The notes under the pieces are model-generated. The model saw only the letters and a program-made list of their open reading frames with translations. It ran no database searches and was not told the DNA's origin. A DNA stretch of 64,000 nucleotides from Bedellia somnulentella. Lineage: Eukaryota > Arthropoda > Insecta > Lepidoptera > Bedelliidae. The stretch is taken from the NCBI GenBank assembly GCA_963576735.1, contig OY755177.1:7192001-7256000 (forward strand). The letters run 5' to 3'. This document shows positions 1-64,000 of this stretch, piece by piece. The first letter of the stretch is position 1, and the number at the start of each line of letters is the position of its first letter. Made by a program: the position numbers and the translations under genes.

Positions 1-1
1 G

Positions 2-655
2 ATGACGGATGCGGATGACCAAATTGATATAAGGCGAGGGATTTTCCAGGGCGATTGCCTGAGTCCAGTTTGGTTTTGCTTGGCCCTGAATCCTCTAAGT
101 ACACTCTTGGAGAATTTGGGGACGGGCTTTCAGTTTCGGAGAGGCGGACCACGCTTGCCTCATCTCCTTTACATGGATGACCTGAAGCTTTACGCCCCCA
201 CGGCTGACAGATTGGCGGAGTTACTGACGATCACTAACGATTTCAGTGGTTCCGTCAAGATGGAGCTCGGGGTCGATAAGTGTGCGGTCATTCATGTTGA
301 GAAGGGGCATGTCATGCACTCTGATGGTGTCGATGTCGGCACCAATCATTTGAGGGCACTCTCCGAGGCTGAAACATACCGGTATCTGAGCATGTCACAA
401 ACCATCGGTGTGAAGGTGGCAGACGTGAAACAGGGTGTTTGCGAGGAGTTTTATGAACGCCTGAAAAGTGTGCTTAATAGCTACTTGTCAGGCGTTAATA
501 AGATCCGAGCCATTAACTCCTGGGTCATGCCTGTACTGATGTACACATTTGGCGTGCTCAGATGGACTCAGACCGAACTCGACGCTCTGGACAGACGAGT
601 CCGCACGATGATGACCTCTCACCACCACACTTCCGCGGGATATACAATCTCATAA
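2..655 (+). pseudogene. Reverse transcriptase palm/thumb fragment of the Dong-like LINE
   Basis: 217 residues of RT with the box-4 motif RRGIFQGDCLSPVWF near residue 12 and the catalytic YMDD near residue 57, then thumb sequence ending in VRTMMTS. YMDD and FQGDCLSP are typical of R4/Dong/Rex6-type LINEs. The reading frame ends at 653-655 inside the left arm of the palindrome, so the last residues are an artefact of inverted sequence and not RT. The true continuation (HHPRSS...) begins in the right arm near 699. Confidence 0.85.
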
Positions 656-755
656 CCGACGACCTCGGATGATGCATTCGATGAGAAGTCATCATCGTAT
701 GCATCATCCGAGGTCGTCGGTTATGAGATTGTATATCCCGCGGAAGTGTGGTGGT
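621..755. repeat. Near-perfect palindrome, 64-bp arms, 7-bp loop
   Basis: Bases 621-684 are the reverse complement of 692-755 with a single mismatch (677 vs 699); the loop is 685-691. The right arm is the genuine LINE coding strand, reading MHHPRSSVMRLYIPRKCGG in the frame starting at 699. The left arm is an inverted copy of it, so the palindrome arose by an inverted duplication inside the element. Confidence 0.95.
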
Positions 756-1720
756 CGAGTGCCAAAACCATGCACAACCGCGAGGTATGCAACCTCAGAA
801 ACTATTTTTTGACGATGACGGATGATAGTATTCGGGGAGAGGTGGTCGCTAGTGATAAAGGACTGACTCCCTTATCATTGGCCTCACAGGATTGGCGAAC
901 CCCGGAGGTACTTAGCACCTCTGATCGGGAGTCCGTATGGAAAGAGAAGGAGCTGCATGGGAGGTTTTACAAGGTACTTCACGAACCTTTCGTGGACCGT
1001 AAAGCCTCCCTGCATTGGCTGCGTTTCGGGGACCTCTTTGGGGAAACCGAAGGTTTTGTCTGTGCAATACAAGACCAGGTTATCAAGACGCGGAACTATC
1101 GGAGATACATCCTAAAGGACGGTACCACAGACATCTGTCGAGCATGTGGCCGTCCCGGAGAGTCACTTAGGCATGTTATTTCCGGTTTTTCGGCTCTTGC
1201 TAACTCTGAGTACTTGCACAGACACAACCAAGCAGCCAAAATCCTACATCAGGAGCTCGCTCTGAAATACGGACTCTTGCAACAGAGGCTGCCGTATTAC
1301 AAGTATCTGCCGGAGCCAATCCTAGAAAACGACCGTGCCAAAATCTATTGGGACCGATCCGTTATCACGGACAGGACTATTCTAGCGAATAAGCCTGATA
1401 TCGTGGTATGGGATCGGTCGCAGTCGAGGGTATTTCTAGTGGATGTCACTATCCCTCATGACGAGGGTCTCGTGAAAACCGACACCGAGAAGCGTCGGAA
1501 ATATCTCGATCTGGCTCACGAGATCACTGACATGTGGGGTGTGACTTCGACAGAAATAATCCCAATTGTTTTGTCCGCGAACGGGTTAATTCCAATCAGC
1601 CTCGCGACCAACTTGAGGCGGTTGGATTTCTGTGGCGTGTCGGTTCCAGCACAGATGCAGAAAGCGGTGCTGCTCGATACGGCTCGGATCGTCCGTCGGT
1701 TCTTGAACCTGACTCCCTGA
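699..1720 (+). pseudogene. Zinc-knuckle and restriction-like endonuclease part of the Dong-like LINE
   Basis: After RLYIPRKCGG the frame shifts by one base near 757-760, then reads SAKTMHNREV onward to the stop at 1718-1720. A CxxC...H knuckle lies at about 1135-1240 (CRACGRPGESLRHVISGFSAL); the family normally has SGCS where this copy has SGFS, so one metal ligand is lost. The restriction-like endonuclease follows: KPDIVVWD about 1393-1416, VDVTIP about 1438-1456, then EKRRKY. In the family this domain nicks the target DNA. The ATG at 746 is not a real start. Confidence 0.85.
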
Positions 1721-1825
1721 CCCCGACCGACACTGTTCTTTTGTCGGGGAGTACAGCCTCTCCCATTTAAAATTTATATTTTCTTTTTCTGCCATGGGAG
1801 AGGCGAGGAACTAAATGTCATACCC

Positions 1826-1843
1826 AATAATAATAATAATAAT
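1826..1843 (+). repeat. (AAT)n microsatellite at the LINE 3' end
   Basis: Six AAT units follow the LINE 3' UTR without any poly(A). This is either the Dong target repeat or the element's own tail. Confidence 0.9.
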
Positions 1844-1922
1844 TCTTTAATCAGATTAAAATTGATACATAGTTTACAAGAGTCAGCTGGTCCCAAACTA
1901 GGCTCATCGCCTGTATCTAATA

Positions 1923-2609
1923 ATGCTAAACTTAACTCATCTGCACCTGTTCATCAAGCAAGAAGCTACTGCCTCAGCTGTGAGACTAAATGCAAACAAA
2001 CTATGGAAATCCAACAAAGTCCCTCACGCCGAAATCCTTACCAGGATGGTAAAAGAGGCACCTAGAATATCAGCTGTGAACGACAGGATTCCCAAACTAT
2101 ACCTCTTTGACAAGAAGTACAAAATACAGCTGACAGAAAATCCGAACGAAGGCCTCAATGAAAGGGAAGTGAGGATATTTACAGATGGCTCTAAAACTAA
2201 ATCTGGCACAGGAGCGGGGGTATTCTCCGAAGACTTGCAGATAAAAATAGCTAGACCAATGGGCACCTGGAATTCGATATTTCAGGCAGAATGCTTCGCA
2301 ATCATACTCGCCGCCCAAGCAGTAACAGCGAGGAAAATCAGAGAACTTCCAATTCGTATTCTCTCGGACAGCAAATCAGTCCTACAAGCCCTAATGAGCT
2401 ACGAGTGCAAATCAGGGCTCATATATGAATGTCACAAAGCCCTAACGGCGATAGGGCAAACCAATGAAACTACCATACAATGGATCAAAGGACACAGCGG
2501 ATCACGCGGCAATGATGCAGCAGACGAATTGGCCAGAAGAGGATCAGATACCCCGTTTACAGGCCCAGAACCATGTCTGCCTCTACCAAACGATCAGTTA
2601 AAACTATAG
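1923..2609 (+). pseudogene. RNase H domain of a LINE polyprotein
   Basis: Starts with HLFIKQEATASAVRL, a conserved region between RT and RNase H in R1/LOA-like LINEs. RNase H follows with all four catalytic acids in context: FTDGSKTKSG (about 2178), FQAECFAI (about 2281), ILSDSKSV (about 2359) and WIKGHSGSRGNDAADELA (about 2482). In the family it removes the RNA strand during reverse transcription. The frame is lost near 2580-2590 and continues in the next pseudogene entry. Confidence 0.85.
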
Positions 2610-2995
2610 TCCGTAAGGCCATACGAGGTAAGTGGGACGCATGTTGGTCCTCGGAGAGCGGCTGCAGTCAAGCCAAAACAGCTTTACCCAGGTTCAACAA
2701 GAAACTTACTAACAAACTATTTAAACTTAACAAAAAGCAAATTAGTTGGATCACAGCCACCCTCACGGGGCATGGCCCTTTTAACAAGCACTTGTTTACT
2801 TTAGGTGTTACAGATAGCCCTCTGTGCAGAGCATGCATGGAAAAGGAGGAAACAGCTGCGCACGTGCTCCTCGAGTGTACAGGCGTTGCGGATTACAGGG
2901 TAACACACCTGGGTGACGCCAGGTCCCTCCCTGAGGTGTTCAAGGATATTAAGGGGATCCTGAACTTCCTTGGTGAGCTGGGATGGCTAGAGTAG
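2573..2995 (+). pseudogene. C-terminal zinc-knuckle region of the same LINE
   Basis: Continues the polyprotein after a frameshift: RSVKTIVRKAIRGKWDACW, then CRACMEKEETAAHVLLEC (a CCHC-type knuckle) and the terminal LGELGWLE before the stop at 2993-2995. The initial ATG is not a true start; the overlap with the preceding frame is where the coding phase changes. Confidence 0.8.
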
Positions 2996-3080
2996 TGCCA
3001 TCCCTTCGTCACGCAAAACAGGCGCACAGAAGACGTCGACTTGCGGAAATTACCCGTTCAAATACAAATACAACCATGTT

Positions 3081-3769
3081 TTATCACTACAAAGCATTAC
3101 AGAGAACATTATTATATGCTGTCAAGCAGAAAACAATGAACTCCAAATATAGCACAAACGTAATTACAAATAAATGCAGCAACTTCGTCCTACATAAGTA
3201 GTGTGTACATGAATAATTATAGCTAATAGCAATGTGAAAATCCTGCTATCAGAGCTCAAAATGAAAATAACGATGTAAATTAAGTGTTAATCGAGAACGT
3301 TATATGCACCGGGCATAAAATGGCGAGTATTTTCACTGGAATTCAATTAACGCGCATTTGACCGCACTCCGTTTTATTGAGACCCAACACTCTCATTTCT
3401 CTTGTTCACTTCGACGGCAAATTGCCATTTAGTTACATATATCGGAGGTAAATATTTACTGAGTATTTTTTCCAAAAGATTGAAACAAATATCTTGTTTT
3501 CTCTTCTAGTGTGCAATCATATTGAAACTAGTATCTTTTTATTAGTAAGTGCCGATATTTCGGTTTATAGATGTTCGAATTTTCCACATAATATATTTTT
3601 GCACAAATTTAACAATTTCGTTTACTAAATAACTGATACCTGACCGTGTTAGCTAAAGCTCGACTTTTGCTGAACTTCGGCATCTTGTTTGCGGCCCTAT
3701 ATTAGAATAGCATTGCCCCATGGTTTACCGTAAACGTGGACACAAGGGACTGAAATATTGAATGTCAGT
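3081..3769. other. No recognised feature
   Basis: AT-rich sequence with no long reading frame and no repeat that I can match elsewhere in the window. Confidence 0.6.
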
Positions 3770-3782
3770 TAGAGAAATATTA

Positions 3783-4045
3783 CATACATACATACAAACA
3801 TAAACTCAAGGCCATTAATCCCAAAAAGGGGTAGCCAGAGCTTTAAAACTAAAAACTAAAAACTCAGCCACCTTTGATAGTTGATACGGGACAATAAGGT
3901 AGAAATAAAGTATCGTTGGTGATAAGTCTCCAACCGCATCGCCTAAAAACCACTTAAAATAAGCCCCATACCCTTAGTCGCCTCTAACGACACCCTTGGG
4001 TAAAAAGGGGTTGTGACATGTAAACCCGGCACTACGCGGCAGCAA
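3783..4045 (-). mobile_element. SINE-A copy with 13-bp target-site duplication
   Basis: Full-length copy on the minus strand: the CATACATAC tail is at the left and the GCCGGGTTT head near 4040. It is flanked by tagagaaatatta at 3770-3782 and 4046-4058, which shows that SINE-A moves by retroposition. Confidence 0.85.
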
Positions 4046-4074
4046 TAGAGAAATATTATCCTGTACATAAATTC

Positions 4075-4190
4075 TATGTCGATGTAAACGAAGCTAGAGA
4101 GGTTTGCCGGGATCGTACGACGTGGCAATCGATAGTCACTGCCCCCACCCAATGGGAATTGATGGTTTGAGTATATGTATGTTTGCATAA
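4075..4190 (+). pseudogene. RTE LINE 3'-end fragment
   Basis: Matches the last ~30 codons and tail of the intact RTE at 56328-59435 (minus): GATGTAAACGAAGCTAGAG (VNEARE), then caatgggaattgatgg and a gtgagtatatgtatg-like tail. Degraded (TCGTACGACG for TCGTACAAAG). Confidence 0.8.
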
Positions 4191-4780
4191 ATTCTATGAG
4201 ATACATAAAAAATAAAAGTTAACTTTGAATTAATACAAGCTTTTATTTAATTGCGCTATTAGTAGTGAAAAATATGTAATTGCTTATTATTTCGAAACCT
4301 TAAGATTAGGTTCAAAAATAATGGGAGACCCCTTACGACTCTATATTTAGCTTATTTCTACTTTTTATCTTCTTTATCTTCTATCTATACTAATATTATA
4401 AAGCTGAAGAGTTTGTTTGTTTGAACGCTAGGATCTCAGGAACTACCCAATCAAATTGAAAAAATCTTTTTGTGTTGGATTTTCCATTTATTGAGGAAGG
4501 TTTTAAGCTATATATCATCACGCTGCGACCAACAGGAGCAAACTATCAGCGAATAATGTTGCAAAAACGGGGATAATTATTCATACTTTAAGGCTTCCGT
4601 TGTGTGCGCTGCGTAAACGGTTTAAGTTACCCAAAAAAATGTAATAAATAATTAATTCTCTTTAAATGATCTAAATAAATGTCCGCGACAGTATATGTCT
4701 AACTTTTAAGCTTCACTTACTATAACTATTTTTATGGTAAACAAATTTATTCGATGTTATTAAATGTGTTTATGAGTATG

Positions 4781-4830
4781 AGTAATAATCCCCACATGAG
4801 GAATTCATGTCAAAAAACATTAAATTTATT
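4781..4830 (+). repeat. Fragment of repeat C (unit start)
   Basis: agtaataatccccacatgag is identical to the unit start of the tRNA-bearing repeat at 44457 and 44756, then diverges. Confidence 0.6.
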
Positions 4831-5079
4831 CGAATTTAATGCATTATTGCCATAATGTTTTATCAACATAATATTAATCCTTATCCAAATAAATATGTTT
4901 CAGTATTTAATTGAGAACAAAATTGTCCTTGACATCACTTAAATAAACATCTTAAAAGATAATACAATTTTAAAATTACTTCGTAACAAAATTTACACGC
5001 GTGCATGAAAAGCAACACAAGACGCTGCGCTGGCCGGCGAGCGAGGTCACCTGCGCGAGAAGCTTATGATTAAGCCTTA

Positions 5080-5469
5080 TCCTATATATATATATTATAA
5101 ATGTATGATTGTGTGTTTGTAGCTAAATGAAGACCAATTCACAGAACGTATTTAAAATGAAATTTACAGGAAGCCAGATAATGATCCCAATTAACACAAG
5201 GACACTTTTTATGCCAGAAAAATTAAGAGATCAATAAATTATCTTAAAAAATGGCCAAACTGACTAACTGACTAAGAATCAATGCTCAGCCGAAACTACT
5301 ATACTTATAAACTTAAAATTTTATAAAGTGAAAAAATTGTGAGTATACTATGAAAAACACCTTTTTTCTCATCGCATGACAGAGACCCTCAACGTGGCAT
5401 TTAAATATTTCAGTTTGACGACGTGCAAGTATACACTTTTGACAGTACGAAGTCTGTGGGGTCAGCTAG
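5080..5469 (+). mobile_element. Short Helitron nested in a larger one
   Basis: 390 bp, TCCTATATATATATATTATA at the left, GGGGTCAGCTAG at the right, preceded by A5079 and followed by T5470. It carries no coding sequence. Confidence 0.75.
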
Positions 5470-5586
5470 TACTTATAATAAATCTGTAGAGAGGTCAATT
5501 CTGTACATGAAATATATTTTCAAAATAACTATCAGGTGGTGATTAGGGATCGATACTGATGCCAAAAATGCAATCAGTAAAATTTT

Positions 5587-5610
5587 TGTCTGTCTGTCTG
5601 TCTGTCTGTC
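5587..5610 (+). repeat. (TGTC)6 microsatellite
   Basis: Six exact TGTC units in the Helitron-like sequence; tetranucleotide runs of this kind are common near lepidopteran Helitron 5' ends. Confidence 0.9.
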
Positions 5611-6431
5611 GGTTTGTATGTTCCTTATGGAAACAAAAACTACTCGACGGATTTTAACGAAACTTGGTACAATTATTCTCCATACTCCTGGGCAGGTTTT
5701 CGTATACTTTTCAGCAGAGTAGTAAAGGGGAATTTTGGAAAATTTTGGGAAAATGGGAGAAGTTACTCCATTTTTTAAGCTTCCGTCGCGTGTGCAGCCT
5801 TAATGGTTAAACTTACATAGAAATCATGTATCACGGAAATATTTTTCATAAAATTATCTAAAATAAAATCCATAACAGTTTATGTCTATCTTTTACGGTT
5901 GACTCACAATAACACGTGTAATTCCTGATAGCTTAGCAGTTCGGAACATTCTGATTGTATTTGTTTACTCTTACGTTTGTAAACCTCTCATTCATCCCTA
6001 ATTTAAATAAGGTAACATTATTACCTATTCAATAAAAAAATAATCATAGAAATCGGTAGAGAAACACCGAAATACATAAAATAAGCCATCGCGCCCGTGA
6101 CCAAAACCGAATCGTTACTAATTTACTTACTTACTAAAATACTAGATGGCGCCAGTAGTTGCATCCTACAACACGAAATGATTAATTTGTTAGATTGTTA
6201 TAAATACTTCATAGCGTTTTATTCCAAAATTTGCTATTAAACGGAAAAACTGAACCGTTCATTAAAGCGCATTCAAAATCACCAAACTACACTGTTTAGG
6301 GAGTGCTATAAATTTAATAAATTGAAAACATTGCGCTGAATTTCACAATGCTTGAGCAGTGACTGAAGAAAGAAACCTCAGATATTTAAAAAAAACAACG
6401 CTACCCGTGCGAAGCTGGGACGATCCACTAG

Positions 6432-7471
6432 TTTACATAATAAAATACCATTTATAATACAATAGTAATCAGAGATAGTCATGGTTGCTAATGATACTTC
6501 ATATATTTTTATTAATCATCCCTTGACTTTCTCTTTCATACTCATATCTTCTACATTCGTTAACCGTTACCTTTTTATAATTACTCAAACTCAATCGTTC
6601 AAGCCGTATATTAGAGTGGTAGAGGTACCTCTTATTTTCACACTTGTTTTGAAGATATATTTTGACTCTTAAATTATATCCTGTATTTATTTATGACCAT
6701 CTGTAGACACTCTACATGCAGGGTCTCTTTTATATGTAAAGTTTCATATACCTATTGAAACCCCCCATTTTTTACGTCTTGAAACGTCGAAGCAGTGTAC
6801 AGTTTACATCTTCTTATCAATTCAGTACTAAGCAGACACTAATGCGGCTCCAGCTGACTCCAAGACTTAATTTGATTTCGGTCTTGACGTGGTTGTTGAG
6901 TTTACCAATGCTAGTGTGTAGAAACTCCGTAATGCGAGTATTAAAGGTGAAAATAGTGCTATCTTCCAAATGTAGAAGATAGAAAACAAGAATTTCCTCT
7001 TTTTTATGTTGCATAACTGAATTATAAAAGTTGAAAAGTGTTTATATATTCTGGTCTTTTTAATATTAAAATGTGATGAAACAATTTTAATACCGCAGGC
7101 AATCTTTTACACAATTTTTATCTCGGATTTTAGGAATTCCAGTAATTTTATTATCAGCCTACGCGAAATTTTCATCGGTCACCATGATTGAGTTTTCACT
7201 ATCACTCAAAATAATGCGTGTATAAATTTGTATTTTTAGATTTATACATAAATTTAGATACTTACGACTAAACATTTTCAAAAAGGGTGCCAGAACGTCA
7301 GATTTAGATCATTTTTAGCTACTTCTGGAACTGGGAACTAGAGCCTCCATTCACATTGCCCAACAATTACTTTAGAAGCCCAAATTCTCGTTAGAAGAAT
7401 CTTCATTCTCAAATGATTCTTCGTTCCATAAGAATCATCAGCGTTCGTAATAAGCTCAAAATTATTAGATA
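6432..7471. other. No recognised feature
   Basis: AT-rich. Short open frames at 6481-6672 and 6755-6982 have no recognisable domain and biased low-complexity composition. Confidence 0.55.
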
Positions 7472-8406
7472 CTAGCTGTGCCCGCGACTTCGTTCGCGTG
7501 ATTGTCGAGATCAAAAAAACGTCGTTTAGTTAAGAGTATATCACCTTTTTGATGATTTAGATAAGAGTCCTGACTTTTGGTATAGTTGATTAAGTCAAGG
7601 CTTCTGTATACAATATTTTAGCGGTGGAATTACCCGGAGCATATACAAAAAGGTTGTTTGGGTTGCTAACACGTGATAGAGAAACAAAGAGTTGGCCGTG
7701 TAAGAAACAATCAAAAGTAAGGTCTACACCCGCAACGGATAACGTCTGGCTTTGGGCTTTATTAATAGTCATAGCGTAACAGAGGCTTACAGGAAACTGC
7801 ACACGTTTGAAAGTAAATGGAAAATTATTGGGGATAATAGGTATCCTGGGAATGAAAACAACATCACCGGAGCCGTAACCTGTTAAGATTTCGGCTTCAA
7901 TGACATTTCGTTGGAGATTTGTCACTCTCAACCGAGTTCCGTTGCATAGTTTTGGTGGGCTTAAATTTCTGAGTAGAATGATTAAATTTCTGAGTAGTAG
8001 AATCATTTGCACAACGCGATCTATCGGACTTTGGATTCCAACTATCAACATTAGTTCTATATTTAGACTTAAGATGTCGTTGCAAGTACTATACTGAATT
8101 GCGTAACGTAATATTTTTCTTCTTGAACTTACAAAGTAATCATATCTTTTGATAGAGTGAACCGATTTCGATGAAACAAAAACTAAGTTATACCTCAAGT
8201 TACGAATAATTTTTGTATATAATTATTTTCAGCATTGAATTCGTAGATTTTACGTGATGTGCGCACAAACAAACATTTAATCAGACAAACAGACAAAAAT
8301 ATGGAAATGGGTTCTGTTACTTATCTGTTCACACGCTGGCTATATTTTTTTTCAATTTCTTCAATGTACAAAAATGACTTTTTTACAGATTTATTATATG
8401 TATAGA
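7472..8406 (-). mobile_element. Deleted Helitron carrying a helicase remnant
   Basis: On the minus strand the element starts A|TCTATACATATAATAAATC at 8406 and ends GCGGGCACAGCTAG|T at 7472. CGCGAACGAAGTCGCG near the end can form the usual terminal hairpin. It keeps only the last part of the RepHel gene, so it is an internal-deletion derivative of an autonomous Helitron. Confidence 0.85.
7590..8198 (-). pseudogene. Helitron RepHel, C-terminal Pif1-type helicase fragment
   Basis: The last ~120 of 202 residues match the end of Pif1-family helicases in Helitrons: PPKLCNGTRLRV, PFTFKRVQFPVSLCYAMTIN, NKAQSQTL (helicase motif V region) and HGQLFVSLSRVSNPNNLFVY (motif VI region). In the family this domain unwinds DNA during rolling-circle transposition. 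Residues 1-80 are not recognisable and probably derive from non-coding Helitron sequence; Rep and the N-terminal helicase motifs are missing. Confidence 0.85.
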
Positions 8407-8660
8407 TATAGATACCTACGCTCGCAGGAAAAAAAACGGGTCAGTGCTATTCTAAGCAAACACTGCACAGCATTTTAGGTTCTTATTTACAATATTTTGG
8501 TGTTCTATCATAGTTTTGTTATGTTGTAAATTAATAAAATATATACTTCATTTAAAGATAAAATCTCTCGTATGTTTTGCTATCGCACTAAGTTATTTAT
8601 TATTTCCTTTATTCAATTAATGATTTACTGAGGTTGAAATATTAATAACTTGATAAATAA

Positions 8661-8748
8661 TTTAAATCTTTTTGTTCATGAAAACCTCATTTGGGGATTA
8701 TTAGTAATTATCCCCAAATGAGGTTTTCATGAACAAAAACATTTAAAT
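8661..8748. repeat. Inverted repeat at the start of repeat C
   Basis: 8661-8697 is the reverse complement of 8711-8747 with one mismatch (37-bp arms, 13-bp loop). The right arm is the start of a repeat C unit, so this is a head-to-head partial duplication. Confidence 0.9.
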
Positions 8749-8990
8749 TATGTGATAGTTAGGCGTTTTCAACATTTGTATTCTATCTGAAAAGGTAGAC
8801 AAGTGGCCTTCCGAATAGTAAAAATTCGGAGGTAGGAAACGCAAACACTACTTAAACGTGTAAAAGAAATAAAGGATAGAAGAATTTCGCAGTGGCAGCC
8901 AATTGACACGGTAGCTCAATTGGCAGAGCGTCGGGGCGTTTACCCGAGGTCGCGGGTTCGTTCCCCGCCTGTGTCGAAATTTTTCTTTAC
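8703..8990 (+). repeat. Repeat C, unit 1 (tRNA-bearing)
   Basis: About 290 bp: start agtaattatccccaaatgag, then gtgatagttaggcgttttca, a small hairpin CTTCCGAAT...ATTCGGAGG near 8812-8835, and a tRNA-like cloverleaf at the 3' end followed by T-rich sequence. Further units lie at 28514 and 44387-44803. Confidence 0.85.
8905..8976 (+). tRNA. tRNA-like cloverleaf in repeat C, unit 1
   Basis: 72 nt fold as a tRNA: acceptor GACACGG/CTGTGTC (7 pairs, one G-U), D stem GCTC/GAGC, anticodon stem TCGGG/CCCGA with a 7-base loop GCGTTTA, T stem GCGGG/CCCGC with loop TTCGTTC. The loop would place GTT at 34-36 (Asn-like), but position 33 is C, where tRNAs have U. Pol III A- and B-box-like sequences are present. 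It may be transcribed; a role in translation is doubtful because of C33 and because it sits in a dispersed repeat. Confidence 0.5.
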
Positions 8991-9673
8991 TTTATTTAAT
9001 CTTTATTTATTGATAAATAATTGTTAAAAAGAACACTCATTTTGTATATTATTTATTTTTGTAATTGCAAGCGACGCGCAACATGCTTGTAGTTAGCTAG
9101 TATAACAACAGTTTTTCTAAGCTGCGCAATGCTGCATATAAAAATCTGTATGTATAATATAATTTAAACTGTTTTGTAACAGAATTAATAAAGTCACTTA
9201 TTGACTTAAACACTTTATTAATTCTGTAAATCATTGTTAATTCTGGTAGCTTTATATCATGTTGTATTTGAAATTATATCGTTTAAAGGCGTACCTTGAT
9301 TCAGCTTTAACAAAACGACTGACGGATGGACATAATTGACGAACGTGGGATTACAAATGGCTTTAAATAGAAAGAGGCTTTGAAATCAGCCTGATTTGAG
9401 TTGCCTGTAACGAGTTGTCAGTTGGATATTATTTTCAATTATTTGTAGTTACAAATAGAACAGAATATATATTTATTACAGAAAATTTCTAAAGGACTTT
9501 GAGAAATTTTATTAGGGGAAATGGTTTTATTGTTTATCAGCGACCGTTGATGGTTTTACTTTTAATAAATAGGATGTTTATAGAACACCAATTTAAACTT
9601 TGTTATATAATATCGAAGCTAAGACATTGAGGTTACATAACTAGAATTATGGCTTTAATTGATACTCCCTATA
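8991..9673. other. Gene-free stretch with one hairpin
   Basis: Contains a perfect 16-bp inverted repeat (acagaattaataaagt at 9179-9194, complement at 9212-9227, 17-base loop). Nothing else is recognised. Confidence 0.7.
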
Positions 9674-9850
9674 CTACATACATATATATATATATATACT
9701 CACGGCTATATTTCCCTAGAAGGGGTAGCCAGAGCTAAGGAATTTTAATGCCTCAGCCACTTTTGGAAGTTGAGTGGGGAAAAGATGATAAAGATTAAGG
9801 TTTTTGGTGATGGGTCTCCAACCGCATCGCCCAAAAAAACAATAAAAAGC
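9674..9850 (-). mobile_element. SINE-A copy, 5'-truncated
   Basis: Tail and hairpin (actcacggctata...ctagaaggggtagcc) and the central ggtctccaaccgcatcgccc are present; the head is missing. An AT dinucleotide run has expanded in the tail (9680-9700). Confidence 0.85.
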
Positions 9851-9930
9851 ACCTACCTACCTAGACTAATATTTCAAAATATTGTATGATATCATCCACC
9901 ATTGATGACTGACCAGGGGTTCACACCATT

Positions 9931-10165
9931 AAGAATAGAATAGAATAGAATAACTCGTTATTGTACATCAAACACAAATTTACAAAATAAATTATCATAT
10001 CATACAGTTTACAGTGAGGCACAATCGGCGGTCTTATCGCTAAAAGCGATCTCTTCCAGACAACCTTTGGAAGGTGAGATCGGTAAACTAGTAGATGCAC
10101 AATACAAGCTTATTTTAAAACTAACTTATTTAATTGAAATAATAAATAGTAACATAAATATTAAT
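9931..10165 (-). mobile_element. Repeat E: probable LINE 3'-UTR fragment
   Basis: Starts with (gaata)n, as expected of a reversed LINE tail, and holds the small hairpin atcgctaaaagcgat. Near-identical sequence recurs at 28026-28262 and a weaker copy at 35515-35630. No coding part is present, so the clade is uncertain. Confidence 0.65.
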
Positions 10166-10434
10166 TACACAAAATAATATACATATTACACACATATGAA
10201 CACACATACATACATAACTACATACTTTTATATATACAAGTAATACAAATACCTAAATAATATACACAAATACGTTTTAGAAATATAATTAATACATATA
10301 ATCAAGTATATTAAGTATCTTGAGATGACTTTAAAATTTTATCAGGCCCCATTGGGGCAGGCGTTATAAAATATTTTTAGATATGGTATGGTTCATATTT
10401 TAACCGGAATAATGTAGACCTAGGAGATCCTTAG

Positions 10435-10512
10435 AAAAACCGGGATCACTGACATAGCCCGAAGAGTTGAAAAACTTAAGTGGCAACGCAGAACCGACGA
10501 CAAACGTGATTT
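10435..10512 (+). pseudogene. Degraded RTE (BovB-like) C-terminal fragment
   Basis: gacatagcccgaagagttga...aaacttaagtggcaa would read DIARRVEKLKWQ, matching VADVAHRISKLKWQW in the RTE at 51686-53246. Confidence 0.55.
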
Positions 10513-11100
10513 TCTATTATAGATGATAGTACGAAACCCTTTTCGTGCGCGAGTCTGACTCGCACTCGGCAGTTTTTGTTTTGTAGTTTTTGATCCCCTA
10601 TCCCCTTGATATATGTATATTATATTTTTTATATATTATATTATAACCCTAGTAATCAGATTACATATCGATATTTACTTAAATAAAGTCACTATCCTAT
10701 TATAACGTTTACTGACCCGCAGGTGGCTGTCTCGTAATATTATTATTTTTACTCATCTAGTCGGCTAGTTTACTTAATCGGTGCTAATGCAGATGAATAA
10801 GATGTGGAACTAAAACTCATAAATTTCTTAGGATCCTTTACTACTACAAAAATAAGATATTAAAAAAAGACAACCTACTTTATAAATCAATCTGCATCCT
10901 CTGTTTTTTCACTCCCTTTCTTGATAAAATTTAACTTTGCCAACAATTCATACTAAAAACATCCTAAAAATAAGTAATTTGTAACGGGTAGACGCTAGTG
11001 TCACTGATTCCTGATCTGTCCTTATGTTAAGTCTCAAGTCAGCATCAAAGAAGATTATTAAGACCTCAATCACAAAGTTTCAGACTTACTCAGAATTGCC
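10513..11100. other. No recognised feature
   Basis: AT-rich, no frame or repeat matched. Confidence 0.55.
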
Positions 11101-11475
11101 AACATAACATAACATAAACGTTCACGCCGTTTATCCCCGAAGGGGTTGGCAGAGGTACGAATACTTCTGAACTCACATGGCAGCGCCATCTAGTGTCCAG
11201 AGAAGGTACCCACGTTTTGCTTAGACAGTGTACTCACGTGATAGGGGGCAGGCCTATCGCCGTTTTGTACGAATACACTGTCACATGACTAAGTACAACT
11301 CAGCCATGTGGGTTTCCTCACGATGTTTTCTCTCACCGTTAACAACCATGATAAATTATCCACACATATGACTTTAGAAAAGACAAATTGGTGTAGGCCC
11401 GACCCAGGATTGGAACTCACGCCCTTCTGTTTTCGGGCGGGTGTTCTATCTACTGGACTATCATGTCGTTGTTAC
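11101..11475 (-). mobile_element. SINE-B copy, subfamily B2
   Basis: Complete minus-strand copy: TTATG tail at the left, tRNA-like head near 11440-11475. It carries the B2-specific stretch ggcagcgccatctagtgtcc (11181-11200), shared with the copy at 63324-63682 and absent from other copies. Confidence 0.85.
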
Positions 11476-11635
11476 TACAACAACATACTGTTAATGTATT
11501 CTAAAACACACTCTAGTGCCATGGCAATTTCTACAGGGGCTGGAAGTTCCTTGCTACTATTTTAGAGATCTTATTTAAATAATTCTCTTAATTAATAAAA
11601 TATTCATGATAAATAACAAATACATATATGCCGAA

Positions 11636-11872
11636 CTAGCTTTTGCCCGCGACTTCGTCCGAATGGATTAGTTACTTTGACACAACCTCAGAAACGCTAT
11701 AACCATCACCCAATTCGCTAAGCATTTACCTATCTAAGTAATCCTCATCAATTACAATAGCATAAACACTAAATCTATTAACTCGTAATGAACTGTAAAA
11801 TAGCAAATGCCTACGTTTAGCCGTTGATATGTCAGTCAGTCAGTCAGTTTCTCCTTTTATATATATTTAACT
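11636..11872 (-). mobile_element. Short non-autonomous Helitron
   Basis: On the minus strand the right end is GTCGCGGGCAAAAGCTAG|T and the left end is an AT-rich tatatataaaaggagaaac followed by (TGAC)n at 11829-11848. No coding sequence. The 5' boundary is approximate. Confidence 0.7.
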
Positions 11873-12269
11873 CCAGCATTTCAGCAATCAAGCGATTACT
11901 TACCGATTCATTTTTTCAGAACATTTAAGTTAATTATTTTAATATTTTTCTTTTTTAGCAATAATCAATTTAGTTTTTAGTATTGTTTATTTCTTTATTT
12001 CTTTTGTTCTAGGTCTGTTATTTTAATTTACTTTTAGTCTGTAAGTTGTTGTTTTTAGTTTATATCGTTATAGGTGGAGATTTTTAATTGGCATTGCATT
12101 GTTTACTGTATTGTTTAGTTAATGTATACGCTTTAAATCTTCCAAATAAAATAAATAATAAATAAATATAATTAGATATAGCCCCCATATAAAGTAGAAA
12201 TTGTATTATGGGATACTAACTGAACAATATATTTCCTCATACCCCTTAGATATCCCCACCAAGGGGCTC
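11873..12269. other. No recognised feature
   Basis: T-rich sequence with no matched repeat or frame. Confidence 0.55.
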
Positions 12270-12615
12270 GAGCCTATCCTATATAAGGCGATTTGGCCAT
12301 AGTCCACCAATTGTGGGTTGGCAGACTAACGACTACTACCTCAATAGTAGCCGGGACCGACGGTGGCCTCGTTCGGATAATCAGGTGATTCGAGCCTGCA
12401 ATATCCTTCCAGACTGGGTTAATTCTTTCAAATTTAATTTGTAAGGTTATTAACCCGCAGGGATCGAACCCGAACGATATATTTAATACTATGTATCATC
12501 CAAGACTAAGAAACAATCGTTTATGCTCATTCATCACTTAATGTTGCTCTCAGCGGGGATCGAACTCGCGACCTCCGGACCGAGTAGCTAGTCACCTATA
12601 CACTCGACCGCGTGA
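12270..12615 (-). mobile_element. tRNA-derived SINE (family L), possibly dimeric
   Basis: Read on the minus strand, the head GCGGTCGAGTGTATAGG is followed by a T-arm/B-box GAGTTCGATCC (12558-12568). A second T-arm-like GGTTCGATCCCTGCGGG lies at about 12464-12481. The body includes ggactatggccaaatcgcc, a motif widespread in lepidopteran SINEs. Two B-boxes in one element suggest a head-to-tail dimer. Confidence 0.6.
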
Positions 12616-14116
12616 TGATGATCGTCGTGATAATTAGTAAATCCCCTTATTTTTTTAATGTAAAACTTTGGACACGTGGAAAGCAATGTTTATATTTATA
12701 AAAAAAAGTCTTTAGCGACTTAAACGTACACATCACATGATATAAATACTCATTAAGGTACGCAAAAGTTATTAAACACAACTTTTTATCGCACTTCATT
12801 TACTGTTACATATTTTTTTCGTTAATTCTCATATTTCATACTTTGGTTTCCTAGCTGCCTTTTGCATTATTTAGTTTTGATGATCATTTTAATGCATGTG
12901 ATTGGACTGGGTGTAAAAGTAAATTATGAATATTAATAGATATTTCAGTAACCTTAACTGTATAGGACTTAAATTAAAACGTCATTAGTATTAAATCGAC
13001 TAATTTAAATATACCCATACCGCAATGAAATGGAATATGATATTTTCTACTTTTATGTAATCTAAAGATGTTACACTCTAATAAAATACTAAATATTCCA
13101 ACTTTATTACATTCGATACTTTATTATAACTGTCCGTTATACCTGATCTAGATATTAATTAATTTTGATGTTCATAGTGTTCCCATTATGCAAGTTCCTG
13201 GATCTGCAGTAACGAAATACAATAAAACAGTCCCGCCTTCATTTCCATGAATTTCTCGTTTAAAGTAACGTATTTACTTACAAACTTCACAATAAGTTAA
13301 GATTTCTTGTCCACTGCCACTAATGAAATAGTACTTTGCTTTTAATATAATATAAGTTATAAGTGTTTTTATAAGACTCAACCTTAAGCCCGCTCCCATT
13401 AGCGAAATAAATCGTTTCTAGATGTCTTATAAATTATATCTAACATAAATAAATGTATTCAAATTAAAAGGAAAAGTTTCACTGCAAGTAAGGGTTTACT
13501 TGTTCCGGTATGACCATTATCACCGCACAATAGCCACCAGCGCCTATACAAATTGATGTAGCAAAGTTTAGTTTTATCAAGCATAATGATGTAAGCCATC
13601 AGGCGTATTCTATTTCTGTAAGCCTTAATTCGAGCAATTAGTGAACAATAGTGGGCAGCAAGTAACGAGTCATCTGACAACTATAATTAAGGATTGTCGA
13701 ACATAATTATATTAATGTGAATTTAACTTACTCTTGAATGCGATGTAACATTAAGAATGAGTAGAAACCGGATATTAAAGTAATTACTGGGACTGTTAAA
13801 ATATTTAACATTAATATCAAAAACTATTTATGCATAACATTTCGCAAATTTTTCTTAATGCCATTTGTGAATAACTTATGTGCGTCTGGTGATAATGCTG
13901 CTCACACCAATAATTTTTAGTTAAGAATCCAATGCATGCTTAGCATCATAGAGATCATATTTGATAGGTGTTAGGTAGATAGCTTGGTAAATTAGTGTGA
14001 TGATGAAAGAAACCAACAAAATTTATATAAAAACACAGCAAGTAAAAAATATCATAAATGCAGGAGGCGGTACAGACACATTGGAACAGATATGTTTCAT
14101 ATATGTTTGGAAGAGG
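12616..14116. other. No recognised feature
   Basis: 1.5 kb of AT-rich sequence without a recognisable frame or repeat; a 73-codon minus-strand frame at 13459-13680 has no domain I recognise. Confidence 0.55.
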
Positions 14117-14250
14117 TATTCCCCACCGACCAACTAAATCCGTACAACTGAAAACCGACCAACTAAACTATTCCCCACTGACCAACTAAATAGTTGGACG
14201 GTGGGGAATGATTAAATTTGACTACTAGGTATTCCCCACCGACCAACTAA
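14117..14250 (+). repeat. Clustered tattccccaccgaccaacta motif
   Basis: The motif occurs at 14117, 14169 and 14229, with a partial copy at 14153, and once inverted at 14191-14209. The 14170/14191 pair makes a hairpin with 19-base arms and two mismatches. Confidence 0.85.
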
Positions 14251-14822
14251 TCTTTATAAAGGGTGGGTAAGTAGTTACACTATATACTGTATAACTACTT
14301 CGCCTAACAATCACTTGAACAGCTCTCTTTTAATACCCGCAGAAATAAATTACTAGTCCAAGTAAAAAGGCAGTATATAGTTATAATAAATTCATTGTAT
14401 TTATTATATACACAATATTATAGTTGGTGGAAGTTTAACCCTGTAACTTTACCGAACGTCACAATGAAAAGTCAATGACTGACGCCTCAGGAAATAGGGC
14501 AACCGGTCGTATATCAATATGAGAACAATACATTTAAGCACATGTGGGAATAACCAGATCTAAGAGAGAAATTATTGGTATATTACAATGTTGGTGAAAT
14601 GTTTCTAGAGAATATATATTGTCTTATCCTCAATAATAACGACGTCAATGGCCGAATGAATAGGTGACTAGCTTCTCGGACAGATGAGCGTAAATGATTG
14701 CTTCTAGGTCCCGGTACAAGTACATCGTTTAGTTAGTATCCTATGATACTAGAAATATATTAATAAATGTATTACTTATTTTAGCTTGTTGCCCAATTTC
14801 ATTAGTACCCTTGCTTCAATGT
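14251..14822. other. Mostly unannotated; possible family L fragment
   Basis: 14650-14715 holds gaataggtgactagcttctcgg, like the SINE head at 12270-12615 on the opposite strand. Otherwise nothing is seen. Confidence 0.4.
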
Positions 14823-15040
14823 AACATACATACATTTACTCGCGGCTATTAATCCCTAGAAAAGGTAATCAGAAGTTCGGATTAAGAATTTCTTCAGCTA
14901 CTTTTGAAAGTTGGAGGTGATGGGTATTCAACCGCATCGCCCAACAATTGCTTTAAAAGCCCCAATACCCTTAGTCGCCTGTTTCAAACACCCACGGGTA
15001 GAAATAAGTAAGTGCTATTTTAAGCCGACACTAATATAAG
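14823..15040 (-). mobile_element. SINE-A copy
   Basis: Tail at the left, head ending in aagccgacacta at 15033. Internal part shortened after gaaagttgga. Confidence 0.8.
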
Positions 15041-15250
15041 AATATGTTTTTACTATTTCAAGTGATCATTGGCTGTTAATAATCTTCTATAATTGATAAA
15101 ATAAAATGAAAGACATAAGTTGCATTGCCCGTTGATCATTTATCACGAAATATGTCTTAATGGTTCCCGTTTTATTAATGTCTAAAGTAATTGAAAAAAG
15201 ACTTGTTATTTTCAATTGCATTCCTTGCTATACATAATAAATAACATAGA

Positions 15251-15398
15251 GCTTTTAAAGTGATTGTTGGATGATGCGGTTGAATACCTATCACCAACAA
15301 CCTTTATGTTAAAATCTTTTCCCTTCTCAACTTTCAAAAGTGGCTGAAGAATTTCTTAACCCGAAGTTATGGTTACCCCTTCTAGGGATTAATGCTGC
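15251..15398 (+). mobile_element. SINE-A copy, 5'-truncated
   Basis: Starts at ttttaaagtgattgttggat and runs to the hairpin taccccttctagggatta; the ATGT tail is lost. It lies opposite the previous copy. Confidence 0.75.
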
Positions 15399-15404
15399 AA
15401 CCAT

Positions 15405-15762
15405 TTTTCGTGTCTGTTATGACAAATTTGAAAATATTATGTTCATGGTTTAACTAAAACTTACTTCTGTTTCTTTTAAAATAAAATATTGGTCAAGAAG
15501 TAAATTCTCTGAATTGCTCCTCAAATTTTGAGAACTTGATCCGATAAATTTTAGCTTTAAATAGTTATGATTAATATAATATAATACAATTTATAAAGAC
15601 AGCAAAACTAGTTATATAATTTTATATAACAATTTGTTAAATACATAGATATTACATCAACACCATAAGAAACAACACCATAACGTTTAAACTTTACGCG
15701 TAACAAAAATTTCAAAACATAAAAAAATTGATGCCTTATTTCTCAAGTCATTTAAACTAACA
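15405..15762. other. No recognised feature
   Basis: AT-rich; nothing matched. Confidence 0.55.
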
Positions 15763-15799
15763 TTGGGTATTTTCACGTCAATACTTCAAAGAATGCTTG

Positions 15800-16130
15800 T
15801 TAACATCCGTGACGGTACACAACAGGTGATTTTAGTCGTGGTCGTGCTTGGATGGAGCCAAGACATCGTTGGAAGCTATAGTGGGGGCAAGAGGCTCTCG
15901 CGCCGAGCACGACCAGTACCAGTTCATATCAAGAGGCCTTCGTGCACCTATGTCCGCGCGTTCGAATCTAAGCTCAAAAACTTTCTACTAAATCGCGAGT
16001 GAAAGTGCTAATTCATGAAACGTGCTCTGTGTCTGTGTAAACAAAACTTAAATTGTGTGCAATTTAGTGAAACTCGGATGGATGTGTATCGGCATTGACT
16101 GACACAGCTCTCATCTCGTGTCTTATGTAG
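15800..16130 (+). other. Candidate non-coding first exon with strong 5' splice site
   Basis: This stretch is much less AT-rich than its surroundings, carries no copy of the window's repeats, and ends in atgtag|gtgagtcag, a consensus donor at 16130/16131. An open frame at 15763-16002 spans most of it but has no recognisable domain and ends well before the donor. It could be the 5' UTR exon of the cadherin receptor gene, joining to the acceptor before 40010. This is an inference from composition and one splice site. Confidence 0.3.
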
Positions 16131-17153
16131 GTGAGTCAGATGTTATTTGCGTAGCTCGGACCTAACCTATAAAGTAATATTTATAAGAATGTCGGTTACC
16201 ACAGCAGTCTAACAAAGGTTATTCAATAGAGTTTTCAAACAGTTCAACTCAGAATACCGACTATTCAATAGTTGTTTTGATCCGATATGATGCCTATTAT
16301 TGTGATAAAGCATAAATTCAATCCATGTACTAATTAACCAGTTTGGAAAACAAGCTTTGATCAAATTTTATGTTTATGACTGATTGGCTTTATCGTAGCG
16401 ACATTACTTTTAACGCAAAAAAATTTAAGAGCAAAAATTTACTAGAAATTAGAATAATAAAAAATGGTGCGATTTGGATATTTTCCAAATCGCAATAGCT
16501 CAATTATTCTTTGCAGACCACTTTAACAATTGTCTTAGGTGGAAAGTTTCCCAATCACTATTAATTGGTGAAAGTATCAATCATTAAATTATAATGCTAA
16601 ACAATAGATAACAAAAACATTATAAAAAGAAGTCTAATAAACCACACTGCATTTTTTTAGCTTCAGTCTGGGTTATTAACCGTTCAGAGCTTTCTACTTT
16701 TATGTTCACTTTCATTATTCGTGTAAAAAGTTCTCAGTATTATAAATACTCTTGGCGTATATTTCTATTAAATTTCATTTTACTTAATGAATCTATAGAC
16801 TATAAATGGATGACTAGCTGATACTATTTTATTTAAAAGCACTCAGTTCATTTAATACATGTCTAAATTTTTACAAAAGAACTAGCGGACCGCTCAGCTA
16901 TATAGTTTTGCATGAATAATGTAATTTTCAAATATCTTAGTTTTAACAATCACTGCTTTGCTTAGTGCTCTCCCATTATAAAATTTTGCGTGAATATATA
17001 TAAACATTTCTTAAAGCTTTTAGATTTTGTATTGATTTTATTTTTATCCGGTTAAGTGGTTTTCGAGCCTATTTATTATAAACCACAAACTCACAATCGT
17101 TTTTTCCTCTTTATAATAAGAATAAAAATATATTGGATTAGATTCCTTTTTCG
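16131..17153. other. No recognised feature
   Basis: AT-rich, no frame or repeat matched. Confidence 0.55.
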
Positions 17154-17154
17154 A

Positions 17155-17455
17155 TTGAGATGGTTTGGGCACATAGAGAGGATGGATGACAGTAAATTGG
17201 TGAAAGAGATCTATAGAGCCAATGTGGAAGGTAATGTTAGTAGAGGAAGACCTCGGAGGACACATTTAGATCAAATAGAAAATGTGCTCAAAAAGGCAGG
17301 TGTCCGAAGTATGAAGAATAAAAGAGCATGTATGAAAAGATTGATGGATGTGAATGAAGCTAGAGAGGTTTGCCAGGATCGTACAAAGTGGCGATCTATA
17401 GTCTCTGCCTACCCCAATGGGAACTAACGGCGTGAGAATATGTATGTATGTATGT
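17155..17455 (+). pseudogene. RTE LINE 3'-end fragment, frame intact
   Basis: 91 codons from LRWFGHIERMDDSK to the stop after SAYPNGN (17425-17427), nearly identical to the C-terminus of the intact RTE at 56360, followed by the RTE tail gaactaacggcgtgag and (TATG)n. 5'-truncated, as is usual for LINE copies. Confidence 0.9.
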
Positions 17456-18294
17456 GGATTAGATTTTTTCTTAATTGTTCGTTTATTTTAAAATATTTAT
17501 TGCAGAGAGTACTTAATCATTGATTTTAATTTTAATTTGAGTCAAAGACCAAACTTCTTTGGCATCTTAGGCCAGCTATTGGGGCAAAAATAGTGCTATA
17601 AACAACAAGTCTTTACAAATGTAAACCAAGCAAGGGGATTTAACTAAATACAATGTAGAAAACTTAGTTTATTTGATTTTTTACTAGAAATACTTTGCCA
17701 TGTAGAAATATTCGTTACTTCATTCATCATGTAAGAAATCTGCATAGGTAGAACGAGCGACCATTTAACTAGATGACGCGTGGTATAAAACAGCCATCTA
17801 TTTCTAAATCGAGTATTCAAGCTGAGAACGACTTAAGTATCGTTTTGTCTCATTTGTATACCATCATATCAGTGTAACTGATTTCTCACGTTATGTGATT
17901 GGTTTTAGTGATGGACAATTTAGTTTACTTATGTTAAACTAGCGTTTGGTTTGGTCGCATAGAAAATCTTTTATAAAAATATGACCCGAAATGAAAAAAT
18001 GTGAATGTAAAGAGTTTCTTTGTTGCTTCTTCTCCTTACGAACGCCTTCTGAAGCAACGGACTAATGATAAATTTAAAAAATTTGACGTTCAAAAAGTTT
18101 TAGTTTATAACTTAATTTTAAAAAACAAACTTTTTGACTTTTATGACGATAAGCTAACTAGCACTCGTGCTAGTTCTCCTGGTTTATTTGTTATACTTAG
18201 CTAATATAATGAAGTTATATACTTATATAGATATACTTAAGTTCGAAGTGTGTGGAATAAAAATGCATGTAAAGAAAAATTTTGTAAGTAGACA
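17456..18294. other. No recognised feature
   Basis: AT-rich; a 67-codon frame at 18001-18204 has no domain I recognise. Confidence 0.5.
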
Positions 18295-18352
18295 AAGCTT
18301 GACAGGTTTAACAGGATTGTATAAAGTGGTGATCGATAGTTTTTGTCTGCCT
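18295..18352 (+). pseudogene. Old RTE 3'-end remnant
   Basis: gacaggtttaacaggattgt...aaagtggtgatcgatagt resembles gaggtttgccaggatcgtac...aaagtggcgatcgatagt of the RTE end. Confidence 0.45.
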
Positions 18353-18536
18353 TTTTTTATCCATAAGGATAAGAACTGACTTAGTCGGCATCGAATAGCA
18401 TTAACCTATTGGTACGTGCTGTATCTTCTGAGTCTAATTATTGTTTTGGCGTTTTTTAGTGTGTGTGTTGTGTGACATATCACCATAGCTGGCTACCTAT
18501 AATAAAATAAAAAAAATACAAACATATAAAATTGTA

Positions 18537-18561
18537 TATTTATATATATATATATATAATA
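18537..18561. repeat. (TA)n microsatellite
   Basis: TATATA run just before a SINE-A head. Confidence 0.85.
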
Positions 18562-18575
18562 TTTATTTATATTTT

Positions 18576-18824
18576 TGCCGTGTAGTGTCGGCTTAGAGTA
18601 ACACTACCCCATTTCTACCCGTGGGTGATCGTAAGAGGCGACTAAAGGTATAGGGGCTTTTTAAGTGATCTTTGGGCAATGTGGTTGGAGACCCGTCACC
18701 AAAATCATTTTTATTACCATATTTTCCCCAATCAACTTCCAAAACTGGCTAAGCAATTTCTCACTCCAAAGCTCTGGCTATCCCGTTGAGGGATTTATAG
18801 CCGTGAGTATATGTTTGTATGTAT
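18576..18824 (+). mobile_element. SINE-A copy, full length
   Basis: Head gtgtagtgtcggcttagagt, centre gcaatgtggttggagacccg, hairpin and tail gccgtgagtatatgtttgta are all present. Confidence 0.9.
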
Positions 18825-18937
18825 AAAATAATACTAACTCAGCATTTACTTTTGAGTGCTATCCCACAACACTGATTTTCAGTCAGTACTGCGTAAGTGC
18901 ACTCACGAATACTAAATATGTACGTAATGTATATGTT

Positions 18938-20266
18938 GCAGGAAAATCGTCAAACTCGTAAACGTAGACGGAAATCCGTCAAAAAGCATGCGAATTTACA
19001 TCTTACCTGATAGGTTTTAGGAAACTTGTAAAATAACGAACTCACCTCAGGAAAATTGTAAGTGGGGATCATTTGTGACAAGTTTCCTAGTTTTGAATTT
19101 ATAATTTAGGAAATTTGTAAGGCTCCTAATGAATAATTATGATGATAGGTTTAGAAGTGAGTTGAGTAAAGAAAAAAGCATGAATTTAAAGTACTGACGA
19201 TGTTTTGATATTTTCTAATATAAATGAGGAACTGGACTAAGAAGGCTTTCCTGGCCGTTAGTCTTACGTAATAATAAACGAAAACTGCGAATAATTTATT
19301 ACGATGACGGATTTTTACACTAGTTTCCATAATCAACCAACCTTCTGACTTGCTTTTCATACAATCACATCACAGTAGCGAATTACTACTTAAATCAGAA
19401 GGTGGCACTGGGTATGCAGCCGAAGTAACCTAACAATCACTTAAAAACCCTTTGGTTTCCTCTTAGGACAACCGCGGGATAAATATTATGAATGCAATAA
19501 GTTTGTAAAATCTTACAAGCATCGGCTAAGAATAGCACTAACATATTTCTGGCGGTAACCTATAACAGTGGATGTCATTGGAGGCAATGCGGTTGGAGAC
19601 CTATCGCCAATAATTTTTACATTTCAATACAATCTTTTCCCCTTTAACTTCCAAAAGTACTAAAGTCAGGCTACCCACTCTTTCTAGGGATTTATTGCCG
19701 CAAGTATAGGTATGTATGTATTGGTATAAAAACGGTCTTTAAAAAAAGATCTAGAAGGTATTCATACTATATAACAATAAAGTGTCGCGTTATAATACGC
19801 AAACAATTTATATTTAATAAATACTCTTAAAACTTTTAATTTTTTGTCAGTAACAGCAAATAATAGCAAACTAATAGATTAGCATCAGTAAAGCAAGGAA
19901 AATATTAGTTGAATATTAGTTTCGATTGTCGAGATGACAAGACGCGCGAATGCGTCACGTCACGTGACCACCGCCAGCCAATCCACATTCACTAACATCC
20001 CTCTCTCCGCGCCGTCAGCGCTGCATCGACAACTTTCCCAGCGGGATTCAGGAAACTTGTAAAATTCCTAAAATACAGAATTTTAAACTCGGAAACTTGT
20101 CAAAAATGATCCCCACTTAAAATTTTCCTGAGGTGAGTTCGTTATTTTACAAGTTTCCTAAAACCTATCAGGTAAGATGTAAATTCGTTTGCTGTTTGAC
20201 AGATTTCCGTCAACTTACAAGTTTCCTAGGAAACTTATAAGTTAACGAGTTTGACGATTTTCCTGC
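18938..20266. mobile_element. Foldback element with ~190-bp terminal inverted repeats (family G)
   Basis: Left arm 18938-19125 and right arm ~20060-20266 are reverse complements starting GCAGGAAAATCGTCAAACTC. Each arm contains several ggaaacttgtaa-like sub-repeats. The 0.93-kb interior has no transposase frame; it holds an old SINE-A and a GC-richer patch (19930-20040). The superfamily is unknown. Confidence 0.75.
19520..19717 (+). mobile_element. Degraded SINE-A inside the foldback element
   Basis: gcggttggagacctatcgcc and ctttctagggatttattgcc are the best-kept parts. Confidence 0.7.
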
Positions 20267-20299
20267 GACATATATACTTCTCTGTATACAACTTGCTTG

Positions 20300-20345
20300 T
20301 AAAAGTATTCCTGGCTTCCCCTATTAGCGATTCATAGCCGTATGT
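20300..20345 (+). repeat. SINE-A tail remnant
   Basis: tggcttcccctattagcgat followed by tcatagccgtatgtg resembles the SINE-A hairpin and tail only. Confidence 0.4.
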
Positions 20346-20541
20346 GTTGGTTCTTAAGACTGTGAAAAAAAAAACTTATCGAGAAAAGAAACTTTGCGTG
20401 CTATTAGCTTTATGGAGCTTAACTTCCGACGAATTGAAAGCCAAGGCCACAATTGAATTAGAATGGATTATGAATTCTGCCGTTGAAGGTCGGTTTTATA
20501 GTCAAACACATAAAGTATTTATAAGCTACTCCCTTATATGA
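20346..20541 (+). other. Short open frame, no assignment
   Basis: Lys-rich start followed by LALWSLTSDELKAKATIELE; no homology recognised and no splice or start evidence. It could be an old coding remnant or chance. Confidence 0.15.
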
Positions 20542-20664
20542 AACATAACCGACGTACAGTAAATAATAAGGCTCTAATAAATTGTAACTAAAGTTCTAAA
20601 AATTTATTTTCGTCTATGACTTCCAAACAATTTTCTGTACAGATTACAAACATAAATACAAATA

Positions 20665-20920
20665 CTAATACATACAAATATACATATACTCACGGCTATA
20701 AATCCGTAGGGTTAGCCAGAGCTAAGGAATTAGAAATTCCTCAGCCAATTTTGGAAAGTTTAGTGGAGAAAAGATGGTAAAACAAAGAATGTTGGTGATG
20801 GGTCTCCAACCGTATCGCCCAAAAATCCCTTATAAGCCCCAATCCGTTAGTCGCCTCTTACGTACAACCGCCGGAAGAAATGGGGTAGTGTTATTCTAAG
20901 CCGACACTACACAGCACAAA
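20665..20920 (-). mobile_element. SINE-A copy, first of a tandem pair
   Basis: Full length; its head (gccgacactacacagcac) abuts the tail of the next copy directly. Confidence 0.85.
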
Positions 20921-21154
20921 TACTCATGGCTATGAATCCCTAAAAGGGGTAGCCAAAGCTTCAAAATAAGAAACTTCCCAGCCAATTTAGTTTAGAAGAG
21001 AAAAGATAAAAAATAAAGGTTGTTGGTGGTGGATCTCCAACCCTATCGCCGAAAAATGAATTACAAAGCCCTATAGGTAATACCTGTAGTCGCCTCTTAC
21101 AAACACTCGCTGGAAAAAAATAGGTAGTGCTATTCTAAGCCGACACAACACAGC
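20921..21154 (-). mobile_element. SINE-A copy, second of a tandem pair
   Basis: Tail aaatactcatggctatgaat begins where the previous head ends. Both point the same way, so this is either a head-to-tail dimer or an insertion at the end of the older copy. Confidence 0.85.
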
Positions 21155-21650
21155 AACACAGATTTACAAAAACAAAATATAAGATTATATATTAGTGTGA
21201 AGTTACCTTTACCTCTATCGATAGACTACCTCTGTAAGAAAGGAGATCTAACGATGTACAAACAAGCTTGGAGCTATTAATAACATTTATTTTATGAACT
21301 TAAATACACACTTAAGGATTATTTCTAAAAGACTTACATTATTTTAAGTATTTACTAGTAGCAGTCTCCAGCTTACCTGTTTTGGAATATATAGCGAGAT
21401 ATAACCTACAGGATAGGTTTTTGTAAAATGCAAGTCAGCGTTAAAATATATAAGATAATGACTTATTTTTTTTTCCGAATCCATTTTTATTTTTAATTAT
21501 TTGTTATTAAATTTTACATTTTTGTTTTGATTACCTCCTATATTTCTTCGTTTCGGTACAGAGGACTCTACTTTTGCGAAGAACCTGTTCAGAAACAACT
21601 GGGATTGTGATTGTACAGGGTTTATTATATATATACATATAACTAACACA

Positions 21651-21747
21651 CAACTTCCAAAAGTGGCTGAGGAATTATTGATTCCTTAGCTCTGGCTACC
21701 CCTTCTAGGGATTTATAGCCGTTAGTATATGTATGTATGTATGTGAT
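21651..21747 (+). mobile_element. SINE-A 3' half joined to SINE-B
   Basis: cttccaaaagtggctgagga through the (TATG)n tail at 21726-21745, which continues directly into a SINE-B head. Confidence 0.8.
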
Positions 21748-22040
21748 AGCCCAGTGGGTAGAACACTCGGTTATCGTGCAAACGACTAGTGTTCAAATCC
21801 TGGGTCGGGCCTACATCAATTTGTCTTTTCTAAAGACATATGTGTGGTTAATTCATCATGGTTGTTAACGGTGAGGGAAAACATCGTGAGGAAACCCACA
21901 TGGCTGAGTTGTACTTAGTCATGTGACTGTGTATTCGTACAAAACGGCGATAGGCCTGCCCCCTATCACGTGAGTACACTGTCCATGCAAAACGTGGGTA
22001 CTCTGAACTCCAGGTGACAAAGTCACGTGATGTTCACGTG
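21748..22040 (+). mobile_element. SINE-B copy, 3' tail missing
   Basis: tRNA-like head gtgatagcccagtgggtaga with B-box GTGTTCAAATCC, then the core ending at aagtcacgtgatgttcacgt; the hairpin tail is absent. Confidence 0.85.
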
Positions 22041-22321
22041 ATATATATTATAGTCCCAATTCACTGAAAAATATTATTACACTTTTAAAATAAAAAAGTG
22101 ATAAAAATAATTAAACTAGAAAATACTAGGTGTTTATAATACGGCAAGGGTCAAATGTGCAATACTTGATAAAGTAAATTCAAGTGAATTTAATGTTGGT
22201 AGACAATAGGCAGAAGTAGTTCCACGAAGCTCTACAGCATTGTATGGATTCCTCTTGCGGCTAGATATTTTATCGCACACAGATCAAAAGACATACGTGA
22301 TAGGATCTGGTGAAAGATAAC

Positions 22322-22684
22322 ATACATAACATAAACGTTCACGCCGAATATCCCCGAAGGGGTTGGTAGAAGTACTAATACTTCTGAACATCACGTGATT
22401 TTGTCACCTGGTGTTCAGAGTACCCACGTTTTGCATGGACAGTGTACTCACGTGACAGGGGGCAGGCCTATCACCGTTTTTGTATGAATACACTGTCACA
22501 TGACTAAGTACAACTCAGTCATGTGGGTTTCCTCACGATGTTTTCCCTCACCGTTAACAACCATGATAAATTAACCACACATATGTCATTAGAAAAGACA
22601 AATTGGTGTAGGCCCGACCCGGGATTTGAACACTAGTCGCTTGCACGTTAACCGGTGTTCTACCCATTGAGCTATCACGTCGTT
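22322..22684 (-). mobile_element. SINE-B copy, full length
   Basis: TTATG-type tail, ccccgaaggggttgg hairpin, core and head (gctatcacgtcg at 22671-22682) are complete. Opposite orientation to the copy 280 bp to the left. Confidence 0.9.
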
Positions 22685-23155
22685 TTCTTGTATTCAAGTC
22701 TTGTGAAAGATATTTTTACTAATGACGATGAAAAACAATTTGATTCTTGTAAGTACTTATAGATTGTTATATTTATGCCCTTAGTTGGTTATTTTTTATT
22801 CAAAACATTTATTTTGCTATTTGCTGTATAGTGTCAATTTAGGAAAGCAATAACCTATTTCTTTCCGTGGATATCCTACAAGTATTATTATTAATCGTAT
22901 AGTTCAGAAACTTGAAACTTTGGTCGTTTTTAGAAATATATATATATATACTTGATGTTATAATTTTAATCGACGCCGAACAGAATCTACTTTGAGATAG
23001 TAAAGTTTAATAATACTTTCAAAACACCTTTTTATTTTTGTCTTTATTTTATAGATGTGGAATGGAGAAGATGAAGGTAACTTCGCTTAAATTTTACGAC
23101 TTTTATCATGATTGCGCCTTTTTTACGTTATATTATCCAACGTTATGAAATTCAG
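22685..23155. other. No recognised feature
   Basis: AT-rich with a short (TA)n at 22936-22950. Confidence 0.55.
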
Positions 23156-23571
23156 GCTTATTCCGTTTATCCACCCTAAAAAATCCTCCCTAAGTCGGAT
23201 ATTCGGAAACGCATGTCCGATTATCCACCCTGAACGGGGTGGATAATCGGAATTCATAATAAAATGTTTCTTCCGATTTTCTACCCTGCCTACGTACAGT
23301 CATTTACTGATAAAATACCCTAAGTTTGTAAGATATTTTTATTCAAACTGTAAGTAAGAAAGTAGGTATGTTTATCTTAAGTATTTTAATGTTCACGATG
23401 TTTCTTGGACCCATTTTGTTTCTGTAAATTACTGTACTTGGGGTAAAAAATCGGAAGAACCATATTATATGCATTCCGGATATCCACCCCGTTCAGGGTG
23501 GATAATCGGACATGCGTTTCCGAATATCCGACTTAGGGAGGATTTTTTAGGGTGGATAAACGGAATAAGCC
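23156..23571. mobile_element. Foldback MITE with 90-bp identical arms (family H)
   Basis: The first 90 bases (ggcttattccgtttatccac...) are exactly the reverse complement of the last 90, and similarity continues imperfectly to about 131. Each arm also contains its own hairpin, tccgattatccaccc/gggtggataatcgga. Total 416 bp, with no coding sequence and no clear target-site duplication. Confidence 0.9.
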
Positions 23572-25402
23572 AATATTATGATATAATCTTACTTTCTCAC
23601 AATGTTTTTATCAAATAACGTACTTTCATTTTATTTCATTATTGTTACACAATAAGAGCTCAGTTTTGAATGACTTTTCGCGGAATCTTACCAGCAATGT
23701 AGGACCTTATTAATTTCGCAGAAAGCTTAAATGTTCTATATTATTTCAAATCCATACGAATAAGTATAATTAAATTTTAATTATTCTTTAATGTACTAAA
23801 ACCCTTCAAATCAACGATAACCTCAAGAATGGCAAAAACTAATGAGTAAATAGAAAATTAGATTCAAGCTCAATTTCATTCTCACTAAAAGCGAATTGTA
23901 CCAAACTAAGTTTGAGTAGGAAAAGGTATAGTCGGTGATTGATCTCGAGCCACCTTGCTCAGCCATCACTAAAACAGGCCCATACTTTACGACACCCACA
24001 CCACACGTGAAGCAATGGGTTGTTGCTATGCTTCAGTGACACTTTATAGTTATCCTATTTTAACGAATGTAATTTTAAAACACAAAAACAGTAGAAAACT
24101 ATCAAATATGACATACTTTATATGAAAAATTAACACGAATTGAAGAAAGCTCCTATTGATAAAAAATATACTGAAGTTTACACTTTCTGCTTGATTGTGT
24201 TATGGCAAAAATATGTTTTTTGATAATTAATTGCCATTTGTAATAAGTTTTATGAACAATTAAACAAGAACCATTCATTTCTTATCATAAATAGATACGA
24301 TATAAAATGAAACCTTTTTTCAGAAGAACTTCATAATTAAAATGTAACTGAACCAATATATTTTCTTTTGTGCTTTTTCATGCGACTCTTTGAAAAAAGG
24401 TTAAGTTGGGACATTATTTAATAAGTAATGTCTATGTTTTGTGGAATTTCACTCTAAATAAGTTTTATTTAGAAAGATGCTGATAATCTTAATGATACAA
24501 ATACTTGTTTTTGAAGTTTTACTACAAGATTCATCTCTTATAACTTTCATGTCTCTTACGTTTAACATTCAAATATCAATTATGATTATTTTTAATTTAC
24601 TTTGTGTTTTATTTTAGATTGTACTTGCTGCTGGGCTGTGATTATTTATTTGAAGTATTTTATGTTAGTTTATTTTTTATTATTAAAATTTTATTAATTA
24701 GTAATGTAATATATGGTCGCCAAATAACGACGAAAATGGTTGTCTGTTAGATTTAAAATCTGTAAACTATGGTCTGTTCCCTATGGTCACCAAATGAATG
24801 TATCATTTCATTCAATACGAATAATTACTTGAATTAATTTCACTCTGAACAGGTTGAGCCCACCGCTCTTTGGCCAGTTGAACTACCAGGGCATTTTCTT
24901 CCTGTGATTTGACCACAACAATTTTCCGAAAATAATATTTATTTATGGTGACATTAAGATGACGGTACTGAAGACCTAGTTAAAATTGTTTCAACTCTAT
25001 AACTAGCTATATAGCTAAGCTAAGTTGAACGATATTGATCTATTAGCACGGTTTGCAATTCTGTTGAGATATGACAAGATTTAGCAAATTTCTCTAATTT
25101 GTGCCATGAGTGACTGAGATAATGATTATATTTGCTTGATGCCTCCAACTCTGAGAAAGCTCATGGTTCCGTTGCACTTAGGAGCGCCCATCCGAAGCAA
25201 GTGGCACGTATATATCATGTATGTTTTCTATTACCTACATTTCATTAACTAATTTTATTTAATACAAAATAATTTAATAGATTTTTTATGAATGAATTGT
25301 TTGACATGTTTTTTTTATTATTTTTTATTTGTAGCAGGCAGAAGTTCAAGTGTTTAAAAAATGGAATAAGAATATGGAGATTGTGTAGATGGTTTGTCTT
25401 AA
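23572..25402. other. No recognised feature
   Basis: 1.8 kb of AT-rich sequence with no matched frame or repeat. Confidence 0.55.
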
Positions 25403-25444
25403 ATCGTGATAGCTCAGTGAGTAGAACAACTCTTATCATGCAGC
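25403..25444 (+). repeat. SINE-B head fragment
   Basis: cgtgatagctcagtgagtag then gaacaactcttatcatgcag; only the tRNA-like 5' part. Confidence 0.65.
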
Positions 25445-25564
25445 AGCATGGCAGCGCATAGCATAGCGTAATACATTACCTTCAACTAACTAACTATATA
25501 AATAGGAAATGTGTTTAGATGGAGTATTAAACTTTATATTTAAACACGTTTCATTTGAAAATAA

Positions 25565-25915
25565 ACGTGATAGCTCAGTGGGTAGATAACCGCTTATCGT
25601 GCAGACGATGAGGGTTCAAATCCCGGGTCGGGCCTACATCAGTTTGCCTTTTCTAAAGACGTATGTGTGGTTATTTTATCATTGTGGTTAACGGTGAGGG
25701 AAAACATCGTTAGGAAACCCACATGGCTAAGTTGTACTTAGTCATGTGACAGTGTATTCATACAAAACGGCGAAATGCCTGCTTCCTATCAAGTGAGTGC
25801 ACTGTCCAAGCAAATAGTGGGTAATCTAAACCCCAGGTGACAATGTCACGTGATGTTCAGAAGTATTAGTATCTCTGTCAACCTTTTCAGGGATATACGG
25901 CGTGAATGTTTGAGT
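25565..25915 (+). mobile_element. SINE-B copy
   Basis: Head gtgatagctcagtgggtaga, B-box GGTTCAAATCC (25612-25622), core, and 3' region with the hairpin partly eroded (ccttttcagggatatacggc). Confidence 0.85.
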
Positions 25916-26920
25916 TTTGAATTGAATTGTCTTAACTTTTTAAGTTGTTCATCAGTCAGCGAAAAATTAACTAGGATAGCTTGACTAGGTATTATTTAAG
26001 AAACTATTTATGACATTGAAAAGCGATAAGGCTTAACACATCCTTCAGTAAGCAGCCGTCTTTTCATCTCTCGATTCCCAAGAGCGGCTGACAAATGAAA
26101 GTATCTTAAACTCTGGCTACCCCTTTCTGAAAATATTATCGTGAGTTTCGTAGATAGTAAGTAGAGGTAGGTAGTATAGCATGTGGCGTTCAGAGAAACA
26201 AGTATCTTATTGTTACTATAGCTAGAAGTTATTTGATATTTATTTTATCTTATAGTCCCTTAACGATGTGAAATATTATTTGAAGTCTATGGAGAATACT
26301 AGTGCCAAGTTCAGTGAGTTGCTACTTCTTTATATGCTGAATTCAAGTGCGAGATTCTTTCTAAATATAGACAACATAATTTTTATTGAATCTTCTTTGA
26401 AACTGCGCGGTCTGGCGGTTAAATTGAGTTGATATTGTTGAAATGATATTTCTGTTGCGCTTTGAATAACAACATTTCCTCGCTGGAACGAGTCTTACTT
26501 CCAAGATTATTATATTCATTAAGATAAATTCACGGATCTCAGTAAAGCAATAAAACACAGAAAAAAGTTGCCTTGCAAACTCCAATCTCCGAGGGATGAT
26601 CACTGGAAATATTATATTGAAAAAGAAATCTAAATCCAATCGAAGATATCAGAGTACAGTCCGTTTGAGCCGGTCGCTCTGACGTTTAAAAAATAATTAT
26701 TGCACAAAGAGAAAGGAGTTTCTTCTAGATCCTGTATTGCAAAATCATTGACGTCAACAATCATGGGATCCCCCACCCTTCCGATTCATTAGCACCGCAT
26801 ACACATTTAATATTCGTTGTGACGTAACTCAACAGATCCGGTTTATACTGCTGGCTACAAAGGTACTGACATGAAACGCATCTTATTATATCAAAAATCA
26901 ACAGACACTTTTAGCATTGA
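25916..26920. other. Mostly unannotated; SINE-A tail remnant
   Basis: 26080-26145 keeps ctctggctacccctttctga followed by tatcgtgagttt, a SINE-A hairpin remnant on the + strand. Nothing else is seen. Confidence 0.5.
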
Positions 26921-27062
26921 AGAGCAAGCACGAGCGCTATTTTATCGACACGATAACGGTTAGAATGAGATGTCAGTATACGATACTAAGTAAGTGCGTA
27001 AGAGATGGCTGCTTTATCCCACGCGATAACTAGTTTAATCACGGCTCGTGCTTGCCCTGCTC
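26921..27062. mobile_element. MITE, family F copy 1
   Basis: 142 bp bounded by gcaagcacgagc (26924-26935) and its complement gctcgtgcttgc (27044-27055). No coding sequence. Confidence 0.8.
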
Positions 27063-27071
27063 TGGAGGCAT

Positions 27072-27191
27072 AATACGAGCGCTATTTTATCGACACGATA
27101 TCGGTTAGAATGAGATGACAGCATACGATACTAAGTAAGTGTGTAAGAGATGGCTTTTTTATTTTATCCTAGTTAAAAGGACGCTCGTACT
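27072..27191. mobile_element. MITE, family F copy 2, adjacent
   Basis: Same interior (gctattttatcgacacgata, gatactaagtaagtgtgtaa) with shortened inverted ends tacgagc/gctcgta, only 10 bp after copy 1. Confidence 0.75.
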
Positions 27192-27289
27192 AGCTATGGT
27201 GTATTAATTAAAATACTACAAAGGCAATATTAATCTTCTTTTATCTCTGACTTTGACTCTTTTATAAATTTAGTATGTGTAGTAATTTA

Positions 27290-27455
27290 TTTAGTGTGGA
27301 GTAAAAACAGCACTAAAAGCGAGTTTTTCATGAGGTGATGTGGATAGCCATCAGCAATAATTCTTTATTTAAAAACTTTTCACTACTTAACTTCAAATTG
27401 GCGTAGGAATTTCTAATTACTGAACCTCATTTGTGGGATTAAAAATCGCGAGTTC
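27290..27455 (+). mobile_element. Old SINE-A copy
   Basis: tgatgtggatagccatcagc, aggaatttctaatt and a worn tail; low identity. Confidence 0.45.
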
Positions 27456-28025
27456 AGGTGTCTACCTGTAGACAAGTGTAGATGTACAAACATAGGATAA
27501 AAATGAATCTGTTAATATAAAAATGTAAAACGTAACCTTATATTAACACACAGCCACGCTTTACCAACACTAAATTGATTTACTAAAACTAATTTCGAAC
27601 AAGCAAGCATATTTTGTAGACCCAAAATAATTATTTTTCAATATGATTTTCCACGAATATCAGCCTCGAGCTAACTTCTCGCTTACAATTTCTAGGTATA
27701 ATATACATTTTAATAAAATTGTTCTAATAAACATGTTTGTTTCAGAACACACTTAAAACTTTTGTTGAACATACATCAGTTTTTGTTTTCTAATTTTAGA
27801 TATTATAAAAAGAGTCTTGAGCACGCTTTAAAAGTACTAAAAAGCAACAAAATATGATTCATTATTTACTAGCACGTGAGTATAAAGTTTTAAAACTGTA
27901 CATTGTGTTGCCATTTAAGTTTGCAAACTTTATTTTATTTACTACATTTATCAAATGATTCACAGCAATCTAATATCTGTTTTAACAACCACTTAACAAA
28001 AAAATATTTTAAGAGTAACTTACTT
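27456..28025. other. No recognised feature
   Basis: AT-rich, nothing matched. Confidence 0.55.
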
Positions 28026-28262
28026 TGGAATAGAATTGAATAACTCTTTATTGTGCATCACACACAAATTTACAAAAGAAATTATCATACAGTTTACAGT
28101 GAGGTACAATCGGCGGTCTTATCGCTAAAAGCGATCTCTTCAAGACAACCTTTGGAAGGTGAGATCGGTAAACTAGTTATCTGGGTAGATGCACAAAACA
28201 AGCTTACTTTAAAACTAACTTATTTAATTGAAATAATAAATAATAACATAAATATTAATCTT
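28026..28262 (-). mobile_element. Repeat E copy 2
   Basis: About 90% like 9931-10165, including cggcggtcttatcgctaaaa and acaacctttggaaggtgaga. Confidence 0.7.
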
Positions 28263-28513
28263 TATGGTAGTCTTAGTAACTTATGGTCATAAAAATAGTA
28301 TTACAGTGATAGTAGTACAAATGTACTGATTTTATTTTTATGATAGTTTTTGCACCTTAGATTATGAGTATTTTATTAAGTAAAAATAAGTACCTACGAC
28401 AAGCTCTATCCTTATATTTGATGATATAAATACGAAGCGATATGTTTACATATTTATACATAAATCTCAAATAAACGCGTCAATAAAATAATCGTTTAGT
28501 TTCATTTTACTTT

Positions 28514-28770
28514 GAATTATGTGATAGTTAGGCGTTCTCAACATTTGCATTCTATCTGAAAAGGTCAACAAGTGGCCTTCCGAAATTGTAAAAAAAACGG
28601 AGATAGGGAACGAAAACACTACTTAAAAGTGTAAAAGATACAAAGGATAGAAGAATTTCGTACTGGCAGCCATTGACACGGTAGCTCAATGGCAGAGCGA
28701 ACGGGGGCGTATACCCGAGGTCGCGGGTTCGATTCCCGCCTGTGTCGAAATTTTCCTTTCCTTTATTTAA
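28514..28770 (+). repeat. Repeat C, unit 2
   Basis: Starts at aattatgtgatagttaggcg, lacking the leading ccccacatgagg part; the internal hairpin has decayed (cttccgaaattg...acggag). Confidence 0.85.
28675..28746 (+). tRNA. tRNA-like cloverleaf in repeat C, unit 2
   Basis: Acceptor, D and T arms as in unit 1, T loop TTCGATT. An extra G in the anticodon stem breaks its pairing, and the loop holds GTA where unit 1 has GTT. Likely a pseudogene. Confidence 0.4.
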
Positions 28771-28983
28771 ACTTTATTTTTTAAAAATTATCGTTTCTTT
28801 CAAATTTTCTTAATAACCAACATGTCATAAAGTTGTTTAAATTAGTTTTCCCCGCTGGCTGAGCGGTTTCTAATTCTTCTGTATTAGGTACCCATGGTTG
28901 GGATTGAAATCCCATAGTAACATATATTAAGTAAGTAGAGTATTATAAACTTAAAACAATCAGTGCATTTCTGATCTTCACAT

Positions 28984-29231
28984 TCAAACATACATATACT
29001 CACGGCTATAAATCCGTAGAAGTTGTAGCCAGAGCTTTAGAATTAGAAATTCTTCGGCCACTTTTGGAATTTGAGCGGGAAAAGCTTGTAAAATAAATAC
29101 TGTTGGTGATATTTTTACAAACCGCAACGCCTAAAAAAACACTTGAAAAGCCCCAATACCCTCTCGCCTCTTACGTACTTCTGCGGAAAGAAATGAGGTA
29201 GTGCTATTCTAGGCCAACACTAAACTGTTAA
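28984..29231 (-). mobile_element. SINE-A copy
   Basis: Near full length, tail acatacatatactcacggct to head aggccaacactaaac. Confidence 0.85.
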
Positions 29232-30812
29232 GATTTTCCTTACAAAGCCAGACAAAGTAGAATTGATTCCAAATAGAAGTATATCCTATTCAAATACCGT
29301 TTTATTGTGTAGCGTGGGTAAGAGATATCGTGAGTGAGACATTTAATAAACTATCAATTGTTCAGAATGATAATGCCTTGCGTAACCTTTGTTTTATAAA
29401 TCGTGCAGATAACACTTTGGTTTTTTGTTTTATCTTCCTTATGACACTTGAGACAAAAGATGAAAGGCATTAGTATACTTAATGTTGTGTTTGTACAGTA
29501 TAATCTGTTACATTTCCATTACCTTAAAAATCAAGCTTCTTTTAACTTATCCAATGGTTTAATAAATTTTCACATTTTAAATATCACAAAAAGTATTTGA
29601 TTATTAGGGCTGTATACAAAACAACGATGCGTTTTTTTTAATTATTTACAAAGAAATTCGCATCGCATCGCGTCTCATCGCCTAGGCCCATCTAGGTTTA
29701 TGTACTTTCGTTCAACTGATGCATCCGTGTTATAAGCACATATTACGTGTGTCGCAAGAACATTAGTAAGCATGTTTCTTCGCGCCCGTAAAGATACATT
29801 TACTTATGAATTATATCATTTTAATTACGATATGAAAATATTTGTCATAGTTTACAGGCCATTATATTGCAATATATTACAAAATTATTGTAGACCGCTT
29901 CGTCACGTCTGTGATTAACTTCGACAATAAAACAGAAGACGTAAATTTATATACCATAAAATGATGCTTGAGTTTAAGATCATAATAAACGTAATTTAAT
30001 GTAATCACATTATTCAAAATGCTAAAATGATGTTATTTTTGTAAGATTTATTTTATTAATGACTTAGAATATCACTACCCCACATCTTTATGTAAAGGTT
30101 GTACGAGACGAATTATAGATATATTCTGAGAGATTTTGACACCTCTGAAATTATCTTTATTTTACCATCATTACTCCTTTATATTAGGACTGGTTACTGT
30201 AATACTCTAACATCAACTCTTTTCTTTGTAGGTATTTGTATCATGATGAGCCATCCCTAATTCAAAATAATTAAATAACTACTATAATTTAAGATTTAAG
30301 CGTATGAAAAAAATAGTGTATGCTGGAAATTCATACGTAACTTTGCTAATTATAAGAACAGTTTGTATAGTTAGGATAAATTTATAACATGTTTAATCCC
30401 GTTTATAATCAATATTTAGCCCTAGCAAAAGAGTTTTATCGAAAGTAAAAAACCATGTTAGAACACTTGCAACAGCTAATCTAAATACCACTTTGCTAAT
30501 GTTAAAATAGTTTTGCTAGAGGCCACTTAACTAGTTAATGGGATTTTTAGCTATATTTTTTTATTAATAAGTAAGTGTTAGTAAGTAATTAGTTTTTCTT
30601 TAAAAAAAAAATTCTTAGCAATAAAGAAATAATTTTATAAAAAATAATAATAATGAAAATCAAAAATTAGTAAAAATTTGATAACAATATATATTTGCAA
30701 TAAATTAAATTCGATTTTGTGAAAAAGATTCTCAATAAAACATTAATATAAACTAAAACGTATTAACTTACAATTACAGTACTTTTGGAAAGATGAAAGA
30801 TATATTTTCATA
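29232..30812. other. No recognised feature
   Basis: 1.6 kb of AT-rich sequence; atcgcatcgcgtctcatcgc at 29663-29682 is the only local repetition. Confidence 0.55.
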
Positions 30813-30823
30813 TACGACCACAT

Positions 30824-31073
30824 TTTTTGCTGTGTAGTGCCGGCCTAGAATAGCACTACCCCATTTCTTCCGGTGGGTGTACGTAAGAGGCGACTAACGG
30901 TATTGGGTTTTTTAAGGGATCATTGGGCGATGCGGTTGGAGACCCATCACCAACAACTTTTATTTTAACATCATCTCCCCACTCATAATTCCAAAAGTGG
31001 CTGAGGAATTTCTAATTTCTTAACTCTGGCTACCCCTTCTAGGGATTTATAGCCGTGAGTATATGTATGTATG
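30824..31073 (+). mobile_element. SINE-A reference copy with perfect 11-bp target-site duplication
   Basis: 250 bp flanked by tacgaccacat at 30813-30823 and 31074-31084. Layout: head gctgtgtagtgccggcctag, centre gcggttggagacccatcacc, aggaatttctaatttcttaa, then ggctaccccttctagggatt and tatagccgtgagtatatg(tatg)n. The stretch ggttggagacc is one base from the Pol III B-box GGTTCRANNCC, suggesting a tRNA-related promoter, but no A-box or cloverleaf is clear. There is no protein frame. GGCTA/TAGCC closes around CCCC...GGG as a two-tier tail structure. Confidence 0.9.
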
Positions 31074-31443
31074 TACGACCACATGTTTAACTATATGCAA
31101 AGCAAAAGCAACGTCATCTATCATTAGGTGCGGCGTGAGGTGACAACAGTTCAACAAATCCGCAATCTCTAATTACCATTTCAATTGTATTCATTTGGGT
31201 AAACCCACGTTGGAAGGGTTTGAATGTTTACTCTTCATTTGCTTTGATGTTTGCCCAATTAAGACATACACCAATGTACTAATGAATTCTAAAAATTTGT
31301 TACCAGAGCTTTTGAATAAACCTTGCTCTGGGTATAAACAATTTCAACAACGATTTAAAATAGATTTAATTTATTTTATGCATGTAAAGTCACACAACAA
31401 AGATATATTTTAACTTCATACTCGTATGTAATGTAAAAACCAA

Positions 31444-31790
31444 CCGTGATAGCTCAGTGGGTAGAACTTCGTGCAGACGATGAGGGTTCAAATCCTGGGT
31501 CGGGCCTACACCAATTTGTATTTTCTAAAGTTATATGTGTGGTTAATTTATCATCGTTGTTAACGGTGAGGGAAAACATCGTGAGGAAACCCACATGGCT
31601 AAGTTTAAATAAGTTGTATTTTGTCATGTGATAGTGGATTCGTACAAAACGGCGATAGGCCAGCCCCATTTCACGCGAGTACTCTGTCGCAAAACGTGGG
31701 TACTCTGAACACCAGATGACATGTCAGGTGATGTTCAGAAGTATTAGTACCTCTGCCAACCCCTTCGGAGATATAAGGCGCGAAAATTTG
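31444..31790 (+). mobile_element. SINE-B copy
   Basis: Head lacks the usual ~8 bases between gtagaac and gtgcagacga; B-box GGTTCAAATCC at about 31485; tail ccaaccccttcggagatata. Confidence 0.85.
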
Positions 31791-31977
31791 GGTTTGAGTG
31801 GAGATGAGTTGATATTATGTAAAAAATAAAACCAAAAGAGCTTTGTAAAAAATATTCCGAGCAAACATGATAAAATGCGTGTATCCAAGATAGTAAAACG
31901 TATTTATAATGAAACAACAACCTAAAATACGGTATATTATATCATTGATGGCATAATAACTAATATATTTTTTTTAT

Positions 31978-32233
31978 TCCGCTGTGTAGTGCCGGCTTAC
32001 AATGTCGCTACCCCTTTCTACCCACGGGTGTCGTAAGAGGCGACTAAGGGTATTGGAGCTTTTTATTGGATTTTTGGGCGATGCGGTTGGAGCCCCATCA
32101 CCAAAAACCTTTATTATTACCATCTTTTCCCCACTCAACTTCCAAAAGTGGCTGAGGAATTTATAATTCCTTAGCTCTGGCTACCCCTTCTAGGGAAATA
32201 TAGCCGTGAGTATATGTATGTATGTATATGTAT
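31978..32233 (+). mobile_element. SINE-A copy, full length
   Basis: gctgtgtagtgccggcttac through (TATG)n; all landmarks present. A possible short duplication, ttttatt, flanks it. Confidence 0.9.
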
Positions 32234-32984
32234 GTTTTATTATTTGGTCTACAAAGTGGATTACATTATAACTTAAGAATAAACAAAATGCGTTAGTGAA
32301 CAGATATAAATGAAATCCTACTAAGAGTAGACACAGTATGCCTTCATGAACTACGTTATAATTAAGTGAACTACAATTACGTTAATCTAATTCTTATTGT
32401 TACATTAACCTAAAAACTTAACTTATTTATAAATAACTTAGTTATAAATCTAAAACTATTTTTTTGACTGAGGTCACAGAATCATGAAATATATCAGCGG
32501 ATGCACGGATGCGGATTCTATGTTGCCATTAGTCCTTTATTATGAAACTCATCAGAATCGATTTGATTCTGATATCGTAAGTAAGTAATAGAAACACTAT
32601 TTAATACAATCCATATATATGAAGTTTTTTGGAATAAACATAGCATAGATCTAGAAATAGTATCTTATGTAGATAAAACAATAAGAACCGTATTTATTGT
32701 TATTCCTTACAGCCCATATTATGTTCTTAACCTTGAGCCTTCCGCGAATAGGGTGTTTTGGCTGTAGTCCACCATATGCTTCTGAAAGCGGTCATTTGAC
32801 ATGACTTATGAATACACAGTAGTTTGAGAGATTTATTGCAGATTGTTAAGGATATTGCAAGCTAACCGACCACATCTGAAAATTAATATGATATTAGGCC
32901 TTGATAACAGCTACTATCACAATAGATGTCCTAAAATGTCTGTGACACAGTAGCACAACGCTTGCGTGAAATAACCTTGTCCCA
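32234..32984. other. No clear feature; possible SINE scrap
   Basis: 32750-32785 (ggtgttttggctgtagtcca) resembles the ggccatagtccacca motif of family L. Nothing else. Confidence 0.4.
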
Positions 32985-33117
32985 AAACAGGGGTAGCCAG
33001 AGCTTAAAGAATGAAATTTCCTTAGCTTTTTTGGAAATTTTGACAAGATAAGATTTTTGACAAGAAGTTTCTGATGACAAACCGACATTAGACAGCTAAA
33101 AAAACCTAGAAAAGCCA
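32985..33117 (-). mobile_element. Degraded SINE-A copy
   Basis: aggggtagccagagcttaaa is well kept, the rest is worn. Confidence 0.6.
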
Positions 33118-33419
33118 TTGCTTATAAGGTTATACATTTATAGTCACTGTTGAACCTACATTATACCCACCATGTCTAATGGAATAGTTTCCTAGCTCAG
33201 ATATACTATAGTACAGATGTCACCGTAGTTTGTACTTCATTAGCTCCCTATACAGTGTATTTATTTAATTTATGAGGTGTTTATAACATACTAGAAAAAG
33301 ATGAAGATAATTCTTATTTCCGTGTTTATGATAAATGAGATTAGATTCTGTTTGATATAAGGAAATATAACTAAATCTAGCTTACACCGCGACGCCAAAA
33401 TCGACAAACTCGTATTAAA

Positions 33420-33530
33420 TTATAATCGGCCAAAAATCCATTAAAAAGCCCCAAGTCCGTTAGTCGCCTCTTACGTACACGCACCGGAAGAAATGGGGTA
33501 GTGCTATTTTAAGCCGACACTAGACAGCTA
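33420..33530 (-). mobile_element. SINE-A head half
   Basis: gttagtcgcctcttacgtac to aagccgacactagacagc; tail half missing. Head-to-head with the next copy. Confidence 0.8.
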
Positions 33531-33580
33531 TATATTCTTCTTCATAATTAAAAATATTAATATTATGTTGTTCTTCATAA

Positions 33581-33827
33581 ACTGTGTAGTGTCGGCTCAG
33601 AATAGCACTACCCTATTTCTTCCCGTGGATGTACGTGAGAGGTGACTAAGGGTATTGGAGCTTTTTAATGGATTTTTGGACGATGCGGTTGGAGACCCAT
33701 CACCAACAACTCTTATTTTACCATCTTCTCCCCACTTAACTTACCAAAGTAGCTGAAGAATTACTAATTCCTTAGCTCTGGCTATCCTTTCTAGGGATTT
33801 ATAGCCGTGAGTATATGTATGTATGTA
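33581..33827 (+). mobile_element. SINE-A copy, full length
   Basis: ctgtgtagtgtcggctcaga to gccgtgagtatatg(tatg)n. Confidence 0.9.
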
Positions 33828-34124
33828 AATTGTGACGTCATCCAACTCGGTTAAATCATAAATACTTAGAAATATTGCGTAATTGAATGATCATAATCTA
33901 CTCACATTCTTTTGACTTTTTTATTTAGAATATAAATATCGCTTGGTTCAAATCCGGTTTGTCGCTAACAACTAAGATCCAAGGTCATTTTGGTGTTCAT
34001 CTTGTTCATTTCAGGCACAATATATTTTAATTCAGATTTATCATTTATGAACAAGATTTATTAAATTACGACCTTGGCATATTGATCTGCGTTCCTTAAA
34101 CCAGGGATTATGAAGTGTCCCATA

Positions 34125-34440
34125 AGAGGTGGCAGATGTACGAGTAGGAACTAGTACTAGGAACTAATACTTCTAAACATCACAAATAATATTAAAATTT
34201 GTCACCCGGCGCTCATGTAGCCATGTTTTTACATTGCATAAACGTGATAGGAGGCATGCTTATCACCGCTTTTTATGAATACACTGTCTCATGACGGAGT
34301 ACAACTCAGCCATGTGGTTTCTCTCACGATGTTTTCCGTTACCTGTTAAAATTTTTGGTATTTTAACCAAATAATTTAAAGAAAGACACATTGGTGTAGG
34401 CCCAACTCAGGGTCTGAACTTACGTCTCCTGCATTAGAAA
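34125..34440 (-). mobile_element. Old SINE-B copy
   Basis: ctcacgatgttttccgttac and cattggtgtaggcccaactc show the core and head; many changes elsewhere. Confidence 0.65.
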
Positions 34441-35514
34441 GGTGTAGTTCTATTAACATTATATCTTTTTAAATAGCATAACCTTTCCACTTACAGTATA
34501 AGGGAAAATCGTGAATACAAAAGCCCTGGTAAATCACTCAAGCATTTAAGCTAAGATGGCGGCCATAATTTTGTTTTTAATGTGTAACATTTCAGAATTA
34601 TTATTTCAGGAACAATGTGTTTATATTTCATGTATTTTCTTTTCTCAGAATACATGTTTTTGATACTATGTGATTGATCTCAAGGATATATATTTTATCC
34701 GTAATATAACAAAGTGGTTATTCGAACTTTCCCGGTTAGCTGTAATATCAATGTCATTTTGTATCTGTGCTGCTTTGATTGTTTCAACGTCTCAATCTCA
34801 TCTCTCTAATAGTCCGTTCTGAGAAATTCCATCAGGGTTGGGAAGCCCGTTTATCGAGTTTATATTAATATAAAATGTAATCACAATGCTAACTACCCAT
34901 GCTTCAAGAGACCAGTAAGTAATACAATTCTTATAAATAAGGAAATAAAAGACGTCTATTTTTTAGCAACACTCGTATACGAGTTAGGACTATTTGATTC
35001 CCTAAGGGCAAATAAGAAACGGCTCAGTAAATGTCAGTTTGCTTGTAACACCAAAACAGGCAGTTTTTCTGCCGCTCCTCCCTGTGATTGTGAAAGGACT
35101 TACAGTATACATGTTACTATTAACATGCAGGAAACATAAAATACCAACAACTTAAAATTCAGAAACTAACTTTATCTAAAACCGTATTCTAAAACTGATT
35201 GCAGTCTAAAATCACTTTGCGAATAATGGAAGCAAATGCAAACTGAACAGTCAATAAAGTTCGAACAGACAATTACCATCTGGACGGGAACTAACAGAAA
35301 TCTAATTCGAGGTAGTTCTAATGACAGTTGGTTAGAGAACAAAATGGAGGTTATTTCGATTGAATGGGTATTTAGTTTGCCGGACACGCGCCGTGGTTGC
35401 GCGGGTAACGGTCCGTCATGGCGAAGCGACTATACTGTTCAACCGAGTCTGTTGGCCAGCACTATCGTTCTTTATCTTTACTATGGTACTTAGTACTACG
35501 AGGACTTAGCTAAA
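34441..35514. other. No recognised feature
   Basis: A less AT-rich patch at 35330-35480 is open on the + strand (35236-35493), but I recognise no domain or splice sites. Confidence 0.5.
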
Positions 35515-35630
35515 TAATAATAAAACTCCTTATTGCACATCACAAAAAAAAACGGTACAAAAGCCAAAGTACAACTGACGGTCTTATCACTAAGAGCGAT
35601 CTCTTCCAGACAACCCATGAATGGAAAGAT
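35515..35630 (-). mobile_element. Repeat E copy 3, worn
   Basis: cggtcttatcactaagagcg then atctcttccagacaaccc match the other two copies. Confidence 0.6.
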
Positions 35631-36365
35631 TTGCTGGATTAAAAACATGTTCGGTAGATAAGAGAAGAAACGAAAAATGTCAATATCCGTAAGTGGTTCA
35701 GGGTTCAGTATATTTCCACTGATTTAAGGGAAGCAAATGTATGAGAAACAATAAATTGTCAGAACATTGAATCAACCAATCAGGGTGTAGGGGCAACGCA
35801 TTTTGTCAATTTTTCTAGCGGAATTTATGTATAAATTTTTGTACTGAACTATATTTGGTTTCCTTACGTCCTCTATAATCTTTACTTCAATTTCCCGTGT
35901 ATGATAACTTAGCAGTGGTCCACCCTGGCTTTGCAAGGATAGCATACGATTACTGCTCACTATGATATTTAGCATGGTGTTATTGACCCTATGTTTTAGC
36001 TAAAGTTTAAAGCAATATATTGGTATTAAAAATATATTTAATAGTTTTCAAGCCTTTTCATTGCAGACAAAGCAACAGAGAAACAAACTTTTACGGTTTA
36101 TAATAAATATATACAAACTTGAGGCAAGAAAACAATAAGATGATAATCAGAGTAAAATATAGTCGTCGAAGTTAAAATAAGGTGGTAATTCGGCATCTGC
36201 ATCATTAACTTTCATTAATCTTCATATTGATGATCAGCCACCTTTAAGAATAGAATTATTATACAGATATAAGTAGTAAGCGTAGCAAGTAATCAATTTC
36301 ATTTATTTTTAATCACATATCCTGCTACTTGTACCTCTTAATACAAGCGCCAAAATTGAACCAGC
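35631..36365. other. No recognised feature
   Basis: AT-rich, nothing matched. Confidence 0.55.
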
Positions 36366-36504
36366 AGAGCAAGCACGAGCACTAATTAATCGACACGATA
36401 ACGGTTTAAATGAGATGGCAGTATACGATACTAAGTAAGTGCGTAAGAGATGGCTGCTTTATCCCACGCGATACCTAGTTTAAACTCGGCTCGTGCTTGC
36501 CCTT
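36366..36504. mobile_element. MITE, family F copy 3
   Basis: gcaagcacgagc at 36369-36380 and gctcgtgcttgc at 36489-36500 enclose the family F interior. Confidence 0.8.
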
Positions 36505-36902
36505 TAGCTAAATAAAGGTTTACATGGACTGATAACTGACACTCAACTCAACCGAAAAACAGATGTATATAAATATAATTTCAAACCAAAAACGACCTTA
36601 AAAATTTCTACTAACCTTTTATAATATTGAAAGAAATTCAATATTGTGCTGAAATTGCAGTCTAAAGCATGACTGGTATGCCCGGTGAGCTCGTTTGACC
36701 AACTTTTTCCCGGTCGTAAATATGTTTTATTATTAAAACATTTTTTTAATGGCGAGAACTACTTTTTTATTCTATAAAGGTTTCTCATCAAACTTCAAGT
36801 ATTTTTTTAAAGGTAGACAACTTTAAGTAATATAGTTACTGGTTACACGAGTCCGTATAATATATTTATATTCACTTGTAGTATTCGTTATATATTTTCT
36901 TA
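36505..36902. other. No recognised feature
   Basis: AT-rich, nothing matched. Confidence 0.55.
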
Positions 36903-37207
36903 AAATTCGGGCCTACACCAATTTGTCTTTTCTAAAGACATATGTGTGGTTTATTAATCACGGTTGTTAACGGTGAGGAAAACATCGTGAGGAAACCCAC
37001 ATGGATGGGTATACTTAGTTATGTGACAGTGTATTTGGACAAAAGGGCGATAGGCCTGCCCTCTATCACGTGAGTACACTGTCTATGCAAAACGTGGGTA
37101 CTCTGAACACCAGGTGACAAAGTCACGTGATGTTCAGAAGTATTAGTACCTCTGCCAACCCCTTCGGGGATATTCGGCATGAACGTTTATGTTATGTTAT
37201 GTTTATG
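36903..37207 (+). mobile_element. SINE-B copy, head missing
   Basis: Begins at attcgggcctacaccaattt just after the B-box, complete to the (TTATG)n tail. Confidence 0.85.
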
Positions 37208-37290
37208 TTATTTAAAATGGTAGAAATAAAGTATCGTTGGTGACGGATCTCCAATCACATCGTCCAGAAACCACTTTAATAAATTTCTTC
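37208..37290 (-). mobile_element. SINE-A piece following SINE-B
   Basis: aaatggtagaaataaagtat, ggatctccaatcacatcgtc: the same SINE-A segment and the same junction as at 38064-38157. Confidence 0.8.
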
Positions 37291-37587
37291 GCTTAATTCC
37301 GCTAAATAATACCTGCAGTCTTCATGCAACATGCACTGTGCACCGCCCGCCCTCCCACTTACAAGAAATCGAAAAGCAGACAATGCACCACACACACACC
37401 CGCAAGCGAAAACCACAGGCAACCACAAACATGCACTTAAACTATAGATAATAGAAACCCAAATTAATTAAAAATCAATCAATAGGAAAAGGAAGTAATT
37501 TTGCACTCGCAGCTTACTCAGCCATATCTTATTATAACAACTTCATACAACCAAGCTCGAGTTACTTCATACTACAAAATACATACA

Positions 37588-37690
37588 CACACAAACATAT
37601 GGCTAATAATACAAAAAAAGGGTAGCCTGAGCTCCAGAGCTGGAACCTCCTGAGCTACGTTTGGAAGTTGACAGGGTAAAAGATAATAGA
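37588..37690 (-). mobile_element. SINE-A, tail part, interrupted by SINE-B
   Basis: atatggctaataatac, agggtagcctgagctcc, ctgagctacgtttggaagtt; broken at 37691 by a SINE-B, resumes at 38064 and again at 38479. Confidence 0.75.
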
Positions 37691-38063
37691 CGACGTGATA
37701 GCTCAATGGGTAGAACACCGGTTAACGTACAAGCGACTAGCGTTCAAATCCTGGGTCGGGCCTACACCAATTTGTCTTTTTTAAAGACATATGTGTGGTT
37801 ACTTTATCACGGTTGTTAACGGTGAGGGAAAACATCGTGAGGAAACCCACATGGCTGAGTTTTACTTAGTCATGTGACCGTGTATTCGTACAAAACGGCG
37901 ATAGGCCTGACCCCTATCACGTGAGTACACTGTCCATGCAAAACGAGGGTACTCTGAACGCCAGGGGGCAATGTCACGTGATGTTCAGAAATATTAGTAC
38001 CTCTCCCAACCCCTTCGTAGATATTCGGCGTGAACGTTTATGTTATATGTTATGTTATGTTAT
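37691..38063 (+). mobile_element. SINE-B inserted in SINE-A
   Basis: Full head-to-tail copy (gtgatagctcaatgggtaga, GCGTTCAAATCC, tail (TTATG)n) lying inside a minus-strand SINE-A. Confidence 0.85.
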
Positions 38064-38157
38064 TTAAAATGGTAGAAATAAAGTATTGTTGGTGACGGAT
38101 CTCCCATCACATCGTCCAGAAACCACTTTAAAAGCCCCAATACGCTTAGACGCTTCT
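38064..38157 (-). mobile_element. SINE-A, middle part
   Basis: gtagaaataaagtattgttg to aagccccaatacgcttagac; interrupted again at 38158. Confidence 0.75.
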
Positions 38158-38478
38158 TAAGAAAAGAAAAAAGAAAAGAATATTTTTATTTAGCACACAT
38201 ATACAGAATTCATACAATAATTTAAAGAAATTGTTTCGCTGAATTGGGCCCACAATCAGTAATTTCTGATTTGTGTATAAGTATACACAAAATCAGAACT
38301 GGTTTTCATTATGAGCCCTACATGGTGATGACAGTACGTCAGCAGCTATTTATATAAACTAGAAAATTAAAAACAAGTTAGAACAACCAAACAAACAAAC
38401 ATATTTTCACTTATTACTGAGTCAATAATTATCAAAATTTTGAATAAAAAATAAAAAAAAAACCCTACTAAGACTAAG
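38158..38478 (-). mobile_element. Probable LINE 3'-end insertion in SINE-A
   Basis: Starts with an A/G-rich tail (aaaagaaaaaagaaaagaat) and contains atttttatttagcacaca, like a reversed 3' UTR with poly(A). taaga on both sides may be a short duplication. No coding part. Confidence 0.45.
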
Positions 38479-38540
38479 ATTACGATCACGCATGGGTAGA
38501 AATAGTGTAATACTATTCTAAGCCGACACTACACCGCCAT
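38479..38540 (-). mobile_element. SINE-A, head part
   Basis: attacgatcacgcatgggta to aagccgacactacaccgcc completes the copy begun at 37588. Confidence 0.75.
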
Positions 38541-40009
38541 CATTTTATCAGTAATATGTTATATTAATCAAAATTTAAGTGCTAATACGTTTTCGAAAAT
38601 TAATTAGTACTGTGACTGAGAGCACTTATTTCGGGAGCAATTAGGTTAGTAACGACTCGACAGCTGCTCATATTTCCTAATAAAATGTTTATGGACTAAT
38701 AAATTTAGATAGTTTCATGAAATGGAATTTGGCTATCACTATTTAATGTTTATTTTATGTTACAATACAAATGACACAAAATAATTCAATTAAATTCTTA
38801 CAAACGTAAGAATATAACTACGTACCTGACCAACTCACTTTACTATTGTTTCATCTTTGTTCAGGATCAAATTCGTATAAATTATAAACAAAACACAATT
38901 ATTATAAAGTTGTCCAGGTAGTTAACCATTATTTATTACTAACTAACTTAGTCGCACTGTCATTCGGAATTTGAATACAATTTTAATAAACACACACATT
39001 TGTGATTTTTCATTTTCACCATGTCTCTCACATATGGATAGGCCTCAGTCGTCGCGTTTTCGATATAGAATATATGTTGTGCAGGTGTTTAGTATACGCA
39101 GTACTTACTGTTTATTCAAATGTTGCTCAGTATTTCCTTTGTAAATGCAATGCAATACAAAAAATTGATTACTTTTGATGATGGCACTACGTCATATAGC
39201 ATTTCAATATAAAGGTGACTCAACGACATATTAATTGACTTTCTGACTGATTGCAATAAGCTCATGTGAGGCGGCGTACATCGTGCATCAGGTTTATTTT
39301 CTATTTTTCCTTTTTATAATTTCGTATCTCTTGTATGGTATTCACAAGCCTTTTGCGATTTTATACGTGATTAATAATAATATAGACTCAACTTATAATG
39401 CTCATTTCATAAATAAATTATTTTTAAAGGGTTGATCGTTATCGTTTCTTCTTTGATTGGTCCGAGTTTAAGGCGGTTTCTTTTGAATAATTTAAATTTA
39501 TCTTTACTTACATAAAATACACAGCTGGCTTTCTTAATTAAAAGTAATTTCACAACACTCTCGCATGTTGATTTCTATTTAATCACCGTTCGTCGAACAT
39601 TTAGTAGAATCTTGAAGAGAAATATATCTCGGAGATGAAGTAAATAAAGATCTATTTAAACTCGTAGTTGATTCCGGCAAACTTTTCTATTGTCACGTGG
39701 CCTCAGGGTTCGTGCTGCAGGAATTGTTGACAAGGAAAGAGTTCAAAGACTGGCTTTAACAATCGCTTTTTGCGCTTAAATGCTCTTTGTCTTTACACTC
39801 CCCTTTCTTTAATAGTTCATAGTCGATTGAAACTTTTTAATGAAAAACTATACATTCAAGTATTTTAATGAATAAGGGAATAAGAAAAACATTGTGCCGC
39901 AATTATAGTGATTGTGTTCACAGAACGAACAAGTTAAAGTTACGAAGCTTGGCTTTGTCACGAGTATATTCAAAGTTCGTGAAAATAATTCAAATATGTT
40001 TTGTTTCAG
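38541..40009. other. Upstream of exon with start codon; no recognised feature
   Basis: Low in repeats compared with its surroundings. If the 40010 exon is the first exon, this stretch would contain the promoter, but I see no clear TATA or initiator that I would defend. Confidence 0.4.
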
Positions 40010-40232
40010 ATACAGAGAGAGAAATTGCTGCATAAAAGGTGTCGTCGACGTTGCTGCACATTAATTAATATTAATGAAAGTGATATGTTCCCGGAGGCAC
40101 CGACTGCGGATTCCCAAATGAAGCGGCGCAGACTAAAAACACTACAATATATTCATTACTTTGATTTGTAAATGACAACAATGTTTGGTTCGATATGTCA
40201 CTGGATTTTTCTAGCAGGATGGATTGCTATAG
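40010..40232 (+). CDS. Cad96Ca: Cadherin receptor kinase, exon with start codon and signal peptide
   Basis: ATG at 40172 opens a 20-codon signal-peptide-like frame (MTTMFGSICHWIFLAGWIAI) ending at donor ATAG|gtaatc (40232/40233), phase 1. The next exon at 54993 starts with exactly the two bases (TA) needed to finish the codon as Val, giving a signal peptide followed at once by SPQGPSG. An in-frame TAA directly precedes the ATG, so coding cannot start further up; the second ATG (40181) has a better A at -3. An acceptor-like tttgtttcag|atacag at 40009 suggests a 5' UTR exon from 40010. The 5' part is UTR; coding is 40172-40232. Confidence 0.6.
40085..40171 (+). promoter_or_regulatory. Upstream ORFs ending at the start codon
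   Basis: A frame from ATG 40085 (second ATG 40118) runs to TAA 40169-40171, immediately before ATG 40172. An overlapping uORF runs 40074-40121 in another frame. Such uORFs usually lower translation of the main frame; whether this region is transcribed is inferred. Confidence 0.35.
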
Positions 40233-42049
40233 GTAATCGTCTTCTTAAATTTCTTTATGTTTAAAATCAAAATGAAAACTATGGTCTTAAATAAACATAC
40301 ATTAAGTAAACAAATTATTTCTTAAAAACTTATGTCACTTCTAATATTTAGGAAATATTCTACATTAATGCCGCTAAAAAGTAACACTAAAGTAGTAATG
40401 TAATAAAAAGTTTTCATTGAAACTATTTACATTCCTGTGCGCGGAGACAACGTTCCTAGAAAATAATTGCATTCCCTTTTGTATTACAAAACTCACTCTT
40501 TAGACTAAAATATGTACATGCATTTGAGATCCCTATATTCCGCCAAACACATCGAAACCCAATAAAAAAAATTAATATTCATAATAAAAAAGATAGGTTA
40601 AGTTTGTAAGAATGCTATTTTAATTTATAAAACAAAAGGGTTATTAAAAATTAAGCGAGTCTTTACAGAACCGAGTTCCGAGAAACAGACTGTGGAAAGG
40701 GCAAAATTTTATTCGTCAGAATTTGCGTATCATTAATTTAATTAAATAATAGTTTTTATATGCGTTTATAAAAACATTTAAGATAAAAAAAGTAAATACG
40801 CTACATTGCTTTTTATTCTACGATATTTATCAAAGCGAATAATTAATCAAATAAGAACAATACTTGATTTAAATGAATTTATTCTTTGATGCTATTATTA
40901 TTTGGTTCAAAATACCGCACAACTCAATTGCAGGTCGTTGTTAACGATGAGATCAAAGCTTTATTTGAATAAATGCGGTCTATTTTTGGGTTTTCATAAA
41001 ATGTAATTCAAGTAAATCGTATTTAGATCTGATTTAAAATGTTTGAGAAAGTGCCTTTTTTTCAACTCATAGGTAAGCGAAATTATTTTAATGTACTGGA
41101 GTTGTTGTTGTTATTATGGTATCGTGGATAAAAATATAATAAATCAAGATGGCTTATTCACAATTATGGAATTACTTATTCAGAAAAATACATAGCGATA
41201 AATATATAAGATGAACTGAAAACCTTCCTGTCGATTCTATCAATCGGGCAGTACAAAAATCTTAAACATCCTCTTCAACATCTAAAAAGAAAAAGATTAC
41301 CAATCTGGCTAGAAGAATGATCCAAATCAAAACTTTTAACATTATATGCGACCAATTTATAGTTACTGTAGCTTCTAATGAAAAGTAAATGTTTGTTTAA
41401 TAGCAGTAGATAACAACTGAAATTCAAGTATACTTTAATTGATTAAATTTGAGTCAAAAAAAATTTTTTGGTGATCTAATTTAGTTATAGTTTCATAATG
41501 CATCTTTCTCATTAATATTATGTAATTTGATTTACGCATAAATGTTACGAAGTATGACCTACAAACGTGACCAATATGCGACAAAGTTTCACACTAGTTT
41601 TCCTTTGTTAGTTCATCTGTTAGATTAGGTATTAGATGTTCTTAGAAGATACCAGGAGACAAGGGGTCAACAGCTAGTATCCCGTTCTGTGCAAATCGAC
41701 AGGCAGGACTAACTAGGAGAACCGGCTCGTGCGTAAGACTGCACACTCCTATGCAACCACACACATGTAGGAGGTCCCCCTATGAATCCTACTGCTATTT
41801 CACTCACTCTCGCGTAATACTAATGAATTAGAAAAGGACGAAGCTCTGCAGTCAGAGTCCTTTTGCTTGAATCAAAAACAGGTGTCGTAATACTAGTGTG
41901 ATATGGTCGGCACAGGTGTATTAGGAGAGCAGGGAATACGAGCATTAGAGGACAGTACACATCATCTAATCGAAATAGCTTAAATGGTTCTTTATTGCAT
42001 TTTTGACAGATCACAGACTTTTAAACTGAGTACATTAACAATGAATTCT
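40233..42049. other. Intron 1, left part; no recognised feature
   Basis: AT-rich sequence without matched repeats, starting at the gtaatc donor. Confidence 0.5.
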
Positions 42050-42240
42050 CAACTCATCGACCACGCCGTATATGACCGAAAGGTTGGCAGAGTTACTAAT
42101 ACTACGGTACATCATGTGACATTTTGGTTACTTGGTGTTTGAAGTACCCACGTTTTGCTGGGCCAGTACACTCACGTAATTTATTAGATGACTAAAGTAC
42201 TAGTAAGTAGTAAGGTACTAGTCAGCGATGTGGGTTTCCT
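42050..42240 (-). mobile_element. Old SINE-B, tail half
   Basis: accgaaaggttggcagagtt and agtacccacgttttgctggg identify it; the head is lost. Confidence 0.6.
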
Positions 42241-42419
42241 AACCGATAACAATTTGATAAATCTATGACTTAAAATATTTTGATTTTAAGTTTTTGTGAC
42301 ACTATTCAGTCTTGAATATGATACTACTTATTTACATCCTCTAAATACCAATTTATTAGGTGAGAAATCCTGACTAAGTAACACAGTGTCCCTATTAAAA
42401 CTAAAGATAATTGACAATA

Positions 42420-42522
42420 GCTGTGTAGTGTCGGCTTAGAATAGCACTACCCCATTTCTTCCAACGGGTGTTCGTAAGAGGCGGCTAAAGGAATTGGGGT
42501 TTTTTAAGTGATTTTTGGTATA
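42420..42522 (+). mobile_element. SINE-A head part
   Basis: gctgtgtagtgtcggcttag to agtgatttttgg, then stops abruptly. Confidence 0.85.
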
Positions 42523-42822
42523 TCCATCTATATAGCCTTTATAGACAAAAACACATCTATAATGCGAGTATGTCTATTTTCACATAAAAAATTGTAGGTT
42601 TGCATGCCGTCTGCAATCTGCCTTTTAGACAACGTTCGGTTAATTTGTTAGGATGAAGCAATCAAAATGAAATAGTTCGTATTGTAATCAATGTCAATGT
42701 TACTTAGAACTTGTTTTTCTCTCATGTTTGACTGCATAGTTAACATGTTGTTAGAAACCTGTTTTATTAGTCAATTATATCCATCGATCTCAAAAGTTTG
42801 TCAGTATTATAAAACATTCATA

Positions 42823-43025
42823 CACATACATAAACTCACGGCTATAAATCCCTTAACGGGGCAGCCGGAGCTTTGGAATGAGAAATTCCTCAGCCACTTT
42901 TGGAAGTTGATTGGGGAAAAGATGGTAATGATAAATGTTTTTGGTGACGGGTCTCCAACCACATCGCCCAAAAATCACTTAATACCCTTAGTCGGCTCTT
43001 ACGATTACCCACGGGTGTCATAATA
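42823..43025 (-). mobile_element. SINE-A copy, head-truncated
   Basis: Tail cataaactcacggctataaa, hairpin cccttaacggggcagcc, ending at tacccacgggtgtc. Confidence 0.85.
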
Positions 43026-43045
43026 TTTTTCATCTTCTTCCCAAT

Positions 43046-43172
43046 AACTACCAATTCTGCCTACACAACTTTTATTTTACCATCTTTTCCCCATTGAATT
43101 TCTGATTCCGCAGCTCTGGATACCCCTTCTAGGGATTTATAGGTGTATGTATGTATATGTATGTATGTTGCA
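43046..43172 (+). mobile_element. SINE-A tail half
   Basis: accatcttttccccattgaa to taccccttctagggatttat and (TATG)n. Confidence 0.8.
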
Positions 43173-44203
43173 TATCTTGACAATGTATTACGACTATTTA
43201 CATTACTTAGAACATTTTGAAAGTGTGTGTACTATTTGTTGTCTAAGCAATCTCAACATTAATTATCTAAAGTGTTGCCACAATGAGTTGAGTGCTCAGT
43301 CCTTTACTATACTACTATTACTTATATAACTGGCTGTTTGCTATAAGTATCACTGCTATTCATTACCTTTTGTGAGAAGAAAAAGTGGTAAAACACTTTT
43401 TGTAATGTATATCAATATGACTAAATATATTTGAAAATAGTTGTAGTTTCTCTGTAAATGTTCTTTTTGGTATATTCTGATTACTTATAGATAATGAATT
43501 AAATTATTATTTAATTTAATTTGTGTCGCCTTGGCAATCATAGCTTTCATTCTCAGTTACCTATGACTCAATCAAATAAAAAAATGTGCAGGAGGAGATA
43601 GATTTTTCTTATGTGTAAATAGACCTCTCACAAATTATGTACGAATAGTGGCGACAGTTTTTCAATTAAAAAAATATCCTACTGATCATTTGTAATAGTC
43701 ATACATCAATCAGAGAATCGGGGTTATATTTGTACGCTCTAAATTTCTGACCAAAATTTGAATTCCGAAGACACGCATGTTTTTTTTTTAAAATCAATGA
43801 TGGGTAACATCAGTCGCACCTCGATCTGTAACATACGATCTATAGTCCCATATAATTTTAGAAGCACTTTTCTAGCTGAGATCTCTAGTATGTAGTCTCT
43901 TGCAATTTAGCTAAAATGGACTCTATTCCAAAGGCATTAAACTATATTGGTATATTTTGCAAAAGCAACTCCAACGTAGCTATTGCCGCCTGGTACCTAG
44001 GAGCTGTGACGGAGTTGCGCCGACACGTGATAGTAATTTTCTTAGTAGTTGGGTTTATTTGCGTCCAAGAGCAGGTCTAGGTTAGACGGACACTATAAAA
44101 GACTGTGATTTCAATATTAAAGAGTTGCAACACAGTAAAGTAAAATATAAGATGAAAAAAATAGCTCAATATAAGTTAGAAATATTTCACAGATTGATGA
44201 TAT
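43173..44203. other. No recognised feature
   Basis: AT-rich intron sequence. Confidence 0.55.
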
Positions 44204-44332
44204 CCATTTTGAAGATGTAATATAAGGCAGTAACCTCCTATAGGTTAGCTTACTTTTGATATAATTAAAACAACTATTGACTTTCGGATATTTAATGGCG
44301 TGTTATTGCATAGTTGTTTAAAGCTCGACGTT
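44204..44332 (+). repeat. Repeat D copy 1
   Basis: ccattttgaagatgtaatat through ttattgcatagttgttt; the same ~120 bp lies at 46533-46650 inside an RTE fragment. Confidence 0.75.
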
Positions 44333-44386
44333 TTGAAAACTGTTCGGTTATCATGGTCACGGGAAGAGTGAGGTACCCCTGTAAAC

Positions 44387-44803
44387 ACCCGAGGTCGCGG
44401 GTTCGATTCCCGCCTGTGTCGAAATTTTTCTTTCCTTTATTTATTCTTTATTTATTAGTAATAATCCCCACATGAGATTTTCATGAACAAAAAGATTTAA
44501 ATTATGTGATAGTTAGGCGTTTTCAACATTTGCATTCTATCTGAAAAGGTAGACAAGTGGCCTTCCGATTAGTAAAAATTCGGAGGTAGGAAACGCAAAC
44601 ACTACTTAAACGTGTAAAAGAAATAAAGGATTTCGCGCTGGCAGCCATTGACACGGTAGCTCAATGGCAGAGCGACGGAGGCGTATACCCGAGGTCGCGG
44701 GTTCGATCCCCGCCTGTGTCGAAATTTTTCTTTCCTTTATTTTTTTTTATTTATTAGTAATAATCCCCACATGAGGTTTTCATGAACAAAAAGATTTAAA
44801 AAA
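44387..44803 (+). repeat. Repeat C tandem array
   Basis: Three consecutive pieces: the end of a unit (44387-44456), a whole unit (44457-44755) and the start of another (44756-44803), with a period of 299-300 bp. The array is cut at about 44803 by the CGACTAGTCG element. Confidence 0.9.
44650..44721 (+). tRNA. tRNA-like cloverleaf in repeat C array
   Basis: GACACGG acceptor with CTGTGTC, GCTC/GAGC D stem, GCGGG/CCCGC T stem with loop TTCGATC. The anticodon stem is weakened (acgga vs cccga), loop GCGTATA. A partial copy (T arm and acceptor only) lies at 44387-44421. Confidence 0.4.
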
Positions 44804-45186
44804 GAGTGAGGCCGATTAGTCGGTTGTAATAAGACCGACTAGTCGGCCGACTAGTCGGCTAAGCCGATTACGGTTTCGGGGATAATTATGTTTTCTTTAC
44901 AAGCAAGTAATTTTAAAAACTGATTACCAATGGAAAGATTTCTTTACATTTTTTAATGTATAAGACTGGTTGATTATAAAATAAAAAAATAATATATAAT
45001 CAAGGTTTGTATTTTTATTTCATGTAGTTCCCCGCATTCATATTATTGAGAAATACATACTACAATACAACGTAAGAAGCCGGATAGTCGACTTTGCCGA
45101 TTAGTCGCCGACTAATCGACGACTACAATAGTGGCCGGATAGGCGGCTTTACCGACTAGTCGCCGACTAGTCGGGACATCTCTAGT
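44804..45186. mobile_element. CGACTAGTCG-rich element, hAT-like MITE candidate
   Basis: Both ends are built of overlapping ccgactagtcgg palindromes; the right end is gtcgggacatctctag and the left gagtgaggccgattagtcgg, loosely inverted. The interior is AT-rich and non-coding. tagagatgtccc ends recall hAT elements, but no 8-bp duplication is visible. Confidence 0.5.
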
Positions 45187-46463
45187 TATTTGTCATTTTA
45201 CTTATTATTAATACTAACTACCTTCACAAAATTTAAGTTACATTTGCATTTAATATATGCTAAGTACAGAAAGAGCTAATGTTATCTGGAGTCTTGCTAG
45301 TGTTCCTTCCTTGCTTGTTTGTGCTTATGAAATTTAATAGTTGTTTTAAAAGCATTTCATAAAATCATGACTATGGAGAATATTAAAGGAAAACCTTTAA
45401 TAAAACTTTTCTAGTATGTGATCTGTTTTTATACAGCACAACAAATATAAACAGAACACTATTTTAAAAACTCTAACTCACACGTTTTAACGTTTAAAAT
45501 AAATTTAATTTTGGAAGAATAAATTCAAAATAGAACACAAGTCTCTAACCAGGATCAAAATAGTAGGTCACAACCTTGTAATATCTATGACTTTTTCTTC
45601 ATATGGCAGCAAACTGACAGTAAACTGGTTTTAGCGCTGCCGGAATGTCTAGACGAGAGACAATGTGAGCTAATAACTACGGTGAGCTAAAATAAAAATG
45701 AAGGAAAAATATTGCAAGATATTGTTTATGTCAAGATGCAATTTGTTTATTATTATTCCATCCAATATAGCATTGAAACTTTGATATTCAAGTGCCGACA
45801 CATTGAAAGACTTATCTAGTTAAAATAATTAAAAAATCTATAATAAGACTAGGCACGTTGTCACAAAATACTGGCCATTAACGCTCAAAGTTAAAGTTTT
45901 TGGAGTTGCTGCCACGAACCATTATGAACTGAGCTGACGTACTATACTGTTCTGAAGTGGAAGTTCATTTAATAAAATTTTCATGATGCAGAGGGTTCCA
46001 AGCTATTAAAAATAAAGGTTATTTAATTAATTAATATTTATATTCTCAACTACCGCATCTTCAGTTAAAATTAATTCTACTTCACTAAGATATTGATCGA
46101 AGTGTCTTTCTTTACGCCATACTTCATTAAGGTCTTTCTAACATACTTTGCATGAGAAAATATCGTAGTTACTAGAGTTTTAACAGTTATGTTAACTTTG
46201 TCATAGTAACCTCAAAGTTGAATGCAATTATAAAGAGAAAATTGGATAAGAAACTTGTGGTGTACGAGCTGCATTCTTACCGTACTTTATAATTAACTTC
46301 ATGAAAACTTTGGATAACTAACGTCACGTTTTTCATTTAAGAAATTAGAAAACCATTACTTCGTTTACCTCCGCCCTGGATTCAAACAGCAAACCTTTTG
46401 ATAGTTCGGTGCAATATAAAATTTACAATAATATTAACAAAAGTAAGTATGAATAATTAAATT
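45187..46463. other. No recognised feature
   Basis: AT-rich intron sequence. Confidence 0.55.
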
Positions 46464-46652
46464 GCATGAAAACATTGATGGATGTCAGCTAAGCTGGAGA
46501 GGTTTGCCAGGATCGTAAAAAGTGGTGATCGATGATATTCATTTTGAAGATGTAATATAAGGCAGAATAGTAGGTTAGCTTACTTTTGATATCATTAAAA
46601 CAACTATTGACTTTCGGATGTTTAATCGCGTGTTATTGCATAGTTGTTATAA

Positions 46653-46714
<62 letters not shown>

Positions 46715-46761
46715 GCCTTCCCCAAAGGGAAATAATGGCGTGAGTATATGTATGTATGTAA
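46464..46761 (+). mobile_element. RTE 3'-end fragment split by repeat D and (TA)n
   Basis: 46464-46532 reads like gatggatgtgaatgaagcta...gccaggatcgtaaaaagtgg of the RTE end. Repeat D plus a long TA run fills 46533-46707. The RTE then resumes with tagtctctgccttccccaaa and its (TATG)n tail at 46708-46761. Confidence 0.8.
46654..46707. repeat. (TA)n microsatellite
   Basis: About 27 uninterrupted TA units, the longest in the window. Confidence 0.95.
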
Positions 46762-48129
46762 ATTATCCTAAGACTAGAAGTACAATTCGCAGTTTTATCA
46801 CGAAAAACTTCAGTTGTATTATTTATAATCCGAATAAAGCTGGTGGTTATACCATTCCATCCGCATTCAGAATATATAATTCGAGATACCAACATGATCA
46901 CACTAAAATAAATATCTAGAATTGCCGTTTATTTTCTTGTTCATAAATCTAGAAGGGTGCTTTCAAGTAATGTAATTTATATCTATTTTTAGTATTCCGC
47001 GCCCAAAGGTGAAAATGGAAAAATATTTCTCAGATTTGCTGTCTTTCTGTCAGTCTGTCACCTAACTGTATCTCATAATTATATCTAGACGGATAAAATT
47101 TTTGGAGATGATTTATTTATTATTTAAAAATGAAAGGGTTTGTTGAGTGCGGCAAAAGAAGCCTGAAAGCAGAGTGAAAGCAAAAGAGATGAGAAACATA
47201 CATAAAAACATTCAAATGATTATACAATGTTACTCAACAAAAACATAACATATTCAGAAACAACGAAACAGACGACACAAGTTGACGCCAACGTTTCTTT
47301 GCGAACGTATTAATGAAATAAATTATTCAAAGCCGAAGCGCATAGCGGCGCGTCTCGCCATACCAGCACTTGTAGCACGCTTGTCGTTTTAACTATGAAT
47401 CTTGTGGTTCAATACTGCTATCTCCGTCACTCTTCCAAATATTGTATATCTTTCTCTCTTTCTAAATAGCGCGGTTACAATGTTAATTGAGCGTGCTACG
47501 GTCTCACGCAAGCGGTGAAAGCCGGCACTATTCGTGACCTGCTACTTTCACTCCCAAAGATTGAAGGACAACCTTGCCACGTAATAATCAGCAGTTTCAA
47601 CTTTACGCGTTCATTTCACTTACATAACCGGTCCGTAATTTCTCTAGCATTCACTTTGCTATATTTGGATTAAGAATCGGCTTTTTAAGACTTTCGGCAG
47701 ATAGCCGAAGCGACGTTTTCTTTTAAGGATACAAGTCGAATGATTGCAAACGTTTAACTATGCTAAACTGTATGTACATGCTGTAGAGTAATTTAAGGAA
47801 TTTATTTTTTAAAGTCGTGTTTGTCCGTTTTTTCAAGTACAGGTTAGCGACAAGGCCACATTAAAAAAGGGTAATAAATCAATAAATTATTTTTTGATTT
47901 TAATGTCCCAAGTAAGTTAATATATTACTTATTCCTATTCAATATTCGTACTTTGGTACGTTAAGAATTCATCCATATACTATTTTTTAAATAGCTGGAA
48001 AATAATTAGATTAGAACTTTATTTACATTCATATATTTTTCTATACGTGCCATTTAATTTTTCAAAGTTTGAAAGCCTGTCTAACTCTAAAATTCTTTAA
48101 CTAATATTCGATTTCATTATTTGTAGTCC
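46762..48129. other. No recognised feature
   Basis: Includes a somewhat less AT-rich patch (47270-47720) with no frame or repeat I recognise; a regulatory role in intron 1 cannot be excluded. Confidence 0.45.
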
Positions 48130-49183
48130 AAGATCCCGGTGCCCCCAGACGTTACTTATTTTCTCATAAGAAATATAAATGGCATAAAGTAGTGTTAGTA
48201 CGTACTTTGAGTGTGTGCATACCTGCTACCTTGGGTCGACGGCCAATTCATAGGTACCAGGTGCTAAAGGTAGATAAATTCAGTGCTGATTTTTCTTAAA
48301 TTCTCAGTGCTGATTTTTACATATGTTTTAGATATTGTTGTTAAAAATTAATAATCATTATTGCCAGACACTTTCCATCGGCGCTTACCCTTACCAGACG
48401 CTTTAAAGCTTAAAAAAAATAACACATTCTTACTTACAATCTCTTGTTCAGACTTAACGCCTGAACAAAATATTACGCAAGAATACAATCAAGAAAACAA
48501 TTGCCGTCACCCGTACGTCAGGCGCTTAAAGATACTATATACAAATCTGTCTACTCATGTCACTTAACCTACGACCGTTGTACCATTAACAACCTTTTAA
48601 AATATATTAATTTGTAAAGCATTGTAAGCATTTAATTTACACCGTCTATCCACCAAAGATAGAACACGTATAGTAGCCTAAGTATAAGAAAGATATCCAT
48701 AAATAGATATCTCTCTCACACTCAAGCGTACAAATAATGACCTCGCGCTTATACACATAGCGACACTTTATGTGTGTCTGGGGGGATGTTTGACCCCTCC
48801 AATTGGTCTGGCTGCTGACCAGGGGTGTTCAAATAGTTCCCCAAGGATCATACATAAAAATTAAGAGTGAGATTGTAAGTAAGAATATGTTATTTTTTTT
48901 AAAGCTTTAAAGCGTCTGGTAAGGGTAAGCGCCGATGGAAAGTGTCTGGCAATAATGATTATTAATTTTTAACAACAATATCTAAAACATATGTTAAAAT
49001 CAGCATTGAGAATTTAAGAAAAATCAGCACTGTATTTATCTACCTTTAGCACCTGGTACCTATGAATTGGCCGTCGACCCAAGGTAGCAGGTATGCACAC
49101 ACTCAAAGTACGTACTAACACTACTTTATCCCATTTATATTTCTTATGAGAAAATAAGTAACGTCTGGGGCCACCGGGATCTT
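48130..49183. mobile_element. Foldback element with ~313-bp arms
   Basis: 48130-48442 pairs with 48870-49183 with few mismatches, beginning aagatcccggtgcccccaga on the left and ending accgggatctt on the right. The 427-bp centre has no transposase. A 68-codon frame at 48361-48567 starts in the left arm and is probably chance. Confidence 0.9.
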
Positions 49184-49560
49184 ACTCTATTGGATTTGGT
49201 AGATATTTATGTATGTGTAATGGTGTAGTGTATAGACTCCGAAACCAGTCAATTGATTTTAAAAACTGTTTGGTAAATAGAACGAAATATAAATAGACTT
49301 TCCTCAACATTAAGCAAGTCTACATTGTAATATTTACCTTCTAAATTTTCTGATTAAGTAAGTTTAAAACTTATTTATACTTTTAGATAATAAATTCGGC
49401 AAAGCTATTGTTGATGGTGTGGCGTTGTTGGCGGTGATATAAATATCGTTTCAGGTTTTGTTAAATTAAATTTAAATACCTATCAAAGTTGTTATTTTTG
49501 TTATGACCAGTTTCATTAAATATATTATTTATTTGTTCTATGATTGTTCAGTTTAACTAC
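49184..49560. other. No recognised feature
   Basis: AT-rich. Confidence 0.55.
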
Positions 49561-49813
49561 AAACATACATACATATACTTATGGCCATAAATCCCAAAAA
49601 GGGGTAGCCAGAGCTTCAGAGCGAGAAACACCTCAGCCACATTCGAAAGTTGATAGGGGACAAGATGGTATAAATAAAGTATCGTTAGTGATGGGGCACC
49701 AACCGCTTCTCCCAAAAATCCCTTAAACAAGGCCCCATACCCTTAGTCACCTCTTACGACACCCGTGGATAGTAAAGAGGTAGTGACATTCTAAGCCAGC
49801 ACTACACAGCTCT
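49561..49813 (-). mobile_element. SINE-A copy, full length
   Basis: Tail catacatacatatacttatg to head aagccagcactacacagc. Confidence 0.9.
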
Positions 49814-50142
49814 AATCTATCGAATATTGCAATAATCGCCGAGTGAATAGAGAGAAGCTTTAATTATCATTCTGATCATATTATCAAAGTACAAAAGCTC
49901 CAAGTGTAAACTCAGCCGCGCGGGTTTAAATATTCATGACAATACACAAATTGAGCCTATTTGATGCAAAATTCCGGGCATAAGCTTTTGTGAGGTTGTC
50001 ATAGTTTTCTGCTGGTTTTTGTTCATTGAATTTTTAAAGAGCTCATGCCTAAAGTGCAGTTATTGGTGAATCGGACTACACTAGTGGGTAACCCTGGCGC
50101 GACTACGTCGCGTCCTATAAAATGAGTTTATTTCGAAATTTT

Positions 50143-50225
50143 CCGACCAATCACAGCGCAGCATGAATTTCTAGTGAATTTTTCTGATTGGCCAGTTTGA
50201 AAAAAATCCGACCAATCACAGCGCA
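50143..50225 (+). repeat. Direct repeat ccgaccaatcacagcgca
   Basis: The 18-mer occurs at 50143-50160 and again exactly at 50208-50225, in a less AT-rich patch. Confidence 0.9.
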
Positions 50226-50519
50226 TCTCTGATCGACTAAAGTTTGCGCGCGCTTATGACACGCAGCTAAAATCGAAACTTTGAAATTCTGTTATAATTA
50301 ACTTAATCCAGTTACATCTGGCTCCAATTTCACCACGACTACAATTGTCAGTGACATATGTCGAGCTACAATTATCAAGCAAATTGTGACATATTACAAT
50401 TTTATGAAATATTTTCTATAGAATGCTTACAAACTTGACAGGCATTTTGCTACAATTGTATGTATTACAATTGTGTTGTGAAACAGTAATTATTATTTTA
50501 GTCGACATATTTGTAGAAT

Positions 50520-51685
50520 CGGCTTTGAGACAACGATCCTGCCGTCTTCCCTCTTAAGCTTCGTCAGCTGACTTCGTCCAAGCTGCTGACTGAACACTTT
50601 GGACCCCCGGTTTCGCTCTATGGCCTCTTCAATGAGGCGCGTATTAAAGCTTCGGAGTTCTCGTCGAATCAGCTTTTTAATGTGCTTGGACAGAACCCGA
50701 TGCTGCGACGAATGCTCTTGAGTATACGGCAGTTCGCGTCTTTGTCTCATAAGCTCTAGAGTCTCCTGGGAAAGCTTCGACTCCTTGCCATCGCGCCGCG
50801 TTTTAAAATGTCTGTGGCCCACTTCACGTAGAGCTCCTATCAACTGGTTGGCCTTCTCGTTAACGTCGTCTGTGGTGTCCAGCGAGTCCAGGGTTAGGGC
50901 GAAGAGTAGATCTCATAAGACGTTTGCGCTCGAGCTTGTAGTTGATACTTAGAGTGCCTCGGACAAGTCGGTGATCGCTTCCGGTATTAAACCTGCTAAT
51001 CACTGAGACATCTCTAAATATGTGCCGCTTATCCGTCATAATGAAATCTATCTCGTTCGCCGTTCGACCATCGGGGCTCCGCCAGGTCCACTTTCTTTGG
51101 GGTCGCTTCTGAAAGAAATTATTCATCAGATACAACCCCTCGTGCTCGAGAAAGTTTAACAGCATTTGCCCCCTTTGGTTCCTGCAGCCAATGTTTGTGG
51201 ACCTACCCTCGTTTCGTCGCATTCTTGTAATCCCACTCTGGCGTTGAAGTCTCCCATAACAACCGTGAAGTGAGTCTTTGCGGTATCGTTGATAGCCCGG
51301 GAGATATCTTCGAATACCGCTTCGACTTCTGTGTCAGCGTGAGTCGAGGTCGGTGCATAAACCTGAACTACCTTGAGAGAGTATCTCTTAGTAAGTTTTA
51401 TAATGAGGTATGCTACCCTGCTCGACACACTGCTGATCTCCACAATGCTGCTGATGAGAGGCTTTTTGACGAGAAAGCCAACGCCGCCTTGGGATTGATG
51501 GTCTCCCTCTCTGAAGTAGAGCAGGTGTCCGGATCCAGGACTATCGTATCCTCCCCCTCTCTTCGGACTTCTGATAGTCCCAGGATATCCCACCGTATCT
51601 TGGTAAGCTCCACCTCGAGTTCCTGCATCTTTTCCGCCGTCCGCAGTGTGCGTCCATTGTACGTAGCCAGGTCCAGTTGGTTGAA
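50520..51685 (-). pseudogene. RTE endonuclease half (inverted)
   Basis: Read on the minus strand: DLATYNGRTLRTAEK (51675-51630), IRWDILGLSEVRREG, a frame change near 51530, then GGVGFLVKKPL, VVQVYAPTS, VVMGDFNARVG and the linker to DGRIVVSKP. These are AP-type endonuclease motifs that in the family nick target DNA. Frameshifts near 51530, 51190 and 50850 make it non-functional. Confidence 0.85.
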
Positions 51686-53246
51686 GTTGAGAACTTCTAC
51701 GGTAGGCTATATGCCAGTCATGCCGCACCACCTGAGGAACACGACACCGACCCCAGAGCTCCATTAACTCGCCACTTCACCGAAGATATCCCAGACGTCG
51801 ACCTGGACGAGATAAGATCGGCCCTGAGACAGCTTAAAAACAGCAAAGCTCCGGGTGATGACGGGGTAACGACAGAGCTTCTAAGGGCAGGAGGTACACC
51901 TGTACTGAGAGCCCTGAAAGATCTGTTTAACAACGTCATCTACAGTGGAACTATTCCGGAGGCGTGGAGCGAGAGCGTCGTGGTCTTGTTCTTCAAAAAA
52001 GGAGATAAAACCCTTCTCAAGAACTACAGACCGATCGCGCTCTTGAGCCACGTATATAAGCTGTTCTCACGGGTCATCGGCTGGGTTTCGAAAAGGCTTT
52101 AGCACCGTTGACCACATCCACACAGTACGGCAGATTATACAGAAAACCGAAGAGTATAATCAGCCACTGTGTCTAGCATTCGTGGACTATGAAAAAGCCT
52201 TCGACTCCATCGAAACCTGGGCTGTTCTACAATCCTTACAGCGTTGCCGAATCGACTGGCGCTACATTGAGGTGTTGAGACACCTGTACAATGCTGCGAC
52301 CATGACCGTCCAAGTACAGGATCAAAAGACAGAACCCATCCAACTGCAGCGAGGGGTGAGACAGGGGGATGTCATATCCCCGAAACTGTTCACGAATGCG
52401 TTGGAGGACGTCTTCAAGATGATGAACTGGAACGGAAAAGGTATATGTGTCAACGGCGAGTACATCTCACACCTCAGGTTTGCGGACGACATAGTCGTTA
52501 TGGCAGAAACGCTGGAGGATCTCGGCGGGATGCTTAGTAGCCTAAACTTAGCCTCTCGGCGAGTGGGGCTTGGCATGAACTTGGACACGACGAAAATCAT
52601 GTTCAATCGTCTTTTTCAGCCAAGACCAGTTCTTGTCGAGGGAGCAGAGCTCGAAGTTGTGCCGGAGTACGTCTACCTAGGTCAGACGCTACGACTCGGT
52701 AGAAACAACTTCGACAAAGAGGCTGCAAGACGCATCAAGCTGGGCTGGGCTGCTTTTGGAAAACTTCGGCATATCTTCTCCTCGGCCATCCCACAATGTC
52801 TGAAGACTAAGGTTTTCAACCAGTGCGTCCTGCCAGTGTTAACGTATGGTGCGGAAACGTGGACACTCACGGCTGGACTAGTCCACCAATTCAAAGTCAC
52901 TCAAAGAGCGATGGAGCGAGCTATGCTCGGCATCACTCTGTTGGATCGCATCAGAAATGACGTGATCCGACAGAGAACTAAAGTGGCCGACGTAGCTCAT
53001 CGGATCAGCAAGTTGAAGTGGCAGTGGGCTGGTCACATCTGCCGAAGAACCGATAACCGCTGGGGAAGACGAGTTCTTGAGTGGAGACCACGCACTGGCA
53101 GACGCAGTGTGGGGCGCCCTCCAGCCCGCTGGACCGACGACCTAAAGCAGGTGGCCGGGAGTGGTTGGATGAGGCTGGCCGAGGATAGGAAGAGGTGGCG
53201 CGCCATGGGAGATGCCTATGTCCAGCAGTGGACGAGTGTGGGCTGA
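51686..53246 (+). pseudogene. RTE reverse transcriptase half
   Basis: VENFYGRLYAS, KNSKAPGDDGVTTELL, NYRPIALLSHVYKLFSRVI; then about 25 codons are missing at ~52080 (the frame restarts at GFRKGFSTVDHI). FVDYEKAFDS, GVRQGDVISPKLF, FADDIVVMA (catalytic FADD) and YLGQTLRLG follow, and the C-terminal KLKWQWAGHICRR to the stop at 53244. The catalytic box is kept but the deletion inactivates it. Confidence 0.85.
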
Positions 53247-53609
53247 TGATGATGATGATGATGATTTGTAGAATTGTCGTAGAATCTTGACATGAGATTG
53301 AGCACATGTCGGATTTGCGTGACAATTGTAGTATTTCGTGGTTGATACACGCGTATTTCAAAATGGCTCACCATGCGAGTAGTAGTGACGCTAGTGATAG
53401 TAACAGTGATCTTGATGAATTTACAATTGTAGCACTTGTCGTGTTGGTGAAATTAGAGCCAGATGTCTGAATTTTGTGCACACCACGGCCGCGAACTGTA
53501 CAAAACGATACCTGAACCAAATTTCTAGCTTAACTCATCGCGCCACAGGCTTCCGGGCAAGAAAGAGGCTTACAGAAATAATATACATAGATTATTGTAA
53601 TTGGTTTTA

Positions 53610-53857
53610 CATACATACATATACTCACGGCTATAAATCCCTAGAAGGGGTAGCCAGAGCTAAGGAATTAAAAATTCCTCAGCCACTTTTGGAAGTTACG
53701 TGGGGATTAGATGGTGAAATAAAGGTTTTTGGTGATGGGTCTCCAACCGCATCGCCCAAAAATCCCTTTAAAGCCCCTATACCGTTAGTCGCCTTTTACG
53801 TACACCCACCGGAAGAAATGGGGTAGTGCTATTCTAAGCCGGCACTACACAGCTATC
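53610..53857 (-). mobile_element. SINE-A copy with 9-bp duplication
   Basis: 248 bp flanked by ttggtttta at 53601-53609 and 53858-53866. All landmarks intact. Confidence 0.9.
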
Positions 53858-53866
53858 TTGGTTTTA

Positions 53867-54749
53867 TAATAATATATGCACTTTTGGACCTTACAATCAA
53901 ATATCACACTAGTTCCTCTACCGCGATGCCGGTAAAGATGGCACTAGTTTGAATAATTAATACCATATTGACTTCAAAAAAGTGCCAAAAATGGAATACA
54001 GATGTAGACTTACAGTATTCAGATCCTTTCGACCAAGCTTTAAATGTATAAGAAAAAACGCGGCTAACACAAATCTGAGCCTACGAAATGTTAAAATCTC
54101 CATTTAACTCGACTTTCGCTTAAAATATAATGTTATAAGTCTTAACTCATAAAATATTATATCATTTTATTTTTAATTTAGATAATTCCTAAACTCATGG
54201 ATTATCCTCTCGTTTATTTTATATTATATAGACATGTACGAATTCCCTAACCTGCCGTAATTTTCATAAACCTACGTAGCTAACAATTTTGTTCTTTACA
54301 AGGAAACAGTAGAGATTTCAATTAATTTGAAAATAATTGGAAAATTGTCATCAAAGTATTTAAAATCAAACAAAAAGCAATTAGTAAACGGGATGATTGA
54401 ACTTAATAACATAATGTTCCTTCATTACAACTTAAAGATTATTTTTAGGGTTCGATACACAGAAGGAAATTATTGGCATTCTCGTACATATTTCTAGTAT
54501 GTATATATGTGGCATCTATTACATTAGTGTTTATCTATGGTAATCAAAACATTATTCTATGGTTTAAAAGGTAAAATCTAATTCCTTTGATATTTTATAT
54601 ATTTTTACTTCGATCTACATGCCCACACATAGTTATAGCTTAATAATTGTAATAAGACTTACTAAGAGCTATACTAAAAAAAAATACAATGCAATGGCAG
54701 AATCTCAAGGCTTTTCTTTTTTATATATGTTAACTGATGTTATTAATAA
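53867..54749. other. No recognised feature
   Basis: AT-rich intron sequence. Confidence 0.55.
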
Positions 54750-54935
54750 TTCTTCAGCCAGTTCTGAAAGTTGAGTGAGGAAAAGATAGACATAAAATAA
54801 GGGTTTCGGTAATAAGGGTTCCCAACCGCATCGTCGAAAAATCACATAAATACCCCCTAAACCCTTTGTCACCTCTTACGATCAGCCACGAGCTGAAATG
54901 GGGTAGTGTTATTCTAAGGCGACACTACACAGAAA
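54750..54935 (-). mobile_element. SINE-A copy, tail missing
   Basis: ttcagccagttctgaaagtt to aaggcgacactacacag; ends 57 bp before the exon. Confidence 0.8.
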
Positions 54936-54992
54936 ACTCACTAAATAACAAACTGAAGCACCGTAGTTTTAACTCTATTATATTTTTTCCAG

Positions 54993-55222
54993 TATCACCA
55001 CAAGGGCCGAGCGGCTTCAGCTTGCCAGCGATCATGCATGTGGAGCGCAATTGGTACTCCTTACCAAGCGACCCTATAGGAGCTATAGTGACCAGGGTCC
55101 ACAGAGAGCGGACTGGGAATCAGCCGGTGACCTTCGGATTGGAGACTTCAGGGCCGCCAGCGCCATTCACTATAGACCCTCAGTCGGGAGTTGTTACTGT
55201 CAACGATACGCTTCTGGATAAA
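54993..55222 (+). CDS. Cad96Ca: Cadherin receptor kinase, ectodomain exon
   Basis: Acceptor tattttttccag|ta (54992/54993); donor gataaa|gtaggt (55222/55223), phase 0. It encodes about 77 residues of a cadherin repeat: AIVTRVHRERTG, VTFGLETSG, FTIDPQSGVVTVND and LLDK. In cadherins the F-I-D...G-V-V-T-V strand pattern and the LD(K/R)E calcium motif mark the domain; here LDKE is split by the intron. The assignment rests on the domain together with the next exons. Extracellular, near the N-terminus after the signal peptide. Confidence 0.8.
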
Positions 55223-55598
55223 GTAGGTTTATTTTTTTATTTAATTGATAGCGCAGTGGGTAAAACATGGCTTCTGATCATAAATTGGCATGAATTGAAT
55301 AGCTGATTTTATTCAATGGAAATTATAAGGACAGTTTTTGCTGCATAGATTTAGTACCTATTTTCTTCCTTGATATTGCCTGTAAGGGAATATTTACCTA
55401 TTAATGATTACCTTCAGCGGTGATTAAACCCGTGAATACCGGGTCTATAAAAAAGAAACTGAAAAACCTGTTGCCTATTTTTGCAATCTTGTGAACTCAT
55501 TCAAACAACTAGTGAACTAACAATTTTTACGATTTCTTATTAAATAAGTAACTTGCATCTTTCTCATGTTATTTATTTTTTCAAATATTTGTTTACAG
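55223..55598. other. Intron 2
   Basis: 376 bp. tgatagcgcagtgggtaaaa at 55246-55265 looks like a SINE-B head scrap. Confidence 0.6.
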
Positions 55599-56078
55599 GA
55601 GAATCGGTCATACTCACTATGGGTGACAGCTTACGACGGATCAATACCGCAAAGGACTGAAGTGGTAGCCACAATCACTGACAAAACTGGACAAAGACCT
55701 AAGTTACCACCCCCCTTCCCATTCCCAAAAGTGCCAGGTTTCCTTCCATCTCTACCAAAGTATCCTAGACCTACTCAGAGGACTTCTACCAAAGCTACTG
55801 AAATGTTCGAAGATGATCACGATATTACAATCGCACCTACCAAAGGCCCACCTCTTCCACCAGAAGACGTGGCTAATGTTATTGACACTACTACAGAAAT
55901 TGATAACACAACGAATCCGTCCAAAGATAAACAGGATGAAGTTACTCCGGTTAATAATGTTCCTTTGACAGTAATTCCTTTGGTTGCCATTGGAGGTTTG
56001 GTGGCCATTGTAACAGTAGTCATCATATATGTTTGTAAAAAGAACAACAGTGATAAGGAAAAGGCCAAAATAAAAGAG
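55599..56078 (+). CDS. Cad96Ca: Cadherin receptor kinase, end of cadherin repeat, stalk and transmembrane exon
   Basis: Acceptor gtttacag|GAGAAT; donor AAAGAG|gttagt; exactly 160 codons, phase 0 both ends. It starts ENRSYSLWVTAYDGS (last cadherin strand), then a Pro-rich run (KLPPPFPFPKVPGF), a Thr/Ser/Asp-rich stalk, a transmembrane helix (VIPLVAIGGLVAIVTVVIIY, about 55973-56032) and a stop-transfer CKKNNSDKEKAK. One cadherin repeat plus a single-pass helix fits the short ectodomain of Cad96Ca and not classical cadherins, which have many repeats. Confidence 0.85.
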
Positions 56079-56107
56079 GTTAGTAACATTGCTAGATTTA
56101 TATTATA

Positions 56108-56294
56108 GTGCCGTGTAGTGTCGGCTTAGAATGTCTCTACCCCTTCCTACCCAAGGCTGTCGTAAGAGGCGCCTTAGGGTATGGGGCTTATTTAAGTGGT
56201 TTTTGGGTGATGCAGTTGGAGACCCATCACCAACGATACTTCATTTCTTTCTTCTTTTTGGGATTTATGGCCGTGAGTATATGTATGTATGCAT
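56108..56294 (+). mobile_element. SINE-A copy with internal deletion
   Basis: Head gccgtgtagtgtcggcttag, gatgcagttggagacccatc, then jumps to ttgggatttatggccgtgag and tail; about 60 bp of the usual 3' half are missing. Confidence 0.85.
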
Positions 56295-56327
56295 ATTATA
56301 ATATATTACTAACTTGCTATTAAATTT

Positions 56328-59300
56328 AACATAACATAACATAACATATACTCACGCCATTAATTCCCATTGGGGTAGGCAGAGACTATCGATCGCCACT
56401 TCGCACGATCCTGACAAACCTCTCTAGCTTCGTTTACATCCATCAATCTTTTCATACATGCTCTTTTATTCTTCATACTTCGGACGCCAGCCTTTTTGAG
56501 CACACTCTCAATTTGGTCCAAGTGTGTTCTCCGTGGTCGTCCTCTACTAACATTACCATCCACACTAGCTCTATAGATCCCTTTTACCAATTTTCTATCA
56601 TCCATCCTCTCTATGTGCCCAAACCATCTCAACATTCCTTTTTCTATCTTTCTTACAATATCATCTTTCACACCACACTTTTCACGAATAACACTATTTC
56701 TCACTCGGTCACACAATCTAACATTACAAATTTTTCTGAGGGACCTCATCTCTACTGCATTCACTCTGCTCTCATGCTTCTTCTGCCACACCCAACATTC
56801 GCTTCCATACATAAGCGTAGGAACAAGAACAGCATCATGCACAGCCATTCGGGCCTTTTCAGACACCGATTGACTGATCATTAGGCTATTCATTGCTCCA
56901 TTTACCGCATTACCCTTTTTCACTCTTCTTTCAATGTCTTCATCACATTTTCCATCCCTTGTAAACAAACTTCCCAGATATACAAACTCCTTCACCTGTT
57001 CCACATCCTTACCATCAATCGCAATCACGCATTCTGTCACATCTTCCTGTCTCTCAAAAACCATCGTTTTGGTCTTATCCACATTCACCCTCATTCCCTT
57101 TCTTACAAAAGACTCACATGCAATATTCATCATCTTTTGCAACTCTTCTGCCGATGATGCAAGTAGCACTTGATCGTCAGCATACAAGAGGCATTTAATG
57201 ATGAATCCACCCATTCTTAGTCCATAATCACTTTCACGCAACTCTGTCAAACAGTCATCCATGAACAAATTGAAGAGCCACGGAGAAGCAACACATCCCT
57301 GTCGGACACCCCTAGAGATTCCGAACCAGTCAGTGTTTTCCCCGTTTACTCTTACACATGCACTAGAATCCTCATAGAGTGATACCAATGCACGTATAAG
57401 TTGACTCCCCAAACCGAACTTGGATAACACCTCCCATAAACACTTTCTTACCACCCTATCATACGCCTTCTCTAAATCAATGAAGGAGCAATACACCTTT
57501 TGGTTCTTAGCTAAGAACTTTTCGGTGATGCTCCTTAGAGAGAAGATTTGATCCATACATCCCATTCCTTTCCTAAATCCCGCTTGCACATCCCATATTT
57601 TCTCATCAGTTTCATTCATCACTCTTTCAATCAGTACCTTAGCATACAATTTACCAACAATGCTGAGTAAACTGATGCCGCGGTAGTTTTTAGCCTCTTG
57701 GTGTGACCCCTTTCCTTTATATAGAGGCACAATCACCGCCTTGCACCAATCTCGTGGAACTTTGCCACTCGACCAGCATTTTTGGAAAAGGAAGTACAAC
57801 CAAGAAGCCACCAACCCTTTACCAGCCCTCAGCATTTCGATAGTAATCCTATCATACCCTGCCGCCTTCCCTACTTTCATACTTTTCATTGCTTTCATTA
57901 TTTCTTCCATACTAATCTCACTGTCACTGAAATCACCCATCTCTTCGTTCCAATCAACATTACTGTCGATTGGCGGAGAAATGGATGCATCCTCTTTTTC
58001 AAACAGTCCCTCAAAATAATTCTTCCATACCCGTTTCATGCTACTTCCATCCGTCGCCAATTCACCCTGTTCATCTCTTATTACACTCACTCTCGTGTTT
58101 TGGGAAACTCCCTTTTCCTTCCGGATATACTTCCAGAATAACTTTTGGTTATTCCGGAAATTATCAGAAAGTTTCCTCTCACACCACTCTTGCAAATCCC
58201 GCTTTTTCTTTTCTATTTTCTTCTTCACCTCATTCTTAACTCTCTTATATTCATCTTCACTTTTCTGCACTACATCGTCAGTCACACTCGCATTCATCCG
58301 TTTACTAGCTTTAATCGCTAGTAAATCTAACCACGCTTTCTTCTTATCTCCAACCGCCTCTTTCACAACTTTATCCCACCAACTTGTTGGTGGTCTATTT
58401 GACCTTTTACACACTCCACAAACTTCCGTCGCACATTCAACCATTGTCGATTTGAGCACATCCCATACTTCTTCTATTTCCATTTCATCCTTCATCTCCA
58501 CGCAACTTAGTCTATCATCCAATTTCCTCACGTATTCATCTCTGATATTTTCATCTTCTTGCAGTTTTTCCACTTTTATTCTCGCAAAATCCGTTGTTGA
58601 CACTTTAGGCCTGTGACGCCAACGCGTACACAGACCCCTTAATCGTGATATAACGAGAAAGTGATCTGTGCCAACGTTCGTGCCCCTATAGACCCTGGTG
58701 TCAACAACCTTTGCTCTCAGCCTTTCATCAACGATCACAAAATCAATCATACTTCTCTCGCTTCCCCTCTGTCTTGTATACATATGGATATCTTTGTGTT
58801 TAAACAACGTGTTTGTAACACAAAGATTCCTCTCCAAACATACCTCAATCAATTTCTCACCATTCTCATTCATCCTTTGATCGCCAAACTTTCCTAAAAC
58901 TCTTTCGCAACCGTTGCGTGACACACCAACCCAGCCATTAAAATCTCCTAACATTATAAGTCTCTCATTCTGATCACACCCATTCACAACATCGTCTAAC
59001 AGATTCCAAAACTCCTCCCTCTCGGATAGGGATTTAGACATGTCCGGAGCATAAACGCAAATTATGCGCATCCGGACTAGTCCCAATTTCACCTTAATCC
59101 ACAGGAGCCTTGGACTCACACATTCGTAATCTTTCATACACTGAGCCATCCTTTCAGATATCAGAAGTCCCACTCCTTGGCTAGCTCGGTCACTGTCAGC
59201 GACTCCAGACCAGATTGCTGTGATGTTGCCAAGTTGTGAAACTTCCTTTCCCTTACGCTTCGTCTCATTTAAACATAGAAAATCCAGTTTTCTTTCATTC

Positions 59301-59435
59301 ATAATCATACATACTTCATCTAATTTTTCAAACATTCCTCCACATACATTCATCGTACTGAAGCGGGTCTCTTTAGCCCACTTTTCGCCCCGTGAGAAAC
59401 CACGGCGTGATGAGTGGCGAGCTACATCGCCGCTC
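56328..59435 (-). mobile_element. RTE LINE, near full length, recent insertion
   Basis: Flanked by gctattaaattt at 56316-56327 and 59436-59447, a perfect 12-bp duplication. The minus-strand element ends SAYPNGN-stop, a 31-base 3' UTR (taatggcgtgagtatatg) and (TTATG)n. Its left part is coding up to the 5' duplication, so the 5' end is slightly truncated or the element has almost no 5' UTR. 5' and 3' fragments of the same family occur at 4075, 17155 and 46464. Confidence 0.95.
56360..59353 (-). CDS. RTE endonuclease/reverse transcriptase polyprotein, intact 997 codons
   Basis: AP-type endonuclease at residues 1-240: NVCGG, LNETKRKG near 28, GDFNGW 136-141, DFVIVDERL near 204, GTDH 228-231. RT from about 480: GKAAGYDRIT, NYRGISLL, FIDLEKAYD 624-632, GVRQGCVASPWLF 682-694, catalytic YADD 724-727, VYLGSLFT. 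The C-terminal region is LRWFGHIERMDD and GRPRRTHLDQIE. In the family it nicks genomic DNA and copies its own RNA there. No stop or frameshift. The frame stays open above the first ATG (GEKWAKETRFST precedes MNVCGG), so translation probably starts upstream. It lies antisense in intron 3 of the receptor gene. Confidence 0.93.
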   Translation of the reverse strand: MNVCGGMFEKLDEVCMIMNERKLDFLCLNETKRKGKEVSQLGNITAIWSGVADSDRASQGVGLLISERMAQCMKDYECVSPRLLWIKVKLGLVRMRIICVYAPDMSKSLSEREEFWNLLDDVVNGCDQNERLIMLGDFNGWVGVSRNGCERVLGKFGDQRMNENGEKLIEVCLERNLCVTNTLFKHKDIHMYTRQRGSERSMIDFVIVDERLRAKVVDTRVYRGTNVGTDHFLVISRLRGLCTRWRHRPKVSTTDFARIKVEKLQEDENIRDEYVRKLDDRLSCVEMKDEMEIEEVWDVLKSTMVECATEVCGVCKRSNRPPTSWWDKVVKEAVGDKKKAWLDLLAIKASKRMNASVTDDVVQKSEDEYKRVKNEVKKKIEKKKRDLQEWCERKLSDNFRNNQKLFWKYIRKEKGVSQNTRVSVIRDEQGELATDGSSMKRVWKNYFEGLFEKEDASISPPIDSNVDWNEEMGDFSDSEISMEEIMKAMKSMKVGKAAGYDRITIEMLRAGKGLVASWLYFLFQKCWSSGKVPRDWCKAVIVPLYKGKGSHQEAKNYRGISLLSIVGKLYAKVLIERVMNETDEKIWDVQAGFRKGMGCMDQIFSLRSITEKFLAKNQKVYCSFIDLEKAYDRVVRKCLWEVLSKFGLGSQLIRALVSLYEDSSACVRVNGENTDWFGISRGVRQGCVASPWLFNLFMDDCLTELRESDYGLRMGGFIIKCLLYADDQVLLASSAEELQKMMNIACESFVRKGMRVNVDKTKTMVFERQEDVTECVIAIDGKDVEQVKEFVYLGSLFTRDGKCDEDIERRVKKGNAVNGAMNSLMISQSVSEKARMAVHDAVLVPTLMYGSECWVWQKKHESRVNAVEMRSLRKICNVRLCDRVRNSVIREKCGVKDDIVRKIEKGMLRWFGHIERMDDRKLVKGIYRASVDGNVSRGRPRRTHLDQIESVLKKAGVRSMKNKRACMKRLMDVNEAREVCQDRAKWRSIVSAYPNGN

Positions 59436-59447
59436 GCTATTAAATTT

Positions 59448-59560
59448 CTTCCAATATAAGGCTACTTACAGTTTGGGGTAATAAGTCATTGTTGGTCGAT
59501 GTGGCTGAATACCCATCACCCCCATCCTTTATATAACTGAGTGGCTGACATATTCCTGTG
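59448..59560 (+). mobile_element. Old SINE-A remnant
   Basis: tgttggtcgatgtggctgaa, tacccatcacccccatcctt; heavily worn. Confidence 0.4.
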
Positions 59561-60282
59561 GTTGAATATATTTATTCATGCCATTTGTTTCTAAATCACC
59601 ATAAAAACACAGACTTGCATTTAACAATATAAAGCATCAGGTTAAATAAGGATCTAAAATTTGAGTACTGCTGTAATGACAGTTGGACCCTCGAAACCTT
59701 TGCAATCGAAATGCTCTCAGTTGTAGTAAACTTTTGTTTTTCAATATATATGTCGCAGTCAACTTGTTAAATCTCTTAATTAATTGAATGCCGAATCCAT
59801 TCATTAAAAGCCTGTGCGAACGACCTTAAGAACAACGGACATTGATCAAAACTTTTTTTTTACTTATTAAATTTCTTGCAAGCTCCTAAAAGGTAGAATT
59901 TATACAAAATCTTCTTTTAGTGGGCGTTAGAAATGCCTTTTTTCCTTTTTGACATTACATTAAAAAATTATTTTATATAACAATTTTATTGAAAGTAATA
60001 AGATCATTACTGATACTGATTCTGTGTGCTGGAATATCTTACTCTATTACCAAGATAAACATCTCAACATAACATAAGAAACATGGAAATAATCAAACTT
60101 GATAAGCTGTTTCTGGTCAACAACACAAGAACAAATTACGAAGTGCAAGACAACAAATTTAATTTTCATGCAAAGCTGCAAACTTATGAAATTATTATGT
60201 TTATCTTTTGTTGTCAACAAGTTTTATGCATAGTTTACTAAGAGAGTACTTAATGGAAGCGAAAATACTTTTATTTCCAAAA
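59561..60282. other. No recognised feature
   Basis: AT-rich intron sequence. Confidence 0.55.
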
Positions 60283-60296
60283 GTATAAGTATATTA

Positions 60297-60664
60297 ACAA
60301 CCGTGATAGCCCAGTGGGTAGAACACTCGGTTATCGTGCAAACGACTAGTGTTCAAATCCTGGGTCGGGCCTACACCAATTTGTCTTTTCTAAAGATATA
60401 TGTGTGGTTAATTTATCATGGTTGTTAACGGTGAGGGAAAACATCGTGAGGAAACCCACATGGCTGAGTTGTACTTAGTCATGTGACAGTGTATTCGTAC
60501 AAAACGGCGATAGGCCTGCCCCCTATCACATGAGTACACTATCCATGCAAAACGTGGGTACTCTGAACACCGGGTGACAAAGTCACGTGATGTTCAGAAG
60601 TATTAGTACCTCTGCCAACCCCTCCGGGGATATTCGGCGTGAACGTTTATGTTTATGTATTTAT
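60297..60664 (+). mobile_element. SINE-B reference copy with 14-bp duplication
   Basis: Flanked by gtataagtatatta at 60283-60296 and 60665-60678. Head gtgatagcccagtgggtaga with A-box-like TAGCCCAGTGGG and B-box-like GTGTTCAAATCC, so Pol III transcription is likely. The body follows with ggtgagggaaaacatcgtga (a core common in lepidopteran SINEs), then cgtgatgttcagaagtatta. The tail is ctctgccaacccctccgggg, atattcggcgtgaacgttta and TTATG-type repeats. 368 bp, non-coding. Confidence 0.92.
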
Positions 60665-60850
60665 GTATAAGTATATTATAATTGTTTTTGATAAAATTGC
60701 CTTCATTTTAGCCACTATATTATGATAAATACAACAAGAAAATATAACGTGTTGAATTATATGATTAATATATTATTAGGAAAGATTAAATTAGAAAAAA
60801 GGAGGGATAATAGCAATAAACAACACTAGGGCCAACTACCATATACGCTA

Positions 60851-61480
60851 TAAAATAACTTTTAACAAAAAGAAAACCGACTTCATAGTGGGAAAAACAA
60901 TCGAAAATAAACAATCTAGTACTAAAAAGTACGAAATAAGTTTTTTAATTGAATATGAGTACTGTGATTAATACCTTTGCAATTACTTTATTCCACACGC
61001 GTCTGTTCAACCTACCTAAATGTTCAAAATTATCTTAAATTAATTTGTGAGCCGGTGCCAGCCTGCGTGATGATACTGATGATTGGCAATAACAAGTGTG
61101 TATTTCGCACTTCATACACCCCCACAACTACAATGTAGGATACCTTGTAGTTGTGGGGTAAATTTATTTTTGTACGTATTACCATTTAAAACATTAGGCA
61201 ATAGATATATAGTGTTTAGATTGTAATAAATCAGAGATAGATAGTAGTGAATTCATCACTTTTGTTTGACTGGCACCGACTCAAAAATTAATTTAAGAGA
61301 ATTTCGAATGTTTAGGTAGGTTGAACTGACGCGTGTGGAATAAAGAAATTGCAAAAGTATTAATCACAGTAGTCATATTCAATTAAAAAACTTATTTCGT
61401 ACTTTTTAGTACTAGATTGTTTATTTTCGATTGTTTTTCCCACTATGAAGTCGGTTTTCTTTTTGTTAAAAGTTATTTTA
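60851..61480. mobile_element. Symmetric foldback element (family J)
   Basis: Arms 60851-61060 and 61271-61480 (210 bp each) are reverse complements with few mismatches, starting taaaataacttttaacaaaa and including agaaaaccgacttcatagtg. The 210-bp centre contains its own hairpin (ccccacaactacaa at 61120-61133 with 61145-61158). Confidence 0.9.
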
Positions 61481-61678
61481 TTTTACGAGTTTTAGAGATG
61501 GGTAGACCTGGCAAAGATGCCTCTCGTATGAGGCAGTGCGACGGTTACTGTATTTATTCTTCGTATTTCTATTATTATACGATATTAAATAGGCTCAACC
61601 ATAATTATGTAACTTTACATTGTTCTTGAAATCCCTCGAAAGGCGATGGTCTACAATTCTACATCTCAAGAAAGACTC
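61481..61678. other. Unassigned sequence next to the foldback
   Basis: Short; continues toward the next SINE-B. No assignment. Confidence 0.4.
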
Positions 61679-61842
61679 AAACGTTCACGCCGAATATCCC
61701 CGAAGGGGTTAGCAGAGGTAGTAATACTTCTGTATATCACGTGACATTGTCACCTGTTGTTCAGAGTACTCACGCTTTGCTTGGACCCACGTTCTCACGT
61801 TATATCGGCGTTTTGAACAAATACACTGTCACATGATTGAGA
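61679..61842 (-). mobile_element. SINE-B tail half
   Basis: aaacgttcacgccgaatatc, ccccgaaggggttagcagag; head and core missing. Confidence 0.8.
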
Positions 61843-62310
61843 GTTTCGACAGTCCCCTCGATTTCCTGAGATGCCATCATCAGATCCTGGTCTCATGGTA
61901 CTTTCTCGGTAACAATAACATAACAAAAGAAATGTTGAGTGAACCTGTACGAGTACTTCTCTTCATAAAAGCTACGAAGAGGAGCATAAATTTTAATGGA
62001 ACGGTGAAAGAGCTGTTTCCTAACTCCTAGTGATTAAGGACCCACACCTTCCATCATCAGCTTAGCAGCATAACAATATGATTTTCAGAAGCAAATGCCA
62101 ATATAAGTTCAGAAAATATGCAAAACGCGGTACATTTGCCTATAAAATTTCAAGGTTCCCCTCAATTTCTCCGGGAGTATCTTCTTTCGAACAAAAAAAT
62201 AATAATCAAAATCGGTTCACAAATGGCGAAGTAATCGGCGAACAAACATAAAAAAAAAATATACGGTCGAATTGAGAACACTCCTTTTTTTGAAGTCGGT
62301 TAAAAACCGC
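61843..62310. mobile_element. Lepidopteran-type 'GAAGTCGGTTAAAAA' repeat
   Basis: cccctcgatttcctgagatg, catcatcagatcctggtctc, aaaatcggttcacaaatggc and tttttgaagtcggttaaaaa form a repeat I recall as common in moth and butterfly genomes. It shares the aaccgacttca end motif with foldback J. The class is uncertain. Confidence 0.5.
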
Positions 62311-62823
62311 AGTCATCCAAAGTCTGGAGAATAAAATAATTTAACTAAAAAGAATTAAAAATTAAAATGAAGCTCGAGAGAAATATTACGGTCGTAGCTT
62401 GCCTTTTCCTTTGAGAATTGTTGTAATATGATAAAAGAATATGCGGTAAAAGTATGCCTGTATTGTAAAAGAAATATGAATAGTTTTTTGAATAGTTCAT
62501 GCTTTCGTTTGTTATAATTTAATTGTTTTTATGACATAAAAAGTAAACATAAAATGTACATGCTCACTTATTACACATATTTATTTGAAGATCTAAATAA
62601 GTTACCATTTTTTTTAAATAACTTATTTAAAATCCTAAGAGATACAGTGACTACTTAATAAATACAACAAACAATAATCAGTTATATTTTCATAAAAGAT
62701 TAATTACTATCAAAATCTTAACTTTTCGCCACATACATATCTAAATCCAACAAAAAATTATATTATCAACTACAAAACTTTACCGCGATTACATCCATAC
62801 TAATAATTGAATACTGTCTTCAG
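62311..62823. other. End of intron 3; no recognised feature
   Basis: AT-rich to the acceptor actgtcttcag at 62823. Confidence 0.55.
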
Positions 62824-62931
62824 AGCAAGGCCTCAAACGGCGTAGTTGGGCAGGAGCCGACCCTCAACATGTGGGAGCGTCCGCGAGCGTACTCCAACCG
62901 ATACGAATCGTGGGACAATAGCCATCTACAG
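62824..62931 (+). CDS. Cad96Ca: Cadherin receptor kinase, juxtamembrane exon
   Basis: cttcag|AGCAAG to CTACAG|gttagt, exactly 36 codons, phase 0 both ends. Encodes SKASNGVVGQEPTLN then MWERPRAYSNRYESWDNSHL, cytoplasmic. The Tyr-containing WERPRAYSNRYESW block matches my memory of the Cad96Ca juxtamembrane region. The Tyr residues could be phosphorylation sites (inference). Confidence 0.85.
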
Positions 62932-63310
62932 GTTAGTCTTTGAGTCCTTGCTCTGGTTATATCTAATACATGAAATTCACGTGTACAGTGTTTGTCACCA
63001 AATTTCTCCGAAACGGCTAAACCAATTTAAATGAAATTTGGCATACACATTCGTTAGGTCCGAGAATAGGCTTATAACAATATTATACTTTTAAGTGATA
63101 AGGGTTTTACGCCACTAACATTTTATTTATATTTTATCGACTAGAATTTCCTATATGGCAAAACAACGTATACCGGTTTCCGCTAGTTATATATAAAATT
63201 ATGGCCTTACACATGATTTAATATGAAACGTAGCATCGTACCTAAGTAAAAAAATATCGTTAAACGTAGGTACTCTTTTTTTCAAAATGTCTTGCTAAAT
63301 TAACATAAAT
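62932..63310. other. Start of intron 4; no recognised feature
   Basis: AT-rich; intron 4 spans 62932-63946. Confidence 0.55.
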
Positions 63311-63323
63311 TAATTTACCCAAA

Positions 63324-63682
63324 TGCGACATGATAGTCCAGTGGGTAAGAACACCCGCCCGAAAAACAGAAGGGCGTGAGTTCCAATCCTGGGACGGGCC
63401 TACACCAATTTGTCTTTTCTAAAGTCATATGTGTGGTTAATTTATCATGGTTGCTAACGGTGAGGGAAAACATCGTGAGGAAACCCACATGGCTGAGTTG
63501 TACTTAGTCATGTGACAGTGTATTCGTACAAAACGGCGATAGGCCTGCCCCCTATCACGTGAGTACACTGTCTAAGCAAAACGTGGGTACCTTCTCTGGA
63601 AACTAGATGGCGCTTGCCATGTGAGTTCAGGAGTATTGGTACCTCTGCCAACCCCTTCGGGGATAAAACGGCGTGAACGTTT
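63324..63682 (+). mobile_element. SINE-B copy, subfamily B2, with 13-bp duplication
   Basis: 359 bp flanked by taatttacccaaa at 63311-63323 and 63683-63695. Carries the B2-specific segment (ctagatggcgcttgccatgt) in place of the cgtgatgtt block of other copies; its head also has ccgaaaaacagaagggcgtg like the 11101 copy. Confidence 0.9.
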
Positions 63683-63946
63683 TAATTTACCCAAAAATAC
63701 GCAATATGAACAAATATACAACGCACATGTTAAATTATACGTGAAAGTAGCACTGTCAGTCATGATATGAGGAAGATTATTAACCAGAAATTAAGTCAAG
63801 TCATCTTTTTCTAACAACAAAATTTCCTTGTCATATTCAAATAGAAAGGCTGGTTTAACAAATGAAACAACATGGTGATTTAATATAATTTGCAAGAAAA
63901 TCTAAGCATTAATTACTTGTTTACATAACAATAAATGTAATTTCAG

Positions 63947-64000
63947 CTATCGGAAGAGACTACAATAGATGAGAAACAAGAGCCAGAAGATGAGTGGGAG
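63947..64000 (+). CDS. Cad96Ca: Cadherin receptor kinase, exon leading to the kinase domain (partial)
   Basis: Acceptor gtaatttcag|CTATCG; 18 codons in frame to the window edge, LSEETTIDEKQEPEDEWE. In receptor tyrosine kinases a D/E-x-WE(F/I)PR segment lies just before the glycine loop, so the kinase domain should begin a few residues past the edge. This is the main evidence that the gene is a receptor kinase and not a plain cadherin. Confidence 0.8.

What the first reader, a model, noticed from the sequence alone, without database searches (positions are those of the whole stretch)
56328..56400. RTE and two SINE families share a structured 3' tail with a compensatory base pair
RTE ends GCC-TACCCCAATGGGAATTAAT-GGC-GTGA; SINE-A ends GGC-TACCCCTTCTAGGG..TATA-GCC-GTGA; SINE-B ends GCC-AACCCCTTCGGGG..TTC-GGC-GTGA. 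All are preceded by CTCTG and followed by ATGT or TTATG repeats. The middle pair of the outer stem is C-G in RTE and SINE-B but G-C in SINE-A, so base pairing and not sequence is kept. This suggests an RNA structure recognised by the RTE enzyme and used by both SINEs.
Basis: partly seen in the sequence, partly recalled or inferred. Interest (0 to 1): 0.8.

Follow-up and report, generated by a model that had tools for sequence, protein, structure and literature searches.

The report
Moth LINE-SINE shared 3' RNA hairpin
In what looks like a moth or butterfly genome, a young LINE (a jumping gene that makes its own copying enzyme) and two parasitic short elements end in the same small RNA hairpin, with one base pair swapped but still matching, which fits a handle by which the LINE enzyme recognises what to copy; the principle is known, this hairpin is a new example.

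Summary
The LINE is RTE-type (window 56328-59435, minus strand) with an intact 997-aa ORF and a 12-bp target-site duplication. SINE-A and SINE-B end in the same ~35-nt motif. Exact patterns hit 77,449 (TACCCC type) and 28,651 (AACCCC type) places in the 549-Mb genome; reversed patterns hit 0.

CTCT(G) and GTGAG pair with each other, giving a 6-7-bp lower helix with one bulged U under the CCC/GGG hairpin. The middle pair is C-G in RTE and SINE-B, G-C in SINE-A.

That flip is the only family-level compensatory change seen: one event. No A-U or U-A family was found (35 and 15 exact hits). The inner stem does not covary between families, and folding z-scores are only -0.4 to -2.1. In the RTE most of the hairpin is also the coding end (SAYPNGN-stop).

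A second RTE lineage (71-78% aa identity) keeps the hairpin but has (AAGT)n instead of (TATG)n repeats. No LINE with the G-C tail was found.

Best reading: a stringent-type LINE/SINE recognition hairpin with partner RTE. It is a new member of a known kind; pairing-based recognition is plausible, untested.

The parts
56360..59353 (-). RTE-type LINE ORF, 997 aa, endonuclease + reverse transcriptase; stop codon TAA lies inside the tail hairpin
   Evidence: ORF; Pfam RVT_1 7e-37, Exo_endo_phos_2 5.7e-10
56351..56384 (-). RTE tail hairpin CTCTGCC..CCC(AAT)GGG..GGCG(U)GAG
   Evidence: sequence; MFE fold -8.5 kcal/mol, z -1.15
56328..56350 (-). 3' terminal repeats TATATG(TTATG)3TT of the RTE
   Evidence: sequence
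56316..56327 (-). 3' copy of the RTE target-site duplication AAATTTAATAGC
59436..59447 (-). 5' copy of the RTE target-site duplication AAATTTAATAGC
17403..17436 (+). tail of a second RTE copy (AACTAACGG subtype, as in the ~91% identical sister subfamily)
46711..46744 (+). RTE-type tail string directly behind a (TA)n run; RTE origin not confirmed by upstream similarity
   Evidence: absent from the BLAST list
53624..53659 (-). SINE-A tail hairpin, G-C middle pair (SINE body lies upstream, towards higher coordinates)
30826..31059 (+). SINE-A copy with tail hairpin at 31024; TSD TACGACCACAT
31978..32210 (+). SINE-A copy with tail hairpin at 32175; no TSD of 9 bp or more found
33579..33811 (+). SINE-A copy with tail hairpin at 33776; no TSD of 9 bp or more found
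18574..18807 (+). SINE-A copy with tail hairpin at 18772; no TSD of 9 bp or more found
60300..60643 (+). SINE-B copy (tRNA-like head by eye, tail hairpin at 60610, C-G middle pair); TSD GTATAAGTATATTA
63327..63677 (+). SINE-B copy with tail hairpin at 63643; TSD TTAATTTACCCAAA
52182..53270 (+). comparison: another LINE (RVT_1, 29% aa identity to the RTE) that ends in (TGA)n without this hairpin

Best explanation
The motif is the 3' recognition hairpin of a young RTE-type LINE, borrowed by two unrelated SINEs. A lower helix (5' CUCUGxC against 5' GyCG-u-GAG, the lower-case u bulged), an A/U-rich internal loop and an apical CCC/GGG stem-loop stand just before the terminal UAUG-type repeats. The RTE reverse transcriptase most likely grips this hairpin on its own RNA and on the SINE RNAs and starts target-primed reverse transcription in the repeats behind it (stringent-type recognition). 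Shown: the shared motif, its foldability, one pair kept through a change on both sides, TPRT marks (TSDs, variable 5' breaks, repeats) and the youth of the RTE. Inferred: protein binding, that the pairing itself is what is recognised, and that this RTE moved the SINEs.
For: Motif counts with zero reversed-pattern controls. RTE: all 73 scored 600-aa matches (of 72,322 first-look candidates) at 99-100% identity, 70 without an internal stop. Among 13 of the 30 fetched RTE copies, most of them taken for a visible 5' break, 7 have TSDs of at least 9 bp (no random control run for these). SINE TSDs of at least 9 bp: 15 of 43 SINE-A and 4 of 9 SINE-B, against 4 of 270 random controls (Fisher 2e-13). 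RNAalifold on 25 window tails finds the bulged 6-bp helix unprompted; pair 6-30 is GC 13, CG 11, UG 1. Outer helix: 85% of cells paired against 31-42% when slid by 1-3 columns; covariation score 0.214 against 0.109 shuffled, 0 of 500. A second RTE lineage (tblastn 71% aa over 249; 78% over the last 207 codons) keeps CTCTGCCTACCCCxATGGG..GGCGTGAGTAT while its repeats changed to (AAGT)n. In that comparison synonymous codons agree in 27 of 30 in the last 40 codons against 68 of 119 upstream (p 6e-4). The SINE copies seen mostly carry TATG/TTATG-like repeats as the window RTE does, not AAGT.
Against: The covariation is one family-level event in one pair; the two other pairs with a both-side change owe it to one copy each, and 226 of 500 shuffles reach the number of such pairs. 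The shuffle test does not allow for relatedness. MFE z-scores are weak: RTE -1.15 and -1.28, SINE-A -1.68 to -2.10, SINE-B -0.36. SINE-B lacks the outermost pair (GTGAA). In the RTE context the change C to G on the 5' side alone costs only 0.2 kcal/mol through another fold, so the first step of the flip may have needed no rescue. The 40-codon cut was chosen after seeing the bins: the last 10 codons alone give 9 of 9 against 86 of 140 (p 0.027), and the 91%-identical sister subfamily gives p 0.40, 0.06 and 0.06 in the three copies tested. Low synonymous change could also come from recombination between lineages. Part of the conservation in the RTE is explained by coding.
Confidence: 0.7

Rival explanations
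1. Shared tail by descent and primary-sequence recognition only: the SINEs captured the RTE 3' end and the enzyme reads the sequence (CTCTG, ACCCC, GGG, CGTGA), not the pairing; the complementary flip in SINE-A is chance.
For: Most of the motif is invariant in sequence between families. Only one pair differs on both sides at family level. Folding energies are not unusual. A random change on both sides would be complementary about one time in three (own estimate). In the RTE context one of the single steps costs only 0.2 kcal/mol.
Against: CTC/GAG and the x-y pair lie in one helix in RTE and SINE-A, and in SINE-B but for the outermost pair. SINE-A changed both sides of one pair and neither alone at family level. 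In single-strand folds of one RTE and one SINE-A tail the other one-sided changes at this pair cost 2.7-7.2 kcal/mol and the swapped pair costs nothing.
Confidence: 0.2
2. Coding constraint: the tail is conserved because it encodes the RTE C-terminus (SAYPxG.. and, in relatives, ..A-stop); the SINEs carry it only as a relic of their birth.
For: 15 of the 120 proteins returned have AYP followed by only 1-7 residues, and 11 of these end SAYPxGxxA-stop. The window RTE stop lies inside the hairpin.
Against: The SINEs, too short for such an ORF, keep both arms in tens of thousands of exact hits. The 3' arm GGCGTGAG lies after the stop in the window RTE and in the sister subfamily yet is the same as in the AAGT lineage, where it is inside the ORF (L104; these loci were picked by pattern). 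All 9 synonymous codons of the last 10 codons are unchanged against L104.
Confidence: 0.1

Closest known systems
HaSE1/HaSE3 SINEs and HaRTE1.1, Helicoverpa armigera (PMC3272025; abstract, parts 1-2 of 6 of the text and search passages seen)
   Same: tRNA-derived lepidopteran SINE whose last 43 bp are 82% identical to the 3' end of an RTE LINE; a second SINE with the same tail; partner inferred from the shared tail
   Different: that pair ends in TGA repeats; stem and loop do not occur in the main text, so no tail hairpin is described there; the tail sequence itself was not available to compare
PxSE5 / SfSE1 and PxLINE1, Plutella and Spodoptera (PMC8010984; passages seen)
   Same: lepidopteran SINEs sharing a 3' end with a LINE; SfSE1 is listed with tail (ATGT)n and SlituSE1/SlittSE1 with (ATGTT)n, like the repeats here
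   Different: stem and hairpin do not occur in the main text; sequences are in figures not held, so identity with SINE-A or SINE-B is untested
Bm1 SINE of Bombyx mori (recalled, not from a call)
   Same: SINE-A head and the frame GTC-TACCCC..GGG..GAC-GTGA resemble my memory of Bm1; if right, the middle pair there is U-A, a third type
   Different: could not be verified here (one search found no paper with the Bm1 strings); no DNA fetched
UnaL2 / ZfL2 stem-loops and SINE partners (PMC6510757; passages seen)
   Same: 3' stem-loop of a LINE, in some organisms shared with SINEs, needed for retrotransposition
   Different: eel and zebrafish LINEs (L2 clade by recall); loop GGAUA recognised; experimentally tested, unlike here
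Monocot L1 and SINE 3' hairpin with compensatory mutations (PMC3747384; passages seen)
   Same: same kind of evidence: stem supported by compensatory changes across LINEs and SINEs
   Different: L1 clade in plants, five compensatory changes marked, stem sequence variable
Metulj SINE and an RTE LINE, Heliconius (PMC6685494, PMC4016481; passages seen)
   Same: lepidopteran SINE suspected to be moved by RTE from tail similarity
   Different: sequences not shown in the passages; no tail hairpin described in the passages seen

Membership tests
RTE-type non-LTR retrotransposon (LINE) | ORF with apurinic-type endonuclease and reverse transcriptase, very short 3' UTR, short terminal repeats | tested here: met
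   997-aa ORF with Exo_endo_phos_2 and RVT_1; 9 bases between the stop and TATATG, 15 before the first TTATG
RTE-type non-LTR retrotransposon (LINE) | phylogenetic placement in the RTE clade | not tested
   no tree made; no named RTE reference was compared; the RTE name rests on domain order and recall
RTE-type non-LTR retrotransposon (LINE) | TPRT marks: TSD, 5' truncation | tested here: met
   similarity to L060 breaks at many different places; TSD of at least 9 bp in 7 of 13 copies
SINE | Pol III promoter head | tested here: inconclusive
   SINE-B head has box A/B-like TAGCTCAGTGGGTA and GGTTCAAATCC by eye; neither ARAGORN nor Rfam calls a tRNA there; SINE-A head not assigned
SINE | 3' tail shared with a LINE, TSDs | tested here: met
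   TSD of at least 9 bp in 19 of 52 copies against 4 of 270 controls
Stringent-type LINE/SINE pair with 3' recognition hairpin | same foldable hairpin in LINE and SINE, supported by compensatory change | tested here: inconclusive
   common helix; one family-level compensatory pair only; weak folding z-scores
Stringent-type LINE/SINE pair with 3' recognition hairpin | hairpin required for retrotransposition by the LINE enzyme | not testable with these tools
   needs a bench assay

The most novel reading that the evidence does not exclude
The hairpin is a double-use sequence: its 5' arm and apical stem encode the C-terminus of the RTE protein while the RNA serves as the reverse-transcriptase recognition site, and the 3' arm stays fixed whether it is coding (AAGT lineage), past the stop (window RTE) or, judging from protein ends only, read in other frames in other Lepidoptera. 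In the RTE the middle pair is held because it falls in an Ala codon; SINE-A, which codes for nothing, was free to swap it and swapped both sides, a natural compensatory-mutation experiment carried by tens of thousands of copies (77 G-C of 100 rows listed out of 77,449 hits).
Probability: 0.4. Interest if true: 0.55.

Novelty: new member of a known kind. Interest (0 to 1): 0.42.

Why it matters
How LINE enzymes choose their RNA has been tested in few systems (those I met in the papers: R2, UnaL2/ZfL2, SART1). Here a LINE with many intact near-identical copies, two unrelated parasites and a 34-nt hairpin with one swapped pair give a ready test of structure against sequence recognition in the RTE type, one of the two clades said to predominate as SINE partners (PMC3747384, passage). 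It also accounts for a string with more than 100,000 exact hits in this genome.

Tried and rejected
Other LINE as partner: G-C tails preceded by GT (22 in the genome) or by a base pair other than the SINE-A upstream AG, pattern BH (268, the 22 included): 6 + 7 distinct loci read, all SINE-A by eye; the other 255 were not read. The other LINE of the window (52182-53270) ends in TGA repeats and lacks the hairpin.

Third pair type in this genome: x = A or T gives 1,625 exact hits against 77,449 for any x. In the 100 rows listed (59 A, 41 T, by eye) the partner is mostly the unchanged C or G; 4 of the 59 A rows have the complementary T. A-U: 35 hits genome-wide, about 3.6% of an estimated 960 x=A copies, against 5 of 83 x=G rows with T as partner: no excess. 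U-A: 15 hits. So no A-U or U-A family by these exact patterns.

DNA from other species: viral contigs by pattern gave 14, 25, 1 and 0 loci, none similar to the window by BLAST; genome contigs by pattern gave 9 loci in bacterial records, not examined further; profile scans confirmed no relative. Bm1 could not be checked. P0016 as query (44 scored of 53,152 candidates) led to the ~91% sister subfamily in all 6 loci read, not to a new lineage.

Energetics do not by themselves support a structure; the shuffles of my own script mix poorly and I use those. Not in print: eight full-text searches of an open-licence library listed no description of this hairpin; most of those papers I saw as listings only. 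Notebook slips: entry 2 calls the 30 loci full-length with identical tails (several are 5'-truncated, four have one spacer change); entry 3 says 14 AYP proteins (15); entry 1 states 'all three reading frames' before any DNA.

Full report
WHAT IS THERE. The window comes from an unnamed 548.9-Mb genome. The closest named relatives of its LINE are moths and butterflies (Phthorimaea, Plutella, Tuta, Parnassius, Dendrolimus, Choristoneura, Eumeta); more distant hits bear names of a catfish, a snail, a crab and bacterial assemblies. That the host is lepidopteran is my inference. On the minus strand a LINE with an intact 997-aa ORF (59353-56360) carries an endonuclease and a reverse transcriptase domain. 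It is flanked by a 12-bp duplication, AAATTTAATAGC, at 59436-59447 and 56316-56327, so the insertion spans about 56328-59435. Its 3' end reads CTCTGCCTACCCCAATGGGAATTAATGGCGTGAGTATATG(TTATG)3. Two shorter families end in nearly the same way: SINE-A (about 230 bp) and SINE-B (about 345 bp, with box A- and box B-like strings by eye).

NOT CHANCE. CTCTGNCNACCCC with up to two mismatches occurs 39 times in the window against 3.96 +/- 1.99 in shuffles. In the whole genome the exact pattern CTCTGNCTACCCC-(2-7)-GGG-(5-9)-NCGTGA has 77,449 hits and the AACCCC form 28,651; the reversed patterns have none. Of the first 100 rows of the former, 83 have x=G (77 with y=C), 16 x=C (all y=G), 1 x=A; of the first 100 rows of the latter all but 3 look like SINE-B by eye. 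These are exact-match counts, so lower bounds.

STRUCTURE. RNAfold and RNAalifold place CUCUGxC against GyCG-u-GAG with one bulged U, leaving the CCC/GGG stem as the apical hairpin. In SINE-A two more pairs (U-A, A-U) extend it; in SINE-B the outermost pair is lost (GTGAA). On 25 window tails (23 distinct) the outer helix is paired in 85.0% of cells against 30.9-41.5% when slid by 1-3 columns, and the covariation score is 0.214 against 0.109 shuffled (0 of 500 reach it). The number of pairs changed on both sides (3) is reached by 226 of 500 shuffles, and two of the three rest on one copy each. The signal is the pair at columns 6-30: CG 11, GC 11, UG 1 of 23 distinct rows. It is one event between families. 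On the 3' side, older SINE-A copies align to the RTE better with a C inserted (GGC to GGCC) than with a substitution, the younger form without a gap; either way both sides changed and pairing holds. MFE z-scores are -1.15 and -1.28 for two RTE tails, -1.68, -2.10 and -2.10 for three SINE-A tails and -0.36 for SINE-B: no support alone. In folds of single tails, one-sided changes at the pair cost 2.7-7.2 kcal/mol, except C to G on the 5' side of the RTE tail (0.2, another fold); the swapped pair costs nothing.

WITHIN FAMILIES. If the middle base is A or T (1,625 hits), the first 100 rows show the partner mostly unchanged, as expected of decaying dead copies. Complementary A-T and T-A combinations number 35 and 15 in the whole genome, no more than independent decay would give by a rough estimate. 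So no third pair type shows in this genome. From memory, the Bombyx Bm1 SINE has GTC..GAC, which would be a U-A type; I could not verify it.

CODING OVERLAP. In the window RTE the frame runs GTC TCT GCC TAC CCC AAT GGG AAT TAA TGG CGT GAG: 5' arm and apical stem are coding, the 3' arm follows the stop. Of the 120 proteins returned, 15 have AYP followed by only 1-7 residues, and 11 of these end SAYPxGxxA, with K, Q or E before the last A. That fits xAG GCG TGA, i.e. the same GGCGTGA in another frame, but I had no DNA for them; the other 105 end otherwise, many being more distant or cut short. In this genome a second lineage (L104: tblastn 71% aa over 249 residues; 78% over the last 207 end-aligned codons) reads on: CCC GAT GGG AAT AAT GGG CGT GAG TAT AAG TAA, with (AAGT)n repeats. 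The 13 loci of that tail type read (L094, L102, L104-L114) have the hairpin by selection, since they were picked by pattern; L115 is an odd RTE-like tail. Between L104 and the window RTE synonymous codons agree in 27 of 30 in the last 40 codons and 68 of 119 upstream (p 6e-4); the cut at 40 was made after seeing the bins. The last 10 codons alone give 9 of 9 against 86 of 140 (p 0.027). Against the 91%-identical sister subfamily the last 10 codons agree 10 of 10, but the last-40 test gives p 0.40, 0.06 and 0.06 for L123, L124 and L125 (3 of 6 fetched copies tested). This is moderate evidence for RNA-level constraint; recombination is not excluded.

PARTNERSHIP. The RTE is young: all 73 scored matches (of 72,322 first-look candidates) align over 600 aa at 99-100%, and 70 of them have no internal stop. 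The 30 loci taken have the same tail apart from single changes in the spacer of four; 25 have TATG repeats, 4 TTATG, 1 other. TSDs of at least 9 bp: RTE 7 of 13 (chosen from the 30, no control), SINE-A 15 of 43, SINE-B 4 of 9, random controls for the SINEs 4 of 270. SINE repeats are mostly TATG- or TTATG-like in the copies seen, as in this RTE and not as in the AAGT lineage. LINEs with the SINE-A form of the tail were sought by excluding the SINE-A upstream pair AG: 22 and 268 hits, and the 13 distinct loci read are all SINE-A. The other LINE of the window ends in TGA repeats. Among the LINEs examined, the RTE is thus the nearest partner for both SINEs.

MECHANISM. Most likely: RTE protein binds the hairpin of RTE or SINE RNA, the UAUG-type repeats lie at the nicked target, and reverse transcription starts there. 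Steps shown: common tail, foldability, one compensated pair, TPRT traces. Steps inferred: binding, use of the RTE enzyme by the SINEs, pairing as the recognised feature.

WHAT IS KNOWN. Shared LINE/SINE tails in Lepidoptera are published (HaSE1 with HaRTE1.1, PMC3272025; PxSE5 and SfSE1 with PxLINE1, PMC8010984; Metulj with a suspected RTE, PMC6685494). Hairpins as recognition sites are established for eel and zebrafish LINEs (PMC6510757) and, with compensatory changes, proposed for monocot L1 (PMC3747384). I saw passages of these and, for PMC3272025, the abstract and parts 1-2 of 6. None of the eight searches listed a description of this hairpin. It is a new member of a known kind; the coding overlap and the single clean flip make it useful rather than surprising.

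Noticed in passing
L094, L102, L104-L114 (own genome): A second RTE lineage keeps the hairpin but ends in (AAGT)n/(TAAG)n instead of (TATG)n, and in L104 the ORF runs through the hairpin into the repeats: the repeat unit changes while the hairpin stays.
   Followed up: partly
L058-L087 (own genome): Near-identical RTE copies end in either (TATG)n or (TTATG)n, and some TSDs begin with bases that continue the repeat (e.g. L072, L078), as if priming slips on the repeats at insertion.
   Followed up: no
window 17403-17436 and L123-L128: A sister RTE subfamily (~91% aa identity in 6 loci read, open frames of about 1,057 codons) with tail AACTAACGGCGTGAGAATATG exists beside the window's subfamily: two subfamilies with intact-looking copies.
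   Followed up: partly
window 8904-8977, 28674-28748, 44650-44721: tRNA-like sequences (Rfam tRNA 47-50 bits; ARAGORN Asn at 8904) each overlap a repeat family (D11), perhaps another tRNA-derived element.
   Followed up: no
window 52182-53270: A LINE fragment (RVT_1, 354 aa) ending in TGATGA repeats, the repeat type published for HaRTE1-like LINEs.
   Followed up: partly
window 2-2609: ORFs with RVT_1 and RNase H matches near each other, remains of another retroelement.
   Followed up: no
L090, L091 (own genome): SINE-A-like heads joined within 100 bases to GTCTCTGG + tail, lacking most of the body, perhaps template jumps to the tail during reverse transcription.
   Followed up: no
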